The position numbers were made by a program, and so were the translations under genes. Shown here piece after piece: positions 1 through 64,000 of a stretch of 64,000 nucleotides of DNA. The notes under the pieces are model-generated. The model did not search any database. It was not told the DNA's origin and worked only from the letters and a program-made list of their open reading frames with translations. The first letter of the stretch is position 1; each line of letters begins with the position of its first letter. Location: NCBI GenBank assembly GCA_017541465.1, contig JAFXYZ010000065.1, positions 1-64,000 of the forward strand, in the 5' to 3' direction. Origin of the DNA: a bacterium (GTDB lineage Bacteria > Cyanobacteriota > Vampirovibrionia > Gastranaerophilales > Gastranaerophilaceae).

Positions 1-869
1 AAGCCTGCTCTGTCATTTCTTCCCATAACCGCAACCTGTGCGTCGGGAAGCCAGTAGGCTGAGTAGGTATCATAACCCGTTGCTTCTCTTTCCGGAAGAG
101 GAATATATTCAATGTTACCGTAAACACCGATTACTCTTCTGTTTCCGATAGAATTACCGCCTTCAATTACGTGAGATTCAGTGAAGAAGTATTCAATATC
201 ATTGTTCTGAAGAGTAACCTCAATAGCAGGTCTCCATTTCTTCTTGCCGTCTTTACCGGTAAATTCATAGCCCTGTCTGTAGGCACATTCAGGAAGCCAG
301 CAGCCTTTTGCCTTCTTTCCGAAGAGTCTTTTTGTAGTATCCGAGCCGACTTTAAATTGTGCATTGAGGTTTGAATCGGTAGCTAGAAGCGGTGAAAAGC
401 CGTGAGTTGCGCCTGAGGTGGTGATTTCGATACAACCTAAATCCTGGAATTTTTTGAAGGCTTCAACGAGATTTTTGTTATATCTGTTTATAAAACAGTC
501 TTTTATATGGCTGTACCAGTCGAAATAGTATTTAGCCAGATATTTTAAATGCTGCGAGTGTGCAACATTCGGATCGGGGTAGCGTTCCAAATCTTTTGAA
601 ACCGCTTCAATTCTGCTGTCCAAATATTTGATAAAACCATTCTGAAGGTGTTCATCAATGAGCTGTTCAGCCAAAATCGGAGTGATACCGACAGTTAATT
701 TAGCTTTGATGTTTTCTTCGTAATAAAGTTCGTGAATAGCGTTTAATAAAGGAACGTATGTTTCTGACATACATTCATACAGATTTTCTTCACCAAAAGG
801 CCACATTCCTGCTTTTCTGTAGTAGGGAAGATGGCTGTGAAGCATAAATACGAATGATCCGACTGACAT
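1..869 (-). CDS. GH57 1,4-alpha-glucan branching enzyme, 3' end cut by window
   Basis: The reading frame is open from an ATG at 869 down to base 1, so only the N-terminal 289 residues are seen. The start has a clear GGAGG 7-8 bases upstream. Residues 11-16 read HSHLPY, the first GH57 motif (HxHxPY), and around residue 194 the motif WLPECAY carries the conserved glutamate that is the catalytic nucleophile in GH57. The N-terminus, with its FVFMLHSHLPYYRKAGMWPF pattern, matches the DUF1957-type branching enzymes of Cyanobacteria and thermophiles, which form alpha-1,6 branches in glycogen. The substrate is inferred from the family, since the C-terminal half is missing. A GT35 glucan enzyme at 44658 fits the same storage pathway but is not linked to it. 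I am sure of the family and fairly sure of the activity. Confidence 0.88.
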   Translation of the reverse strand, partial: MSVGSFVFMLHSHLPYYRKAGMWPFGEENLYECMSETYVPLLNAIHELYYEENIKAKLTVGITPILAEQLIDEHLQNGFIKYLDSRIEAVSKDLERYPDPNVAHSQHLKYLAKYYFDWYSHIKDCFINRYNKNLVEAFKKFQDLGCIEITTSGATHGFSPLLATDSNLNAQFKVGSDTTKRLFGKKAKGCWLPECAYRQGYEFTGKDGKKKWRPAIEVTLQNNDIEYFFTESHVIEGGNSIGNRRVIGVYGNIEYIPLPEREATGYDTYSAYWLPDAQVAVMGRNDRAG

Positions 870-1091
870 TTTTTGCCTCCAGTTAATATCTTATAATACA
901 CTTTAGTTATAGCATAAAAATGAGAAATTTATACCCCTTTTGAAGTAATTCTTTAGTATTATTTACAATTCAAATTCTTTTTATTTAAAGGATTTAAAAA
1001 ATTTAGAAATATTTCAAAATTCCTGATTACGGGTTTAAAATGAAAAAGTGTTATGTTAAAATGGAAATATCGAACATTTAAAACTGAATAT

Positions 1092-1476
1092 GGGGACGAT
1101 TTTGGATTTGACATGCGGATCGGTGTGCAATAGTTGCGTGTCTCGGTGCTGTTCCGAGTTACCAACAAGCAAAAAAATAAATGCTAAAGACAATGTAATT
1201 GTCGCTGATTTTTCAAGAGCAAGAGCTCTTGCTGCTTAATCGCAGTTCAGCCGTTGGGTTAGGCCAGCTTGCCGCTTAATCTGATGTAGGATGCAAGACG
1301 CAGTTCGCTATGACGGTATGTGAATCAAGTTTATCCGTCAAACTTGCAACAGTATAATTGCTTTATTCGGCTGTCAGGAGGGTTGTGCCGTCAGCCGAAC
1401 GAGAATAACAAACCTACACATGTAGAAATTATTGTGTATCCCGCTATGGACGAGAGTTCGAACCTCTCCGTCTCCA
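1092..1476 (+). ncRNA. ssrA: tmRNA (one-piece)
   Basis: The 5' end GGGGACGATTTTGGATTTGAC and the 3' end with TTCGAACC and CGTCTCCA form the tRNA-like domain; GGGGACG pairs with CGTCTCC over seven base pairs, leaving discriminator A at 1476. CCA is not encoded, as also for both tRNAs in the window. The tag frame ends at TAA 1237-1239 and its C-terminus reads VADFSRARALAA, a normal degradation signal. Reading back, the resume codon lies near AGC 1168, giving about 23 codons; the exact resume codon is uncertain because no GCA is in frame there. The rest, 1240-1440, holds the pseudoknot region. It rescues stalled ribosomes with SmpB. Confidence 0.95.
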
Positions 1477-1511
1477 GATTTTTCATAAAATTATTTCAAA
1501 TTATAAACTAC

Positions 1512-1539
1512 TTGAATTTATAAAAAAAACAAATATAAT
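1512..1539 (+). promoter_or_regulatory. cutA promoter, probably leaderless
   Basis: TTGAAT at 1512-1517 and a perfect TATAAT at 1534-1539 are 16 bases apart. The ATG of cutA follows seven bases after the -10 box, so transcription would begin at or next to the start codon. No Shine-Dalgarno is present before the ATG. Confidence 0.55.
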
Positions 1540-1546
1540 AAAGTTT

Positions 1547-1864
1547 ATGAAATACGTAGTTATCATGTGTACGGCTTCAGGAAGAGAAGAAGCCCTTTAT
1601 ATTTCAAAAGAGTTAGTCAGAAATAAACTTGTTGCGTCTGTCAACATCGTTAATTCCGTTACTTCAATGTACGTGGATAAAGACGGTGAACTTGTTGAAA
1701 AAGATGAATGTATTATGTACTTAAAGACAAAGGCTGACTTGTATGATGCCGTTCATACAACCATTCACAGCTTCCAGACTTATAAAGTACATGAAATACT
1801 TGCTCTTTCAATAAACGGACTCAATAAAGAGTATTCAAAATGGCTATCTGAACATATTGTCTAG
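1547..1864 (+). CDS. cutA: CutA1-family divalent-ion tolerance protein
   Basis: It is 105 residues, the usual length for CutA1, a small trimeric cytoplasmic protein related in fold to PII and linked to copper and other divalent-metal tolerance, although its biochemical role is still debated. The C-terminal half shows the family pattern: KTKADLYDAVHTTIHSFQTY, then KVHEILALSI and YSKWL, corresponding to the conserved Y-x-x-P-E-I and Y-x-x-W segments; the usual proline is a histidine here. The start lies seven bases after a TATAAT box and has no ribosome-binding site, suggesting a leaderless message. It ends eight bases from the stop of the convergent next gene. Confidence 0.9.
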   Translation: MKYVVIMCTASGREEALYISKELVRNKLVASVNIVNSVTSMYVDKDGELVEKDECIMYLKTKADLYDAVHTTIHSFQTYKVHEILALSINGLNKEYSKWLSEHIV

Positions 1865-1871
1865 TCAATTT

Positions 1872-3875
1872 TTATGAATAGTAGTAAATAGGGAAGTTTA
1901 AATTATCCCTGAGCTGCATTGCATAATTCAAATCAAAATTGTCCAGATAAGTTTGTTCGTTTAAAACTATTTCATCGCCTGAATCCCAGGGGTTGACGAT
2001 AGTTAGTGTTCTTGTGCCGTCAGGTTTTGAGTTTACTTCTTTTATTGCATAAGCATGATCACTCACTATGCCGACAGGATTTCCGAAGGCATCCGATACT
2101 GTTATTCCGCTAACGTAAGTTGAATCTGTGTCAGTTCTTAATATTGATGAGCCGTCTCTTCTTGTGGTACCGCAGCTGATTGCAATTCCCTGATTATACT
2201 GCAGTTCATCAAGCCAGGCGCTTTTTGTTCCTCTGTCAATATCATCTTCTATTGAGCATTCTTTACCTGTTAAGAGGTGGAATACTCCCTGAGGCCAGGT
2301 TGCTGTAATTAAAAATTTCTCGCTTGTGAGTTCCCCGGGTGTTTTGCACCAGTAGGGAGCAAAATCATCAATTACGATATTTCCGTTTACAACGTCCTGA
2401 TAGGCTTTATTTAGTCCGATTTCAACCGCAATAATATCTTTATCGCCCTGTGCGAAATAATCCGTATTATCAATTTCATCTTTTGTTATATTATAAGAGC
2501 GGTTTAATCCGTAGAAGTTAATTGTAAGACTTCCGTCTTCGTGGTATTCAAGTGCTTCATTAAGTACCTCCTGCCCAAGTTGTGTATAGCTGAGAGCATT
2601 AACTGCAGATATAAGACCGCAATCACCGACACCAAACCCTTGTTTTGAAACACTTATATCGGTATCAGCCTTAACTGTCGGTTTAATATCTGTCTGATTT
2701 AGTTCAACGGCAGCATCATCAAGTGATAAAAATACTTTATCTTTATACTGAATTGTTCCGTTATCGTTTATTGTAAGCTCTGCCGTTGTTTTGAGAGAGC
2801 CTCTTGTAATATTTGCCGATATTTTATTGCCGTCTGTTTTAAAATCAACCTGGTATCTGTTTCCTGTTGAGAATTTGTATTTATCTTCACCTTCTTGCGT
2901 TTGATATTTTAGACATAAATCGTTTGATATTTCATTTTTTCTTGCCTTATCGGCATATTTTGTTATAAAAATTGTTCCGTCCTGATTATCTGTTTTTGTA
3001 ATGTTATATTGAACCTGTCCGTTCTTATCATACAGTATATATCCGCCCTCATCGGTGTTGAAGGTTTCTATTCCGTAGTTGTCATATTGTTTATATTCTG
3101 AGATTTTATTTCCTTTTTCATCACTTGTATATCGGGATTTTATTTCACCGTCTTTGCCGTAATCGGTTGTTGTTGAAAGAGCATCGGGGGTATAGACAAT
3201 TTCTTTTGTCATTGAGCCTTGTTTATTGAAGTATTTTACTGAGCACGCAGCATCGCCATACTGCATAACGGAAACTTTTTGTCCGTTAATTGTTCCCGTA
3301 TATTGTCCGTTTGAATGTGTGATTTTATCATCAAATTCCAAAACAGCACTGCCGTTGATAATAATTCTCGGGTTATCACTTGCTTCAAGCTGAATTTCGG
3401 GTACAAAATCTGATAAATCAACATTTGAGAGTTTAATTATATCCCCTTCACCTGTTCCGTCATGGGACATATGAGCCATTGCGGTTTCAATGCCCGAATT
3501 AAATTTTTTTGTGCTTATTTTATCGGAATTAATCTCAATATTATTGCTTTTACAGTAATCAATAAGAGTGGAGTTTTCCTCCTGATTATTTAAAATTTCA
3601 CTGTAAATTTGAACTAATTTTTCATCTTTTTGAGTGTCATCCTCTTCAATATCATATCTGGATAGAATATCGCCCCGGATAACTTTTCTTTCTTCCTTGT
3701 TCTGTTCATCAGTGGTAAATCCCTGATTATAGTAGTCGTTAAGGTTAATTGTTTCTTCCCCGGGGGCTACCGATTTATATTCTTTTGTTCTGTCGTAGGT
3801 ATTTATTTTAATATCTTCACTGTCAACAGTTTCTCTCTTCTGTTGCTGCGCAGAAGTAATCTTGCTTATGTTCAA
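1872..3875 (-). CDS. Large protein with C-terminal calpain-like cysteine peptidase domain
   Basis: 667 residues, starting at a TTG preceded by GGGAGAG. The N-terminal 120 residues are charged and probably disordered. Residues about 160-400 contain beta-rich repeats of the YGKDGEIKSRYTSDEKGN type, like the DUF/RHS-like toxin-antigen strands. Residues about 415-667 show a papain-fold triad in calpain order: GDCGL with Cys419, DHAYAI with His607 and VNPWD with Asn628, corresponding to the GDCWL, GHAY and NPWG motifs of family C2. No signal peptide or transmembrane segment is seen. Calpain-like domains in bacteria occur in secreted or surface proteins; target and calcium dependence are unknown. 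It is convergent with cutA and divergent from the DUF2339 gene. The peptidase fold is well supported by motifs, the function is not known. Confidence 0.72.
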   Translation of the reverse strand: MNISKITSAQQQKRETVDSEDIKINTYDRTKEYKSVAPGEETINLNDYYNQGFTTDEQNKEERKVIRGDILSRYDIEEDDTQKDEKLVQIYSEILNNQEENSTLIDYCKSNNIEINSDKISTKKFNSGIETAMAHMSHDGTGEGDIIKLSNVDLSDFVPEIQLEASDNPRIIINGSAVLEFDDKITHSNGQYTGTINGQKVSVMQYGDAACSVKYFNKQGSMTKEIVYTPDALSTTTDYGKDGEIKSRYTSDEKGNKISEYKQYDNYGIETFNTDEGGYILYDKNGQVQYNITKTDNQDGTIFITKYADKARKNEISNDLCLKYQTQEGEDKYKFSTGNRYQVDFKTDGNKISANITRGSLKTTAELTINDNGTIQYKDKVFLSLDDAAVELNQTDIKPTVKADTDISVSKQGFGVGDCGLISAVNALSYTQLGQEVLNEALEYHEDGSLTINFYGLNRSYNITKDEIDNTDYFAQGDKDIIAVEIGLNKAYQDVVNGNIVIDDFAPYWCKTPGELTSEKFLITATWPQGVFHLLTGKECSIEDDIDRGTKSAWLDELQYNQGIAISCGTTRRDGSSILRTDTDSTYVSGITVSDAFGNPVGIVSDHAYAIKEVNSKPDGTRTLTIVNPWDSGDEIVLNEQTYLDNFDLNYAMQLRDNLNFPIYYYS

Positions 3876-4022
3876 TTTTCTCTCCCTAAATGTTTTTCTC
3901 CCTTAATTATTAAAAGTATTTTTGGCATCTTGAATTTGCTTTTTTATTACATATTATTGAATATTTGTTAAAAATCGAAGGAAAAATTATAATGAAAAAA
4001 ATATATTTATGAGGATAAAATT

Positions 4023-6215
4023 GTGATATTTGCATTAACAATAATTGTAATCTTACTGATAATCTATTTTTTCAATGTTAAAAGTGATTTAGACACCAGA
4101 GAAGCGGCTAACCGAGCCTTATTAAATAAAATGGAAGGTCAGATTAATGATATTTTGAGGAGGTTAAAGGCTCTTGAAACATCTGAAATGCCGATACAAC
4201 AGCCCCAACAAACAGAATATCCCGAGATTATTAACAGAGAATACAGTGAAGATGTTGTTGAAGATTATTCTAATCAAACAATCAATTTAACTCAGAATAC
4301 AGATAATATTTTACCTGTTCAACAAATTCAGCAGGTAAATCCAAATATACAAAAAGCACATTCTTATAATGTTGGAGAGACTAAACCTTCTGTTTCCGAA
4401 AGTGAATTTGACCTCGAAAAACTCTTTCTCGGAAATGTTTTCAGCAAAATTGGCGGTATTGCGCTTGTTATTGCAATATGCTTTTTGGTTAAACTTACAA
4501 GCAGATATATTGAATTTACTCCCGTTATGAAAATCTCAATGGGATATATTGCCTCTCTCGGATTTTTGTTTTATTCATTGTTTTTATATAAAAAGGAGAC
4601 ATCTGTCACTGCACAAATACTTAGCGGTGTTTCAATTTCCGGCTTTTTGTTATCAACTTATTTTGCCTGCTTTTTCTATAACCTTTTCCCGATACCTTTT
4701 GCGCTCTTTCTTGCGTTTATGACGGCACTTGCGTCTTACTTCATATCCGAGAAATTTAACTCTTTTTCGACTATTGCAATAGGTTTATTCGGAGGTTATT
4801 TAAATCCTGCGGTATTTAATGCGGATCTTTCTCTTGGTATATTATTCGGCTATCTTATTGCCTTAAACTTTATTTCAGTTGCTTATACCTTCCGCAACGG
4901 CACAAAGAACATTATTAACTGTATAAATATTCTTTTTACCGTTATTACTTTAATCATCTTTTCCTCAAGAGGTACTGTCTCGATTGTTTATCCGCTTCTT
5001 CTCTGGCTCTTGTATGTCGTTTATGACATTATAGTGACGATGAAAGAAATGAAACAGTCAGATTCAACACTTCTCAGATGGTTCAATTTCACTGCATTAA
5101 TATATATTACCAATCACATTTTCCATTTCACGCAAAAAATTGAAATCGGCGCAACGATTATTGCTGTCGGTCTTATATATGGTATTTTATATTATCTGTT
5201 TAAGAACAAAAATGAAGATGTTAAAAATACAAACCTTCAGAGCGGGCTTATTTGTCTCTTAATAGGCACTTTTTATCTTGTAAACATTCCGTACTTAGGA
5301 CTTGCCTGGGCAGTTGAAGGATTTTTGGTTTCGGAATTATATATAAAACTTCAAAAGCCTTTCCTTAAAAACTATGTTCTTGTATTTTTCCTTTCTTCCT
5401 TTGTTTATCTGTTTTTAAACTATATGGGAATGTTCCCGGCAGATAATACGGGTGTTTTATTCTTCACCTTTATTTTATATTTAGCTCAGGCGGTAATTAT
5501 GCTCTATAGTGCCCAGAGACTTGATAAAACTGATAAATATTGCAAAAACACCCTTACCATGCTCGGCTATAGCATACTTTATCTTTATGCAATCTTCTAT
5601 TTCAACATCGGAAATAATGACCTCTGGACTAAATTCTTTATAGATTCAATTATTGCCGCTATATATTCTATTCACTCTTATAAACTTCTCTCTAAAGATT
5701 ATAAAGACTTTTCACTTATCTTTGGTGAAGCTTTATATGCACTTTCGTTAATACTGCTTTTTGTTGCAGAAGCATGTGCGGTAAATAATACCGATTATAT
5801 ACCCTTTTTAAACCTCGAATTTTTCGCCTTCATTTCGGTTCTTGCTTTAACAATTTATTATCATAAACAAATCAGTCAAATCTTCGGGTATATTGCGGTT
5901 GTAATCGGTTTATTTGCGCTTTCGCCTCAAATTAATTATATGTTTACACCTCTCTTCCCGTCTGACACAATGCCCCTTGTAATAACTGTTTCGCTTATGA
6001 TTTATTCCGGGATAATTTTATCAGTCGGAATTTTAAACAACCTTGGATATATGAAGCAAACATCAATCTGCTTGATACTTGTATTGCTTTGTAAATTAAT
6101 TTTTGTTGATTTATATAATATTGACGCAATATTTAAACTCATAGCATTTGTAATAATAGGTATTATCCTCTTAGGAGTATCCTCTTATTATCAGAAGCTA
6201 AAGATAAACAAATAA
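4023..6215 (+). CDS. DUF2339-family multi-spanning membrane protein
   Basis: 730 residues, GTG start with GAGGA eight bases upstream. Residues 2-17 form one membrane helix, residues about 20-115 are a coiled coil and a Q/P-rich linker, and from about residue 125 (FDLEKLFLGNVFSKIGGIAL) to the end there are some 20 hydrophobic helices. This layout, one N-terminal helix, coiled coil, then a W/F-LG-N-x-x-x-K-I/V-G-x-x-x-L entry into many helices, is that of DUF2339 predicted membrane proteins, whose function is unknown. The stop codon touches the stop of the convergent gene at 6216 with no gap. No transporter motif could be identified. Confidence 0.75.
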   Translation: MIFALTIIVILLIIYFFNVKSDLDTREAANRALLNKMEGQINDILRRLKALETSEMPIQQPQQTEYPEIINREYSEDVVEDYSNQTINLTQNTDNILPVQQIQQVNPNIQKAHSYNVGETKPSVSESEFDLEKLFLGNVFSKIGGIALVIAICFLVKLTSRYIEFTPVMKISMGYIASLGFLFYSLFLYKKETSVTAQILSGVSISGFLLSTYFACFFYNLFPIPFALFLAFMTALASYFISEKFNSFSTIAIGLFGGYLNPAVFNADLSLGILFGYLIALNFISVAYTFRNGTKNIINCINILFTVITLIIFSSRGTVSIVYPLLLWLLYVVYDIIVTMKEMKQSDSTLLRWFNFTALIYITNHIFHFTQKIEIGATIIAVGLIYGILYYLFKNKNEDVKNTNLQSGLICLLIGTFYLVNIPYLGLAWAVEGFLVSELYIKLQKPFLKNYVLVFFLSSFVYLFLNYMGMFPADNTGVLFFTFILYLAQAVIMLYSAQRLDKTDKYCKNTLTMLGYSILYLYAIFYFNIGNNDLWTKFFIDSIIAAIYSIHSYKLLSKDYKDFSLIFGEALYALSLILLFVAEACAVNNTDYIPFLNLEFFAFISVLALTIYYHKQISQIFGYIAVVIGLFALSPQINYMFTPLFPSDTMPLVITVSLMIYSGIILSVGILNNLGYMKQTSICLILVLLCKLIFVDLYNIDAIFKLIAFVIIGIILLGVSSYYQKLKINK

Positions 6216-8306
6216 TTAAGCGCTGAATTTTGCCGCATAAGTCATTGACTGAAGCTCTTCAAGTGTTATTTTGCCTGCCTGATAAGCCCAGATTAATGCT
6301 TTTATCGTTGAATCAGTTGCTGCGTACATACGTGAATTTGTAGCATCACGTTTATGTGAACCGACAGTTCCGCTTTCCGATTTTCCGTCGGAATATTTGA
6401 CTGCCGTATTTCCTTCGATTGTATTCCAGCTTAAATCTTTATTAATACTTTCAATAAACCCTGTGTGATAACCGCCGTCATATTCAAATGTCATACCGGG
6501 GTAAATCTTACCCTGTCTGACGAGCTCGGCTCTTTCACTTTGTGACATTCCTCTTAAATTAACGGTTGCCTGACCTGTTAATCCGAGAGCCTTGAGTGCA
6601 GGCTGAATTTTTTCGCCCCAGGCTGATGCCGCCATAGCCATCTGGTCACCTGTTAAGCCCTGTGTTGAACTGTTTTGGTCGCCGTATTTGTTCATTGATT
6701 TGGGATCAATTCCGAGTTTATCGAGAACTTTTGCGTACATAATCTCGCTGACTTCACTTGTGAATATTGCGCAATATGCACCTTTATTCTTTGCGTGCCA
6801 TGCATCATATTTCTGTTTTGTCGCAGGATCTGTTGCATAATCCATCATAAATTTAACAAATTCACTCTGTCTGTAAGCCTGGGCAAGACCATATACATCA
6901 GAGTCTTTTATTTCCTGTTCTCTTTGTGTTGATAATTTAGATTCTGATGAAGTTTTTTCTGCTTTAGCGCTCTTAATTTTACCCTGTAGCTCTTCAATGG
7001 TTTTATTACATTGTTCTATTATTGCCTTTGATTCTGCATCAGGATTATTAGCTTCTATAGTTTTAATTTCACCTTCAAGTGTCGTTCTGTCAGTTTCTGC
7101 CTGTGTGAGAGCTTCCTGAGTATCTTTTATTGTTTTCTGAAGATTTTGTTCTTTTTCCGTCAGTTCTGATATTTGTTTCTTCAAATCTTCCTTCAGTTTG
7201 GTAATATCGTCCTGGTATTCGGTAAATACAACGGGATCCTGAAGATTTTCGAGCTCTACTTTAGCAGCATTTAAGTCATACTGTGTTTCATGAAGCTCTG
7301 CTTTTGTGCTTGTCAGAGTTGAATTATATTTATTTATGTTTCCGATTAATGTATTTAACCCCTGGACTTTTTCATCGTATTTATTTTCAGCAAAGTATTC
7401 GGAACTTGCCGAAGCCGCCTTGGCTTTCGTTTTATTCTGTTCTATAATCTGGTTTTCAAGTCCCTCTATTTCGCCGTCTTTAGCCTCAACCGCTTTTGTT
7501 AATTCGTGTGATTTCAGCTCACCGCTTGGTCCCTGATAATTACTTGCGTGTGTATTTAAGGTATTCCCGCCTGCTGTTGCAGCCCCAAGTGCATCAGCCG
7601 AACTTGACTGAAATACCTGCTGAACCTGTTCGAGAATCTGTTCTTCAGATATTTCCTCTGTATAGCTAAATGCTTCCGTTGCTCCCAGAACCTCTGCTTC
7701 AGCTATCTTGTCACCTATCTTTTTAAAGTCATTATATGATAATTTTGTTCCGTCACCATCCAGTGCTTTTATAGATTCAAGCAACTTATCCGTAAATTCA
7801 TCTTCCGAAATATCAGGGTTTGCCTCTTTAAAAGCGTTAATATAATTGTTTAACCCTTCAAAATCTTCAAGGGTTATATCCTCTGTATTGCCATCAACCG
7901 CACCAACTTCAGTAAGAGCGGCAATTAATTCATCCTGGGATAGTTTTCCGTCAGAATCGGAGTCAAATATTCCGACCATAGTTTCATTATTAAAGAGTTC
8001 TGCGTACATTTCCATCGGATTAACAGAACCCTCTTCTCCTTCAGTGGCAGAAAGAGCTTCAGGTGTTTCCCCGCCTTCAGAATTTAAAAAGAGTGAAATA
8101 TCTCCGACAAATTCTGATATATCATGAACGTTTAAGGAGTAAATCGAAGCATCTGATTTACCCTGTGTTTTGAGGTATTCTCTGAACTCTGTCATATAAT
8201 CAAACAGGCTGAAGTTAGCACCGGTGTCTTTCCCTGACAGTACATTATCTCTGTCGTGTTTTAACAGATACTTTAGAAATGACTGCTTAACTTTGCCTAA
8301 TGACAT
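6216..8306 (-). CDS. EF-hand / coiled-coil / CHAP-like amidase protein
   Basis: 696 residues with GGAG six bases before the ATG. Residues about 30-215 form an N-terminal module with an EF-hand loop DSDSDGKLSQDE and a second acidic loop; its entry pattern NFSLFDYMTEFREYL is nearly the same as DFSIFKYSSEFRDFL in the protein at 19774. Residues about 265-470 are a long coiled coil. The C-terminal 200 residues have a CHAP/NlpC-P60 layout: AYCAIF with Cys512, GYHTGF with His614, then the polar TIEGNT segment. Such domains cleave peptide or amide bonds in peptidoglycan. No Sec signal is visible, so export, if any, uses another route. I infer a calcium-binding, wall-active or effector-like enzyme. 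Confidence 0.68.
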   Translation of the reverse strand: MSLGKVKQSFLKYLLKHDRDNVLSGKDTGANFSLFDYMTEFREYLKTQGKSDASIYSLNVHDISEFVGDISLFLNSEGGETPEALSATEGEEGSVNPMEMYAELFNNETMVGIFDSDSDGKLSQDELIAALTEVGAVDGNTEDITLEDFEGLNNYINAFKEANPDISEDEFTDKLLESIKALDGDGTKLSYNDFKKIGDKIAEAEVLGATEAFSYTEEISEEQILEQVQQVFQSSSADALGAATAGGNTLNTHASNYQGPSGELKSHELTKAVEAKDGEIEGLENQIIEQNKTKAKAASASSEYFAENKYDEKVQGLNTLIGNINKYNSTLTSTKAELHETQYDLNAAKVELENLQDPVVFTEYQDDITKLKEDLKKQISELTEKEQNLQKTIKDTQEALTQAETDRTTLEGEIKTIEANNPDAESKAIIEQCNKTIEELQGKIKSAKAEKTSSESKLSTQREQEIKDSDVYGLAQAYRQSEFVKFMMDYATDPATKQKYDAWHAKNKGAYCAIFTSEVSEIMYAKVLDKLGIDPKSMNKYGDQNSSTQGLTGDQMAMAASAWGEKIQPALKALGLTGQATVNLRGMSQSERAELVRQGKIYPGMTFEYDGGYHTGFIESINKDLSWNTIEGNTAVKYSDGKSESGTVGSHKRDATNSRMYAATDSTIKALIWAYQAGKITLEELQSMTYAAKFSA

Positions 8307-8384
8307 AAGTTCTCCAAAAGTGTATGGATATTCCTCGTTAATTATATAAAAACAATTACTTTAAAAAAATTGACTAAATATGAA

Positions 8385-9830
8385 TTAATCGGAAATAATC
8401 TCAATATCCGAGCCTTTTGAAGCGAGCGAATTAATTCTTTTGAAGGAAGTTCTTGTATCTGACATGGTTGCGTTTCCTCGTATGCAGCCGCCTTCACAGC
8501 ACATAACCTCAACCAGATTTGCGTCCTCGCATTTTCCCTCTTTTGCGTACTGTTTTAAATTTTTAATTGAATTTTTATCAACGCCGCTTACAATTTTAGA
8601 GCATATACTAAAGCCTAAAGCAAACTCAACTGCTTCTGCGACACCTCCGGAAACAGGGAACTTTCTGCCCTGTCTTGATGGCTCTTTATCATCAATATAT
8701 TCTTCGCAGTCTTTGACATTTATATTTAGCCCCATAAAGAGTGCATTTAATTCTTCTGAATTAATAACCAAATCAATATTATTATTGAATTTTGCCTCAT
8801 GTTTTTTTGCAACACACGGCGAAATAAATATATTAACACCGTCAGGGTGTTCAAATTTAACGATTTCAGAGGTATAAAACAGAGGAGTTTTTGCGTTTGA
8901 GCGGTATTTATCCAGCTCCTGAATATGCTTGTTTACAAGTTCATTATATCCTGCGCAGCAGGAGGTCGTCATAAAGGGCTCTGCGTTCATCATTCGTTCC
9001 CTGAACTCCTGAGCTTCAGTTTTAATCGTTATATCAGCCCCTCTTGCAACCTCATAAACATTAGTAAATCCAACTTTTTTAAGTGCAGACTTTAGCTGTC
9101 CTATAGTTCCCTCAAATTCACCCGCTATTGCAGGAGCAAACATAACAGAAATTTCTTTTTTTGCTTTTAATAATTTTAAGACTTCTATAAGCTGACTTTT
9201 TTCGTGAACAGCACCAAACGGACAGTGTGTAACGCATTTTCCGCAGGAAATACATTTGTCAAAATCGATTTTTGCCGTTCCGTCCTGATTTTTTTCAATG
9301 GCATTGACGGGACAGTGGTCCTCACAGGGAACTGCAACTTTAACTATGGCATTATAAGGGCAGGCATCTATACACATTTTACATGCCTTACACTTTGAAG
9401 AATCAATGTTTGCTTTGCCGTTTACGATTTCAATAGCTCCCGCTCTGCAGGCTGAAGTGCACGTTCTTGCAACACACCCCTGGCATAAATCCGTAACATA
9501 AATTCTCTTGGGTACACAGCCCTTGCAGGCAGCACCTAAGACAGTTAATAAATTTTCTTCGGGCTTTTCTCTTAATAAGGCTCTGTGTGCGTATTCAGTC
9601 AGAGAAACAGTCTCATCATCATCTTCGATAGCGAAACCGAGCCCGGCGATAACTCTGTCCTTTAATATTGCCCTCTCTTTATAAATACAACACCTGTATG
9701 GTACTTCAGCACCTTTCGGGCGCATATCAAACGGGATAAGTCTTGTATTTTTTTCAAAATCATCACTCAGAAAAGACTTAACTATTCTCTGCAAAATTTC
9801 ACGTTTTAGAAAAATTGAATTGTTACTCAT
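8385..9830 (-). CDS. hydA: Monomeric [FeFe] hydrogenase, group B type
   Basis: 481 residues. Residues about 95-205 hold several ferredoxin-type clusters (CKACKMCIDACPYNA and CISCGKCVTHCPFGA among them) and an extra Cys-rich stretch CKGC/CQGC. The H-cluster motifs follow: L1 TSCCAGY with Cys291, L2 SPCVAKKHEA and L3 VMCCEGGCIRGNA. The AGY after the L1 cysteines and GN instead of GGG in L3 depart from the classical group A enzymes and resemble group B. It would reduce protons with electrons from ferredoxin in the cytoplasm. The gene lies just downstream of adhE in the same direction, but a terminator separates them, and its promoter appears to overlap that terminator. There is no ribosome-binding site. 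The maturases HydE, HydF and HydG are not in the window. Confidence 0.9.
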   Translation of the reverse strand: MSNNSIFLKREILQRIVKSFLSDDFEKNTRLIPFDMRPKGAEVPYRCCIYKERAILKDRVIAGLGFAIEDDDETVSLTEYAHRALLREKPEENLLTVLGAACKGCVPKRIYVTDLCQGCVARTCTSACRAGAIEIVNGKANIDSSKCKACKMCIDACPYNAIVKVAVPCEDHCPVNAIEKNQDGTAKIDFDKCISCGKCVTHCPFGAVHEKSQLIEVLKLLKAKKEISVMFAPAIAGEFEGTIGQLKSALKKVGFTNVYEVARGADITIKTEAQEFRERMMNAEPFMTTSCCAGYNELVNKHIQELDKYRSNAKTPLFYTSEIVKFEHPDGVNIFISPCVAKKHEAKFNNNIDLVINSEELNALFMGLNINVKDCEEYIDDKEPSRQGRKFPVSGGVAEAVEFALGFSICSKIVSGVDKNSIKNLKQYAKEGKCEDANLVEVMCCEGGCIRGNATMSDTRTSFKRINSLASKGSDIEIISD

Positions 9831-9836
9831 AGAAAA

Positions 9837-9865
9837 ATTATATCATCAAAAAAATGAGGGCTCAA
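9837..9865 (-). promoter_or_regulatory. hydA promoter inside the adhE terminator, leaderless
   Basis: On the minus strand TTGAGC (9860-9865) and a perfect TATAAT (9837-9842) are separated by 17 bases. The hydA ATG begins six bases after the -10 box. The -35 box overlaps the loop and 3' arm of the adhE terminator hairpin. Confidence 0.5.
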
Positions 9866-9877
9866 AAAAGCCCTCAT
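9848..9877 (-). terminator. Rho-independent terminator of adhE
   Basis: ATGAGGGCT and AGCCCTCAT form a nine-base-pair stem (9854-9862 with 9069+800 positions 9869-9877) around a six-base loop, followed on the minus strand by seven T. It lies nine bases after the adhE stop. Confidence 0.9.
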
Positions 9878-9886
9878 AAATGGTTA

Positions 9887-12523
9887 TTAAACTTTCCCTT
9901 TATAAGCATCAAGAAAGATTTTTCTGATGTCTGACATTAAAGGATAAGCAGGGTTTGCACCCGTACACTGATCATCAAATGCAAGTTCAACGAGTTCGTC
10001 AAGATTATCCATAAAGGTCTTTTCATCAATTCCGTATTCTTTTATAGAATTAGGAAGTTCAATTTTCTTCATCAAATCGTCAATGGCCTTTAAGAGAAGT
10101 TCGACTTTTTCATCATCATCTTTTCCACCGAGCCCGAGTTCATCTGCTATCTGTCCGTATTTTTTCTTAGCGCAGGGGAATTTATATTGAGGGAATGTCG
10201 CCTGTTTATGAGGTGCATCAGAAGAATTATATTTAATAACCTGTCTGATTAAGAGCGCATTGGCAACACCATGTGGAACGTGGTACATAGAACCAAGTTT
10301 ATGAGCCATTGAGTGGCAAAGTCCGAGGAAGGAGTTCGCAAATGCCATACCTGCGATAGTTGCGGCATAATGCATTTTTTCTCTTGCCATAGGATCTTTG
10401 GCACCGAGAGTATATGATCTTTCAAGATACCTGAAGATTAATTTCGTTGCCTCTAAGGCATTTGAGTTCGTGAAGTTTGTAGCCATGCAGGAAACATAAG
10501 CCTCAACTGCGTGAACAAGTGCATCAATACCTGAAGCAGCAGTCAAACTCTTTGGCATATTATCAACAAGGTTAGGATCGATAATCGCCATATTAGGTGT
10601 GAGAGCATAATCTGCGATTGCGTATTTAACGTGGCTCTCGTCATCAGTGATAATAGCAAACGGCGTAACCTCGCTTCCTGTACCTGAAGTTGTAGGGATA
10701 GCAATCATCATGGCTTTTTTACCGAGTTCCGGTATTGAGCAGATTCTCTTTCTGATATCCATAAACCTCATTGAAATATCATCAAAATTAGTGTCGGGCT
10801 GTTCGTACATAAGCCACATAATTTTAGCGGCATCCATCGGTGAACCGCCACCAAGAGCGATAATTACATCAGGTTCAAAGGATTTAACCATAAGCATTGC
10901 TTCATTAATCGTAGATAATGTCGGGTCAGGTTTAACACCAAAGAAAATCTGATACTCAACATTTATTTCTTCAAGAATATTAACGATATTATTCACTGCG
11001 CCCGAGTCAAACAAAAATCTGTCTGTAACAATGAAGGCACGTTTTTTGCCCTGTAATTCCCTGAGGGCGAGGTCAATCGCGCCTCTTTTAAAATAAATCT
11101 TTGAAGGAACTTTATACCACAACATATTCTCTCTCCTCTCTGCGACTGTTTTGTAGTTCAAAAGGTGCTCTACACCGATGTTTCCCGAAACGGAATTACC
11201 GCCCCAGGAACCGCACCCTAAGGAGAGAGATGGTTCGAGTTTAAAGTTGTATAAATCACCGATACCACCCTGAGATGATGGTGAATTAACTATTATTCTG
11301 CACGCTGGCATCATTTCAGCATATTTATTTATTCTGTCCTGACTTCTTTCATCTGTATGAATAACGGCTGTATGACCTGCTCCGCCTTTTGATACTAGAT
11401 AATATGCTTTCTTAGAGGCATCTTCAAAATCTGAAGCCTTATACATTGTCAAAACAGGAGAAAGTTTTTCTCTTGAAAACGGGTCATCCCAGTCCACAGT
11501 CGGTCTTTCAACAAGAAGAATTTTTGAATCCTCTGGAACTTTAAATCCTGCAAGTTTTGCGATTATAACAGGTCTTTGACCGACTATATCGGGATGAGCA
11601 GAGCCTCTTTTGGGGTCAATTAAAGGTAAATCTTCAAGTTTCTTTTGTTCTTTTGAATTAACGAGGTATGCTCCTCTATAAATAAATTCTTTTTTAACTT
11701 TTTCATATACGCTGTCAACAACGATAACAGACTGCTCTGAAGCGCAAATCATACCGTTATCAAATGATTTTGACATCATAACAGAGGAAACTGCCGTCTG
11801 AATATCAGCCGTTTCATCTATTATGCAGGCAACATTTCCGGGACCTACGCCTAAAGCAGGTTTTCCTGATGAATAAGATGCTTTAACCATCCCGGGACCG
11901 CCTGTTGCTAATATGCAGGCTATTTTAGGGTGATGCAAAAGGGCATCAGAAAGTTCCATTGTAGGTTCATCAATCCAGCCGATAATATCATTAGGAGCAC
12001 CTGCTTTTACGGCAGCTTCCAGAACAATTCTTGCGGCTTCTATTGTTGATGCTTTTGCTCTCGGGTGAGGTGAAAATACAATGGCATTTCTGGTTTTTAA
12101 ACAAATAAGCGATTTAAAAATAGCGGTTGAAGTCGGGTTTGTTGTCGGAATAATACCTGCAATAACACCTAAAGGTTCAGCAAAAGTTTTGATACCGTTT
12201 GTCTTGTCCTCGCTGATTATTCCGCAGGTCTTAACGTTTTTGTGTTTATTATAAATATATTCTGAAGCATAGTGGTTTTTGATAATTTTATCTTCAACAA
12301 CGCCCATTCCCGTATCCTGAACAGCCATTTTGGCTAAAGGAATACGCATTTTATTTGCTGCTGTTGCTGCAGCTTTAAAAATCGCATCAACCTGCTCCTG
12401 CGTGAAGGTTGAATAAACCTCCTGAGCCTTGCTCACGCGCTCTATTAACTTATTTAATTCATCAACGGTCGTGACCGGAGTTCTTCCCCATCTTACCTTC
12501 GATTTTGCCTTTGTAGTTACCAT
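9887..12523 (-). CDS. adhE: Bifunctional acetaldehyde-CoA / alcohol dehydrogenase AdhE
   Basis: 878 residues, the normal AdhE length. The N-terminal half (to about 440) is an aldehyde dehydrogenase that reduces acetyl-CoA to acetaldehyde; its catalytic cysteine is in NGMICASEQ. The C-terminal half is an iron-dependent alcohol dehydrogenase with the NAD-binding GGGSPMDAAK and the metal-binding segment LCHSMAHKLGSMYHVPHG. Together they turn acetyl-CoA into ethanol and regenerate two NAD+. AdhE usually assembles into long helical spirosomes in the cytoplasm. The start has AAGGAG upstream. It ends in a strong terminator, then hydA follows, so the two redox-balancing fermentation enzymes are neighbours with separate promoters. 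Assignment is secure. Confidence 0.97.
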   Translation of the reverse strand: MVTTKAKSKVRWGRTPVTTVDELNKLIERVSKAQEVYSTFTQEQVDAIFKAAATAANKMRIPLAKMAVQDTGMGVVEDKIIKNHYASEYIYNKHKNVKTCGIISEDKTNGIKTFAEPLGVIAGIIPTTNPTSTAIFKSLICLKTRNAIVFSPHPRAKASTIEAARIVLEAAVKAGAPNDIIGWIDEPTMELSDALLHHPKIACILATGGPGMVKASYSSGKPALGVGPGNVACIIDETADIQTAVSSVMMSKSFDNGMICASEQSVIVVDSVYEKVKKEFIYRGAYLVNSKEQKKLEDLPLIDPKRGSAHPDIVGQRPVIIAKLAGFKVPEDSKILLVERPTVDWDDPFSREKLSPVLTMYKASDFEDASKKAYYLVSKGGAGHTAVIHTDERSQDRINKYAEMMPACRIIVNSPSSQGGIGDLYNFKLEPSLSLGCGSWGGNSVSGNIGVEHLLNYKTVAERRENMLWYKVPSKIYFKRGAIDLALRELQGKKRAFIVTDRFLFDSGAVNNIVNILEEINVEYQIFFGVKPDPTLSTINEAMLMVKSFEPDVIIALGGGSPMDAAKIMWLMYEQPDTNFDDISMRFMDIRKRICSIPELGKKAMMIAIPTTSGTGSEVTPFAIITDDESHVKYAIADYALTPNMAIIDPNLVDNMPKSLTAASGIDALVHAVEAYVSCMATNFTNSNALEATKLIFRYLERSYTLGAKDPMAREKMHYAATIAGMAFANSFLGLCHSMAHKLGSMYHVPHGVANALLIRQVIKYNSSDAPHKQATFPQYKFPCAKKKYGQIADELGLGGKDDDEKVELLLKAIDDLMKKIELPNSIKEYGIDEKTFMDNLDELVELAFDDQCTGANPAYPLMSDIRKIFLDAYKGKV

Positions 12524-12630
12524 TTATTGCTCCTTATAAACTGACAACTTTTTTTTAATGTATTATAAATATACGAATATTTCAATTATTTTTGTTATAA
12601 AATTAAGATATTAAACAATAAGGGAATGAG

Positions 12631-13590
12631 ATGAATATATCCGAATTAAGAGATAAGATTATAGAAAAAAATGAAATAAACAGAAGTGAAGCACTCTCTT
12701 TAATTGATGCCGATTTGCCTTCACTCTGCAAATGCGCTGACGAGATAAGAGAGCACTATTGCAGGGATAAATTCGATTTATGCTCAATTATTAACGCAAA
12801 ATCGGGCAAATGCTCTGAGGACTGTAAGTATTGCGCTCAGTCCGCCCACTATAACACAAAGGTTGAAGAATACAGTCTTCTTGACTCTGAGACAATAATT
12901 AAAGCAGCTAAAGAGAACTGTCATAAAGGTGTTTTGAGGTTTTCTTTGGTAACATCAGGCAGAAAACCTTCAAGAACAGAAATAATAAAAATCTGCGAAA
13001 TAATCAAAGAAATCAAAAGACAGTGTAAAATTGAAATCTGCGCATCTTTAGGGCTCGTTGACTGTGATGATTTAAAAATGCTCAAAGAGGCAGGTTTAAC
13101 AAGAATACATAATAATTTAGAGAGTTCGAGAAAGTTTTTCCCATTTGTCTGCACCACACACACGACAGATGACAAAATCAAAACGATTAAAGAAGCTCAG
13201 AAACTTGGGATAGAAGTCTGTTCAGGAGGTATTTCTGGGCTCGGGGAAAGTTTTGAGGACAGAATAGATTTGGCCTTTATGCTGAGAGAACTAAACATCA
13301 TGTCTATTCCGATGAATTTTCTTTGTGCTATAGAAGGAACACCTTACCAAAATAATAAACTTTTAACAAAAGAGGAAATTTTGAGAACCTGCGCTATATT
13401 CAGGTTCATTAACCCAAAAGCCTTTATAAGACTTGCAGGGGGAAGATATTTGACTGAAGACAGCGGAAAAGAGTGTTTAAAATCGGGAATAAATTCTCTT
13501 ATTACAGGCGATATGCTGACAACAACAGGGGCTACGATTCTCTCTGATATTAAAATGGCAACTGAAATGGGATATAAAATACATCTATGA
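12631..13590 (+). CDS. bioB: Biotin synthase (radical SAM)
   Basis: 319 residues. The radical-SAM cluster motif is Cys61, Cys65 and Cys68 in KCSEDCKYCAQS, and the C-terminal half has the RLAGGR segment whose arginine binds the sacrificial [2Fe-2S] cluster, followed by the MLTTTGAT segment typical of BioB. It inserts sulphur into dethiobiotin, the last step of biotin synthesis. AAGGGA lies upstream of the ATG. The stop overlaps the bioD start by four bases (ATGA), so the genes are translationally coupled. It is the first gene of a bioB-bioD-bioA operon. Confidence 0.97.
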   Translation: MNISELRDKIIEKNEINRSEALSLIDADLPSLCKCADEIREHYCRDKFDLCSIINAKSGKCSEDCKYCAQSAHYNTKVEEYSLLDSETIIKAAKENCHKGVLRFSLVTSGRKPSRTEIIKICEIIKEIKRQCKIEICASLGLVDCDDLKMLKEAGLTRIHNNLESSRKFFPFVCTTHTTDDKIKTIKEAQKLGIEVCSGGISGLGESFEDRIDLAFMLRELNIMSIPMNFLCAIEGTPYQNNKLLTKEEILRTCAIFRFINPKAFIRLAGGRYLTEDSGKECLKSGINSLITGDMLTTTGATILSDIKMATEMGYKIHL

Positions 13591-14264
13591 GCAAAAATTT
13601 ATTCATTACGGGAACGGGAACGGATGTCGGAAAAACTTATATTTCCGCACTTTTGGTTAAAGCATTAAAAGATAAAGGCAAAAATGCGCTCTATTATAAA
13701 GCTGCCGTTAGCGGAAATGAGAGAATTAACGATGAATTAATAGCTGGCGATTCAAAATTTGTCTGCGACTTGGCAAATATTAATATTAACCCAAACAGTT
13801 TAGTATCTTACATTTTTGAAGAAGCCGTTTCACCTCATCTTGCAGCCCAAAGAACAAACACTACAATCTGTTTGGATAAAATTATAAATGATTTCAACAT
13901 AATTTCGTCTAAATGTGAATATCTGACAGTTGAAGGCTCAGGGGGAATTTTATGCCCGATAAGTTATGAAAATGACAATATAATATGGCTTGAGGATATA
14001 ATAAAAGCCTTAAATCTTTCTGTTTTGATAGTTTCAAACTCAAAACTCGGCTCTATTAATTCCGTGGGGCTTACCGTTTCATATTTAAAAGAAAAGAAAA
14101 TCAATATTAAAGGTATTATCATAAATGAATATGACAAAAACAGTTTTATGGAACGGGATAACATCAAAATGATAGAGGATTTAACTCAAATACCTGTTCT
14201 TACAGCTGTTGAGAGAGGACAAAAAGAATTAATTATAGAAAATCTTGAGGATTTATATGAATAG
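13587..14264 (+). CDS. bioD: ATP-dependent dethiobiotin synthetase
   Basis: 225 residues with the P-loop TGTGTDVGKT at the N-terminus and the typical KAAVSG substrate-loop. It closes the ureido ring on diaminopelargonate with CO2 and ATP. Other conserved pieces are EGSGGILCPIS and the SNSKLGSINSVGLT segment corresponding to the family's V-x-x-x-x-L-G-x-I-N-H-x-L-L-T. It overlaps bioB by four bases and bioA by eight. Confidence 0.94.
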   Translation: MSKNLFITGTGTDVGKTYISALLVKALKDKGKNALYYKAAVSGNERINDELIAGDSKFVCDLANININPNSLVSYIFEEAVSPHLAAQRTNTTICLDKIINDFNIISSKCEYLTVEGSGGILCPISYENDNIIWLEDIIKALNLSVLIVSNSKLGSINSVGLTVSYLKEKKINIKGIIINEYDKNSFMERDNIKMIEDLTQIPVLTAVERGQKELIIENLEDLYE

Positions 14265-15600
14265 TTTACAGGAAAAAGATTTAAAATATATCTGGCATCC
14301 GTGCTCTCAAATGAAGGACTATGAAGAGCTTCCGCCGATAATTATTAAAACGGGGAAAGGGTGCTATCTTTATGACACAGAAGGTAAGAGCTATATTGAT
14401 ATTGTAAGCTCGTGGTGGTGCAACCTTTTGGGGCATTCAAACGAGAAAATCAATAATAATATAAAAGAACAACTGGATAAACTTGAACATGTCATTTTTG
14501 CTAATTTTTCACATAAACCGGCAATTCAGTTATGTGAAGAGTTAATTAAAATTCTTCCTGAAGGTTTGTGTAAATTCAATTTTTCCGATAACGGCTCGGC
14601 TTCAGTAGAGTGCGCTCTTAAAATGGCATTTCAGTACCATTATCAGACTGGTAACCCTCAGAAAACAAGATTTATGTGCCTTTCAGACGGCTACCACGGT
14701 GAAACAATCGGTGCACTTTCAGTCGGAACCCTTGATTTATACGCAAAAATCTATAAACCGATGTTGATGGACACAATAAGAATCAAAGCACCTGACTGTT
14801 TCAGATGTCCATATTCAAAATCAAGAGATAACTGCTCATGTGAATGTATCGAAAAAGCTAAAAAATGCTTTGAAAAATTCGGTAATGAAACTGCCGGAAT
14901 GATAGTAGAACCGCTTTTACAGGGCAGTGCCGGGATGAGAATTTATCCGCCTCTCTATTTAAAAGAACTCAGAAAACTCTGTGATGAATATAATGTAATC
15001 TTAATCGCAGATGAAATAGCAACTGGTTTCGGAAGAACAGGAAAAATGTTTGCTTTTGACCACTCGGGTGTTTCACCTGATATTATGTGCCTTTCAAAAG
15101 GTCTTACGGGAGGATACATGCCGATGTCTCTTACTGTTACCACACAGAAAATATTTGATGCCTTTTATGACGACTATTTAAAAGGAAGAGCCTTTATGCA
15201 CAGCCACACCTACAGCGGTAACCCCATTGGTTGTTCTGCTGCTCTTGCCGTTCAGAAGATTTTAAGAGAGGATAAGATAATCGAAAAATCGAGAGAAACG
15301 GCTAAATACCTTCATGAGGAACTCAATAAAGCCTTTTCAAACCATAAAAATGTTGGTGAGATAAGACATTTAAACCTCATAAACGCAATAGAACTTGTTA
15401 AAGACAAGAATACAAAAGAACTTTTTAATTCAAATCTCAGAACCGGCTATCAGATATACAAAAAAGCACTTTCAAAAGGCTTATTATTAAGGCCTTTAGG
15501 CGATGTTTTATACTTTAACCCTCCTTTAATAATTGACAGAGAAACGATAGATAAAGCGATTAAAATTACTAAAGAAGCGCTTGAAGAGGTTTTGGGATAA
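14257..15600 (+). CDS. bioA: Adenosylmethionine-8-amino-7-oxononanoate aminotransferase
   Basis: I choose ATG 14257, which has TTGAGG just upstream and overlaps the bioD stop by eight bases, over a TTG at 14245; this gives 447 residues. It is a class III aminotransferase: HPCSQMKDY at the N-terminus is diagnostic for BioA, the SDNGSASVECALKMA and SDGYHGETIGALS segments bind PLP phosphate, DEIATGFGRTG holds the PLP-ring aspartate, and Lys281 in LSKGLTGG forms the Schiff base. It makes diaminopelargonate from KAPA. An insertion at about residues 185-205 is rich in Cys (CFRCPYSKSRDNCSCEC), also seen in longer BioA forms. The operon has no bioF, bioC or bioH; these would have to be elsewhere, or the cell takes up KAPA. 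Confidence 0.95.
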   Translation: MNSLQEKDLKYIWHPCSQMKDYEELPPIIIKTGKGCYLYDTEGKSYIDIVSSWWCNLLGHSNEKINNNIKEQLDKLEHVIFANFSHKPAIQLCEELIKILPEGLCKFNFSDNGSASVECALKMAFQYHYQTGNPQKTRFMCLSDGYHGETIGALSVGTLDLYAKIYKPMLMDTIRIKAPDCFRCPYSKSRDNCSCECIEKAKKCFEKFGNETAGMIVEPLLQGSAGMRIYPPLYLKELRKLCDEYNVILIADEIATGFGRTGKMFAFDHSGVSPDIMCLSKGLTGGYMPMSLTVTTQKIFDAFYDDYLKGRAFMHSHTYSGNPIGCSAALAVQKILREDKIIEKSRETAKYLHEELNKAFSNHKNVGEIRHLNLINAIELVKDKNTKELFNSNLRTGYQIYKKALSKGLLLRPLGDVLYFNPPLIIDRETIDKAIKITKEALEEVLG

Positions 15601-15607
15601 TTAACGC

Positions 15608-15637
15608 AAAAAAAAACAGCCCTCTTTTGAAGGGCTG
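15608..15637 (-). terminator. Terminator of the 62-residue minus-strand gene
   Basis: CAGCCCT and AGGGCTG (15617-15623 with 15631-15637) form a seven-base-pair stem with loop CTTTTGA; on the minus strand a run of nine or ten T follows. On the plus strand only a weak T-rich tail follows, so it may also slow transcription out of bioA. Confidence 0.8.
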
Positions 15638-15656
15638 ATTATCTTCCTTATATATA

Positions 15657-15845
15657 CTATGCTATGATATTATTGCCATAATTGATTGAGCCGACAAAAA
15701 CGTTCTTTTGTAATAACTCAGGAAGTGTTCTGTAAGATTTCTGAATATCTTTAACATCTGAATAGATTACATTCTGGTGAAGTCTTAATAATTTTTGTGC
15801 TCTGTAAATTTGTTCATCGATTGTGTCTTGTGAAATATCAAACAT
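15657..15845 (-). CDS. Small hypothetical protein, 62 residues
   Basis: A real gene by its signals rather than by homology: GAGGA nine bases before the ATG and a strong terminator just after the stop. The product begins MFDISQDTIDEQIYRAQKLL, looks mostly helical and charged in its first half, and ends with YGNNIIA. There is no signal peptide or membrane helix. It sits alone between the bio operon and a plus-strand solute-binding protein. I do not recognise it and give no function. Confidence 0.6.
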   Translation of the reverse strand: MFDISQDTIDEQIYRAQKLLRLHQNVIYSDVKDIQKSYRTLPELLQKNVFVGSINYGNNIIA

Positions 15846-15991
15846 TTTTTAATTCCTCGCTATATTTTAATAAAAAAGAAAGAGTATATATTATTGACAT
15901 ATTGTTTATATATTGTTAAGAAATATAAACATTAAAAACTCGACCAAAAAGCAGGAATAAACTATGATATTAAAAGAATAAGGGAAAGATA

Positions 15992-17200
15992 ATGAAAATA
16001 TTAAAACTTGTTTTAATGGTGATTATAGCTCTGAGCCTTACCATTTATCTTATAAAACCAAAAGACAATGAGCAGACAGAGGTAAGCTTTTACACCCTTC
16101 AGATGGGAACTTTTAAAGATTATATTGAAAATATAATATCGGAATTTGAAAAAGAAAACCCCGAAATCAAAATCAAATGGGTGGATGTACCTTATTCCGA
16201 GGGCGAAAAAAGAGCTTTAGCGAGTGTTTTATCGGATAATACCCCTGATATTTTCAACCTTACTCCTGATTTTTCTCTTACGTTAGCCCAGAAAAACGCA
16301 CTGACGTTTATTGAGGAAGAAACACTCTCTCAGTTTTTTAAACCGCTTTTAAAGAGCGTTAAGTATGGCGAAAAATATTATGCCTTCCCTTTTTATGCTA
16401 CTTCTGCGGTCACAATATATAATGAAGATTTGATGAAAGACAATTCAATACCCCAAAACTACCCCGAGCTCTTTGATTTATGTTTAAAATTCAAACAGAA
16501 TAACGACTACTTAACAATGATTAGTTTTAACGAAAATGATACTCTTTTAAAAATTTTGAATAAATACGGAATTAAAGAGCCAAAGGATTTACTCAAAGAT
16601 GAGAGCATAGATTTATTCAGAGAATTGAGAAATTTATACCAAAGCGGGAAACTGCCTAAAGAATCTATCACACAGTCGCACAGGGAAGGACTTGAAAAGT
16701 ATATGTCAGGTCAGCTTGCTATTTTAAATGTAGGGGTTAATTTTATCAATATCATAAAAGAAAATGCCCCGCAAATTTATGAAAAGACAAAAATCGCACC
16801 TCAACTATCGTCAAACCACGGAGAATATGATTATTCTCTTATGAATCTTGTTATTCCAAAAAAGTCAAAACACAAAGAGGAAGCTATAAAGTTTATTTTA
16901 TATTTAACAAACGAAAAAAATCAGCTTGATTTATCAAAACTTACCTCTGTTTTGAGTGTAAACGATTTAGCTTTAAAGGATGAATTCTTTAAAGGAAGTG
17001 ACGAAAATTTGCTTTCTCAGGCGATTTCAGTATCAGCAAAGCAGTTAAAAGAGCCCATTGAGCCTGTTAAGATACAGAAGAACAGAAAAGAAATAATCTC
17101 TCTGTCATCAACCTTTATCCAGAAAGTTCTTATCAGCAGTGAAAAAATCGAGGATTTAGTCAAAAAGTTTTCGGACGACTGGGAAAAATTATCTGTTTAA
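15992..17200 (+). CDS. Family 1 extracellular solute-binding protein, orphan
   Basis: 402 residues. The N-terminal hydrophobic helix (about residues 4-22) has no lipobox cysteine, so it is either cleaved or stays as an anchor. The mature part shows the sugar-binding family 1 layout: FEKENPEIKIKWVDVPY, PDIFNLTPD, the AFPFYATSAVTIYNEDL hinge region and NYPELFDLCLKFK. This family delivers sugars or oligosaccharides to ABC importers. No permease or ATPase gene is adjacent; the next gene, 29 bases on, is an LptF/LptG permease. The ligand cannot be told from the sequence. Confidence 0.82.
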   Translation: MKILKLVLMVIIALSLTIYLIKPKDNEQTEVSFYTLQMGTFKDYIENIISEFEKENPEIKIKWVDVPYSEGEKRALASVLSDNTPDIFNLTPDFSLTLAQKNALTFIEEETLSQFFKPLLKSVKYGEKYYAFPFYATSAVTIYNEDLMKDNSIPQNYPELFDLCLKFKQNNDYLTMISFNENDTLLKILNKYGIKEPKDLLKDESIDLFRELRNLYQSGKLPKESITQSHREGLEKYMSGQLAILNVGVNFINIIKENAPQIYEKTKIAPQLSSNHGEYDYSLMNLVIPKKSKHKEEAIKFILYLTNEKNQLDLSKLTSVLSVNDLALKDEFFKGSDENLLSQAISVSAKQLKEPIEPVKIQKNRKEIISLSSTFIQKVLISSEKIEDLVKKFSDDWEKLSV

Positions 17201-17229
17201 AAATTAATTTTTAAGGTAGAATAAAAGAC

Positions 17230-18342
17230 ATGAAATCGATTTTTAAACTAACCAGACTTGATAAATATATTTTGAAGCAGGTGCTTGAAGTATTTATTCT
17301 TGGTGTAATTATATTTACATCGATTATTTTCGCTTCAGATACCTTTATCAGACTGATTAAACAGATGTCTATGTACGGAATGCCGTTTAACATAGCCTTT
17401 ATGATTATCATTTTAAATCTGCCCTCGGTTATTGTTATGACAATTCCTATGAGTTGCCTGTTTTCAACCGTTATGACAATAAACAAACTCTGTTTGAACT
17501 CGGAAATTACGGTTATGCGCTCTTGCGGAATAAGTATCGCCCGAATTGCAAAACCCATCTTTATGTTTGCAGCTGTTTTAATGCTCTTTATGGTGCTCAT
17601 TAATGAAACAGTTGTGCCGAGAACGGTTGAACAATCTAAAATTCTTATGCTGTATTCAATTACCCAGCGCAACATTCCTGAAGGAAAGAGAAATTTTACT
17701 CTTAAAGAACTCAAAGACGGAAATAAATTAAAAAGACTGTTTTATGTTGAAGAGTGCAAAAACAGCAGTTTAAAGAATATTTCCGTTCTTGATGTTTCGG
17801 ATATTAACGCAGTCCAGATTTTACAGGCGAAAACGGGCTCATCGCAGATTGACGGCTGGCAGTTTGACAATGCATCAATTTATACCATTTTTAAATCGGA
17901 AAAGAACCTCAGCACCTCCTGGGTTGAAAAAACAGTCGTTGACTTTGGTGTAGAGATACAAAAACAGCTTTTACAGGATAAGGACAGCGGAATACACAAT
18001 TTTGTTTCGCTTGTTAAACTCCTCCGAAACAAGCAGGATATTCAGCCCGACCAGAGAACTAGGTTAAGGATTGAGATGTGGGATAAAATTGCGTTCCCGC
18101 TTACAACCGTAATTCTTGTTCTTATCGGTATCCCTCTTGCCATAACACCTCCGAGAGTGAGATATAACAGAGGATTTTTATTCAGTATTCTGATTATTTT
18201 CTTATACTATCTTATACGCGCGTTCTCGTATTCTCTCGGGGAAGCAGGAACAATAACGCCTATCCTTGCGTCATGGTCGCCAAACCTCATTTTATTTTTG
18301 CTGGGCACTTTGTTATTTTACAAAAAAGCCTGCAAGATTTAG
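17230..18342 (+). CDS. LptF/LptG-family (YjgP/YjgQ) permease
   Basis: 370 residues with three membrane helices near the N-terminus, a periplasmic beta-jellyroll region (about 140-270) and three helices at the C-terminus, the LptF/LptG plan. Typical segments are the start LDKYILKQVLEVFILG, PMSCLFSTVMTINKLCLNSEITVMRSCG and the C-terminal GIPLAITPPRVRYNRG. With LptB it extracts LPS or a similar glycolipid from the inner membrane. Only one such permease is seen, as in lineages using an LptF/G homodimer. An LptD-like gene lies at 48236. A TAGAAT box lies seven bases before the ATG, while AAGG is 13 bases away, so translation initiation is unclear; it may be co-transcribed with the solute-binding gene. 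Confidence 0.87.
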   Translation: MKSIFKLTRLDKYILKQVLEVFILGVIIFTSIIFASDTFIRLIKQMSMYGMPFNIAFMIIILNLPSVIVMTIPMSCLFSTVMTINKLCLNSEITVMRSCGISIARIAKPIFMFAAVLMLFMVLINETVVPRTVEQSKILMLYSITQRNIPEGKRNFTLKELKDGNKLKRLFYVEECKNSSLKNISVLDVSDINAVQILQAKTGSSQIDGWQFDNASIYTIFKSEKNLSTSWVEKTVVDFGVEIQKQLLQDKDSGIHNFVSLVKLLRNKQDIQPDQRTRLRIEMWDKIAFPLTTVILVLIGIPLAITPPRVRYNRGFLFSILIIFLYYLIRAFSYSLGEAGTITPILASWSPNLILFLLGTLLFYKKACKI

Positions 18343-18350
18343 TTTTTCCA

Positions 18351-18359
18351 TGCTACACT
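18351..18359 (+). promoter_or_regulatory. Extended -10 box of the MATE gene
   Basis: TGCTACACT (TGN plus TACACT) ends seven bases before the ATG at 18367, with no Shine-Dalgarno between. The matching -35 (TGCAAG, 17 bases up) is weak. It fits the leaderless pattern of cutA and hydA. Confidence 0.35.
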
Positions 18360-18366
18360 CTTATTT

Positions 18367-19707
18367 ATGAAGAATTTTGAGTGCAAAAAATACATATCAG
18401 AACTGCTGACGATGAGTATTCCCATAATGCTGGGGAATGTCGGTCATACCCTCATCGGCGCTGTTGATGTCTGGGTAGCTTCAAAATATGACATCAGCAC
18501 ACTTTCGGCTATTGCGATAGCTAATGCAATTTTGTTTTCAATATTTTTTGTCGCAATCGGGCTTTTATCTGGTATTTCGATAATACTCTCAAACAGAAGA
18601 GGGGAAAGGAAGCCCACAAAAAAATTCTTTTTATCGGGAATTGTTTTATCCCAGATACTCGCGCTCATCATCTGGGGAATAATAATATTTTCTATTAAAT
18701 TTGTCCCATATTTCGGGTTTGAAGATTTTCTTGTTCCGAATATCCAGAAATATATGTATATTACATCATTTTCTCTCTTCGGAATGTATTTGTATCAGGC
18801 GATAAAAGAGTTTTTGCTTGCTTATGAAATAGTAAATTTCCCAAATGTTGTAATTTTAATTTCTGTCGTTTTAAATGCCGTTTTAAGCTGGTTCTTTGTC
18901 TTCGGCGGTTTTGGGTTTAAGGGACTGGGTGCGGTCGAGGGTATTGCTCTTGCCACATTAATCATCAGAATTTTTATGGGGGCAAGTCTTTTATTTTATA
19001 CCTTTAAACTGTTCAAAGATAAGAAGGAAAAACCACTTTTCGACAAAGATTATATAAAACAGGTCTTAAAAGTCGGAACACCTATCGGGCTTGCAATTTT
19101 GCTTGAATTTGTTGCGTTTAATCTGATTACAATAAAAGCGGGGCTTGATAACCCTCTCTTTCCTGCCGTGCATAATATTCTGCTCACTCTCGTTGATACC
19201 GCTTATATGGTACCTCTTTCAATATCAGCCGCAATGTCGATTAAAATCGGCTTCTTTAACGGCGCAAAAAATTTAACTGAAATCAAACGATATACCCTAA
19301 TCGGTCTGATTTTAAGCACTGCGTTTATGTGTATCTGTTCAGTTCTTTTCTTCTTTAAACCGGAGTTCTTTATCGGTATCTTTTCAAAAGAGAAAATTGT
19401 TTTTGATATTGCGGTAGGTATTGTTCCTATTTTCTCTGTATTTGTACTCGCAGACGGGCTTCAGGTATCACTTTCGGGGGTATTAAAGGGAATCAAACAG
19501 ACAAAAGCAGTGACTGCGTGCATATTGTCATCATACTGGCTTGTCGGTATTCCGCTGGCATTTTATTTTGCTTATAACCTCAACCTTCAGCTCAAGGGCT
19601 TCTGGTTAGGTCTTACCTTCGCCGTTTTCACTATCGCAATAACCGAAACCGCAGTCATAATTTATCAGTTAATTCAAAAACGACAAGAAAATTATATTAC
19701 CGATTAA
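18367..19707 (+). CDS. MATE-family efflux transporter
   Basis: 446 residues with about 12 membrane helices in two related halves, the MATE plan. Family segments include the start LLTMSIPIMLGNVGHTLIGAVDVWVASKY, with the conserved P-x-x-x-x-x-x-x-x-x-x-x-D-x-x-x-x, and PIFSVFVLADGLQVSLSGVLKGIKQT in the second half. MATE proteins export cationic drugs or metabolites using H+ or Na+. The substrate is unknown. The start follows an extended -10 box by seven bases. Confidence 0.9.
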   Translation: MKNFECKKYISELLTMSIPIMLGNVGHTLIGAVDVWVASKYDISTLSAIAIANAILFSIFFVAIGLLSGISIILSNRRGERKPTKKFFLSGIVLSQILALIIWGIIIFSIKFVPYFGFEDFLVPNIQKYMYITSFSLFGMYLYQAIKEFLLAYEIVNFPNVVILISVVLNAVLSWFFVFGGFGFKGLGAVEGIALATLIIRIFMGASLLFYTFKLFKDKKEKPLFDKDYIKQVLKVGTPIGLAILLEFVAFNLITIKAGLDNPLFPAVHNILLTLVDTAYMVPLSISAAMSIKIGFFNGAKNLTEIKRYTLIGLILSTAFMCICSVLFFFKPEFFIGIFSKEKIVFDIAVGIVPIFSVFVLADGLQVSLSGVLKGIKQTKAVTACILSSYWLVGIPLAFYFAYNLNLQLKGFWLGLTFAVFTIAITETAVIIYQLIQKRQENYITD

Positions 19708-19773
19708 TTAGTCCTTCAGAACTATAATTTTAACTATATTTTTCGGCTTTATATTAATAAAGAGAGAGAAAAT

Positions 19774-21036
19774 ATGTTAAACATTAACGGCTTTAAAAAT
19801 AATTTGAACAAATTTCATTCATCAATGAATGTGTCTGACAATTCTGATTTTAGTATATTTAAATACAGCAGTGAATTCAGAGATTTTTTAAATGATAATC
19901 TGACAGATTTTTCGGATAGTGAGGGAATCAGCATTTTTGATATTTTAAATCAGAATTCGGAAAACGAAAATTCCCTATTCTTTATGGAATTATTCTCTGA
20001 ACTTTTAAATGATGAAGATTTGGTTGAAATCATCGATACAAACCAAAACGGAAAAATTGAAAAAGAAGAATTGGAAGAGTTTTTTAACTCTCTTGATGAA
20101 AATAAAAATTCTGAAATAACCTTTGGTGAGTTTTTTAACGGCTTAGACAGTTTAAAAAAGAAAAATAATAAACCCAATAGAACGCAACCAACATCTTCAA
20201 CACCCTCACCTTCAGCGCAAAAATCAGACAACAATTCAAATCAGTCCTCTCAGAATGTAAATGATACAGAAAAATCTGATACGGCTGATGTTGATACAGA
20301 TAATTCAACAGAAAATACTCAAAACGACGCAACTGAAGCAAAAGATGATACAAATGCCCAAGGAACAGAGCAAAACAGAAATACACAAACCCAAAACACG
20401 AATATTAAAACAGAATTTCTGACAGATGAAAAAACAGGCATGTCATATTTATTAATGAGCCCTGAGAACCCTGATCCGAATACAGAATATCCCGTTATGG
20501 TGTTTATGTCAGGTGAGGCACAGCACGGTGCAGGTGAAAAGGGGCTTTATGCAGATACCACACCAGTGGGCGCAATGAAAGACTGGAATTTAGAGAACTT
20601 TAACGGATATGTAATTATTCCCTATCAAAAGGCAGGACTGAAAAACTGGTATAATGATTATGCAGCAAACGTGGTAAAAAGTATTCTGGATAACCTCAAC
20701 GATAATCAAAAGACAGGGAAAACAGTCATTGTAGGGGCAAGCTCAGGAGCTCCGGGGGCGGGGTATATCGCAAATAAACTCGGTACTGAATATTTTGACG
20801 AAACAGTTTGCATCGCAGAAGTTATTTATGGAAAGAAAACACCTGATATGCCCGTATCATATTATGTAGGCACTGAGGATGGTAAAATCAGAGATATGAG
20901 AAATAAAATCGGTGAAGATTTGAATATTGTAGAAGGCGCAACCCACGGAAGTGTCGTAAAAGATTTATTTAACACTGACCTGAACAATGACGGCAAATCA
21001 GATTTCCTTCAGGACCTGTTTGGGGAAGAGGATTGA
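19774..21036 (+). CDS. EF-hand module fused to alpha/beta-hydrolase (esterase-like)
   Basis: 420 residues with AGAGAGAG before the ATG. The N-terminal 125 residues repeat the module of the protein at 6216: DFSIFKYSSEFRDFL, then MELFSELLND, and an EF-hand DTNQNGKIEKEE followed by a second loop DENKNSEITFGE. Residues about 130-210 are a low-complexity N/T/Q/S linker. The C-terminal domain (about 215-400) is an alpha/beta hydrolase like the polyhydroxybutyrate-depolymerase or feruloyl-esterase type: YPVMVFMSGEAQHGAG, nucleophile Ser323 in GASSG and His391 in GATHGS. The last residues contain another calcium loop, DLNNDGKSDFLQD. No signal peptide. The fold is well supported; substrate unknown. 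Confidence 0.7.
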   Translation: MLNINGFKNNLNKFHSSMNVSDNSDFSIFKYSSEFRDFLNDNLTDFSDSEGISIFDILNQNSENENSLFFMELFSELLNDEDLVEIIDTNQNGKIEKEELEEFFNSLDENKNSEITFGEFFNGLDSLKKKNNKPNRTQPTSSTPSPSAQKSDNNSNQSSQNVNDTEKSDTADVDTDNSTENTQNDATEAKDDTNAQGTEQNRNTQTQNTNIKTEFLTDEKTGMSYLLMSPENPDPNTEYPVMVFMSGEAQHGAGEKGLYADTTPVGAMKDWNLENFNGYVIIPYQKAGLKNWYNDYAANVVKSILDNLNDNQKTGKTVIVGASSGAPGAGYIANKLGTEYFDETVCIAEVIYGKKTPDMPVSYYVGTEDGKIRDMRNKIGEDLNIVEGATHGSVVKDLFNTDLNNDGKSDFLQDLFGEED

Positions 21037-21044
21037 TAATTCAG

Positions 21045-21161
21045 TTAATCAAAAAATCGTGATTGCCAAAAAATAAAAATTACAAAAGCAATTAAAGAAA
21101 ATCCAATATAAAAATAAATCAAATATCTTATTGCACGAAATAATTAATCTTTTTCGTTCAT
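21045..21161 (-). pseudogene. Possible small membrane protein interrupted by an in-frame stop
   Basis: An ATG at 21161 with GGAG six bases upstream opens a frame of five codons (MNEKD), then TAA at 21144-21146, then 32 further in-frame codons coding a basic turn and a clear membrane helix (LFRAIRYLIYFYIGFSLIAF, then VIFIFWQSRFFD) before a final TAA. The coding character continues in frame past the stop, which suggests a nonsense mutation in a 38-residue membrane peptide. A TTG inside the frame could also start a shorter product, but has no ribosome-binding site. Confidence 0.35.
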
Positions 21162-21182
21162 ATAAACTCCATTAATAAACTA

Positions 21183-21255
<73 letters not shown>

Positions 21256-21306
21256 AAAAATCTATAGTTATTCTACAACAAAAAATCAAGAATTTAAACA
21301 AATTAA

Positions 21307-23763
21307 TTATTTTAATTTTGAAATATCCGATGGAATATATAAAGATTTAACCGGGGAAATTTTTGTTTCCTGTTTTTGCGCATTCTTTGTTCTCGAATCA
21401 GATGCAACTCTTTCACCCAGAGATTTTTTACCCGTCAGCTGAGACATAAACCTGAAGTATTTACCCGCTAAGCCTTTTCTGTTCAGGTTCTTTTCATCAA
21501 GAGCAATTAATTCATCAAGAGATTTTCTTGTAATCGGCATACCGATAGATTTACGTGTAAAGAACTCTGTCGCTAGGGTATTAGAACCGCATACTGCAGA
21601 CATACCAAGAAGCGATTTATGATAAGTAGCCTGAAAGGTTGAATTAAACCACTTCATAAAGAGTGTCTGATAGAAGATACCGCTGATGCGCTGTACTAAC
21701 CTTTCCTTCGCCTTTTGAAGAGCGTTTTCTTTGTCCTCACCGTTTGATTTCAACATAACCATATTATAGTTATCTGCTATAAGGAAGGCCGAAGTAACTG
21801 TTGAAGAGGCGAGCTTTGTAATCATCGCAAGCTCAGTATTTGAGGTCTTTGACTGGCTTATATTATTAAACGAGCGCTGAATAGAGGTCTGAACAAAGTC
21901 TTTAAATTGCTGGTTTGTAAGAGCACCGCTCTCAACATTTTGCGCTTTTTTAATCAGATTAGGAATACTGTAAGCAAAAATATCATTTAAGGTCTGTGGT
22001 TTCTTAGGCTTTGATGCTCCAAACACCTCAGTAACGGCTTTATTAACTGCCTTTGATAACGATGAAACCTTTTCGCCGTTTGCAAGTTTAGTTTCAATTC
22101 CGTTTGTTGAAGCCTTAATAACTCCTCTTATAATTCTATACGGCAGAGTAACAACCGAAATAAGGAATTTAAACGGCTGAAGAAGTGCATTAACATAAGG
22201 TTCTGCCTTTGTTGTCGTCTGAAGGACTTTATTTCCGTTTTTGAGTATAATCTCAGATTTACCTGTCAAATCGCCCGCAATATCCTTATATGTCTGAGCA
22301 ATATTTGGAAGTCCGACCTCTTCTAGTTTATTCATTGTCTTATTGAAGTCGTTTACATCGACTTTAAAATCTTTTTTGCAGAGTTTGTTATAAACATTAT
22401 TTGTGAAGAAATCGCCGACTGATTTGATAGAGTTCTTCAGCGCCTTATAAGGTTTGATTTTTTCAAGCGCGGTAGAGTTTTTAAGGAAAGCTAGAGCAAT
22501 ACCGCCAAGAGACAGCCCGACAACAATTTTCTTTAAAGTATCAAAGGTTACTACTGTCTTTTTCTCTTCCTTCTTTTCCGGTTTTTCGGGTTTGTTGTCC
22601 GCTTTAAAACTTCTCTTTTCTTTTACATCGGCACTCTTAACGTGAGTTACGGTATTTGTATTTTTAACCTTATTTTCATCTTCCTTTTTATTTTTTCTGA
22701 AGAGGTTGAAAATAAATGATTTTCTTTCGGATTTATTTTTCTCTTTATCCTCTAACTTTTTATTGAACTCAACCGCTTTTTCCTTAGTCAGGAAGAAAAT
22801 AGGTCTGTTATTTGCAAGACGACCGAAGGTTTCTGCGACAAGTACCGTTCCTGCTGAAATCATCGCCGAAGCAACGGCATTAGAGTTAATGAGTTTAGTA
22901 AACGTTCCCAGGGTTACAAGCTGAATGTATGCATTTAATAATACTCTTGAAATTTCCTGTTTCTTTCTCGAATTTGCTTCCTTATCAGCCTTATCTTTAT
23001 TGTCACCGCACATAATCGCAAGGTTATAGGCATCGTTGGCAAGGAAGGTAGCAGGAATTAACCCTGTAACAATTCTGTTGAGCGGTCGCTCATAGGCAGT
23101 ATTATAGTTCCCCGTTGCCGTATTAAAGAATTTATTTGATTTCTTAAAGAGTTCCTGAGCGACTTCTTCAAGTCTTCCGGGCTTTGAAATAAGGGTGTCT
23201 AAGGTTTCGCCTTTATCAAGCAGGGGCTGAATGGCTTTTTGCGTGGAATCTAAAATGCCTCTCAGCATATCAGTTTTTGTATCAGCGCTGACGGAGTTTC
23301 TGAGTTTTGTCAGAGTTGAGGAATCATAAAGTTTTTGTGCACCTTTGCTGATAAGTGGAATTTTTCTGCCTACATCAGTCAAAAAGTTTAGAATATGAAG
23401 AGGGAGTTTTGTAACGGGAAAGAGTGCGCTTTCTGCGAGGTTTCTGAAGAACGATTTTTCGTCTATTACAAGAGAATTTGCGTTTTTATGTATTCTTGAA
23501 CCTGCCTGAGTAATAGTTTCGGATAACTCGGAGAGAAGTCTCTGCCCGGTTCCGTCATAGGCTTTATCAAAGATTTTAATAAGTTTATCGTAGTCGTTAA
23601 ACTTAACTGCCTTACTTACTAAAATCTCTGCCCCTTTAAAACTGACATTTTGTTGTTTTCGAGACAGAGAATACAAAGACGAATGTTTTACAGCCTTGTT
23701 TAGGTTAATTCTTTTTGGCTGAATAATATTTGTGTTAATTCGTTTGTTATCGATAGTATTCAT
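21307..23763 (-). CDS. Internally duplicated membrane-associated hypothetical protein
   Basis: I choose ATG 23763 (GAGAG five bases upstream) over upstream TTG 23805 and ATG 23787; 818 residues. The N-terminus is basic and contains QQNVSFKGAE. Two segments of about 110 residues resemble each other: one (about 240-345) has ATFLANDAYNLAIM, a K/D/E-rich spacer, then LLNAYIQLVTLGTFTKLIN and AETFGRLAN; the other (about 660-770) has SAFLIADNYNMVML, a similar spacer, IFYQTLFMKWFNSTF and ATEFFTRKS. Each ends with a segment entering a conserved helix (FFLTKEKAVEF, MPITRKSLDEL). A K/E-rich linker and a central hydrophobic helix (about 400-420) separate them. No known domain recognised. Probably a lineage-specific membrane-bound protein. 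Confidence 0.65.
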   Translation of the reverse strand: MNTIDNKRINTNIIQPKRINLNKAVKHSSLYSLSRKQQNVSFKGAEILVSKAVKFNDYDKLIKIFDKAYDGTGQRLLSELSETITQAGSRIHKNANSLVIDEKSFFRNLAESALFPVTKLPLHILNFLTDVGRKIPLISKGAQKLYDSSTLTKLRNSVSADTKTDMLRGILDSTQKAIQPLLDKGETLDTLISKPGRLEEVAQELFKKSNKFFNTATGNYNTAYERPLNRIVTGLIPATFLANDAYNLAIMCGDNKDKADKEANSRKKQEISRVLLNAYIQLVTLGTFTKLINSNAVASAMISAGTVLVAETFGRLANNRPIFFLTKEKAVEFNKKLEDKEKNKSERKSFIFNLFRKNKKEDENKVKNTNTVTHVKSADVKEKRSFKADNKPEKPEKKEEKKTVVTFDTLKKIVVGLSLGGIALAFLKNSTALEKIKPYKALKNSIKSVGDFFTNNVYNKLCKKDFKVDVNDFNKTMNKLEEVGLPNIAQTYKDIAGDLTGKSEIILKNGNKVLQTTTKAEPYVNALLQPFKFLISVVTLPYRIIRGVIKASTNGIETKLANGEKVSSLSKAVNKAVTEVFGASKPKKPQTLNDIFAYSIPNLIKKAQNVESGALTNQQFKDFVQTSIQRSFNNISQSKTSNTELAMITKLASSTVTSAFLIADNYNMVMLKSNGEDKENALQKAKERLVQRISGIFYQTLFMKWFNSTFQATYHKSLLGMSAVCGSNTLATEFFTRKSIGMPITRKSLDELIALDEKNLNRKGLAGKYFRFMSQLTGKKSLGERVASDSRTKNAQKQETKISPVKSLYIPSDISKLK

Positions 23764-23844
23764 ATTACTCTCAACATTTGTCCGCATGCTTAAAGGTATG
23801 AACAAAAATTTAGTTGCGCGCTCTATTATGTATCTTTACATTTC

Positions 23845-24594
23845 TTATTCAGGATACCTCGAGGTCGCGTGAATAAGCATTTTCGCCAGTTTATCGGAGC
23901 CCTCGAAGTTTCTGTTATTAAGTTTTTCTGAAGCCGACATAAAGTCATATTTAATGAGTTTATGCTTAATTTCGTAAGTTCCGTCTGATTTAATATCGAG
24001 TATTGCGCAGCATGCCTCGGGATACTGACTGAAAGGACGTCCGACACTGCCGACGTTTACAACTGTTTTTCCCGTTGTTGTCTGGTAACCGCAGGGAAGA
24101 TGAGTGTGTCCGCAAAAGATTAAATCGGCTTTTGCGCTGCTAACAATCTCTTCCACATCTTTTATGGGCATATCAGGGAAAATATTCTCATCCTGTCTTC
24201 TGGGTGAACCATGTACAAGAAGTATTTTGACATTAAAAAGCTCAATTTCTTTTGTTATCGGAAGGGAAGACAGGAATTTTTTGTTATCTTCGCTCAATAC
24301 TTCGCAGTCCGATTTATAGGCATGCGCCATGACTGTGTTTAATTCAAGAAGTTTTTTATAAATTTCCTCTGAATAGTTTGAGAGCATAAAATCAGTGTTG
24401 CCCTGAATTAAAGTAAAATCAGAGTTTTTTAATAAATCTCTTACAAAACCAACTGTCTTATCAGGTTCAGGTCCTGCCATCGCTAAATCCCCAAGACAAA
24501 AAATTCTCTCACAGTTTTCCTTCTTTAACCCTTCAAGCACAGAGTTCAGTGCGTCAAGGTTTCCGTGTATATCCGATATAATTCCTATTTTCAT
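23845..24594 (-). CDS. Calcineurin-like metallophosphoesterase (YfcE/MJ0936 type)
   Basis: 249 residues. The dimetal motifs are in order: SDIHGN at residues 8-13, GDLAMAGPEP, GNTDFML, HGSPR and GHTHLP, followed by the NVGSVGRP segment typical of the YfcE-like branch of small phosphodiesterases. It acts on small phosphodiesters or nucleotides in the cytoplasm; the physiological substrate is unknown. AAAGGT precedes the ATG. It is divergent from ispG with 48 bases between start codons. Confidence 0.9.
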   Translation of the reverse strand: MKIGIISDIHGNLDALNSVLEGLKKENCERIFCLGDLAMAGPEPDKTVGFVRDLLKNSDFTLIQGNTDFMLSNYSEEIYKKLLELNTVMAHAYKSDCEVLSEDNKKFLSSLPITKEIELFNVKILLVHGSPRRQDENIFPDMPIKDVEEIVSSAKADLIFCGHTHLPCGYQTTTGKTVVNVGSVGRPFSQYPEACCAILDIKSDGTYEIKHKLIKYDFMSASEKLNNRNFEGSDKLAKMLIHATSRYPE

Positions 24595-24642
24595 GACTTC
24601 TGACCTTTATGTTATCATTAATATTATAGTAGGGATTTAAAA

Positions 24643-25701
24643 ATGATTAAAAGAAAAGAAACAATAAAATTAAGAATCGGTAACATAGAGGTCGGAGGAA
24701 ACGCCCCGATTAGTGTTCAGTCTATGACAAATACCGACACAAGAGACGTTGAAGCGACCGTAAGACAAATAAGAGAGCTAGAAGATGCAGGTTGTGAGAT
24801 AATCAGGCTCGCTGTTTTGAACTCTGACGCAGGTGATAAATTAAAAGAAATTAAGAAACAAATAAATATTCCGCTTATTGCCGATATTCATTTTGACTAC
24901 AGGCTTGCCATACAGGCTATAGAAAACGGAGTAGATGCTCTTCGACTAAACCCCGGCAACATCGGAAAGAGAGAAAACGTTGAAAAAGTCGTAAAACTGG
25001 CAAAAATAAACTCAACACCGATAAGAATCGGAGTTAACGCAGGCTCACTTCAGAAAGATATTGCCGAAATGAACCTGCCACTATCCGAAAAACTTGTGCT
25101 AAGCGCAAAAAGACACATTCAGATTTTAGAAGATTTAGATTTTAATTTAATTAAAGTTTCTTTAAAATCAAGCGATGTTTTAACGACTATTGAAGCCTAC
25201 AGAAAAATGTCCGAAGCAGTCAATTACCCTCTTCACGTTGGTGTAACGGAGTCAGGCACTCTTAAAAACGGAAGTATAAAGTCCTCTGTTGGTATAGGTA
25301 CACTTCTTGCTGAAGGTATAGGAGATACTATAAGGGTTTCACTCACAGAAAACCCAAAGGAAGAAGTCAAAACCGGCTATGAAATATTAAAGGCACTCGG
25401 AATAAGGCAGCGAGGAATTAATTTTATCTCATGTCCGACATGCGGAAGAACACAGATAAATTTAATAAAACTCGCCAAAGAAGTTGAAGAAAGATTTAAG
25501 AATTGTGATAAAAACTTAACAATTGCCGTAATGGGTTGTGCCGTAAACGGTCCGGGGGAAGCAAAACACGCGGATTACGGTATAGCAGGCGGTATTGGTG
25601 AAGGTTATATTTTCAAAAAAGGTGAAATTATCCTTAAAGTCAATGAAGATGAGCTTTTAGACACCTTTGAAAATTTAGTAAAAGAACAGGAAAAAATATA
25701 A
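24643..25701 (+). CDS. ispG: 4-hydroxy-3-methylbut-2-en-1-yl diphosphate synthase
   Basis: 352 residues, the short bacterial IspG form. The TIM-barrel part begins VQSMTNTDTRDVEATVRQI and contains RLNPGNIG; the C-terminal part has the [4Fe-4S] ligands in SCPTCGRT and MGCAVNGPGEA, with the glutamate fourth ligand region after them. It reduces MEcPP to HMBPP in the non-mevalonate isoprenoid pathway, with ferredoxin or flavodoxin as donor. AGGGAT lies before the ATG. Assignment is secure. Confidence 0.97.
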   Translation: MIKRKETIKLRIGNIEVGGNAPISVQSMTNTDTRDVEATVRQIRELEDAGCEIIRLAVLNSDAGDKLKEIKKQINIPLIADIHFDYRLAIQAIENGVDALRLNPGNIGKRENVEKVVKLAKINSTPIRIGVNAGSLQKDIAEMNLPLSEKLVLSAKRHIQILEDLDFNLIKVSLKSSDVLTTIEAYRKMSEAVNYPLHVGVTESGTLKNGSIKSSVGIGTLLAEGIGDTIRVSLTENPKEEVKTGYEILKALGIRQRGINFISCPTCGRTQINLIKLAKEVEERFKNCDKNLTIAVMGCAVNGPGEAKHADYGIAGGIGEGYIFKKGEIILKVNEDELLDTFENLVKEQEKI

Positions 25702-25734
25702 TATTTTACGAAATATTTCCTCTATTTAGTGGGT

Positions 25735-25763
25735 TTGCATTAATGAGAAAAATAATGTAAAAT
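25735..25763 (+). promoter_or_regulatory. Promoter of the small secreted protein gene
   Basis: TTGCAT (25735-25740) and TAAAAT (25758-25763) are 17 bases apart; the start codon with AAGGGG lies 23 bases downstream. Confidence 0.5.
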
Positions 25764-25786
25764 AATTAAAGATAAAGGGGAAAAAT

Positions 25787-26092
25787 ATGAAAAAAATTAT
25801 TATGTTAATAGCTTTTTGCCTCACAATGATGCCGTTAATCGCAAATGCTGAGGTAGATTCAAGATTTACAAGCTCTGCACAGTTCTTAACAAACATCGGT
25901 TATTCGCCTGATGCAGGTAGAATTGTTGAGGTTCATACCGTTGATCCTTATGCACCGATTGAAAAGAAACCGCTTACTGCTCAGGAAAAATTCTGGAGAG
26001 TTGTTAATTACCTCGAACCGGGTGAATATGACGACTGGGATTTCCCGAGCCACCGTACAGTTCATGATCATAAATGGTTTACTGATTACTAA
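25787..26092 (+). CDS. Small secreted hypothetical protein, 101 residues
   Basis: AAAGGGG is placed six bases before the ATG. Residues 1-21 are a Sec signal peptide, cleaved after IANA (MKKIIMLIAFCLTMMPLIANA). The mature 80 residues contain a conserved-looking centre, EKKPLTAQEKFWRVVNYLEPG, and an acidic/aromatic tail with several His and Trp (DDWDFPSHRTVHDHKWFTDY). It has its own promoter and a strong terminator, so it is a single-gene unit. The His/Asp-rich tail could bind metal, but this is only a guess. Not recognised. Confidence 0.72.
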   Translation: MKKIIMLIAFCLTMMPLIANAEVDSRFTSSAQFLTNIGYSPDAGRIVEVHTVDPYAPIEKKPLTAQEKFWRVVNYLEPGEYDDWDFPSHRTVHDHKWFTDY

Positions 26093-26111
26093 AAAGAAGT
26101 TTAAAATAATC

Positions 26112-26144
26112 AAAAAAATCACCAATTATATGGTGATTTTTTTT
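26112..26144. terminator. Bidirectional terminator between a secreted-protein gene and nuoN
   Basis: AAAATCACCA and TGGTGATTTT (26115-26124 with 26131-26140) pair around ATTATA; T runs follow on both strands, so it ends the plus-strand gene and the nuo operon. Confidence 0.88.
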
Positions 26145-26163
26145 GCTTTAAAAATCATATTTA

Positions 26164-27603
26164 TCAGTTTATATAGAATGAAACTATCTGAGAAATTTTT
26201 ATAAACGAATTAGGAATAAGACATAAGACTATAGTTAAAAAGGCACAGAAGTAGAGAAGCATGTCTGCAGTAGTATATTTAAACGGAAATGAAAGAAGTT
26301 TTGATGAAGATACAAAGATGTTTTTGATGACGTTAAAGTAAGCAAAAATAGCTCCAAGACTGAGAAGTAGAAGGATAAACAGAAGAGAAAAGTATTCCAG
26401 TCCGCTTTTAATAATTGATGAAAACAGGTAAATTTTTGCCAGAAAGCCTGCGGTCAAAGGAAGTCCTGCAAGACTTATAAGACAAATCGTGTAGGCGATA
26501 GAAAAATAAGGTCTTTTCTTGTATAACCCTTCATTATCAGCGATTAAATCACTTCCGGTATTAATATTGAACTGATAGGAAGCACACCATACTCCAAGGT
26601 TCATAAAGATATAAACTCCGAGGTAAAATAATACGGAGGACAGTGAATATACTGTCATAAAAGAAACTGCGCAGAGTATAAACCCTGACTGAATAATTGA
26701 ACTGTAGCCCCAGAGCCTTTTGATATTAGTTTGGGAAATTGCACCAAAGACACCATAAATAACCGATATAACGGCAATTATCTGAAGCGCAAGCGTAGCT
26801 ATCGGCATGTGCGGGAATATGAAAGCAAGAATACGTACCAGAAAGGCAAATCCGGCTATTTTAGGAACAAGAGATATAAAAGCACCTACAGGATAACTCG
26901 CGCCTTCATAAATATCAGGAATCCAGTTGGTGAAGGGCACACAGCCGAGTTTAAACATTATACCCATTATGGTTAAAAGCCCGAGGGCAGGATAGAAAAA
27001 GGTCGGGGAGAGTGAAAAACAGAAATCTGAAACCGAGTAAAAATCAATACTGCCGCTGAGCCCGTAGATATAAGAAACTCCAAAAAGTAAGAGTGCCGAG
27101 GCAAAACAGCTTTGAATAAGATATTTTATTGAGGCCTCTTTTGCTCTTTGGGTTTTTGTAAACCCGACAAGAAGATACCCTGAAACAGATAGCATTTCAA
27201 GAGAGACGAAGGCGGTTAAGAAGTCGTTTGAAATAACAAGGCAACATGCCCCAAGTACACCCGAGAAAATCAGAGTAACAAATTCAAAAGCCTTCTTTGA
27301 ATATTCGCTAATAATCTTTCTCGATAAAATAATAATTAAAAGCGCTGAAAAGAGAATTAACGTTTTAGATACAACAGAGAAAAGATTTGAAGAGGTAAAG
27401 GAATTACCATGGCCCATCCCGGTTGTTATATTTATTGATAATGTAGATAATATGGCGGTTATAATTCCAAAAAGCGCAAATAAATATGCAAATTTATTTA
27501 ATCTCTCATTATTAAACAGTGAAAGCAAAAGCCCTGTTATAATAAAGAACGAAAGAACGAGCTCCTGAGGATTATATATTAAAATATCATAAAAGAAATT
27601 CAT
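26164..27603 (-). CDS. nuoN: NADH-quinone oxidoreductase subunit N
   Basis: 479 residues, about 14 membrane helices. Antiporter-like subunit: the helix 5-8 region contains SLEMLSVSGYLLVGF, YLIQSCFASALLLFG and KLGCVPFTNWIPDIYEGASYPVGAFISLVPK, the last carrying the conserved PFTNW-x-P-D-x-Y-x-G-x pattern of NuoN with lysine after it. It is one of three proton-pumping membrane subunits. Its start overlaps the nuoM stop by one base. It is the last gene of the nuo operon, ahead of the terminator at 26112-26144. Confidence 0.95.
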   Translation of the reverse strand: MNFFYDILIYNPQELVLSFFIITGLLLSLFNNERLNKFAYLFALFGIITAILSTLSINITTGMGHGNSFTSSNLFSVVSKTLILFSALLIIILSRKIISEYSKKAFEFVTLIFSGVLGACCLVISNDFLTAFVSLEMLSVSGYLLVGFTKTQRAKEASIKYLIQSCFASALLLFGVSYIYGLSGSIDFYSVSDFCFSLSPTFFYPALGLLTIMGIMFKLGCVPFTNWIPDIYEGASYPVGAFISLVPKIAGFAFLVRILAFIFPHMPIATLALQIIAVISVIYGVFGAISQTNIKRLWGYSSIIQSGFILCAVSFMTVYSLSSVLFYLGVYIFMNLGVWCASYQFNINTGSDLIADNEGLYKKRPYFSIAYTICLISLAGLPLTAGFLAKIYLFSSIIKSGLEYFSLLFILLLLSLGAIFAYFNVIKNIFVSSSKLLSFPFKYTTADMLLYFCAFLTIVLCLIPNSFIKISQIVSFYIN

Positions 27604-29123
27604 TATTGTACTCCCAGCATATCAACAGTGGTATCTATAAACGGCATATATATGTCGGACAGAAAATTCGGGAAAATACCGAAGAATAAAACGATGACAG
27701 ATATAATTATTAAAACATTCAGTCTGTGCCCTGAAATATCTCTTGTAAAATTCAAATCTCTTACACCGAAAAAGCAAGAGTGGAAAAGTTTTAAAATGTA
27801 AGCAGAAGATAGAACTATAGTAAATATTGAAATTGAGGTCAGAATTTTAGGCAGGGTTATGCCAAAATCAGAGGTCATACCACCGACAAAAGAGAGAAAC
27901 TCTGCTATAAATCCGCTGAATAAAGGCACACCGACCGCAGCAAGAATAATCGGTATCGAAACGAACATAAAAAGAGGGGAATTTTTAAGGTGGTTATGAA
28001 TATAATCTATGTCTCTTGTTGAATAAATTGAATAAAGAATACCTGCAACAGTGAAGAGCCCCGCAGCTATAATGGCGTGGGATATAAGCTGGAAAACAGC
28101 ACCCGAGAGCCCGATATAATTAACCGAAAACAAACCTATAAGAAATATTCCCATCTGAGAAATACTCGAAAAGGCAATTAACCGTTTTATATCCTTCTGA
28201 ACAACTGCAAGAGAAGAAGCATAAATGCAGTTTACCGCGGCAAAAAACATCAGCGCAGGCGCAAGAGTTAGGAATATATCGGGGAAGAGTGATAAATTAA
28301 ACCTCAGTAAACCGTAAGCTCCTGTTTTTAAAAGAATTGCCGCAAGAACAATGCTGACAGGTGTCGGTGCATCGGAATGAGCATCGGCGAGCCAGGTATG
28401 AAGCGGAACTATCGGAAGTTTTACCCCAAAACCAATTAAAAAACAAATAAATGCAAAATAGATTATCTGAGGGGGATAAAGATTTGAATCCGTAATGAGC
28501 ATATCCATATTCGAGGTCAGTACACCCGAGATTGAATAACTGTAAAAGTATATAGTAAAAATACCCAGAAGAATAAAAATACTTCCAAAGAAGGTATATA
28601 ACAAAAATTTCATCGCGGATGCTTTTGCGTTTACGCTTCCCCATTTTGAGATGAGAAAATACATTGGTACAAGCTCTAATTCCCAGAGAAGGAAGAAGAT
28701 GAACAAATCTTTTGCGCAAAAGATGCCTAAAATACACATTTCAAGAAGAAACATAAGTGAATAATAAATTTTAAAATCTTTTTTAATTGTCCGTTTGCTC
28801 ATAACAAAGGCAATAAAGAAGATGAAGGTGGTGAGCAGAACGAGAGCAAGCGAGAGCGAATCCATAGAAAATGTCGCGCTTATCCCGAGGGTATCTATCC
28901 AATGTAGAGAAAAGAGTTTTAGTTCGTCCTCCAGAACAAGAACCGGGTTTTGAGACTGAAAGAGAAGCAAAAAGGTAATTGCATAGAGAAAATGACAAAC
29001 CGAAAACCACTTTGAAAAACGTCTTACAGCGGTATCGGTGGAAGGGAACAGAGGACATAATATAATTAAAGATGCTATAAGGGGTGCAAATATTAGAAAT
29101 ATCAAGGACTGAAAGGATAACAT
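27603..29123 (-). CDS. nuoM: NADH-quinone oxidoreductase subunit M
   Basis: 506 residues, about 14 helices. NuoM segments: LLWELELVPMYFLISKWG, with the conserved glutamate of helix 5, KLPIVPLHTWLADAHSDAPTPVSIVLAAILLKTGAYG, and QKDIKRLIAFSSISQMG. It is the second antiporter-like pump subunit. Separated from nuoL by three bases. Confidence 0.96.
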   Translation of the reverse strand: MLSFQSLIFLIFAPLIASLIILCPLFPSTDTAVRRFSKWFSVCHFLYAITFLLLFQSQNPVLVLEDELKLFSLHWIDTLGISATFSMDSLSLALVLLTTFIFFIAFVMSKRTIKKDFKIYYSLMFLLEMCILGIFCAKDLFIFFLLWELELVPMYFLISKWGSVNAKASAMKFLLYTFFGSIFILLGIFTIYFYSYSISGVLTSNMDMLITDSNLYPPQIIYFAFICFLIGFGVKLPIVPLHTWLADAHSDAPTPVSIVLAAILLKTGAYGLLRFNLSLFPDIFLTLAPALMFFAAVNCIYASSLAVVQKDIKRLIAFSSISQMGIFLIGLFSVNYIGLSGAVFQLISHAIIAAGLFTVAGILYSIYSTRDIDYIHNHLKNSPLFMFVSIPIILAAVGVPLFSGFIAEFLSFVGGMTSDFGITLPKILTSISIFTIVLSSAYILKLFHSCFFGVRDLNFTRDISGHRLNVLIIISVIVLFFGIFPNFLSDIYMPFIDTTVDMLGVQ

Positions 29124-29126
29124 AGT

Positions 29127-31031
29127 TTATAGCTCCTTAGCAATATAACTGTAAATCTGAAAGGCAAGATACAAAATAAGCCCTGCCGAAAAGACGGCAT
29201 AGGCAATATATGTCTGAAAGTTGCCGTTTTGAAGTTTTTTGACGAGGTGGGATAATTTAACCGAAATAAAAGAAATTAATTTTACACACCCGTCAAAGAT
29301 GTATTCATCAATGAATTTTAAGACTTTGCAAACCGAAATAAATAATATAGAACCGATAAATTTAAAAATGGAATCAATGTATGCGCCACGATAGAAGAAT
29401 TTAACAATAAATCTTGGGATAATATTCCTTTTAGGCTTAATTTTTACTGTAATAAAGGCAACAGAAATACCTATCAGCGCGGCAGCTATTAAGATTAAAG
29501 CAAGCCCTAAATCGTGGTATTCCGTAAAGAAGAAATTCTGAGGGGTAATTGCCTTTAAAAGCTCATTATTTATAATTGCACCGCCGCACAGAGAAAGAAG
29601 TACAACACCTAAAATACCAAAAGTCATAGAATAAGAAGACATATATTTCATTGATAGATTAGATTCAAATTCAAAGATTTTTAAATACGACCTGAAGAGA
29701 TAAACAGTTGTCAGGAAGGAAACAAGAACCAACAAAGATAATGTCAGATAAGATGAAGGGTTAAAGAAGGAGCCGTAAATGGCTTCTTTTGCATTTCGTC
29801 CGATAAATGCCATACCGGATAGTGAGACAGAGGCAATAAACCAGTAAAGCGCCAAAAGGAATTTATTATATCTTACTCCCCCGAGTTTGTTCATATTTAA
29901 CTCATCACCATAGAGTTTTGAAACATATCCTGTAGTGAGGAATAATGAAGATTTGGCAAATGCGTGGGCGCACATATAAAATATTGCAGCGGTTGGTGAG
30001 AGTGCCCCTAAAGCAAAGAACATTAAACCCAACTGAGATGAGGTCGAATAAGCGAGCATTTTCTTGATATTTCGCTGAGGAAGCGCAAAAAGTGCACAGA
30101 AAATAGCGGTAAAAAGACCGACAATAAAAATTAAATGCAAAATAAATTCTGAAGCCATAAACATAGGGTATAGCCTCAAAATCAAAAATAAGCCTGCGCA
30201 AACCATAGTCGCGCTATGGATTAAAGCGCTGACAGGTGTTGGCGCCTTCATCGCGTCGACAAGCCAGGTCTGAAACGGGAACTGAGCTGATTTAACAAAA
30301 GCGCTGAGAGCAAGAAGTAATAAAATTGAAACAAAAGTTGTTTCGCTCATCAGAGCCTGAAGGTTGAAGGTTATTGCATCAAGATTAGTGAACGCGAGAA
30401 TTTCGCCCTGAGGGAAGGACTGGAGATAGGAAACCGAGTAATAAATCAACGTGATAAGTGCGAGAAGAAAGGTAAAATCACCGATTCTGTTAATCCAGAA
30501 AACTTTTTTTGCGGCAAGTGATACATCTGCTCTTTTATACCAAAAGCCGATGAGAAGATAACTCGCAACTCCGACAAGCTCCCAGAAAATATAGGTCTGA
30601 ATAAGGTTTGAAGAAACGAGAAGTGCACTCATTGAAAAATTAAAGAAATTTAAATAGAAAAAATATTTGTGGAAATCTTCGTCATCCTTCATATAGTCGT
30701 AAGAAAAGATATGAACGGCAAGACTGACACACATAAGGATAAAGAGGAATATTGCCGAAATATTATCAATAAATACTCCGAAATAAACACTTAAATTTCC
30801 GTACTGAAACCATAAGAGAGAGTTTTCAATAGTTCTCTGAACGGGAAACAGGGTTGAATAAAGAAGAAATGAGGAAAAAATAAGCCCCACCGTTGTTGAA
30901 AACAGAGTGAAGAAATAAGTCAGTTTTTTCGTATCGGTGAATTTAACGAAATGGTTAACGAGAATAAACAGACAAACCCAGACGGGCAGGAATAAGACAA
31001 GAAAAATATTGTGTTCGATTAACTCTGTCAT
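29127..31031 (-). CDS. nuoL: NADH-quinone oxidoreductase subunit L
   Basis: 634 residues, about 16 helices plus the C-terminal lateral helix. NuoL segments: FWELVGVASYLLIGFWYKR, SAQFPFQTWLVDAMKAPTPVSALIHSATMVCAG and QRNIKKMLAYSTSSQLG. It is the distal pump subunit, whose long amphipathic helix runs along the membrane arm. Its start overlaps the nuoK stop by four bases (ATGA). Confidence 0.96.
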   Translation of the reverse strand: MTELIEHNIFLVLFLPVWVCLFILVNHFVKFTDTKKLTYFFTLFSTTVGLIFSSFLLYSTLFPVQRTIENSLLWFQYGNLSVYFGVFIDNISAIFLFILMCVSLAVHIFSYDYMKDDEDFHKYFFYLNFFNFSMSALLVSSNLIQTYIFWELVGVASYLLIGFWYKRADVSLAAKKVFWINRIGDFTFLLALITLIYYSVSYLQSFPQGEILAFTNLDAITFNLQALMSETTFVSILLLLALSAFVKSAQFPFQTWLVDAMKAPTPVSALIHSATMVCAGLFLILRLYPMFMASEFILHLIFIVGLFTAIFCALFALPQRNIKKMLAYSTSSQLGLMFFALGALSPTAAIFYMCAHAFAKSSLFLTTGYVSKLYGDELNMNKLGGVRYNKFLLALYWFIASVSLSGMAFIGRNAKEAIYGSFFNPSSYLTLSLLVLVSFLTTVYLFRSYLKIFEFESNLSMKYMSSYSMTFGILGVVLLSLCGGAIINNELLKAITPQNFFFTEYHDLGLALILIAAALIGISVAFITVKIKPKRNIIPRFIVKFFYRGAYIDSIFKFIGSILFISVCKVLKFIDEYIFDGCVKLISFISVKLSHLVKKLQNGNFQTYIAYAVFSAGLILYLAFQIYSYIAKEL

Positions 31032-31348
31032 CCTTTTAACTCCTCTAATTCTTCTGATGAAATGTCGGGTTTATCTTTAAAAACTGAAATTATAATTGTT
31101 AAAGCAAGCGCAACCTGAAGCGCTGAAACAGCAGAGATAAAAAGCATAAATACACTGCCCGAACCGTCTTTATCAAGATAAGATGAAAATGCTATAAAAT
31201 TAAGATTAACGGAGCTCATCATAATCTCTAAGCTGATTAAAACCCTGATTAAATTACGGGAAATTATAAGCCCTATAATTCCTATAAAGAATAAAACAGC
31301 GCTTAATATGAGGTAATGAAAGAGCGAGGGGGATAAAATACTACTCAT
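31028..31348 (-). CDS. nuoK: NADH-quinone oxidoreductase subunit K
   Basis: 106 residues, the normal NuoK size, three membrane helices. The ATG at 31348 is chosen because GGAGG lies nine bases upstream; it overlaps the nuoJ stop by eight bases. The extension to 31405 would run through the nuoJ coding end and is rejected. The conserved glutamates are in LISLEIMMSSVNLNF and the C-terminal SALQVALALTII helix is typical. Confidence 0.95.
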   Translation of the reverse strand: MSSILSPSLFHYLILSAVLFFIGIIGLIISRNLIRVLISLEIMMSSVNLNFIAFSSYLDKDGSGSVFMLFISAVSALQVALALTIIISVFKDKPDISSEELEELKG

Positions 31349-31895
31349 TTTCTTTGACCTCCTGATTTTTAGGGTTCTTATTAACAAAAATGAGAACCCC
31401 GACAATACCGATTAAGAGAAGTAGGGATAACAGCTCAAAGGCGAAAATATATTTTGTAAAGAGTGTATTTCCGATGATTTGAAGTGATGCTGAACTGTCA
31501 GAGAGCATATAATCATTCGTATTTAAAAATTCCTTTAAGCCAAAAGACATATCCTGTCTGAGTATTCCAAATATTGAATAAACGATTAAAGAAATTCCGA
31601 AGAGAGTTAAAAAGAACCTTTTTGAAATAAATAAATATTTTCTCTCATCTTTTATGGTGTTATAGAGCATAACCGAAATGACAAAAAGCACACTAAAGGC
31701 AACACCATAAATTGAAATCTGAACGGCGGCATTGAAGGGCGCATTTAAGAGAAAATATAAAAGCCCGAATAAAATGAAGGAAACAAAGCCAAAAAAGATA
31801 CTGTAAAATATTTTTGGGATAAACACGGTTAACAGTGTGGTTATAACCAAAAATACGGCTGTGAGCCAAAATGATATTGTATTAATTAGTTCCAA
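31341..31895 (-). CDS. nuoJ: NADH-quinone oxidoreductase subunit J
   Basis: 184 residues with five membrane helices. Recognised by order in the operon and by the third-helix segment LNAPFNAAVQISIYGVAFSVLFVISVMLY, corresponding to the conserved A-x-x-Q-x-x-x-Y-x-G-A-x-x-V-L-F segment of NuoJ. The C-terminus is Lys/Glu rich. One base separates it from nuoI. Confidence 0.93.
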   Translation of the reverse strand: MELINTISFWLTAVFLVITTLLTVFIPKIFYSIFFGFVSFILFGLLYFLLNAPFNAAVQISIYGVAFSVLFVISVMLYNTIKDERKYLFISKRFFLTLFGISLIVYSIFGILRQDMSFGLKEFLNTNDYMLSDSSASLQIIGNTLFTKYIFAFELLSLLLLIGIVGVLIFVNKNPKNQEVKENE

Positions 31896-31896
31896 A

Positions 31897-32292
31897 TTAC
31901 CTCCTGAGCCTGATTATCAAATCGATTTTGTCTGTCGATGAGTATTCATAGTCATTTGTCATTATTAAAGTTTTGGTAGGACAGTTTTCGGCGCAATTAC
32001 CGCACTGAATACACTGCGAAAGGTCTATTGAAAGCTCATCTAAAACCTTCTTTGAGCCTTCATCTTCTTTTGTTGTAATCTTTATAGTGCCTTTAGACGG
32101 GCAAACACTTTTACATATACCGCAGGCGATACATTTGCACTCACCTTCAGCAAAAGATATTTTTCCCCTGAGATTTTTATGCTCTTTCTTTTTTTCGGGG
32201 TAAAAAACCGTAACAGGCTTTTTGATAAGGTTAGAGCCTATGGTGAAGTAGCCGATGATTAGTGAAATAATATGCCTAAAGAATTTTACCAT
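31897..32292 (-). CDS. nuoI: NADH-quinone oxidoreductase subunit I (8Fe-8S ferredoxin type)
   Basis: 131 residues. Two [4Fe-4S] motifs, [15 protein letters not shown] and [15 protein letters not shown], give clusters N6a and N6b, which pass electrons to NuoB. The N-terminus is shorter and more basic than in proteobacterial NuoI. In an enzyme without NuoEFG this subunit is close to where ferredoxin would deliver electrons. Confidence 0.95.
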
Positions 32293-32295
32293 AAT

Positions 32296-33366
32296 CTATC
32301 TCGCCCCCATAAACAGTTTAATAAGGCAGACAATAAAAATATTCAGAATTGAGAGAGGAAGTATAAGTTTCCAGAAAAATTCAAGGCTTCTGTCTATTCT
32401 GAGCCGGGGGAGTGTCGCCCTTGTCCAGATAACGGCAACAACCAAAACCATAGTCTTTAAAATAAGCCAGAAGAATTGTTCAATAAAGATTAGAGGTGTT
32501 TTGATTAAATCAGAAAGAGGAAGAAAATCAGATATATATTTCCCGAAGGGTGAGAGAAATCCGCCGAGGAAAATTGTAGCCATAAAAGCACATAAAATAA
32601 ACATTGACGCATATTCGGCAAGGAAAAACATCGCAAATTTCATTCCTGAATACTCTGTATGATACCCTCCTACAAATTCACTCTCAGCTTCCGGAAAATC
32701 AAAAGGCACTCTGTTCATCATAGCGACAGATGAGATATAAAACGTTATAAACCCTAAAAGAGAAGGGATGATAAACCAGCCAAAACAGTTATTATTTATG
32801 CTCTGCGCAGATACGATATCATTTAAATCAAGCGAACCCGATAAAATAACGACCGAAAGAAGAGAAATAAAGATGGGAAGCTCATAACAGAGTGTCTGTG
32901 CGCAGGCACGAAGAGAACCCAAAAGAGAATACTTATTCGCGGAAGAAATTCCCGCAAACAAAATACCTAAAATAGGGAATGACAGTAGGGATAAAAAGAT
33001 TAAACTACCGACAACGGAATTCTGTACGGCAAAAAAGCCGTTGAAGGGAATATATGCCCATACGGTCATAATTGGCGCAAAAACTAAAATAGGCGATAAT
33101 GTAAACAATAATTTATCTGCTTTTAAAGGAATTATATCCTCTTTAAACAAGAGTTTTATTGCGTCTGCAACTGTCTGCAAAGCCCCATGGAAGCCTACTC
33201 TGTTCGGACCAACTCTAACGGTAAAGAAGCCAAGAAGTTTTCTTTCAAGTAAAACAAGAAACAAAACAACAAAAAGCATTAAAACGGCAACAACAATGAA
33301 GCCTATGAGATAATAGAGCGGGATATAAACGTAATCGGGGAAATAAGAAATATTGAAGTAGTTCAT
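32296..33366 (-). CDS. nuoH: NADH-quinone oxidoreductase subunit H
   Basis: 356 residues, eight or nine membrane helices. Typical NuoH segments: LLERKLLGFFTVRVGPNRVGFHGALQTVADAIKLLFKED and MNRVPFDFPEAESEFVGGYHTEYSGMKFA, the latter forming part of the quinone channel. C-terminal RATLPRLRIDRSLEFFWK is also conserved. It overlaps nuoD by four bases. NuoH joins the membrane arm to the quinone site. Confidence 0.97.
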   Translation of the reverse strand: MNYFNISYFPDYVYIPLYYLIGFIVVAVLMLFVVLFLVLLERKLLGFFTVRVGPNRVGFHGALQTVADAIKLLFKEDIIPLKADKLLFTLSPILVFAPIMTVWAYIPFNGFFAVQNSVVGSLIFLSLLSFPILGILFAGISSANKYSLLGSLRACAQTLCYELPIFISLLSVVILSGSLDLNDIVSAQSINNNCFGWFIIPSLLGFITFYISSVAMMNRVPFDFPEAESEFVGGYHTEYSGMKFAMFFLAEYASMFILCAFMATIFLGGFLSPFGKYISDFLPLSDLIKTPLIFIEQFFWLILKTMVLVVAVIWTRATLPRLRIDRSLEFFWKLILPLSILNIFIVCLIKLFMGAR

Positions 33367-34481
33367 CGGTCAACCTCCGGCATGATAACGTCAAGCGAGC
33401 CAAAGGCGGACATTAAATCGGAATACATTTTTCCCTTCATAATCTCGGGAAGTACCTGAAGTGCATAAAAAGAAGGTGTGCGCCATTTTACCCTTTCGGG
33501 GGTATTTGTTCCGTTGCCCCATAGCCAGCACATAATTTCACCTCTCGGGGCTTCAACAGAGCCGATGGTTAAACCTTCATCAATTTTAACAGTTTTAGAA
33601 TTGATATTTAAATTAACTTTATCGTCAGAAATATTTTTTCTCAGCCATTCAATACACTGAAGAGCGATTTTTCGGCTCTCGAGCATTTCTCTTATTCTCA
33701 TCTGATAGCGCGTGTAAGCATCGCCGTATATAGAAAAGGGAACATCAAAATCGAGCTCAGAATAAATAAGATAAGGTTTATCCTTTCTTAAATCAGCTTT
33801 TGAACCCGATGCTCTGAGGTTTACACCAGTAAGCCCAAAATTCTGAGCCTGTTTAAGTGATATTACACCGATTTCTTTTGTCCTGTCCAGAAATATCGGG
33901 TTATTAGTAATAATGTTTTCGTATTCTTTAACGTGAGAAGGGAATTCATCAAGAAATTCGGCTATTTTATCGAGAATTTCAGCTGAAATGTCTGATTTTA
34001 CACCGCCAAAGGTGTAATAGTTATACATCATTCTCGCACCCGTAATATTTTCAAAAATGTCTAAAATACTTTCTCGTTCCCTGAAGCAGTAAAAATAAGG
34101 CGAAGTAGCACCCAAGTCCATAAGGAAACTTGCGAGCCAGAGGAGGTGAGAAGATATTCTGTTTAATTCCATAGTCAAAACTCTTATATACTGAGCCTTT
34201 TTTGGAAGTTCAAAATTAAGAGAGGTCTCTATTGCACTCAGATAAGCCTGAGAGCAGAAGAACCCCGAGAGATAATCAACTCTGTCAACTACAGGGAGGT
34301 ACTGAAGACAGGTCATATTCTCAGCCATTTTTTCCATACCTCTGTGGAGGTAGCCGACTACAAAATCAAGTGATTTAATTCGCTCGCCGTCTAGCTCTTC
34401 TATGCACCTCAAAACCCCGTGGGTTGAAGGATGCTGAGGTCCGATATTTAGCTGAAAAGTGTTTTTTAAAGTTTTATTCAT
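33363..34481 (-). CDS. nuoD: NADH-quinone oxidoreductase subunit D
   Basis: 372 residues, the 49-kDa subunit related to the large subunit of NiFe hydrogenases. GPQHPSTHGVLR near the N-terminus and GYLHRGMEKMAEN contain the quinone-pocket residues (His of the beta-hairpin); the end is SAFGSLDVIMPEVDR. The hydrogenase nickel cysteines are absent, as expected for complex I. NuoC is a separate gene, overlapping by eight bases. Confidence 0.97.
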   Translation of the reverse strand: MNKTLKNTFQLNIGPQHPSTHGVLRCIEELDGERIKSLDFVVGYLHRGMEKMAENMTCLQYLPVVDRVDYLSGFFCSQAYLSAIETSLNFELPKKAQYIRVLTMELNRISSHLLWLASFLMDLGATSPYFYCFRERESILDIFENITGARMMYNYYTFGGVKSDISAEILDKIAEFLDEFPSHVKEYENIITNNPIFLDRTKEIGVISLKQAQNFGLTGVNLRASGSKADLRKDKPYLIYSELDFDVPFSIYGDAYTRYQMRIREMLESRKIALQCIEWLRKNISDDKVNLNINSKTVKIDEGLTIGSVEAPRGEIMCWLWGNGTNTPERVKWRTPSFYALQVLPEIMKGKMYSDLMSAFGSLDVIMPEVDR

Positions 34482-34926
34482 AATTCCACCTCAGCCTTTT
34501 ATCTTCATTTATATAGTCTTTTCTGAGAGGATGCCCCTGCCACTCTTCAGGTAATAAAATTCTTTTTAAATTAGGATGATTTATGAATTTAACACCGAAC
34601 AAATCATAAATTTCTCTCTCATCCCAGTTTGCGCTCTTAAAAACATCAACGACTGAAAGAATTTCAGGACAATTAACAGGAACTGACACTAAAATTATAA
34701 CCTCATCAAGATTTTTTGAGGAATAGAGATAATATGAAATCTCAAAATTATCATGAATTTGCGCACATGATACCGATTTTAAAACGTTAAAATCACACTC
34801 GGGAACATTTTTTAAGAAGGTTAAAACATTAACAATGTCGTCTTTTGAAACAAAAAATCTTGTCTGACCTGATTTTAAGGTCTCTGATTTTAAGATATTA
34901 AAATTTGAACTTAAATCAAAATTCAC
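34474..34926 (-). CDS. nuoC: NADH-quinone oxidoreductase subunit C
   Basis: 150 residues, the 30-kDa subunit. The C-terminal signature is WDEREIYDLFGVKFINHPNLKRILLPEEWQGHPLRKDY, close to the textbook NuoC motif. It overlaps the nuoB stop by one base and nuoD by eight. Scaffold subunit of the peripheral arm. Confidence 0.96.
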   Translation of the reverse strand: MNFDLSSNFNILKSETLKSGQTRFFVSKDDIVNVLTFLKNVPECDFNVLKSVSCAQIHDNFEISYYLYSSKNLDEVIILVSVPVNCPEILSVVDVFKSANWDEREIYDLFGVKFINHPNLKRILLPEEWQGHPLRKDYINEDKRLRWNYE

Positions 34927-35498
34927 TATCCCACCTCGATTTCAAAATATTTATCGTCATCAATGCAGATGAGAAGGTCCTTTTGGTCAATATCAAATTT
35001 TAATCTGCTTTTATGCGCTTTAATTTCATCGTCTCTGTCAAAAATATCCTGCGTTCTGATTTTCTTCTGAAGATTAATAATTGCTTCAAGCAGGCTCTCA
35101 GGTGTCGGAGGGCACATAGGAAGATAAACATCAACCGGAATGATTTTATCAACACCACGAACGACAGAATATGAATTTTCCCTGAACATACCCCCTGAGC
35201 ATGCGCAGGCACCCATAGCAATTACATACTTTGGCTCTGCCATTTGCTCATAGAGTTTAAGAAGAGCAGGTGCCATTTTTTGAGTTATAGTACCCGCGAC
35301 AATCAATAAATCAGCCTGTCTCGGGCTTCCTCTGAATACTTCAGAGCCGAAACGTGCAATATCATAGTTTGCACTTGAAACACTCATCATCTCAATACCA
35401 CAGCAGGAGGTCGCAAAAGTTAAAGGCCAAAGGGAATTTGACCTTGCCCAGTTATAAACGGTATTAATTGCCCCAGCGATTACCTGCATCAGTTCCAC
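34926..35498 (-). CDS. nuoB: NADH-quinone oxidoreductase subunit B
   Basis: 190 residues. Cluster N2 ligands: the tandem cysteines in [10 protein letters not shown], the cysteine in GACACSGG and the one in MCPPTPE. N2 is the terminal iron-sulphur cluster that reduces quinone. Overlaps nuoA by ten bases. The C-terminus (about 35 residues after the conserved core) is Asp/Lys-rich and not informative. Confidence 0.97.
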
Positions 35499-35848
35499 CT
35501 CAATAAACCTTTTCGGATGGCATAGAACAGTCCGAAGGTTAAAATAACAATAAATATTGCTGCTTCTAAAAAGGCGAAAAGACCGAGTTCATCAAAGACT
35601 ACCGCAAACGGAAAGAGAAGAAGGGTTTCAACATCGAAGATAAGAAAAAGAATTGCAAAGATGAAATACTGAATATGAAATCTGATTTTTGCTGTTCCGA
35701 AGGGGAACATACCGCATTCATAAACCGATTTTTTTATTCTGTTATTATCCTTAGGTCGCACAATAAAGGCACAAACGAGCATGCATAGTGCAAACAGGAC
35801 TGATAAAACAAATATAATCGTTAACCCTAAAAACTCTTGCAAATTCAC
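35489..35848 (-). CDS. nuoA: NADH-quinone oxidoreductase subunit A
   Basis: 119 residues, three membrane helices. Typical sequence: [41 protein letters not shown], with the conserved Y-E-C-G and F-D-V-E. GTG start; the nearest purine-rich run, AAGG, is only three bases away, so initiation may be weak or use another mode. First gene of the nuoABCDHIJKLMN operon; no nuoE, nuoF or nuoG gene is in or next to it. Confidence 0.95.
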
Positions 35849-35872
35849 TAACCTTATCTAATCTACAAAAAT

Positions 35873-35878
35873 ATTATA
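35873..35878 (-). promoter_or_regulatory. -10 box of the nuo operon promoter
   Basis: A perfect TATAAT on the minus strand lies 24 bases before the nuoA start. The -35 region, GTGCAT about 17 bases up, is weak. Another TATAAT sequence lies ten bases further upstream. Confidence 0.4.
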
Positions 35879-35931
35879 GTAAAAGATTATAAGTCATGCA
35901 CTAATTTTAAGAATTATTATAAAGGATAATT

Positions 35932-36639
35932 TTATTCTTCGGCTTTAAACAACAAAGAAAGTTCTACACGTCTTGAAGCATCATAGTCCTCAGTTTTATC
36001 CTTGGTCAAAACAGGCTCTGTGAAACTTTTACCTTCAATAATAATCAGTTTGGTTAAATCGTCAGTATATTTTTTATCGTAATTAGTTGTAAACATGTAA
36101 TTAGCAATAGAATTTGCTCTTAATAAACTCAGGTTCATATTTTTAAGGAACTGCTCCTCCTGGGTTTTTGCACCATAGAAGGAATGAGAATCCGTATGAC
36201 CTTCAATGATTATATGATGAAGATTTTTTCTGACCTTATCATTCTTCAAAAGAGTGTTAATATATTCAGGGAAGAATTTATCAAGATATGCTTTTCCGCT
36301 TTCTGAGAGTTCATAGCTGTTAAGATCAAAAAGTTCAACGTTTGAAATTTTTATCTGAGCGGTATTAGCATCAATATCAGCATCAAGCCCCTGAGCCTCA
36401 AGTTCTTTCTTGATTTCTGAGCTGAATTTTCTGGAATAATAAATTCTTTCTTTTTTTGTAAGAGTTTTGAGCTTTTTCTTCAAATGGCTTACCTGCTCTG
36501 TCTTTTCCCCATAGCCGGTAATTGCAAAAACGAAAAGAAGCATGAAAACAATAACCAAACCAAGCATAAGGTCGGTCATCGTTATCCAGAATATATTACT
36601 GTCATCAGAATTTTGAGGTTTTAATTTCTTTATAATCAT
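35932..36639 (-). CDS. ZorB/MotB-like OmpA-domain motor subunit
   Basis: 235 residues. A single membrane helix near the N-terminus contains the ion-channel aspartate, Asp23, in TDLMLGLVIVFMLLFV, which resembles the DLMxGLM segment of ZorB more than flagellar MotB. Residues about 55-85 are charged helices. The C-terminal 130 residues are an OmpA/MotB peptidoglycan-binding domain with EGHTDS, LSLLRANSIANYM and SRRVELSL. With the upstream ZorA/MotA-like gene (nine bases apart) it would form an ion-driven rotary motor anchored to the wall. Such pairs occur in Zorya anti-phage systems, gliding or Tol/Exb transport. No flagellar gene is nearby. Role inferred. Confidence 0.78.
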   Translation of the reverse strand: MIIKKLKPQNSDDSNIFWITMTDLMLGLVIVFMLLFVFAITGYGEKTEQVSHLKKKLKTLTKKERIYYSRKFSSEIKKELEAQGLDADIDANTAQIKISNVELFDLNSYELSESGKAYLDKFFPEYINTLLKNDKVRKNLHHIIIEGHTDSHSFYGAKTQEEQFLKNMNLSLLRANSIANYMFTTNYDKKYTDDLTKLIIIEGKSFTEPVLTKDKTEDYDASRRVELSLLFKAEE

Positions 36640-36648
36640 TATTTTGCC

Positions 36649-37560
36649 TTAGAATAAATCATCAGTCATATCTTTGTCTTCTTTTTCGGTCGCCATTTCT
36701 TTTGAGTATTCCTGTATCTTGTTAAGTCCGAAAACAATGCTTTCGAGGTATGGCATAAGAGAAGTGTTCATTGCTTCATTGACAGTCTTTTTGAACTGTT
36801 CGGGGATACTGTTCAGGGCATAAGCCATATTTGCACTCTGTGTTCTGTTTTGTCTTAAAAGCTCAACGAGGAATTTTTCCGATGAGGTACTGTCAAAAAG
36901 TCTTGTTATGGTGTCTGATAAGATATTTAAAACGTTTTTACATTTTAATTCGTAAGTAATTTTTTCAATAAACATAAATAATATTGAAGAAGAAAGTGCA
37001 GCAACCGAAACCATAGCAGCCATCTGCATAGAGTGCATAATGCCTGAAACTGTATTAATGGTTTCTTCAGAAGATGAAAAGTTTATGTTTGCAAAAGCCG
37101 TAGCGATTGCAAGGAAGGTAAATAAAGGTCCCAAGCCCGTTAAAATTGTCGGAATAATGGTAACCAACTTTGAATTATATTTTGATAAAACCAGATTTTC
37201 TTCATTAAAGAAATACTGGGGATCAATTGTGGTCTGAACGGATAAACTCGGCTGAGACGCTGCTTCAAAGAAATTAGGGTTTGATTCATCTCTTGAAAGC
37301 GAATTTTCAGGGAAGAAAAGGGTACTCTTAAACTCAGACCAGACAACATTTACATAAGGGTTGGAGGAAAGTTTGGTATCAAGCAATTTGAATTTTACCG
37401 TCAGTTCATCTTTTTTTATGGAATTAAAAGTCTCAAGAAGAATTTTGAGGTTCTTATTTACATAATTCATTTTGGTAAAATAATAAGTCAAAAGTGTAAT
37501 AAAAGCGAAGATGACAACGTAGGTTGCAAATTCAGAAATTGTTGTAAGAATGTTAATCAT
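36649..37560 (-). CDS. ZorA/MotA/ExbB-like proton-channel subunit
   Basis: ATG 37560 is preferred over TTG 37602 because GAGG lies nine bases upstream; 303 residues. Helix 1 spans about residues 10-28. The pair of helices after residue 135 carries TIIPTILTGLGPLFTFLAIATAF and the third block VSGIMHSMQMAAMVSVAALSSSILFMFIEKITYELK, matching the MotA/TolQ/ExbB core (PxxxTxLGPLGTFxGL) in which the helices surround the B-subunit plug. The C-terminal 90 residues are cytoplasmic helix and shorter than the long tail typical of Zorya ZorA. It is first in a two-gene operon and divergent from the 1107-residue gene. Confidence 0.75.
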   Translation of the reverse strand: MINILTTISEFATYVVIFAFITLLTYYFTKMNYVNKNLKILLETFNSIKKDELTVKFKLLDTKLSSNPYVNVVWSEFKSTLFFPENSLSRDESNPNFFEAASQPSLSVQTTIDPQYFFNEENLVLSKYNSKLVTIIPTILTGLGPLFTFLAIATAFANINFSSSEETINTVSGIMHSMQMAAMVSVAALSSSILFMFIEKITYELKCKNVLNILSDTITRLFDSTSSEKFLVELLRQNRTQSANMAYALNSIPEQFKKTVNEAMNTSLMPYLESIVFGLNKIQEYSKEMATEKEDKDMTDDLF

Positions 37561-37583
37561 AATTTTTATCCTCTGTTGGTTAA

Positions 37584-37637
37584 ATACTAGCATAAATTTC
37601 AAAATATTGACAATAACTTCATAAATGGATGTATAAT
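37584..37637. promoter_or_regulatory. Divergent promoters sharing overlapping -35 boxes
   Basis: Plus strand: TTGACA (37607-37612), 19 bases, TATAAT (37632-37637), start codon at 37673. Minus strand: TTGTCA (37608-37613), 18 bases, TAGTAT (37584-37589), start at 37560. The -35 boxes overlap by five bases in a near-palindromic TATTGACAATAA, so the two operons compete for or share one polymerase/regulator site. Confidence 0.65.
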
Positions 37638-37672
37638 AAAAAAATAGATAGTTGAAGAGGAAGAAAAATTAC

Positions 37673-40600
37673 ATGCAATGCCCGAGCTGCGGAGCTGAAA
37701 TAACGGAAAAGGATAAGATTTGTCCTAAGTGCAGAAAGGTTTTAAGACTTGAATGCCCGATTTGTTCTACATTAAACACAAGAAAAGTATGTGAAAAATG
37801 CGGGTATGTTATTATCTCAAAGTGCGCAAAGTGTTCAAAAATCAATCCTACAATAAATAAAACCTGCGCTAACTGCGGAACTTCAACCTTTGCAAGTGTG
37901 CTTGTTAACACCTCTAAGCTCGAAGAGTTTGCCGTATTAACCTTTGATTTTGTAAACCTTGATAAAATCAGCTGGTCAATGGGTGATAAAAGGTTTAAAA
38001 AGTTCTATGACAAATTAAAAAGCGCAATAAAAAATATTGTCAAAACAAAAGAATTAACAATAATTAAAGACGGAAGCAACTATGTAATCGGCTTCAATAA
38101 AGATGATTCCTTTTCTGAATCTGTTGAAAATGCAATAAAAGTGTCCTTCAGACTGCTTGCGCTCGTTGCAAAGATTAACTTAAAAATAACAAAATATTCA
38201 AACGAAGTCTTAAAGTGCGCAGCTACAATATCAAAAATGGCAAGCTATTCCGATAACATTGATGTTATTTCGTTCCTGGACTTATATAAAGATGACAAAA
38301 AGAAAATATCGGCACTGACTGATGTTCATCTCTATTTAGAAGCCCAGATTTATTCCGTTCTTCAGGATAAACTTGAATATACTTATATTTCAAGTGTTTA
38401 CAAAAACAAAAAAGAGGTCATGCTCTTTAATATCAATGCTAAAAAATATATAGATATTTATGACGATCCACAGTTAAAAGGGCAGAAGATGGTGGATGGA
38501 AGGTATAATCTTCCCGAATTTAAAGAAGATTTATCCTATCTAAAAGTTATCCAGGACAGAAATGCCTTTAATAAAAACCTCATTAACTTTACTTCAATAA
38601 AATGTAACTGGGAAAAGCTCGACGGGTATCAATTAAAGGAAAAACTCTTCAGCCTTGTTATAGGCGAAAAGAAATTTATACTTTCCTGCTCTGCGCCTTA
38701 TGAATACACCCTTCCGGAAAAAGAAATCATTCAGCTTTTTGAACCTGCAAAGGAAAAAACAATTCAAATAATCACGTGCTCCCAGGATATGAAGGATATT
38801 CCCTACGGCTTTTGGAGAAAGATGCTAGAGAGAATTTATAACCTTTCAAATCTTTCTGAAAAAGAGCTTCAGGATGTGTATAAATACCAAATCGGTTTAG
38901 AGGACAGAAATAATCTGCTCAGATTTGTTATGAACTTTGAGGAACTCAAAAATTCAAATCCTTCCCAGGTCAATGAAGAAATCTCAAAATCGATTTTTAA
39001 CCTCATCAAAAACCAGACGAATAAGGTATTTTATATTAAAAACTTTGAATATATGGATGAAACCTCAAAACTCATCTTTGAGCAGCTGATAAATAACTTT
39101 GATTCTCTTCCACTGAGCTGGGTTGTAGAGCTAAATCATCCTCAAAAACTTCATGATATATTTAAACCGCTGCTTGTAAACCCGAAATATTTTGAAGTTA
39201 CAATGCTTCCTATGCCGTTTAACAAGATTATTCAGCCATATCTTCCTAAGTATGAAGCGGTTACGGACAGTTTCTATATAAACAGAACGGCACTTTGCGC
39301 AAAGGGTTCTCTCTACTTCGTTGATACGGCACTTTCTTACCTTAAAGAAAAAGAGATTTTTGTTGAGGAAAAATCGGGTATTAGGTTAAATTCGCAGGGA
39401 AATCTTATCATTCCGGCAACGCTTGACGACTTAATCAAGAAGAGGATAACGGCGCTAATGGATTATCCTCAGGTGTTTGATATTTTTGCGGTTTCACTCC
39501 TCTTTGATGACTGCATAAATATGAAGTATCTCTCAGAACTCTTCAGCGAATATAAATTTGAACCGTTATTTAAATATCTGACGGATAACGGATATTTATA
39601 CAAGAATGGCACAAACTTCTATATAGCAGGCTATAATCTTTATCTGAAGATGTTTAAAGATTCAATTCCAGAAGAAAAGACAGTTGAAATCGCCCAGCGT
39701 ATGCTGAAATCAACCTATATAAACAAAAATAAAGCTCTCAAAGTAAAACTTCATGAGCTCTGCGGAAACAAAATTGATGCTCTTAATGAAATAACCCAAA
39801 ACATTGATATTAATTCCTCTTTGGGCGATTATTACGCACTTCTTCATTCTATAAGATATTTCTTATATCTGATTAAAAAATATGAAATATCGGATAACGA
39901 TGAAGGTATAAGAGAAAAGAAAGAAGCCATTTTCTCGGAGTTAATCTCTAATGCCCGCCACTTCAATCCTGACAGTATTTCGGATATTATTGCGGTTATT
40001 GCTAATAAACTCAAAAAAGAATCTCAGATTATTGATTTAATCAATGTTTATCTGAATATTTTTGATTCCTGCTTAAATCATCAGAACTATGTAAACGGCT
40101 TCCAGTACCTTCAGAAGATTTTTTCACTTATACAAAACTCTCAGGAGGCGCAGGATAAATTCTCAAATATTCTGCCGATTTTGTCCATATTAAAAATTGA
40201 TTTACTCTTTAATTTAGGCTATTTCAAGAGTGCAATTAATTCGGGTATGGGCACTATCAATGAAATGACGGCTGAATATATCGCAAAAATCAAACACACA
40301 GTCTTTTTGGATAAGCCCTTTGAAGAACTTTTAAATATTCTTATCTGTGATTTAACTCTGATGCTCATTTTAGATCATCAGACAAGTGTTGAGGAATTTT
40401 CGCTTCTCTTAGAAGAAAAACTAAAGAGAAAAATTCCCGCAAAAGAACTTTTTGAAGCACTTGAAAAACTGGTTATGGGAAAGGCTTATACTGTTCAGTA
40501 TAAAGAAATTTATGGCGCAATACCCTTTACTGCAATGCTATATCACATTTTAAATGCCTTCCTTAAAGTTGAGGAGCCTGAAGAATTTGCGAACAGATTA

Positions 40601-40996
40601 TATAGCGCCTCTTTAATCTCATCTCAGACACACAATAACCAGATAGAATACTTCTGCGCGCTTTTAATCGCGTATTCTTATACAAAACTATCAAATAATG
40701 ATAAATCAAGACAGATAATAAAAATTATTCAGGAAAAATCAGCAAAACAAAACCTCTCAACTCTCAGTTATCTCACCTGCTATTTTGACTGCCTGAATGA
40801 AAGCGCAGATGAAGGGAAACTACCTTCCGTTCTTGATACTCTCTCATCTCTTCTTCAGAAAATTGAGAGCGATGATAATGTATGTTTATTCTTAAACGTA
40901 ATGTTTAAAAAGTTAATGGGAACAATGCTTGAGTTATCGGGCAACACTAAACAGGCAGCTTACTACTTTGAAACCGCAAAAGAAATGCTCAAATAA
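37673..40996 (+). CDS. Zinc-ribbon / cyclase-like / TPR multidomain protein
   Basis: ATG 37673 is preferred over TTG 37652; 1107 residues. Residues 1-75 hold three double-CxxC zinc ribbons (CPSCG...CPKC, CPIC...CEKCG, CAKC...CANCG). Residues about 85-210 look like a class III nucleotide-cyclase domain: LTFDFVNLDKIS with a first metal-type Asp and IIKDGSNYVIGF resembling the GDG strand. Residues about 310-700 occupy the place of the STAND/AAA ATPase found in related cyclase-ATPase-TPR regulators, but I find no Walker A (GxxxxGKS). The last 400 residues are TPR-like helices. It leads an operon of three genes, divergent from the ZorAB-like motor. I infer a sensor or scaffold for that motor or for the envelope. 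Domain calls are moderate, function unknown. Confidence 0.65.
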   Translation: MQCPSCGAEITEKDKICPKCRKVLRLECPICSTLNTRKVCEKCGYVIISKCAKCSKINPTINKTCANCGTSTFASVLVNTSKLEEFAVLTFDFVNLDKISWSMGDKRFKKFYDKLKSAIKNIVKTKELTIIKDGSNYVIGFNKDDSFSESVENAIKVSFRLLALVAKINLKITKYSNEVLKCAATISKMASYSDNIDVISFLDLYKDDKKKISALTDVHLYLEAQIYSVLQDKLEYTYISSVYKNKKEVMLFNINAKKYIDIYDDPQLKGQKMVDGRYNLPEFKEDLSYLKVIQDRNAFNKNLINFTSIKCNWEKLDGYQLKEKLFSLVIGEKKFILSCSAPYEYTLPEKEIIQLFEPAKEKTIQIITCSQDMKDIPYGFWRKMLERIYNLSNLSEKELQDVYKYQIGLEDRNNLLRFVMNFEELKNSNPSQVNEEISKSIFNLIKNQTNKVFYIKNFEYMDETSKLIFEQLINNFDSLPLSWVVELNHPQKLHDIFKPLLVNPKYFEVTMLPMPFNKIIQPYLPKYEAVTDSFYINRTALCAKGSLYFVDTALSYLKEKEIFVEEKSGIRLNSQGNLIIPATLDDLIKKRITALMDYPQVFDIFAVSLLFDDCINMKYLSELFSEYKFEPLFKYLTDNGYLYKNGTNFYIAGYNLYLKMFKDSIPEEKTVEIAQRMLKSTYINKNKALKVKLHELCGNKIDALNEITQNIDINSSLGDYYALLHSIRYFLYLIKKYEISDNDEGIREKKEAIFSELISNARHFNPDSISDIIAVIANKLKKESQIIDLINVYLNIFDSCLNHQNYVNGFQYLQKIFSLIQNSQEAQDKFSNILPILSILKIDLLFNLGYFKSAINSGMGTINEMTAEYIAKIKHTVFLDKPFEELLNILICDLTLMLILDHQTSVEEFSLLLEEKLKRKIPAKELFEALEKLVMGKAYTVQYKEIYGAIPFTAMLYHILNAFLKVEEPEEFANRLYSASLISSQTHNNQIEYFCALLIAYSYTKLSNNDKSRQIIKIIQEKSAKQNLSTLSYLTCYFDCLNESADEGKLPSVLDTLSSLLQKIESDDNVCLFLNVMFKKLMGTMLELSGNTKQAAYYFETAKEMLK

Positions 40997-41784
40997 TGAA
41001 AAAATATCTTCTTATTTTAACATTTTTATTACTTTTTCCCTCCGCCTTAGCTGATGCGGAGTTTGAACTTTCCCCCCTTCTGCCTGTCACCGTTAAACAG
41101 GAAAAATCCACTCAGGATAAAATAAACGAACAGGCTAAAGAAATTACGGAAAATGCTACTGAAGTAAAAGAAAATATACAATCAGAATTAAAAGAAACAA
41201 ATAAAAAATTAAAGAAAACAAAAAAGAATAAAAAAGATAAGAAAGCAAAAAAAGAAAAGAAGAAAAAGAAGTCTAAAAAAGATAAACCTGAAGAAGTAAC
41301 CGAACAACAGGAAGAAGTCGTTCAGGCAGAAGAACAAAAACAGGAGGAAGTGATACAGCCTCAGAGAGAAGATACCGAGCATACTGTTGAATATTCAGAG
41401 GACCAGGACTTCAATTTTAAACATGAAATGCTCAAAATCTACGAAAAAAGATATGAAGAGAATAATCTCGACACCGAAAATATATTGAAAATAGCCAAAA
41501 TTCATCTTGATTTAGGACAAAGGGCAATAGCAAAATCATATTATATGCAGTTATATAATACTTACCCGAACAGTCCCAGAATACAGTTTGAGATGGGTAA
41601 ATTTTATTATCAGTGCAAACAATATAACGCAGCTCTCGAGTTTTTTAAACTATCACTTGCTTCAGGATATTTAAGAAACATAGAAGTCAATGAATATACA
41701 CAAAAGACCTATGCAAAACTCGGTGATGAGGAAAATGAAGCACTCTACGGACAGATTATTGAACATTTAAAAGCAGGAGAATAA
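40996..41784 (+). CDS. Secreted Lys-rich coiled-coil / TPR protein
   Basis: 262 residues. Residues 1-19 are a signal peptide (MKKYLLILTFLLLFPSALA). Residues about 40-100 are an extreme lysine-rich stretch (KKNKKDKKAKKEKKKKKSKK), followed by a Q/E-rich linker to about 135. Residues 150-260 form three TPR-like helical repeats, including LDLGQRAIAKSYYMQLYNTYP and FEMGKFYYQCKQYNAALEFFKLSL. The basic region may bind peptidoglycan, LPS phosphates or nucleic acid outside the cytoplasm. Its ATG shares one base with the TAA of the preceding gene, so the two are coupled. Not otherwise recognised. Confidence 0.72.
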   Translation: MKKYLLILTFLLLFPSALADAEFELSPLLPVTVKQEKSTQDKINEQAKEITENATEVKENIQSELKETNKKLKKTKKNKKDKKAKKEKKKKKSKKDKPEEVTEQQEEVVQAEEQKQEEVIQPQREDTEHTVEYSEDQDFNFKHEMLKIYEKRYEENNLDTENILKIAKIHLDLGQRAIAKSYYMQLYNTYPNSPRIQFEMGKFYYQCKQYNAALEFFKLSLASGYLRNIEVNEYTQKTYAKLGDEENEALYGQIIEHLKAGE

Positions 41785-41785
41785 A

Positions 41786-42034
41786 ATGGTACAGCAATTT
41801 CAGGGACAAATGAAGAAAAGACATTCGGTGCTTGTATTTTTAAAAGGCGCAACAGCCCCTTTGGTATTATATTTTGAAAATCCTTTTGCGGTGTATGAAG
41901 AATTAACTCAGGTAGTAAAAAGCCCGATGCCATCCCGAATAATCGAAAAAGAAACCATAGGACCACTCAAAAAGGTTTGCATAAACTCTTCTGAAGTCTG
42001 CGCCGTAGCACTTCAGGAAGAACAGTATATGTAA
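41786..42034 (+). CDS. Small conserved-looking hypothetical protein, 82 residues
   Basis: AGGAGA eight bases before the ATG, one base after the preceding stop, and a strong terminator downstream make this a real third gene of the operon. The product looks like a small alpha/beta domain: KKRHSVLVFLKGATAPLVLYF then a helix, then strands ending KVCINSSEVCAVALQEEQY, which would suit a compact RNA- or ligand-binding fold. No membrane helix or signal peptide. Not recognised. Confidence 0.6.
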   Translation: MVQQFQGQMKKRHSVLVFLKGATAPLVLYFENPFAVYEELTQVVKSPMPSRIIEKETIGPLKKVCINSSEVCAVALQEEQYM

Positions 42035-42063
42035 TAATTTTTAAAAATTTATTATTTTAAAAT

Positions 42064-42098
42064 ATTCAGGGTAAATTTTTACTCTGAATTTTTTTTTA
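42064..42098 (+). terminator. Strong terminator after the three-gene operon
   Basis: ATTCAGGGTAAA pairs with TTTACTCTGAAT (42064-42075 with 42078-42089), one G-T pair, tight loop, followed by ten T. It separates the operon from the EF-hand gene at 42127. Confidence 0.92.
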
Positions 42099-42126
42099 TG
42101 AATATAAGAGGGATGAAGATAGTTTA

Positions 42127-44142
42127 ATGCAAATAAACAGTTTATTATCGTTTATAAAGAATCATACTGATTTTGCGGGGAAATTTTCAGAAAAGAAAAT
42201 CTCCGATTCTGTCTTCGCTAAATTTAACGAATACCTGAAAAATGCAGACAAATCAGAGGATAATATAATTTCCTCAGAGGAACTCTCTGAACTTTATGAA
42301 ACAAACGGCGCAGAAATACTTGCAGCCTTTAAACTTCTTGTTCAGGAGCTCGAAAATGTTGACGCAACAGAAGTTACGAACGATTTATTCAATATTTCAA
42401 AAGATTTAATCGAAGGAAATGATGAGATAAACGAAGATATTTCAGCTCTTGAAGATATATCTCTTGATGATTTTATCGAAAATTCAGAAAAAACTGATTT
42501 TGAAGATGAAACACTCTCAAAATTCTGGGGCGCGATAAAAGAAAATGACGCTAAAGAAATTTTTGAAAAACTCGATGAAAATAAAGATGGGAAACTTTCA
42601 AAGGAGGAATTAAACAAGTTCTCTGAAATTGACGGCGAGAAAGATAATATTTCATTAACCGATTTAAGTCAGTTTATTAACCCTGAAACACTCTTGGAAG
42701 ATGAATCAGAGACCTTAGAAAATACAGAAGAGCCTTCAGTTGGAACAGAAGAAACTGATGAGCCGACATCAACAAAACCGGACGAAGACACAACAACACA
42801 AGAGACAAATAAACCTAAAGAAACATCAAAACCTTCATCAACTCCATCTTCAACGGGCGGAAGCTATAATTCGGGCTCCCCGACAAATGACGGAGGCAAC
42901 GTTGTTCCGACAGTACCCGAGAATGATGAAAGAACGGTTGAACAGATAAATTCGGAAATTAAAGAACAGGAAAGTTCAAGAAACGAAATCAAGTCTAAAT
43001 CAGAAAAAGATATAGCAGAGAATGAAGGGAAAATATCTGAAGCTGTATCAAAAAGCGATTTGAGCGAAGAATTTAAAGAGGAATATGAAAACGAAACAAA
43101 ACGTCTGGATGAAGAAATTTCAAATAAAGACAAAGAAATAGATGAGCAAACGGTAATATATCAGGATGCTCTGGCGAAGGCTGACACTTTAAAGAGCGCA
43201 GCAGGAGAAATTTCATCTCAAATAACAGAGCTTGAAGGAAAAATGAACAATCTTGGTGAAGATTCAGGTTTAAAAGAAAAATATCAGACAAGTATTCAGA
43301 ATTTAACAACGGAAAAGGAAAAACTTGAAGAAGAAGAACGTGCTGAAAGAGATAAAGCAGATAGTGCAAAAGAGCAAATTGACGCTTTAAAAAAAGATAA
43401 ATCGGATTTAGAAAAAGAAAAAGATAATCTTCTCGATACTCTGAGCGAAAAATTCAGCTCAGAAAAAGAGAAGGTTGAAAAAATCAAAGAAGATATAAAA
43501 GAATATCAGGAAAATATAAAAACTATCCGTGAGAATCTGGAAAAAGATTTAGAAACGGTTGACGGAAACATTCAGAAACTCAAAAACGAAAAGGCGCAAC
43601 TGGAGCAGGCACCAAAGACCAAAGAAATAATTAATTCCAACAGACCTGTTGACAGAACACCGACATCATTAAATGAAAATATACAAAACGTAAACTGGGA
43701 AGACTACGGATATAATCCTGAAACAGGCAAAAAGTTTGCCGACAGTGCGGTAAATGTTGAAAGCAGATTAAGAGCAAAAGGGAAACAAATTGACCATAAC
43801 TGTTTGGGCGGTGTTAAAGATACCTTTATTGACGTAACAGGAGAAAGCCCCTTCGGACTTCCCGAACAGGGAATAACTGTAGCATCACAATGCCTTGATA
43901 CAATGAGAAATAATGAAAACTACCGAGAAATAACAGGAATTAGTGCAGGGGAACTCGGTTATCTGCCTGCAGGCGCAGTTGTTGTCTGGAGCAGCTCATC
44001 AGGAGGTTCAAGCCCTGCAGACTTATACGGACATATTTCTGTATCACTCGGTGACGGAAGAGAATCGAGCTCAAAAATTCGCCAACAGTTAACCTCTGTC
44101 GGACAAAACGGAAAACCGACCGTATTTATTCCGATAACTTAA
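42127..44142 (+). CDS. EF-hand / coiled-coil / CHAP-like amidase protein (second copy)
   Basis: 671 residues. Residues 1-200 are acidic and contain EF-hand loops (DKSEDNIISSEE and DENKDGKLSKEE) and the same D/G-x-x-I-S-L-x-D second half as the proteins at 6216 and 19774. Residues 200-270 are a T/P/S-rich linker and 270-520 a long coiled coil. The C-terminal 140 residues are CHAP-like: Cys559 in DHNCLGGVK and His636 in YGHISVSLGDG, with the AGAVVVW strand just before it. This is the plan of peptidoglycan amidases or endopeptidases. The weak ribosome-binding site (GGG 14 bases away) leaves the start slightly uncertain. No Sec signal. Confidence 0.68.
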   Translation: MQINSLLSFIKNHTDFAGKFSEKKISDSVFAKFNEYLKNADKSEDNIISSEELSELYETNGAEILAAFKLLVQELENVDATEVTNDLFNISKDLIEGNDEINEDISALEDISLDDFIENSEKTDFEDETLSKFWGAIKENDAKEIFEKLDENKDGKLSKEELNKFSEIDGEKDNISLTDLSQFINPETLLEDESETLENTEEPSVGTEETDEPTSTKPDEDTTTQETNKPKETSKPSSTPSSTGGSYNSGSPTNDGGNVVPTVPENDERTVEQINSEIKEQESSRNEIKSKSEKDIAENEGKISEAVSKSDLSEEFKEEYENETKRLDEEISNKDKEIDEQTVIYQDALAKADTLKSAAGEISSQITELEGKMNNLGEDSGLKEKYQTSIQNLTTEKEKLEEEERAERDKADSAKEQIDALKKDKSDLEKEKDNLLDTLSEKFSSEKEKVEKIKEDIKEYQENIKTIRENLEKDLETVDGNIQKLKNEKAQLEQAPKTKEIINSNRPVDRTPTSLNENIQNVNWEDYGYNPETGKKFADSAVNVESRLRAKGKQIDHNCLGGVKDTFIDVTGESPFGLPEQGITVASQCLDTMRNNENYREITGISAGELGYLPAGAVVVWSSSSGGSSPADLYGHISVSLGDGRESSSKIRQQLTSVGQNGKPTVFIPIT

Positions 44143-44211
44143 AAATAATAGTCAATTTTTATTCACAAATTGTTTTTATATATATGAGGATTTATACAGA
44201 GAGGCAAAGTC

Positions 44212-44421
44212 ATGATTAATTCTGACATTAAAATCAAAACAGATTTTACAGAATTTGCAGGAAACGGCTTCAGCGGTAACGGCTTGAGCGGAAATGGCGT
44301 TGAACCTGTTATCTTTGGCGGAAACGGATTATCCGGCAATGGTATCAGCGGTAACGGCATAAGCGGAAACGGAATTGAAATCAATTTCGAAGCAATTAAC
44401 CTTGAAGATTTACTTGCATAG
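44212..44421 (+). CDS. 69-residue SGNG pentapeptide-repeat mini-protein
   Basis: GAGAGG lies seven bases before the ATG. After a 15-residue leader (MINSDIKIKTDFTEF), residues 16-55 are eight consecutive pentapeptides of the form x-G-N-G-[FLVI]: AGNGF, SGNGL, SGNGV, one divergent EPVIF, GGNGL and three SGNGI. The tail is acidic/hydrophobic (EINFEAINLEDLLA). The hydrophobic position every five residues resembles pentapeptide-repeat beta-helices, with Gly-Asn-Gly in place of the usual A-D/N. It could also be a ribosomal peptide precursor, but no maturation enzyme is adjacent. The coding sequence has 15-base imperfect repeats and silent differences between copies, which favours selection on the protein. 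Function unknown. Confidence 0.6.
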   Translation: MINSDIKIKTDFTEFAGNGFSGNGLSGNGVEPVIFGGNGLSGNGISGNGISGNGIEINFEAINLEDLLA

Positions 44422-44424
44422 TAA

Positions 44425-44485
44425 ACGACAAATTTAATTTAAAAAAATTTTTAATCAGCACAGAAATTGATGCTGAATTTGTCGT
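44425..44485 (+). other. Structured 3' region after the SGNG gene
   Basis: ACGACAAATT (44425-44434) pairs with AATTTGTCGT (44476-44485), enclosing a second stem TCAGCA/TGCTGA (44455-44460 with 44471-44476). It begins three bases after the stop codon. No T run follows, so it is not an ordinary terminator; a stable 3' end or small RNA is possible. Confidence 0.35.
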
Positions 44486-44657
44486 GTCGGTAAAGTTTCT
44501 TAATCTTTAAAATTTCCTGATATTAGTGTGTTTGAGATAGTAATTATTGATTTTAAAATTGCTTTTTTCTTGCAATTAAATTATCTTGTTGGTAAATTAG
44601 AATTTGCCGATATAATTTCGGTAAATGTTATTAGGCTAGTAAAAATAAAGGAGCAAT

Positions 44658-46361
44658 ATGGGATTACCTAACGTAGCCTATTTCTCAATGGAAATAGCAA
44701 TTAACCAATCTTTATCGACCTACTCCGGAGGACTTGGCTTCCTCGCCGGCTCTCACATGCTGTCAGCAGGATACCTCCAGATGCCGATGGTCGGTGTTTC
44801 AATATTGTGGTCCTATGGTTATTATAACCAGAGAATTGACCATGAAGGTAATGTAGAAGTTGCATACATCAGGAAACATTATGACTTTCTTACACTTTTA
44901 GATCAAACAGTTACAATTAAAATTTATGGTGAAGACGTTAAAATCGCGGCATATAAATTAGAGCCCGAACTCTTTGAAACATGCCCTGTTTATTTCTTAA
45001 CAACAGACATCGAGGGCAACTCGGAATGGGCTAAATCAATTACACATAAACTCTATGACGGAAACGAAAAAACAAGAATTGCACAGGAAATTGTTCTCGG
45101 TATAGGCGGTGTTCAGATACTTCAGGCTGTCGGCTATCCGTTTGACTGTGTACACCTCAACGAAGGTCACGGACTTCCTGCAGCATTTGAACTTCTTAGA
45201 CAACACAACGGAAACCTCAACGAAGTAAAACAAAGACTTGTATTCACAACTCACACACCTGTTCCTGCCGGAAACGAAGTACACTGGGTTGATGAACTTT
45301 TAAAGGCAGGATATTTCGCAGGCTGCAGCAGAGAAAGAGCTGTACAATTAGGCGGAGAACACTTCTCTCTGACTGTTGCCGCACTCAGAATGAGCAGACT
45401 TGCAAACGCAGTTTCTCAGCTTCACGGACTTGTATCAAACAAAATGTGGAAGGATGTTGACGGAAGATGCCAAATAAGAGCTATCACAAATGCTGTTAAC
45501 CTTCACTACTGGCAGGATCCCAGAATTAAAAATGCCCAGAACCTTCAGGCACTCCTTGATGCAAAACTCGAAATGAAGCAGGAAGTGTTTGATTATATTG
45601 CAAATAACGCAGGTAAACGTTTTGATCCTAACGTTCTTACAATTACCTGGGCAAGAAGATTCGCTGACTACAAGAGAGCATGGCTTATCTTCAAGGATCA
45701 GGAACGTATTTTGAAGCTCTTAAACGAGAATAAAATTCAGCTTATCTTTGCCGGTAAATTCCACCCCGATGATGTTTCAGGCAGAGAAATGTTTAATGAA
45801 ATTCTTCACATGTCTTATACAATGAAGAACGTAGTTGTATTAACAGGTTATGAACTTGATTTGAGCGGAAAACTCAAGAGAGCATCTGATATCTGGTTAA
45901 ATACACCATTAAGACCTCTTGAAGCATCAGGAACATCAGGCATGTCTGCAAATGCTAACGGAGCACTCCACCTGTCAACTTATGACGGCTGGACTGTTGA
46001 AGGTACCTTCCCCGGAATTAACGGTTATACAATCGAATATCCGGGACTTGACGATGATATTCCCTGGGAAGAACGTCATGAAAAAGATTATCAGTGCATG
46101 ATGGATATTATAGAAAATCAAATCATCCCGACTTACTACAACGACAAAGTAAAATGGGCAACAATGATGAGACAGGCTATAAGAACTGCTGAATCGTACT
46201 TCAACTCAGACCGTATGGTTATTGAATACTTCAACAGGCTCTATAAGCCAATCGCTCACGATGATCCGAGAGAAGGCGGTGTAACCTCCGATATTGACTA
46301 CAGAGTTGTTTCCTCCTCTGAAGGCGACAAAAATGCCTGGACATTTTCAAACATCAAATAG
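44658..46361 (+). CDS. GT35-like alpha-glucan phosphorylase homologue without the PLP lysine
   Basis: 567 residues, AAAGGAG before the ATG. It resembles the short (TIGR02094) alpha-glucan phosphorylases: start VAYFSMEIAINQSLSTYSGGLGFLAGSH, HLNEGHG, THTPVPAGNE, and WARRFADYKRAW (residues 331-342), the phosphate-site R and K of the family. But the motif that should read GTSGMK-x-x-x-N-G has serine at residue 430: EASGTSGMSANANGALHL. In phosphorylases that lysine holds pyridoxal phosphate, needed for catalysis. So this is either an inactive/altered phosphorylase or a retaining glucosyltransferase with another donor. It is followed four bases later by the folate cyclo-ligase gene. Fold is secure, activity is not. 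Confidence 0.85.
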   Translation: MGLPNVAYFSMEIAINQSLSTYSGGLGFLAGSHMLSAGYLQMPMVGVSILWSYGYYNQRIDHEGNVEVAYIRKHYDFLTLLDQTVTIKIYGEDVKIAAYKLEPELFETCPVYFLTTDIEGNSEWAKSITHKLYDGNEKTRIAQEIVLGIGGVQILQAVGYPFDCVHLNEGHGLPAAFELLRQHNGNLNEVKQRLVFTTHTPVPAGNEVHWVDELLKAGYFAGCSRERAVQLGGEHFSLTVAALRMSRLANAVSQLHGLVSNKMWKDVDGRCQIRAITNAVNLHYWQDPRIKNAQNLQALLDAKLEMKQEVFDYIANNAGKRFDPNVLTITWARRFADYKRAWLIFKDQERILKLLNENKIQLIFAGKFHPDDVSGREMFNEILHMSYTMKNVVVLTGYELDLSGKLKRASDIWLNTPLRPLEASGTSGMSANANGALHLSTYDGWTVEGTFPGINGYTIEYPGLDDDIPWEERHEKDYQCMMDIIENQIIPTYYNDKVKWATMMRQAIRTAESYFNSDRMVIEYFNRLYKPIAHDDPREGGVTSDIDYRVVSSSEGDKNAWTFSNIK

Positions 46362-46365
46362 TTCT

Positions 46366-46908
46366 ATGACAATCTCAGACGAAAAATCAGCACTCAGAAA
46401 TTTAATCAAACAAAAGAGAACTGAACTTCCTGTCGAAGAAAACAGCAGAATTATTTGTGAAAAAATAAAAAAACTGAAATGTTACACTGAAGCGAAGAAT
46501 ATTTTAATATATTCTTCGCTTTCTTATGAAACACAAACGAAATTTTTATTAACTGATAAAGATAAAAACTTTTTTCTGCCCAAAATAAACGGTGATGAGC
46601 TTGATATATGCCCTTATATTTCAGATACTGAATGTAAAATAAACAAATATAACATTTTAGAACCGATTACAGAGCCGATTAATGATTTATCGGTTATCGA
46701 TTTAGCTGTTATTCCCTGCCTCTGCGCTGATAAAAGAGGCTACAGACTCGGCTACGGCAAAGGTTATTACGACAGACTTCTGCCTGGATTAAACTGCATA
46801 AAAATTATCCCTGTCTCAGATGAGCTGGTTTTTGAAACAATTCCGACAGGGGAAACCGACATCAGATGCGATATTATAATTACGCAAAGAAATGTTATGT
46901 ATATTTAG
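46366..46908 (+). CDS. 5-formyltetrahydrofolate cyclo-ligase
   Basis: ATG 46366 (MTISDEKSALR) is chosen; the frame is open further upstream to 46294, but that part lies within the preceding gene. 180 residues. The family core is at the end: LAVIPCLCADKRGYRLGYGKGYYDRLLPGL, matching the conserved G-x-R-L-G-Y-G-x-G-Y-Y-D-R ATP-binding motif. It turns 5-formyl-THF into 5,10-methenyl-THF with ATP. No Shine-Dalgarno is present, but the start is four bases after the previous stop, which suggests translational coupling. Confidence 0.93.
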   Translation: MTISDEKSALRNLIKQKRTELPVEENSRIICEKIKKLKCYTEAKNILIYSSLSYETQTKFLLTDKDKNFFLPKINGDELDICPYISDTECKINKYNILEPITEPINDLSVIDLAVIPCLCADKRGYRLGYGKGYYDRLLPGLNCIKIIPVSDELVFETIPTGETDIRCDIIITQRNVMYI

Positions 46909-46973
46909 GTAAAATATTTGCTATTGTCCATTTTAAAGGTACAATAGTAGTGTAGATTAATGGGTTAAGGAAA

Positions 46974-47075
46974 ATGGAATTTTTTAGAGAACACAAGAAA
47001 GCAGTTATATTGTTCGTAGTATTTTGCTTCCTCCTTTGGACTTTCGGAGTTATCTTCATCGGTTTAATGAACTAA
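46974..47075 (+). CDS. 33-residue single-span membrane peptide
   Basis: AAGG lies three bases before the ATG with GGGTTAAGG as the purine-rich run. The product is MEFFREHKKAVILFV then VFCFLLWTFGVIFIGLMN, a basic N-terminus followed by one membrane helix and no other domain. The next gene, the M23 peptidase, starts 24 bases downstream. The charge pattern resembles the membrane anchor of SurA/PpiD-type folding factors, but the reading frame ends after the helix. Too short for normal gene callers; support comes from position, start signal and sequence pattern. Confidence 0.55.
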   Translation: MEFFREHKKAVILFVVFCFLLWTFGVIFIGLMN

Positions 47076-47099
47076 TACAACTTTTGGGGATAAAACGGA

Positions 47100-48224
47100 A
47101 TGGGATGGAAGAGAGCAAAATACTATATAAGTATTGCCGTAATTGTCATGCTTACGGTAAATTTTACATGCGCTCTTGCTCTTCCGACAAGAGAAAGTAT
47201 TGAGAGAAAAAGAAACGAAACTAAAAATAAGATTAAATTGTTAAAAAGGCTGGAGTTCCTTGAAACAAATAAACTTCAGAGAAACCAGATTAAACTTGAA
47301 AACAACCAGAACAAACTTGAAATATCAAAGAAACAATACACTTATAAACAGGCAAGAATTAACGATTTACAGGTTGAACTGACGGATACGATTAACGATT
47401 ATATTGATAGTCAGAATGAAGCAAAAGACAGAGTTGTAGCTATTTACAAACACCAAAATGCAAACCTTCTTTTATTCCTGCTTTCATCCTCAGATTTAAA
47501 CTATTTTCTCGACAGAATTTATTATCAAAATCTTGTTACAAAACAGGATAAAGCAGAGCTTGATAAACTGAGAGCAAAGTCAAAGAGAATTAAGATTTTA
47601 AAATCAACACTTGAGCAGGAAAGAAAAAATCTTGCAAATATGATAACAACAATGGACAGACAGAATAAGTCTATCAAAAAAGCTATTGATTCAAATACTT
47701 CCATCATTGAAAAATATCAAAAAGACCGTCTTGCTTATGAAAAGGCAGAACGTGAACTTGCAAAGCAGTCTGAGAGTTTAAGTACAATGATTTCAAAGTC
47801 AACCTCAAACAGCACGGTAAAAGTCACAACCGCGTTTGATTTGCCTTTGAACGGAAGATTTTCTTCGCCCTTCGGCTGGAGAATTCACCCGATATTTAAG
47901 TCAAAGACCTTCCACAGCGGACAGGATATAGCAGCACCAATGGGAACGGCAATTAAGGCTTCAAATGACGGAAAAGTTATTTACTCCGGCTGGTACGGAG
48001 GATATGGTAAAGTTGTCATTATTGACCACGGAAAACTTAACGGACATTCAATAACGACACTTTACGCACACATGTCGGCACAGAAGGCTCGTGTCGGCGA
48101 ACAGGTTAAAAAAGGACAAGTCATCGGCTTGGTCGGTTCTACGGGATATTCAACCGGACCTCACTGCCACTTTGAGGTCAGAGTTGACGGAAAACCGGTT
48201 AATCCGCTGTCTTATGTAAAATAG
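47100..48224 (+). CDS. EnvC-like M23 peptidase (LytM) with coiled coil
   Basis: 374 residues. Residues about 8-27 form a signal peptide or anchor. Residues 30-240 are a coiled coil rich in K/R/Q/E, as in EnvC/NlpD activators. The C-terminal LytM domain begins at GRFSSPFGWRIHPI: the zinc ligands are His272 and Asp276 (FHSGQDIAAP) and His357 in GPHCHFEV (residues 354-360), with His355 as the other catalytic His; all are present, so it is an active-looking endopeptidase, unlike degenerate EnvC. It cleaves cross-links in peptidoglycan, likely in cell division or growth. First large gene of an envelope operon with the LptD-like gene. Confidence 0.92.
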   Translation: MGWKRAKYYISIAVIVMLTVNFTCALALPTRESIERKRNETKNKIKLLKRLEFLETNKLQRNQIKLENNQNKLEISKKQYTYKQARINDLQVELTDTINDYIDSQNEAKDRVVAIYKHQNANLLLFLLSSSDLNYFLDRIYYQNLVTKQDKAELDKLRAKSKRIKILKSTLEQERKNLANMITTMDRQNKSIKKAIDSNTSIIEKYQKDRLAYEKAERELAKQSESLSTMISKSTSNSTVKVTTAFDLPLNGRFSSPFGWRIHPIFKSKTFHSGQDIAAPMGTAIKASNDGKVIYSGWYGGYGKVVIIDHGKLNGHSITTLYAHMSAQKARVGEQVKKGQVIGLVGSTGYSTGPHCHFEVRVDGKPVNPLSYVK

Positions 48225-48235
48225 AAAGGCATATT

Positions 48236-50224
48236 TTGAAAAAGATATTCTTTATTTTGGTTTTAGGGTTAATAATCACAGCCAACAGCGCAAATGCAGC
48301 AGAGTTTATGACAGACTTGGCAGCACCTGTTTCTGACTTAAATTTACTCAATAATGCGGAATTATCCGATGAAGATTTGGATAAATTTCCACAGGAGGAG
48401 GAAGAGAACAAATTCTCGCTCTTTAAGACAAAAAAGAGAATGAAGCCTCAGGATGAGACAATTTCCTCTATTGATGCAAACATTTCTGTCGGCGACACAC
48501 CGAAGGAAGAGAAAAAGACAGTAAAAGAAAGACTTTCAGGTTTGAATTTGCCGAAAGTTAATCTGCCTTTACTGAACAAGAAGAAGGAAGAAGCAGTTAC
48601 AAAAAAATCAGACAATAACGAAGTTTCAGACGTACAGATAGAAGCTGATTTTCTTGAATATTATCCTGAAAAGTCGGAGATTGAAGCGATAGGAAATGCA
48701 AAAATCTACCTTCCAAGCCAGGATGTAACCCTTTACGCAAATAAAATTGTTTTTAATCACGATTTAAATACAGTAGTGGCAAAAGATAACGTAAAGCTCG
48801 TTAATCAGGATTCTGAGACAACCGGTGACTTTATAAATCTGAATTTAAGCAGTGATGAAGGTATCATCGAAAACCCGATTACAAACACCTATGAAATAAG
48901 CATTAAAGCGAAAGAGGGAAGAGTTTACTCTGACAGAATTGAAGAATATGATGGTGTTGCAAAGATTTTAAAGAATTACGATTTAAAATTTGCTGCCCGC
49001 TCATTTGCAAGTTATGTTAACCCGGGAAGATTAGACCTTCACGAAGAAACTATGAAGGCTAGCGACTCAGGAATATATCATCTCAAAACCCAGGAAATTA
49101 AGATAAATTCCGAAGAGGAACACAATATAATCACTATGAAAAACACCGGTGTTTATGCAAAGAAAATCAAAATCGGTGTAGTTCCCCAGATACAGGTAGT
49201 ATCAGGGAAACAGTCCTCTACTTTTGAAACAAATATCCCTGAATTCGGAAGCGCCTCAAACATAGGACTTTATGCAGGACCTGCAATCGTTTTAAATATG
49301 CCAAAGTCCTCAACTTTAAAAGTTGCGCCTCTGTTGACATATTCAGATAATAAACTCGGATTTGGCGGTTTTGCAAGATTCCTGCACGATAAAAACAGAA
49401 CAGAAATTATGTATGGCTCAAGTGAAGATAAATTCCTCATCAACGGTCAGCAAATGCTCACAGACAGACTATCTCTCAGATATTCACAAAACACCTACCA
49501 GGATGAGTGGTTTTTGGGCTTCAGAAGACCAAGATATTCAGCTGATTTGCAATATAACAGAGCAGATTTTGTTGAAGATTTGGGCTTAACCTTCACCCAG
49601 AGATATTCGGCAGGATACTTTGTTGATGAAGATGACCAGATAGGTCAGGGCGAAATGAGAATGAGATGGATGACACAAGGTCAGAAATCCTTCTATCGCT
49701 ATCAGAACAGAGATAAAAATGTTCTTGTTGATGCAGGTTTAATTTCGCAAACTGCCGCAACTGTTTACTCAAAAGGTGACGTAACAGGGTTATTCAGATT
49801 TGGTCCTATTTTAACTACAAGATTAGGTCCGTGGAAGCAATCTTTAATTTACTTCCAGTCCGCAACAGCAGGGGAATCGCCCTTCGCCTTTGACAAATAT
49901 GCTTACGGTAAATCAAACTTTGTCTTTGTTGAAGAGCTGAAAATATGCAAATACTTAACTATAGGCTACTTAGGTTCTATAGCACTTTTAAGAGACTCTT
50001 CGTTTGACGATAATATGTGGCAGGAAAACAAAATTCTTCTCAGTGTAGGACCTGACTATGCTAAATTCACCTTAGGATATGACGTTAACAGGCAAAGCAC
50101 AATGCTTACTTTATCAATGCTTGTAGGCGCTAAAGATTCCGAAATTGAATTTAAGAAAGCTACTTATAAAACAAACGATAAGGAAGAGAAAAAAGGCTTC
50201 ATTAACAGACTGGTAAATATTTAA
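48236..50224 (+). CDS. LptD-like outer-membrane protein with OstA/LptA domain
   Basis: TTG start with AAGG eight bases upstream; 662 residues. Residues 1-21 are a signal peptide (ends ANSANAAEF). After a charged linker, residues about 130-280 show the OstA/LptA beta-jellyroll (VQIEADFLEYYPEKSEIEAIGNAKIYLP, NKIVFNHDLNTVVAKDNVKL). The second half is a beta-barrel of alternating strands, with aromatic girdles such as FLGFRRPRYSADLQYNRADF and ending in SMLVGAKDSEIEFKKATY. This is the LptD plan: transfer of LPS from the periplasmic bridge to the outer leaflet. Cysteine pairs used in E. coli LptD are not evident. It overlaps the convergent PLD gene by four bases. Confidence 0.78.
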   Translation: MKKIFFILVLGLIITANSANAAEFMTDLAAPVSDLNLLNNAELSDEDLDKFPQEEEENKFSLFKTKKRMKPQDETISSIDANISVGDTPKEEKKTVKERLSGLNLPKVNLPLLNKKKEEAVTKKSDNNEVSDVQIEADFLEYYPEKSEIEAIGNAKIYLPSQDVTLYANKIVFNHDLNTVVAKDNVKLVNQDSETTGDFINLNLSSDEGIIENPITNTYEISIKAKEGRVYSDRIEEYDGVAKILKNYDLKFAARSFASYVNPGRLDLHEETMKASDSGIYHLKTQEIKINSEEEHNIITMKNTGVYAKKIKIGVVPQIQVVSGKQSSTFETNIPEFGSASNIGLYAGPAIVLNMPKSSTLKVAPLLTYSDNKLGFGGFARFLHDKNRTEIMYGSSEDKFLINGQQMLTDRLSLRYSQNTYQDEWFLGFRRPRYSADLQYNRADFVEDLGLTFTQRYSAGYFVDEDDQIGQGEMRMRWMTQGQKSFYRYQNRDKNVLVDAGLISQTAATVYSKGDVTGLFRFGPILTTRLGPWKQSLIYFQSATAGESPFAFDKYAYGKSNFVFVEELKICKYLTIGYLGSIALLRDSSFDDNMWQENKILLSVGPDYAKFTLGYDVNRQSTMLTLSMLVGAKDSEIEFKKATYKTNDKEEKKGFINRLVNI

Positions 50225-51945
50225 CGTGAACTGCGGCAGCCCTCGTCCTGACCATCGGTTTTGCCGTCAAAGTCGTTATCGACACCGTCAAAACAGGAAT
50301 AGACGGACTGAGGCGATTCTGCGGGAGGATCACTGTTTAAATATTTATCATCTATCTGAGCCCAGGTTTTATTGAAGCTCTCAGTCATTTCCTGAGCAAT
50401 TTTTGTGTTTTTAATTATTAAAACATTTTCATCGTTTGCTTTTTCACCGCTTGAGGTAAAATTCATCGAGCCGATAAGAGTAATTTCATTATCAAATATA
50501 ATTATTTTGGAATGATTTTTACCTGCAAAGTTTTCCGTCTTAACACTTATTCCTTCCCCTCTCAGCTCTTTATGAACAGAAAATTTGTTTGAAGCATTAG
50601 TCGCATCATTGATAATTCTGATTTTAACCCCGCGCTTTGAAGCTTCAATAAGTGCTTCCTTCAGATTTTTATGGGTAAGATAGAAGATAGAGATGTCAAT
50701 GGTTGATTTTGCGCTGTTTATAAGCGGAATAATTTCATTTATGATAATTTTATCTTTAGGTGAAAAGAAAACGGAAACTTCAGTATCACCATTTAAAAGA
50801 ACGGGGGATTTTTCAATCTTTTCTTTATCACTATGAAATTTACCTTCATACATCTGATTAAATTCTTTTGTATAATATTCTGCTATTTTATCAGAATTAA
50901 TCAAAACAGAATAATTAGCATTAAACCCCGTTAAATCAGTCTGAGTGATATTACTTGAACCCGTAAACACTTTTTTGCCGTCAAAGATAAAGAATTTATT
51001 GTGCATAATCTTATTCGCCTGGGCTTTATTATCACTGTAATCGTAGCGATAATCGCTGAGAATATCGGCAAGTCTTTTGGTATCGGGATAGTATTCGGTC
51101 GGTGAAGTGGAATAATCGCTCACCCATTTAATTTTGACACCTCTTTTATGTGCATTTATGAGCGCGTTAAAGATAGCATCCTGGTTATGCAGTCCATAGA
51201 CGGCAAAGAGAATTTCGTTCTGCGCTGAATTTATTTCTTTTAATAAGACTTTGCACGCTGAAGTCTGGCAGGAGTTTTGCGGTGTTTTAACCTCATTTAA
51301 GCCCAGGGGAAATATTTGTATGTCACCTACATCTATTAATTTTTGACTTTCAACTTTAATATCGGGAGATACTTCCTCTGGGTTAAGATAAACATTAATA
51401 CAGCTTTTGCAGGGAATATAATCTGAAGGAACAAATTTGACAGGGATAAGTTTATACAATTTGCTCTTTATTCCAGTATCACAATTTAGTTTATGATAGC
51501 GTTTACTTTTTATGTTTAAAATAACGTAATCTTTAGCCTTTTCCTCTTCAAGTTTTTTCTTAAAACCTTCTTCATCTTTTGAGTTTGAATTTAAAACAAG
51601 ATGTGAAGAGGTCATATGCTGAAGAAAATCAGAATCATTTAACTGAATAGTTTTTGTCTCAGGCTCATAGGTAACATATTTATGCAATAAAAAATGCTGA
51701 GCCTCCCTTAGAGCAAGATACTCAAGAAGAAATCTGTCCTCAGAAGAAAGAGTGTCCGGGATATAGAGTTCATCAAAGGTAATTGCTTCATCAGAATCCG
51801 GCTGAAAATTATGGTTAAGGTCGAGCACTACCGTTTTATAGTCAGGAACATCAAGGACTTTATACTTGCCGAAGTTTATGAAAAATACAAGAATAAAGAG
51901 AAAAATTAATATAAATACAAAGAGTAATTTCAGATATTTAAACAT
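50221..51945 (-). CDS. Membrane-anchored phospholipase D-like protein with Ca-binding tail
   Basis: 574 residues. One N-terminal membrane helix (about 7-24). Residues 140-195 contain YHKLNCD...IPCKSC, an Ada-like metal-binding Cys/His motif. Two PLD domains follow, with HKD motifs HNKFFIFDGKKVFTGSSN (His315) and HSKIIIFDNEITLIGSMN (His478), so the enzyme has the usual dual active site. The last 30 residues, CFDGVDNDFDGKTDGQDEGC, are a DGxDND/MopE-type calcium-binding repeat bounded by cysteines. It may hydrolyse phosphodiesters in lipids or nucleic acid; nuclease of the Nuc type is possible. Six bases downstream of the AsmA-like stop, without a clear Shine-Dalgarno, so likely co-translated. 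Confidence 0.85.
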   Translation of the reverse strand: MFKYLKLLFVFILIFLFILVFFINFGKYKVLDVPDYKTVVLDLNHNFQPDSDEAITFDELYIPDTLSSEDRFLLEYLALREAQHFLLHKYVTYEPETKTIQLNDSDFLQHMTSSHLVLNSNSKDEEGFKKKLEEEKAKDYVILNIKSKRYHKLNCDTGIKSKLYKLIPVKFVPSDYIPCKSCINVYLNPEEVSPDIKVESQKLIDVGDIQIFPLGLNEVKTPQNSCQTSACKVLLKEINSAQNEILFAVYGLHNQDAIFNALINAHKRGVKIKWVSDYSTSPTEYYPDTKRLADILSDYRYDYSDNKAQANKIMHNKFFIFDGKKVFTGSSNITQTDLTGFNANYSVLINSDKIAEYYTKEFNQMYEGKFHSDKEKIEKSPVLLNGDTEVSVFFSPKDKIIINEIIPLINSAKSTIDISIFYLTHKNLKEALIEASKRGVKIRIINDATNASNKFSVHKELRGEGISVKTENFAGKNHSKIIIFDNEITLIGSMNFTSSGEKANDENVLIIKNTKIAQEMTESFNKTWAQIDDKYLNSDPPAESPQSVYSCFDGVDNDFDGKTDGQDEGCRSSR

Positions 51946-51950
51946 AAAAA

Positions 51951-54533
51951 TTATTTGATTTCTTTTAATACCAAATTAACATCATTGTTGTTTATATCGC
52001 CTTTCAGCTGTATTCTGTAGAAAACAGTGCGTTTTTCATCGACAGGAATTTCAGGTATATTTACAAGTTTAGACTGATAAATTTCCTTTGATTTTTCAGG
52101 TCTGAAAGCTACTTTTAATATCCAGCTCAATGGAATTGAGAATATTCTTACTCCTTTTGAGGAATCTTTACTGTATCTGCTGAAAAGCTGTAAATCAGCA
52201 TACTGTTTTTCCATTTCATAATCGCCCTCAATAAAATATGAAACCTCGGGGTTATAAGCGGTTATATAAATATTCTTTAGTTCTGTATTATGAACATCAA
52301 ACGAACCTTTTATATCACCCGACATTGTTTCTTTTTGAGATAAATCATAATTTGTTATCTGAGAGAGTGTATATTTTGAATTTTTGAGCATAAACTCAGT
52401 ATCACCCAGTCTTGGCAAAAATCCGTCTTTAATCTCAAATTCACTGTGGACATCAAGAAATCTGAAGAGGTCTTTTGCCACAAGATTAAATTTTGCATTT
52501 GCAGTGCCTTCAATCTGGTCCTGAAGATTAAGCATCATAAAGGCAGCTTTGTTTGAATTAATATTTTTTGCTTCAAACGACATTTTAGCGGAATTATTTT
52601 TAAAATTATAAGCACCGTTTGCGTTTATTGTTCCGTCGGCAAAACTTAATTCCTTCATATTAAAATCAAATACGTGATTTTTCAGTGCGCCCGATAAATC
52701 AACATTTTTGAGTTCAAAGTGGTCGCCACGTCTGATTTCATTTATAAGCACCTGCCAGTTATGTATTGTGATAGGAGCTTCATTAACCTTTTTGGTGATT
52801 TCTTCAGCATTAACCTCACGGGGCTGGGTCTGGACAGGTTTTTCTTCAGTCGCCAGAATCAATTTATCCAGAAAAAGCTTCATCCTGTTAATTGTAACAC
52901 GATCATTAAAGTCATTCTTCGCAGACATAGAGGCTGAATATTTTTCACCGTTTAATGTTCCGTCTGCCTTGATGACGACTTCCTCATCATCAGCTTTAAC
53001 CAGCGCTTTATCAATTTTAAACTCTTTATATCTTGCATTTATAATATCAAAGTTTCCGAAGATTTTATTCTGAAGATAATCATATTGTAATTTACCGCTG
53101 AATTCACCGCCACTGAGTTTTTCACCAAATGAACCCGTAACGGAAACAGGGGCATATCCATCAGTTTGACAGTTAATATATTGCGGAATAAAATCATCTT
53201 TTACCTTCTTAAAGAACCCGTCACCTTTGACTATGATATTTTCTTTATTGTTTTTAACAATAGAATAACCGAAATCTTTTAAATATAAATCGTTATCGAC
53301 TTTTAGTGTCTCAGCGAAGATTTTTCTTTTATAATTTCTTAAACCCAAATAGAAAGTATTAAAAATCAAATCGCTGTTCTCGGGAATATCAAGATTATAG
53401 AAAACATTAATCTGCTGGAATTTGATTTTATACAATAAACTGATTTTTGCGGAATTTAAGATTTTGAAATCTGGTACATAATTGAATTTTTTGGTTAATG
53501 TGGTATTCAGAGTTCCGGTAACTTCATTATCCTCTGAAGTTAAATTCGTAATTTGTAAAGTCTGAACAACTTTTTCGTTTCCGAGCAACCCCTCAGATTC
53601 AGAGGTCATAACATTACCGTTAAAATTGAAAACAGTTTCTTTGAATAAAAACGGAATATCAAACATAACGGATTTTGCGCTGAAATTTTTGGCTACAGAT
53701 TTACCCCATACCCCGTCATTATTGATTTTTAAGTCAATATCGATACTTCCGTCGTGGTCTTTTGCGTTTTCGATAAACTTTTTAGTCGGATCCTGGAATT
53801 TCTGGGCATGAAGAATAATGGGTACAAGCTCAGACACAGGAAGATTTTCACCCTTTAGAGTGAAATCAGTGTTATTGTTATTATCAACCAATAGCCCATC
53901 GATAAATACATGAGAGTTGCCTAATGTTATTTCAAACCTGTCTGCCTTAAATTTGCTGTCAGCTATATTGAATGAGCCGGAGTTACCGAGTTCTATGATT
54001 TTATTCAGATATGGTGTTTTAATCTGAGCCTGAAATTTTAATACATCATTAACTGATTCTATGTTTTTTGCATAAACACTTGCATTTTCTGATTCAAAAG
54101 CCAAATTCTCAATATTAATTTTAGGAAGTTTTTTAAGATTAAATTTGAAAGGAGTGTTATTTTTGTTATCTGATGACGCAAATTCATCGAAATTGTTTCC
54201 GTCAACATAAATATTTTTTGCATTAAAATAGGTCAGATAATTTTGGAGAAATTCATAATTAAGGGATAAATTTTTAATATCTACAACAGAAATATCGTTG
54301 TGCTTTGCGATAAGGCTGTCAATTTTAAAATCGAAACCAAGTTTTGGTGATACCTTCAGATTTAAACCTTCAAGCTGAGTTTCAATACCGCATTTATTAT
54401 AAACAAGTTTTTGAAGTTTATTTATAATTGCTTTATTGTTAATAACCTGAGGAAGCAGGAAAATTGTTGCAGAATATAATATAAGCGCAACCGATAATAT
54501 TGAAAGCAATGATATTTTAAGTATTTTTTTCAT
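51951..54533 (-). CDS. AsmA-like inner-membrane lipid-transport protein
   Basis: 860 residues. One N-terminal membrane helix (residues 7-28), then repetitive beta-strand segments typical of AsmA/TamB/YhdP bridge proteins, such as IDSLIAKHNDISVVDIKNLSLNYEFLQNYLTYFNAKNIYVDG and the C-terminal INSNKAAFMMLNLQDQIEGTANAKFNLVAKDLFRFLDVHSEFEIKDGF. These form a long hydrophobic groove that moves phospholipids to the outer membrane. It fits a diderm cell with LptD and LptF/G. GGGA before the ATG. Operon with the PLD gene. Family call is good, substrate inferred. Confidence 0.85.
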   Translation of the reverse strand: MKKILKISLLSILSVALILYSATIFLLPQVINNKAIINKLQKLVYNKCGIETQLEGLNLKVSPKLGFDFKIDSLIAKHNDISVVDIKNLSLNYEFLQNYLTYFNAKNIYVDGNNFDEFASSDNKNNTPFKFNLKKLPKINIENLAFESENASVYAKNIESVNDVLKFQAQIKTPYLNKIIELGNSGSFNIADSKFKADRFEITLGNSHVFIDGLLVDNNNNTDFTLKGENLPVSELVPIILHAQKFQDPTKKFIENAKDHDGSIDIDLKINNDGVWGKSVAKNFSAKSVMFDIPFLFKETVFNFNGNVMTSESEGLLGNEKVVQTLQITNLTSEDNEVTGTLNTTLTKKFNYVPDFKILNSAKISLLYKIKFQQINVFYNLDIPENSDLIFNTFYLGLRNYKRKIFAETLKVDNDLYLKDFGYSIVKNNKENIIVKGDGFFKKVKDDFIPQYINCQTDGYAPVSVTGSFGEKLSGGEFSGKLQYDYLQNKIFGNFDIINARYKEFKIDKALVKADDEEVVIKADGTLNGEKYSASMSAKNDFNDRVTINRMKLFLDKLILATEEKPVQTQPREVNAEEITKKVNEAPITIHNWQVLINEIRRGDHFELKNVDLSGALKNHVFDFNMKELSFADGTINANGAYNFKNNSAKMSFEAKNINSNKAAFMMLNLQDQIEGTANAKFNLVAKDLFRFLDVHSEFEIKDGFLPRLGDTEFMLKNSKYTLSQITNYDLSQKETMSGDIKGSFDVHNTELKNIYITAYNPEVSYFIEGDYEMEKQYADLQLFSRYSKDSSKGVRIFSIPLSWILKVAFRPEKSKEIYQSKLVNIPEIPVDEKRTVFYRIQLKGDINNNDVNLVLKEIK

Positions 54534-54632
54534 TTCATCATCCCAATTAATGTAAAAAAGAAATACATATTTGTACTTCAGATAATTTTATTATAAACTA
54601 AAATTGTAGATTTTATACAAGAAGATTTTTAT

Positions 54633-55601
54633 ATGGATAACATTTTTCACAAAATCAGTAATTCACAAAACATTATTTTCGGCATAGGAATTTTGATTTA
54701 TATCATTTGCCTTTTTACAATAACGGATATTGCGCTGATGTTCTTTGCAACTTACGTTGTATCCTGCGCACTTAATCCTATTGTCGATAAACTGGAAAAG
54801 AAATGCAACAGAAAAATTGCAGCAACAATAGTCTTTAGCGCATTTATATGCGGTATATTACTTATGTTTCTTCCTATTATAATTATCGGAGGGAAAGAAA
54901 TTGCACACCTGGCGGGACAATACCCTCAATATGTTGATATGGTAAAAGATTACATCACTACTTCACCCGTTGTTCAGGATTTTGCAAACTCGGGAGGTCT
55001 GCTTGCCTCCATAACAAGTATTTCAAAAGGCGGAATATATTTGTTTGTTGCCTTAGTTTTTACCTATTTCTTTATGGTTGACAGGGAATTAATTTTAAAC
55101 ACCTATTTGAGATTTTTCCCCAAGAAATCAAGAGAAAAAATGAGAGAGTTATTCTTTATATCGGAACAAAAGCTCAGCAGATTTGTTTCAGGTCAGTTTA
55201 TAGCATCTGCAAGTGTCGGATTGATAATGATTATAGGTTTACTTTTATTAAAGGTTAATTCAGCCGTAGTATTGGGCTGTATTTGCGCAGTTTTGGATAT
55301 TATCCCTATTGTAGGTCCTGCCATAGCTTTGGTGGTATGTCTTGCAGTTGTTTATAAATTAGGCTGGACAGTTATTATTCTGACAGGCATTATCTTTGCT
55401 ATCGCACAATTTGCGGAAAATAACTTTGTTAAGCCTTATGTATTCGGTAAATTTATGGATTTACATCCTATTGTTATTTATATATTCTTATTTATCTGCG
55501 CAAAATACTTTGGTGTAGTCGGCGCAATATTTGCACCAGCTATAGCCGCAGATGCCTGCGTAATAATTGAAGAATTATATTTAAAGAGTATGGATGAATA
55601 G
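54633..55601 (+). CDS. AI-2E/PerM-family membrane permease
   Basis: 322 residues, eight membrane helices: two close together at 13-52, one near 65, an amphipathic segment, then a C-terminal block. Family markers are YFFMVDRELILNTYLRFFPKKSREK, EQKLSRFVSGQF and the loop LDIIPIVGPAIALVVCLAV. Members export small molecules or act as Na+/H+ antiporters; no member-specific substrate can be given. It is the first of three plus-strand envelope genes, divergent from the AsmA-like operon. Confidence 0.88.
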   Translation: MDNIFHKISNSQNIIFGIGILIYIICLFTITDIALMFFATYVVSCALNPIVDKLEKKCNRKIAATIVFSAFICGILLMFLPIIIIGGKEIAHLAGQYPQYVDMVKDYITTSPVVQDFANSGGLLASITSISKGGIYLFVALVFTYFFMVDRELILNTYLRFFPKKSREKMRELFFISEQKLSRFVSGQFIASASVGLIMIIGLLLLKVNSAVVLGCICAVLDIIPIVGPAIALVVCLAVVYKLGWTVIILTGIIFAIAQFAENNFVKPYVFGKFMDLHPIVIYIFLFICAKYFGVVGAIFAPAIAADACVIIEELYLKSMDE

Positions 55602-55631
55602 TTTAGAGATAAAAATGAAGGTTGGGAAGAA

Positions 55632-56678
55632 ATGAAGAAATTTTTTAGACTTTTAGTATTTGTAATAGTAGTCGGCTTTGCAAATTCAGGCATTGTTTCA
55701 GCGGAAATGACCAAAAATTTTTACGGCTATCAGGTTAAGGACGTAAACATCAGACAGCTTAAATACGAAATAGACACTGCTATTGAGGCATATAAGGGCG
55801 AGGACAAATTCAACCCGCTCGAAAATGTTGAGAACGCTTATATTTATACTGACGCAAACAGCACATATTTTGTAAAATTATACCCTTCAAAACAAAATAC
55901 GGATATTTATGTTGTTTCAAACGAAAAATACAATGTTGAAAAAAATGAGTTAACAGATTTGCTCACCTACTGGAATTATAAATTCTCAAAATTAGATGAT
56001 AAAGACGCGCTTAAAGAATATCAGTTTGATTTCTATGCCCTGGCAAGAAAACAGAGATTAGGAAACTTCTATATTTCGCCTGATTTAGTAAAACCTTTAA
56101 AAACAGGTATGGCAAAAGTCAATAACCGTATGGCAAAAGACAATAAAAAAACATCGGTATTCCCTTATACACCGGATACTGAGCCTATCAATCTTGATTG
56201 CGTTGATTCGACAAGCTATTATGATGAAAATGCAAAAATCAATATTGTAGAAAATGAATACAGACTAAAACAAAAAGAAAATAAATATGTCCATGCTTAT
56301 GAATATATTTTAACGAATAAGAACAGTTCAAAAGCAACAATTACTGCAACCAGCGAAAGACTTGCAGCCCTCAAAGACGTAACTACAGAAGCATTTGTTG
56401 ATTTAGACAGGCTTGATTTAATTGATACCGTAGGAACTTTTCCTCCTGTATTACTTTTAACGGCAGGTACATCAGCACTTCTGAGTGTTCCTAACTGGGT
56501 AAGGTTAGCAAGAATAACGGCTGAATCAAAGAGATTTTCAAATGCACTTCCCGAAAATTTCGAGCTTAAACCTCTCGGTGAGATGAGAATTTTGGTTCTT
56601 AAATATAAAGATAACCCAAAACCCCTCAATTTTGACATTAAATTTGCTGACGGAAAATCTTATAAAATTACTTACTAA
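55632..56678 (+). CDS. Secreted hypothetical protein, 348 residues
   Basis: Residues 1-24 are a signal peptide (ends SGIVSAE). The body is alpha/beta mixed with many Lys and Tyr; no known motif. Residues about 250-300 contain a hydrophobic stretch IDTVGTFPPVLLLTAGTSALLSVPNW that may be a membrane-associated helix, and the tail PLNFDIKFADGKSYKITY is beta-rich. GGAAG is placed four bases before the ATG. It is 30 bases after perM and 38 before the next secreted protein, so probably transcribed together with both. Not recognised. Confidence 0.68.
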   Translation: MKKFFRLLVFVIVVGFANSGIVSAEMTKNFYGYQVKDVNIRQLKYEIDTAIEAYKGEDKFNPLENVENAYIYTDANSTYFVKLYPSKQNTDIYVVSNEKYNVEKNELTDLLTYWNYKFSKLDDKDALKEYQFDFYALARKQRLGNFYISPDLVKPLKTGMAKVNNRMAKDNKKTSVFPYTPDTEPINLDCVDSTSYYDENAKINIVENEYRLKQKENKYVHAYEYILTNKNSSKATITATSERLAALKDVTTEAFVDLDRLDLIDTVGTFPPVLLLTAGTSALLSVPNWVRLARITAESKRFSNALPENFELKPLGEMRILVLKYKDNPKPLNFDIKFADGKSYKITY

Positions 56679-56716
56679 ATATTACAATTATCGTAGAATT
56701 AAAATGGTGTAAAGAT

Positions 56717-57871
56717 ATGAGAAAAATTAGTTTATTTATTTTAGTTTTATTTTTAACATGTTCTTGTGCGTTTGCCGACCAGAACATCAGCTTTGTTTAC
56801 ATAAACGGCTCAAACAACAACAATGAAAAAATGGCAAACTGGTTCGATAAGGGTGTCAGAAACCTTCATAAGGTTTTGAGGAAAAAATTCCTTACGAATG
56901 AAACAATACAGAAGTATTACAAGGCAGAAGGCACTACACTCAATATTAAAGAAGAGCCTGTCATCTTTTTCTGGGGTAATCAGAGCAAACAGGATTTGGA
57001 TTACGTCAAAAATCAAATCGAGCTTTCAAAGGCAGTCAGCTCTTCAGGCGCTTATTTGGTAAGAAACCTGTTTTCCACCTGTATTCACGATGCTATCTGG
57101 GTTCAAAAGCCCCAGCACATGATTCCGATACTTGATCAACTCAATGAAGTAGTAAAGGAAGAAGCTGATAACGGCAACAGTGTTGTATTATACGGATATT
57201 CCGCAGGAACATTTATTACTTATGAATATTTGTTCAGAAACCTCAGATATATTAACCTTGAAAAAATGTTTGAGAATTATAATGCGGACAAAGAATTTTT
57301 GAAATTTGTCAAAAAGAATCCCAGGCAGAACACCTGTATTTCAGCCCTGCTTGAAAATCATTCAAATATCGGTACAATTTCTCAGACAGGAAAGTTTATA
57401 TTAAACCAGGATATTAAACAATTAAAAGCTAATTACTTAAAAATTGATGATTATACAAACATGGTTTGCGCGCCTGAAGGCAAAGTTGTCGGTGTAGTCA
57501 ATTATGCAAGCCCTCTGCCTCTGTTCTATTCTAATCTGGCAGATGACGACTATGACCAGAATTATGCCGGTACGGAAATGATAAAGTATATAATGGAGAA
57601 CGGAATCTTCTTTATGACAATAAACTTCAGAGAAGATCCTCTCGGCATTCCGACAAGCACTAACCTGAAAATCAGTGAGATACAAACCATTTTGAATACA
57701 GACCTCAAAGATCCTCAGGGCTTAATTTACGATAACTCGGGTGTATGGTCAAAAAGGCCGTTCCCGATGGCACATACATCTTACTGGAAAGCCAAAAATA
57801 CTTTTGCAAAAGCAATAGTAAATACCTTCATCAACGGCTATAAATACCAGTATGGTGAAGATAAAAAATAA
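56717..57871 (+). CDS. Secreted alpha/beta-hydrolase-like protein
   Basis: 384 residues. Signal peptide at residues 1-20 (ends CAFA, after which DQNISFVYINGSNN begins); the Cys-rich LTCSC is not a proper lipobox. The first strand and turn, FVYINGSNNNNEKM, and the nucleophile elbow with Ser162 in GYSAG are typical of lipase/esterase-type alpha/beta hydrolases, and VVLYGYSAGTFITYEYLF is the helix after the nucleophile. The acid and histidine could not be fixed; HTSYW near the C-terminus is a candidate His. Ends 71 bases before tRNA-Ser. Family call moderate. Confidence 0.7.
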   Translation: MRKISLFILVLFLTCSCAFADQNISFVYINGSNNNNEKMANWFDKGVRNLHKVLRKKFLTNETIQKYYKAEGTTLNIKEEPVIFFWGNQSKQDLDYVKNQIELSKAVSSSGAYLVRNLFSTCIHDAIWVQKPQHMIPILDQLNEVVKEEADNGNSVVLYGYSAGTFITYEYLFRNLRYINLEKMFENYNADKEFLKFVKKNPRQNTCISALLENHSNIGTISQTGKFILNQDIKQLKANYLKIDDYTNMVCAPEGKVVGVVNYASPLPLFYSNLADDDYDQNYAGTEMIKYIMENGIFFMTINFREDPLGIPTSTNLKISEIQTILNTDLKDPQGLIYDNSGVWSKRPFPMAHTSYWKAKNTFAKAIVNTFINGYKYQYGEDKK

Positions 57872-57942
57872 TCTTTACTTTTGAATACTCTTCTTATAGA
57901 ATAAGTAAGAGGTTAGAAAAACCTTATATATAAACCAAAAAT

Positions 57943-58029
57943 GGAGAGGTGTCCGAGTGGTTTAAGGTGCAAACCTGGAACGTTTGTGTGGGGGCAACTT
58001 CACCGCGGGTTCGAATCCCGCCTTCTCCG
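57943..58029 (+). tRNA. tRNA-Ser (anticodon GGA)
   Basis: 87 bases with a long variable arm (TGTGGGGGCAACTTCACCG). GGAGAGG pairs with CTTCTCC, D arm GTCCGAGTGG..., anticodon loop CTGGAAC in stem CAAAC/GTTTG, T arm GGGTTCGAATCCC. Discriminator G, no encoded CCA, followed by eight T acting as terminator. Reads UCC and UCU. Confidence 0.97.
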
Positions 58030-58062
58030 TTTTTTTTATTGTAAATTGAAAATTGAGAACAG
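58014..58062 (+). repeat. Direct repeat A: tRNA-Ser 3' end plus AT-rich tail
   Basis: The last 16 bases of tRNA-Ser (AATCCCGCCTTCTCCG) followed by T8 and an AT-rich tail ending GAAAATTGAGAACAG. The same string recurs at 58212-58262. This layout resembles attL/attR left by an element that integrates at a tRNA 3' end. Confidence 0.75.
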
Positions 58063-58211
58063 GGATGAGAACACGCACCAAACGAAGTTTGGTCAAGGGT
58101 TCGAGCGAAATTCCGTACGAACGAAGCGAAGCGAGTTCGGGTAGCGAGTGCGAAGTTGACGACAACGAAGTGAAGTCAACGACAGCAACGAGCGCAAAGG
58201 AATTTCAAGAC
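58063..58211. other. Hairpin-rich insert between the tRNA-Ser 3'-end repeats
   Basis: About 150 bases, richer in G+C than the flanks, full of inverted repeats: CCAAAC/GTTTGG (58078-58083 with 58087-58092), GTTGAC/GTCAAC (58155-58160 with 58175-58180) and an outer GAAATTCC/GGAATTTC (58107-58114 with 58199-58206). The core repeats the CGAAGCGAAGCGAG pattern. It has stop-free frames on both strands by composition only; I do not regard them as genes. Confidence 0.6.
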
Positions 58212-58262
58212 AATCCCGCCTTCTCCGTTTTTTTTTAATTGAAAATTGAAAATTGAGAACAG
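58212..58262 (+). repeat. Direct repeat B: second copy of the tRNA-Ser 3' end
   Basis: AATCCCGCCTTCTCCG at 58212-58227 is identical to the tRNA-Ser 3' end; nine T and an AT-rich tail with one extra GAAAATT unit follow, ending GAGAACAG just before the next gene. It is 198 bases from copy A. Confidence 0.75.
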
Positions 58263-58264
58263 CA

Positions 58265-58792
58265 GTGAGCAATAAAGATACAGATATTAATTTAAACAAT
58301 AACAACAATCAAAACACGGTTTCAGAAGATACGAAGGAAATACTTAAAGGAAAGAGAAATAACAGTCTTTTCAACATCCTTCTTATGTTACTTATGATAC
58401 TCATCCTTTATTACATCACTTGTGTCTTAATCGTAAAAGATGAGTTTATATGCAATAATAACAATATTTGCACATATAAATCATGCGGAATTTTTGATAA
58501 TCCCATAATACAAAAGGAATTTCAGAGAGGGCGCTACAGCCTGTATGTGATAAACCGCCCGAAGAAAAATTCTCAGGGTTCTGAGGAAGCGATATACATT
58601 GTAGCTTTTTCAAAATCAGATGAAACAGAGGTTAATAAAGACACCTTCAAAATGTTTGAAGATGCTGCACACGACAAAAACGAAGCAATAAACAAAACCA
58701 CTTACAGACAACCGAATTTAGCTGCAGGGATATTGTTAATTGTAGTATTATTAGGCGGAATTATTTATTTTATAAGAAGAAAAATGGAATAA
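58265..58792 (+). CDS. Two-helix membrane protein, hypothetical
   Basis: The start is uncertain: GTG 58265 (176 residues) is preferred because TTG 58253 lies inside the repeat. The N-terminal 30 residues are Asn-rich and polar, helix 1 is about 40-60 (LFNILLMLLMILILYYITCVL), an extracytoplasmic domain of about 90 residues contains the cysteines in CNNNNICTYKSC, and helix 2 with a basic tail (IYFIRRKME) closes the protein. The repeat next to the tRNA abuts its 5' end, so its promoter region may have been rearranged. Not recognised. Confidence 0.62.
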   Translation: MSNKDTDINLNNNNNQNTVSEDTKEILKGKRNNSLFNILLMLLMILILYYITCVLIVKDEFICNNNNICTYKSCGIFDNPIIQKEFQRGRYSLYVINRPKKNSQGSEEAIYIVAFSKSDETEVNKDTFKMFEDAAHDKNEAINKTTYRQPNLAAGILLIVVLLGGIIYFIRRKME

Positions 58793-58821
58793 GAAACAGG
58801 AATTACAGAAATAAATCGGAA

Positions 58822-60138
58822 TTAATGATTTTTCTTCCACTCTTTAATCTGCTCTAATCTTGTTTTATATTTAACCTCAAACCCCTGCTCTGTAGGAATA
58901 TAATATTCTCTGCCAACAAGAGAATCAGGAAGACACTGCATACTCGTCATTTTTTCCTCGTAATCGTGGGCATACTGATAGCCTTTTCCGTAATCGAGCT
59001 CCTTCATGAGCTTTGTCGGGGCATTTCTGATAACAAGAGGAACAGGCTCGGCTATTGAGTTTCTCGCATCTGAGGCCGCCTTCATATACGCAACCTCCAT
59101 AGCATTTGATTTTGGCGCCATAGCCATATATATAACGGCTTCTGTCAGATGAACGTTGCATTCGGGCATACCTATAAAATGACAAGCCTGATAAGCTGCA
59201 ACCGCAATTTCAAGCGCCCTCGGATCAGCTAACCCGACGTCCTCAGCGGCAAATCTTGTTACCCTTCTTGCAATATAGATAGGATCTTCACCTGACTCAA
59301 GCATTCTTGCGAGCCAGTAAACCGCGGCATCAGGATCTGAGTTTCTCATCGATTTATGAAGCGCAGAGATAATGTTATAATGCTCTTCCCCGTTTTTATC
59401 ATATAAAAGCGACTTTTTAGAAATACACTGCTCTAGAATTTCTTTTGTAACCTTAATAACCCCATCATTATCAACATCACTGTTTAAAACGACCATTTCA
59501 AGAGTAGAAAGGGCATTTCTTGCGTCACCGTTGGCAAATTTAGCGATAGCGGTAAGAGCTTCATCGTCCACCTCAACCTTTTCGTTTCCAAACCCGCGTT
59601 CATCAGTTATGGCACGTTTTAAAAGAGAAACCAAATCTTCCGTTTCAAGCGGTTTAAAAACGAAAACCTTACAACGTGAAAGAAGAGCGGAGTTGATTTC
59701 AAAAGAAGGATTTTCGGTCGTTGCGCCAATTAAAATAATACTGCCCTTTTCAACAAACGGCAAAAAAGCATCCTGCTGGGCTTTATTAAACCTGTGGATT
59801 TCATCAACAAACACAATGGTTTTCTGACCGAATTTTCTGTTAGTTTCAGCCTGCTCCATAACAAGCTTAATCTCTTTTATACCGCTTGTAACGGCTGAAA
59901 AATCGATAAACTGAGAGTTTGTTTTGTTTGCAATAATTCGCGCAAGAGTGGTTTTGCCTATCCCCGGATTGCCCCAGAAAATGATTGAAGTTATATTGTC
60001 GTTTTCGATTAACTTTCTTAAAACTCTGCCTTCCCCGAGAAGATGCTTCTGACCGACAAACTCATCTAAATCCCTCGGACGAAGCCTGGAGGGAAGAGGT
60101 TGGTTTTTATCATTTTCAAACAAAGAATTTTGTTCCAT
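58822..60138 (-). CDS. rarA: Replication-associated recombination protein A (AAA+)
   Basis: 438 residues, the normal RarA/MgsA length. Start LFENDKNQPLPSRLRPRDLDEFVGQKHLLG, Walker A GNPGIGKTT, Walker B FVDEIHRF, sensor TTENPSFEINSALLSR, and the C-terminal tetramerisation region with NGDARNALSTLE and YGKGYQYAHDYE are all typical. It acts on stalled replication forks with SSB. GAGG before the ATG. It follows the YbaK-type gene by three bases, in one operon. Confidence 0.96.
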   Translation of the reverse strand: MEQNSLFENDKNQPLPSRLRPRDLDEFVGQKHLLGEGRVLRKLIENDNITSIIFWGNPGIGKTTLARIIANKTNSQFIDFSAVTSGIKEIKLVMEQAETNRKFGQKTIVFVDEIHRFNKAQQDAFLPFVEKGSIILIGATTENPSFEINSALLSRCKVFVFKPLETEDLVSLLKRAITDERGFGNEKVEVDDEALTAIAKFANGDARNALSTLEMVVLNSDVDNDGVIKVTKEILEQCISKKSLLYDKNGEEHYNIISALHKSMRNSDPDAAVYWLARMLESGEDPIYIARRVTRFAAEDVGLADPRALEIAVAAYQACHFIGMPECNVHLTEAVIYMAMAPKSNAMEVAYMKAASDARNSIAEPVPLVIRNAPTKLMKELDYGKGYQYAHDYEEKMTSMQCLPDSLVGREYYIPTEQGFEVKYKTRLEQIKEWKKNH

Positions 60139-60141
60139 AAG

Positions 60142-60624
60142 TTAGACCTCAGCGGGAATTTTTTCTTTGCTGACATCTATCCAGGAGAGCGAATTTGAAT
60201 ATTTTTCAAGTTCATTAATATTGAGTTCAATAGCACTGTTTGAACTTCCGCAGGCAGGAAAAACCGTATCATACTTTTTAAGAGAAACATCAAGATAGAC
60301 ATCGACACCATCGTTAATGCCAAACGGACATACACCGCCGATATTATGTCCGATGAGAGAAGAAACCTCTTCAGGTGAAAGCATTTTGGCTTTTGAATGG
60401 AAATATTCTTTATATTTTTTATTGTCAATTCTCGCTTCACCGCTGAACAAAATCAAAAGGGGTTTATCGTCAATTTTAAAAGACAGGGTTTTAGCGATTC
60501 GGTCGGGCTCGCAATTAAGAGCTTTTGCGGCAAGCTCAACCGTGGCACTCGAAACATCAAATTCCATTATTCTTTCTTCAATTCCGAACTGTTTAAAATA
60601 TTCTCTTACCTTATCAACAGACAT
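60142..60624 (-). CDS. YbaK/EbsC-type aminoacyl-tRNA deacylase
   Basis: 160 residues, the YbaK domain alone. The helix-loop ELAAKALNCEPDRIAKTLSFKIDDKPLLILFSG includes the conserved lysine (KTL) that binds the CCA end; IGHNIGGVCPFGI and VFPACGSSNSAIELN are also typical. The family hydrolyses mis-charged tRNA (Cys-tRNA-Pro or others). This shorter branch, found in gut bacteria, resembles the PrdX/YbaK group; the exact substrate is not certain. AGGG is 11 bases before the ATG. Upstream gene of rarA. Confidence 0.88.
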   Translation of the reverse strand: MSVDKVREYFKQFGIEERIMEFDVSSATVELAAKALNCEPDRIAKTLSFKIDDKPLLILFSGEARIDNKKYKEYFHSKAKMLSPEEVSSLIGHNIGGVCPFGINDGVDVYLDVSLKKYDTVFPACGSSNSAIELNINELEKYSNSLSWIDVSKEKIPAEV

Positions 60625-60671
60625 AATATATTTCCCTGATTTTCTATTTATAATATAATTATACAGGAAAC

Positions 60672-61436
60672 ATGATAACAGGCGGAATTATGATTAAAAA
60701 TTCGGTAATTTCTGAAGAAATAATAAACATAAGGTACTCAGACATTGATTTTGATAAGAGTTTAAAAATGTTTTCACTTTTAAACTTTTTTCAGGATATT
60801 GCAAGCGATAATGCGGAAAAATTTGGCTTCGGCTATTCTTATATCCACCCTAAAAACTTAATGTGGGTACTTTTAAAATACAGAATAGAGTTTGACGAAT
60901 ACCCCTCTGACGTTCAGCAGGTAAAACTGATAACAGAACCGAGAGGCTGCAACAGATTATTTGCCTATCGTAATTTTGAACTAAGATGCGCCGATAAAAG
61001 GCTCGCAAGAGCATCCAGCACCTGGGCACTTGTTGACTATAACACAATGGAAATCGCTAACTGCGACAAGGTTTTTGAAACAAATGAGCTAATGACTAAG
61101 TTTGAACCCGTTGAAGGTGATTTAAAATACAACAAAATTCCCCCGATGACCAGCACTGATCACAGGGAAGAATTTAAAGTCAGATACAACGACATTGACG
61201 TTAATATGCACGCAAACAATGCAAACTACATCGTCTGGGCACTGGAGCCCCTTCCTCTTGAATTTAAGACGGCGCACAAGCTAAAAAATGTCGATATGGT
61301 TTATAAAAAAGAGATTAAATACGGAGCGGAATTAATCTCAGAAGTACAAATAACCGAAGATAACAAAACACTCCACAGGCTCAAAAACAAAGCAACAAAC
61401 GATGATTTATGCCTCGTTCAGTGCGAATGGATATAA
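60672..61436 (+). CDS. Acyl-ACP thioesterase (double hot-dog fold)
   Basis: 254 residues. ATG 60672 has AGGA five bases upstream; ATG 60690 with GGCGGA is also possible and would make it six residues shorter. Two hot-dog domains: the first around NFFQDIASDNAEKFGFG, the second with RYNDIDVNMHANNANYIVWALE, the conserved catalytic region of FatA/TesA-like enzymes (N-x-H-x-N-N-x-x-Y). It releases fatty acids from ACP, setting chain length for membrane or export. Divergent from ybaK with 47 bases between. Confidence 0.9.
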   Translation: MITGGIMIKNSVISEEIINIRYSDIDFDKSLKMFSLLNFFQDIASDNAEKFGFGYSYIHPKNLMWVLLKYRIEFDEYPSDVQQVKLITEPRGCNRLFAYRNFELRCADKRLARASSTWALVDYNTMEIANCDKVFETNELMTKFEPVEGDLKYNKIPPMTSTDHREEFKVRYNDIDVNMHANNANYIVWALEPLPLEFKTAHKLKNVDMVYKKEIKYGAELISEVQITEDNKTLHRLKNKATNDDLCLVQCEWI

Positions 61437-61440
61437 CAAA

Positions 61441-61472
61441 AAAAGAAGCAGCTCTCAAGGTTGAGAACTGCT
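61441..61472. terminator. Bidirectional terminator of convergent genes
   Basis: AGCAGCTCTCAA pairs with TTGAGAACTGCT (61447-61458 with 61461-61472), one mismatch. A run of A on the left acts as T run for the minus strand and TTT for the plus side, ending the thioesterase and the 265-residue gene. Confidence 0.8.
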
Positions 61473-61497
61473 CTTTCAGTTTATATGAATACAATTT

Positions 61498-62295
61498 TTA
61501 GCTGTACATATCGATTATATCAACAGCATCTTCTTCGTTGTATAAATCATAGCTCTTTTCGATGTTTTCCGCTAAGTTTGAATCCTGCGCATATTCGGGG
61601 TATTTTTCCTTTAAGACGTTAGTAACGGATTTTGCGGAATCTGCGCTCATAACGGCTTCAACGAATTTTGCTGCAGCACTCATATCATCGAATTTTGAAT
61701 TGTGAACAAGTTCGGACAGTGTCTGAAGAGCTGCACCGTTAGTGTTACCGCAGTCAATTTCGTCCTGAGCGGCATTTGCCAGTCTTTGGGCTGCTTTTCC
61801 GAGAATTGAATTTTTAAACTCACCGCTGAGCTCGTGGTCTAAAGTTTCAATTAACTTATCCTGCTCGCCTGTGCCGTATCTCTGGTTATATAAATTAACG
61901 ATTTTGGCAAAATCGCTGTCTGAAATTTCATTATTGGATATAAGTTTATCAAGCTGTTCGCTGTTTGTGTCACGACCGTCAGTGTCGTCCTTCATCGCCT
62001 GGCGAAGTTCGAGAGTGTATCTTTTCAACTCATCGTTGGAAAGTTCTTTTTCCTGAATTTCATGTTCTTCTTCGCGCTCAGCCTGTTCTTTTTCAAGACG
62101 AGCCTGTTCTTCGCGTTTTTCTTTTGCTTCTTCAGCACGTTCTCTTTCGCGCTCGGCCTTTTCGGCAGCACGTTCTGCCTTAGCTTTTTGAAGCTCGGAC
62201 ATTTTGTCCATCGGTGTTAAATCTTCGTCGTTTTCTTCCTCTGCAATGTTGGTTGATAAGCCAATCAGATGGGGGATTCCTCCAAGTAAACTCAC
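61498..62295 (-). CDS. Charged-helix hypothetical protein, 265 residues
   Basis: GTG start with GAGG six bases upstream. Residues 1-14 are hydrophobic (MSLLGGIPHLIGLS), not a Sec signal. Residues 27-90 are almost only E, K, R, A and Q and would form a long single helix or coiled coil. The remaining 175 residues are acidic helical repeats, e.g. NDELKRYTLELRQAMKDD, AAQRLANAAQDEIDCG, and YNEEDAVDIIDMYS. It has the same leader-like brevity and acidic C-terminus as the other lineage-specific proteins here. No known domain recognised; likely a structural or effector-like protein. Confidence 0.62.
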   Translation of the reverse strand: MSLLGGIPHLIGLSTNIAEEENDEDLTPMDKMSELQKAKAERAAEKAERERERAEEAKEKREEQARLEKEQAEREEEHEIQEKELSNDELKRYTLELRQAMKDDTDGRDTNSEQLDKLISNNEISDSDFAKIVNLYNQRYGTGEQDKLIETLDHELSGEFKNSILGKAAQRLANAAQDEIDCGNTNGAALQTLSELVHNSKFDDMSAAAKFVEAVMSADSAKSVTNVLKEKYPEYAQDSNLAENIEKSYDLYNEEDAVDIIDMYS

Positions 62296-62390
62296 AATAA
62301 TCCTCGCATTCTATATTTGTGCCTTATATATATAAAGTGTATATTTTTGTAAAAATTGCTTAATTTTATTGTGAAAAGAATATTTAACTT

Positions 62391-62419
62391 AACAAATTGT
62401 AACAATATAGCAATTTGTT
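62391..62419. promoter_or_regulatory. Inverted repeat upstream of the 265-residue gene
   Basis: AACAAATTG and CAATTTGTT (62391-62399 with 62411-62419) form a nine-base-pair palindrome with an 11-base spacer, 96 bases before the GTG start and 39 bases after the next gene's stop. No T run; an operator is possible. Confidence 0.3.
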
Positions 62420-62457
62420 GAAATCATTCGATATGAAGTCAGTTTAAACAGAAATAA

Positions 62458-62832
62458 TTATGTTGTAACATTAAAATCTTCAGAGGAGGAAATAACCATT
62501 TCTGCATTTCTTGCACTTTGGGTGCTTGCATCGAAAAATCTGGTCGAGGTTTTGTTTAACCTGGGTTGTTTAAAGGTTGAGAGAACTTCTCTTTTCGGGG
62601 TATCTTTTCTTACGACCTTGGCTTTTAATCTGGGGAATAAAACTCCTGTTTTATCAACAATTACATCAACATGCTGAGTCGAGGAAAGGTCGCGTTTAAA
62701 CTGTTCGGCACAGGATACAAAATTATCTGCACGATCCTTCGAGACATTGCTTGATGTCTTGATAATCTGTTGGACACCTTTATCTGTGAAAATAGCAGCC
62801 ATTCCAAAACTTACAGGGCGAATATTCATCAT
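62458..62832 (-). CDS. Hypothetical protein with N-terminal VSFG tag
   Basis: 124 residues; two consecutive ATG codons with AAGGAT upstream. The start is MMNIRPVSFGMAAIF, in which VSFG resembles VSFKG near the N-terminus of the 818-residue protein. The middle contains VDVIVDKTGVLFPRLKAKVV, with a possible small beta-sheet, and the C-terminus is Ser/Asn rich. No signal peptide, no membrane helix, no known domain. It stands alone between two genes of different direction. Confidence 0.62.
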   Translation of the reverse strand: MMNIRPVSFGMAAIFTDKGVQQIIKTSSNVSKDRADNFVSCAEQFKRDLSSTQHVDVIVDKTGVLFPRLKAKVVRKDTPKREVLSTFKQPRLNKTSTRFFDASTQSARNAEMVISSSEDFNVTT

Positions 62833-62871
62833 TTTATCCTTATTTTTAAAATTATATCAGAATTAAAACCT

Positions 62872-62900
62872 CTGAATATTTTTTTTGCGCATGGTAAGAT
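62872..62900 (+). promoter_or_regulatory. Promoter of the acyltransferase gene, probably leaderless
   Basis: CTGAAT (62872-62877), 17 bases, then an extended -10 (TGGTAAGAT, 62892-62900). The ATG at 62907 comes six bases later, and no Shine-Dalgarno lies between. Confidence 0.5.
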
Positions 62901-62906
62901 AGAGTA

Positions 62907-63977
62907 ATGGATGGTACAAAAAAGAATTTCTTAAATATTGATTACGCAAAAGTATTTGGTATATATCTTGTTATACTTGGGCATTTTCTTCGTGATTTTC
63001 ATATCGGAATTACACTGTCTAATTTTATTTATATGTTTCATATGCCCCTGTTTTTTGTTATATCGGGATTTTTATATAAACAGAAAACAAAAGAAGAAAA
63101 TTATAATATAATAATCACAAGATTATTAATACCCTACTTTTTGTATCAATTTCTGTATTTACCGATAAAAGCAATATATTTAAGTGTTTCAGGCGATATG
63201 AATATATTTATTGTTTTACTGAAATCACTTGCAGGAATAATGATAGGCGACTGTTACGGTACACGTTTTTCAATTTTGGTCTGCAGTGTTTGTTGGTTTC
63301 TTTTAACAATGATTTATATAAGACTGATTTTTGCGAATATAAAACTCTCAAAAATTAATTTGATAACACTTTCAATAGCATCAATTATTCTTTTAAAAAT
63401 ACTGTTTATCCTGAAATTTGATTTAATCTTCTGTATTGATAATTTATTATATACTCTTCCGTATTTTATAATGGGATATTATTTTAAAGAATATATTTAT
63501 CCTTCCTTTTCGGATAAGAAAAATCTTTTATCAAACAATTTCATAAAAATACTTTTATTTGTTTTGTCTTTTTCCGCTGTATATTTAATCCTAAAAACAA
63601 ACGGTTTAATAGAATGCAATATGAAAATTAATCACCTTGTATCACAAAGGTCAATTCTTCTCTCATATATTGGTGGATTAGCAGGAACAGTCGGGGTTAT
63701 ACTGTTCTCTGATTTGATTAAAAAAGATTTTAAATTTATTCAGGTAATATCAAAAAACACTTTATTTATTATGTTCTTCCACGTTTTCATACTTCTTATA
63801 TCAAAAGTAGCGGGAATAATACCTTTTGCACATAAATATTTTCAGGGAATAAATCTGTTCATCTTCGTTATTATATATGGAATAGTAATGTTAATCTTTT
63901 CCTATTACACAATTTTGTTTCTTGAAAAAAAGTGCCCGATACTTCTGGGAAAGACAAAAAAGAAAAATAACCTTTAA
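62907..63977 (+). CDS. Acyltransferase family 3 (OafA/WecH-like)
   Basis: 356 residues, ten membrane helices. The start LNIDYAKVFGIYLVILGHFLRDF corresponds to the family's R/D-Y-x-R-x-x-x-x-x-x-V-x-x-x-H segment with the catalytic histidine His21 region, and MFHMPLFFVISGFLYK is the second conserved loop. It O-acylates extracellular glycans or exported sugars. The base composition is even more AT-rich than its neighbours and it has its own leaderless promoter, so a later addition is possible. It might modify LPS sugars or capsule. Substrate unknown. Confidence 0.85.
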   Translation: MDGTKKNFLNIDYAKVFGIYLVILGHFLRDFHIGITLSNFIYMFHMPLFFVISGFLYKQKTKEENYNIIITRLLIPYFLYQFLYLPIKAIYLSVSGDMNIFIVLLKSLAGIMIGDCYGTRFSILVCSVCWFLLTMIYIRLIFANIKLSKINLITLSIASIILLKILFILKFDLIFCIDNLLYTLPYFIMGYYFKEYIYPSFSDKKNLLSNNFIKILLFVLSFSAVYLILKTNGLIECNMKINHLVSQRSILLSYIGGLAGTVGVILFSDLIKKDFKFIQVISKNTLFIMFFHVFILLISKVAGIIPFAHKYFQGINLFIFVIIYGIVMLIFSYYTILFLEKKCPILLGKTKKKNNL

Positions 63978-64000
63978 ATTCTTAAATGCGCAAAACAATA

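Follow-up and report, generated by a model that had tools for sequence, protein, structure and literature searches.

A tail-less ZorAB-type motor kept together with a zinc-ribbon/TPR protein in the Gastranaerophilaceae suggests an undescribed motor machine

The stretch of DNA analyzed here (the window) covers the first 64,000 nucleotides of contig JAFXYZ010000065.1, from a Gastranaerophilaceae genome of 2.1 Mb that is 99.7% complete. As originally predicted from the sequence, two motor genes (B and A) and a divergent run of three genes (C, D, and E) were found as open frames, with nuo and glgP genes on the flanks (Table 1). The likely start of A is the ATG at 37560, which has AGAGGA upstream and gives a protein of 303 aa, as in relatives. 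For C, a start at residue 8 of the open frame, where relatives align, agrees with the size first proposed. The start of D overlaps the stop of C. Many of the relatives found through C are titled Candidatus Gastranaerophilales or Melainabacteria.

Table 1. Coordinates of the genes and signals of the locus within the window.
Feature	Coordinates	Strand	Description
B	35932..36639	-	235 aa, ZorB/MotB type; open frame confirmed
A	36649..37602	-	ZorA/MotA type; ORF opens at TTG 37602
C	37673..40996	+	1107 aa; ORF from 37652
D	40996..41784	+	262 aa, Lys-rich TPR protein with a signal-like N-terminus
E	41786..42034	+	82 aa; no Pfam match
Bidirectional promoter-like region	37584..37637	both	consensus matches only
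Terminator-like hairpin and T run	42064..42097	+	after E; 0.2 expected by shuffles

The overlapping -35 boxes of the original prediction were recovered, and at the place of its terminator there is a terminator-like hairpin with a T run. On the forward strand, TTGACA (37607-37612) and TATAAT (37632-37637) can be read from the sequence, and on the reverse strand TTGTCA (37613-37608) and TAGTAT (37589-37584), the two -35 boxes sharing bases; consensus matches of this sort are not rare in AT-rich DNA. The forward spacer is 19, and hence the promoter scan lists the reverse-strand site only. Genus g15 has back-to-back TATAAT boxes in the same gap between A and C. The gene directly after the block (42127-44142) encodes 671 aa; the protein has an EF hand, its middle part resembles a long coiled coil, and its C-terminal part looks CHAP-type by eye only.

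The two motor subunits resemble ZorA and ZorB, as had been proposed. B matched the PADLOC ZorB1 profile (1.8e-52) and has a single transmembrane helix with TDLMLGLVIVFMLL, in which D23 is invariant, as well as a peptidoglycan-binding OmpA-type domain (PF00691, 2.2e-09) with GHTDS, NxxLSxxRA, and SRRVE motifs, the residues of which are also invariant. A matched the ZorA1 profile (1.1e-21), only over its first 260-300 residues, and the ZorA structures by sequence comparison (2.5e-13), while no match to Pfam MotA_ExbB was obtained for A. The predicted model of A is moderately confident (mean pLDDT 71.5) and its best fold match is ZorA (4e-10). Residues T162 and S199 of A (ORF numbering) are invariant among relatives and correspond, by alignment offset, to T147 and S184 of ZorA, which we take to be part of the ion ring. 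Such a role is consistent with the work on Zorya (PMC11890865), where the ion ring is important for function, as are the transmembrane Asp and the residues that bind peptidoglycan. Overall, the Zorya I ZorAB structures (PDB 8QYD, 8VVN) are the best sequence and fold matches and are like A and B in subunit folds, ion-path residues, and a peptidoglycan-binding B subunit. Two features of Zorya I are thus found here, namely the ZorB-type transmembrane Asp with an OmpA/peptidoglycan domain in B and the ZorA membrane core with a Thr/Ser ion ring in A. Of the ZorA calcium-site residues E86 and E89, only E86 has an acidic counterpart in A (E90) by sequence alignment. A and B also belong to the superfamily of the ExbBD, TolQR, and MotAB 5:2 motors (PMC9389320, PMC12505986) and presumably work by the same mechanism, although the fold matches of A to ExbB and TolQ are far weaker than those to ZorA. 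Every family genome in our survey of the class has, in addition, a separate canonical MotA_ExbB protein.

Unlike in Zorya I, A measures only ~300 aa in all members; it is without the long cytoplasmic tail of ZorA and stops near ZorA residue 290. A search of 386 genomes of the phylum found A in 136 genomes of the family, with one remote match outside, and the frames measured 298-349 aa in all 136 family members matched, bar one cut by a contig end. In Zorya I the long tail is needed, as deletion of ZorA residues 237-696 abolishes defence (PMC11890865). The motor also differs from Zorya I in having no ZorC or ZorD beside it, with C as the partner instead, and in its apparently vertical inheritance. 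Indeed, the predicted absence of ZorC, ZorD, and ZorE held among the neighbours searched with the PADLOC library, which does detect ZorC and ZorD in two true Zorya I loci (L272 and L275). Other families of the class carry ordinary Zorya I, with a ZorA of 615-733 aa and, where tested, ZorC and ZorD. Two large genomes of another family of the class (L270, 4282-10085; L271, 5222-13203) encode a long-tailed ZorA and ZorB, then two small proteins and matches to the PADLOC STK_OB kinase in place of ZorC and ZorD, possibly a kinase-linked Zorya variant.

In place of the tail, the A proteins of the family have a conserved C-terminal motif, D-x-[IVL]-D-x-[LIV]-F, which reads DMTDDLF in the window. Of 62 distinct A proteins, 58 contained the pattern [DN]x[ILVMT][DNTG]x[LIV]F within their final 20 residues, against 1 of 1399 other ORFs longer than 200 aa, a contrast that shows conservation and is not an independent test, since the pattern was drawn from the same A sequences. 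Both A proteins of genus g82, from genomes without C, have an altered motif (KDAESQLFE); g82 being one lineage, this change is only suggestive. Between two and seven extra residues come after the motif in g14, g86, g90, g93, and one g20 sequence, and a g22 genome that does have C encodes an A protein in which one of the acidic positions is likewise missing. The motif thus need not be complete or stand at a free C-terminus. The presence of canonical Zorya I (ZorA 615-733 aa) elsewhere in the class could suggest that the motor is a decaying remnant that has shed its tail, ZorC, and ZorD. We consider this highly improbable, as A and B are intact in more than 130 genomes, their functional residues are invariant, and A has a conserved C-terminal motif of its own, all of which indicates purifying selection rather than decay.

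To describe the distribution of the motor and C, we used an even sample of 97 family genomes from 41 genera, with strong matches defined as at least 228 bits for B and at least 974 bits for C. Strong matches to B and C were found in 69 and 68 genomes, respectively: 66 genomes had both, three the motor only, two C only, and 26 neither (Fisher p 5e-18, a statistic that ignores relatedness). The motor-only genomes are two from g82 and one that is 57% complete; in one of the two C-only genomes, B lies immediately next to C but is truncated by the end of the contig. The predicted link between the motor and the divergent zinc-ribbon/cyclase-like/TPR protein therefore extends beyond the window genome: of the 71 genomes with at least one of the two, 66 contain both, although g82 keeps a motor without C. 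An rpoB tree of 80 genomes places the joint absences in g17, g21, g85/g92, and a clade of 13 genomes. Genus g21, without motor or C, is the sister group (97%) of the window genome. The tree of A and B groups the window copy with g82, g93, and g14 (83/93), within the same larger clade as rpoB. Given this agreement, the absences look like losses, at least four of them joint; a transfer inside that larger clade may also have occurred. The window copy has a long branch in both gene trees, so its placement is not firm. The motor is present in one copy per genome.

Gene order provided a second view of the unit. A and C are head to head in nine genera (g1, g15, g20, g80, g83, g84, g88, g89, and g90) and in 13 loci of a named genome collection; in one of these loci, the two genes are about 2.2 kb apart. 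In about 19 genera, A-B is not adjacent to C, which there lies mostly upstream of glgA. C is immediately upstream of or overlaps glgA in many genera (L061, L068, L074, L076, L078, L080, and L260-L269). In g92, g85, and g21, which have neither the motor nor C, nuoA is directly divergent from a homologue of D (L252, L253, L279, and L281), and in the window the interval between nuoA and D is exactly where B-A-C lies. D was thus already a neighbour, and B-A-C came, moved, or was lost as one block; the intergenic DNA is too diverged to define the junction bases. E is a near-universal core protein, present in 95 of the 97 genomes and mostly elsewhere than at the motor. It adjoins A in g82, where it lies just upstream of A-B, and as a motor partner it was kept at low weight. 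Hence, we judged the unit to be three genes (B, A, and C), with D and E as neighbours. Neither the five-gene block nor the three-gene operon of the original prediction was retained as a unit: in none of the relatives examined do D and E adjoin the motor and C, and both genes occur without the motor and have histories of their own. The five-gene block thus fails under the refuting condition set with the original prediction. A DUF711 gene after B was also rejected as a part, as only some genera have it there.

We then compared evolutionary rates. For A, B, C, and glgA, we fitted branch lengths on the rpoB topology, regressed them on those of rpoB, and compared the residuals by Spearman correlation. 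For 15 genomes, rho was 0.95 for A-C, 0.88 for A-B, and 0.84 for B-C, against 0.62, 0.59, and 0.58 for the glgA controls with A, B, and C, respectively; for 24 genomes, it was 0.92 (A-C), 0.82 (A-B), and 0.81 (B-C). The rate of C tracks that of A no less closely than the rate of B does, and it tracks A far more closely than it tracks glgA, the operon neighbour of C, in a comparison of 15-24 genomes with a single control gene in which a constraint shared by envelope genes could raise covariation without contact. These data bear on an alternative in which the motor and C act separately, A and B as a generic envelope motor (e.g., Tol/Pal-like or surface-motility-like) and C as a glgA-linked regulator of glycogen synthesis, their co-occurrence reflecting shared ancestry. 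The position of C directly before glgA, the unlinked genes of some 19 genera, and the C-less motor of g82 would all fit. However, glgA is present in all 97 genomes, C-less ones included, so it is not lost with C and was also rejected as a third partner; C follows the rates of A far better than those of glgA, is missing where the motor is missing, and is divergent from A in nine genera; and in the window genome the three genes form a single block at a place where related genera lack all of them. On balance, we regard separate action as unlikely.

The sequence and predicted structure of C suggest zinc ribbons followed by a degenerate class III cyclase domain, a STAND-like domain without P-loop, and a TPR superhelix. 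C has three zinc ribbons, the 12 Cys of which are invariant in 49 of 49 C sequences. Its AF2 model (pLDDT 83.8) comprises a cyclase-like domain (~88-262), an NTPase-like region with a winged helix (~318-660), and TPR-like helical repeats (~660-1114). The best Foldseek match was 6MFV, a STAND protein with TPR (E 9.9e-10, probability 1.00), with a whole-chain TM-score to the target of only 0.32; Avs3 (8DGC, 1.5e-7) and adenylyl cyclases (~1e-4) also matched, with low whole-chain TM-scores. Residues ~88-262 probably have the class III adenylyl cyclase fold (e.g., 4P2F, 3R5G), with a TM-score to the target of 0.6-0.7 for the model, although the catalytic metal-binding Asp is not conserved, position 99 being D in 23 of 49 sequences and E, K, T, or N in the others. 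The model also suggests that C shares an NTPase-like and TPR layout with STAND NTPases carrying a TPR sensor (6MFV) and with Avs3. Unlike these proteins, C carries zinc ribbons and a cyclase-like domain ahead of this layout and lacks a P-loop: no GK[ST] was found at the expected strand-helix turn in the 49 sequences, in which the Walker B-like strand is mostly hhhEN. No nuclease or other effector domain was recognized in C and it had no PADLOC match. The missing P-loop and the variable cyclase metal position suggest that C is probably a scaffold or sensor and not an enzyme. Nearly every family genome encodes further large proteins (~985-1300 aa) that start with zinc ribbons (e.g., G000:C9:25658-25885); these are likely paralogues of C and are present even where the motor and C are absent.

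The original prediction left a choice between a new motor-linked envelope system and a defence system, and proposed a search for the block within defence islands. A variant anti-phage system, in which the motor would sense envelope perturbation at infection and C would be an Avs-like STAND/TPR recognizer or effector with zinc ribbons, would account for the ZorAB family of the motor, the resemblance of the C model to a STAND-TPR protein and to the phage-sensing Avs3, and the patchy presence across genera. Nevertheless, the motor is a single-copy and apparently vertical gene pair (its tree agrees with rpoB for g82, g93, and g14), A lacks the tail on which Zorya I depends (PMC11890865), and C has no PADLOC match, P-loop, or recognized nuclease or effector domain. 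The flanks are nuo and glgP genes and no defence set was found in the neighbours checked, so that the defence island was dropped; the DrmC matches at 50221-51945 correspond to a generic phospholipase D domain. An anti-phage role is in our view quite improbable. Vertical inheritance, one copy per genome, housekeeping neighbours, and the lack of a tail and of a recognized effector favour the envelope half of the original proposal over the defence half, and an inherited gene set is more in keeping with a role in envelope sensing or mechanics than with protection against phages.

Taken together, a tail-less ZorAB-type motor that belongs to the inherited core of many of these gut bacteria and is kept, lost, and changed together with C suggests an undescribed motor machine. 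We lean toward A, B, and C being one machine, a ZorAB-type motor with a ring that would act on C or by way of it. By homology to 8QYD and 8VVN, A and B would form a 5:2 ion-driven motor in the inner membrane, and the OmpA domains of B, with their invariant residues, would clamp it to peptidoglycan. Ion flow past D23 of B and the Thr/Ser ring of A would rotate the A pentamer. The short acidic-hydrophobic peptide at the end of A may stand in place of the Zorya tail. C could be a cytoplasmic scaffold derived from a cyclase/STAND/TPR receptor that lost its P-loop; it would dock on the A ring, possibly with its TPR part holding the A tail peptides, and would pass the state of the envelope or ion gradient, or torque, to a cytoplasmic process. 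Our best reading is that this machine serves an inherited envelope or cell-physiology function of the family and is not a mobile defence system. More tentatively, and with rather less assurance than for the machine itself, we propose that a ZorAB-type motor inherited throughout the family plays no role in defence and that C, without catalytic activity, is docked on its rotating ring through the short A tail. Such a motor would be either a defence-type motor put to new use or the housekeeping source from which Zorya arose.

In the literature examined here, no paper named both these bacteria and Zorya or anti-phage systems, and, as far as that literature shows, ZorAB motors are known only from phage defence. 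If a related motor is inherited and acts with another cytoplasmic partner, this class of motor would have a cellular job, and the tail-less A offers a natural comparison for how Zorya transmits its signal. The motor of this family also lets one ask directly whether Zorya derives from a housekeeping motor or gave rise to one.
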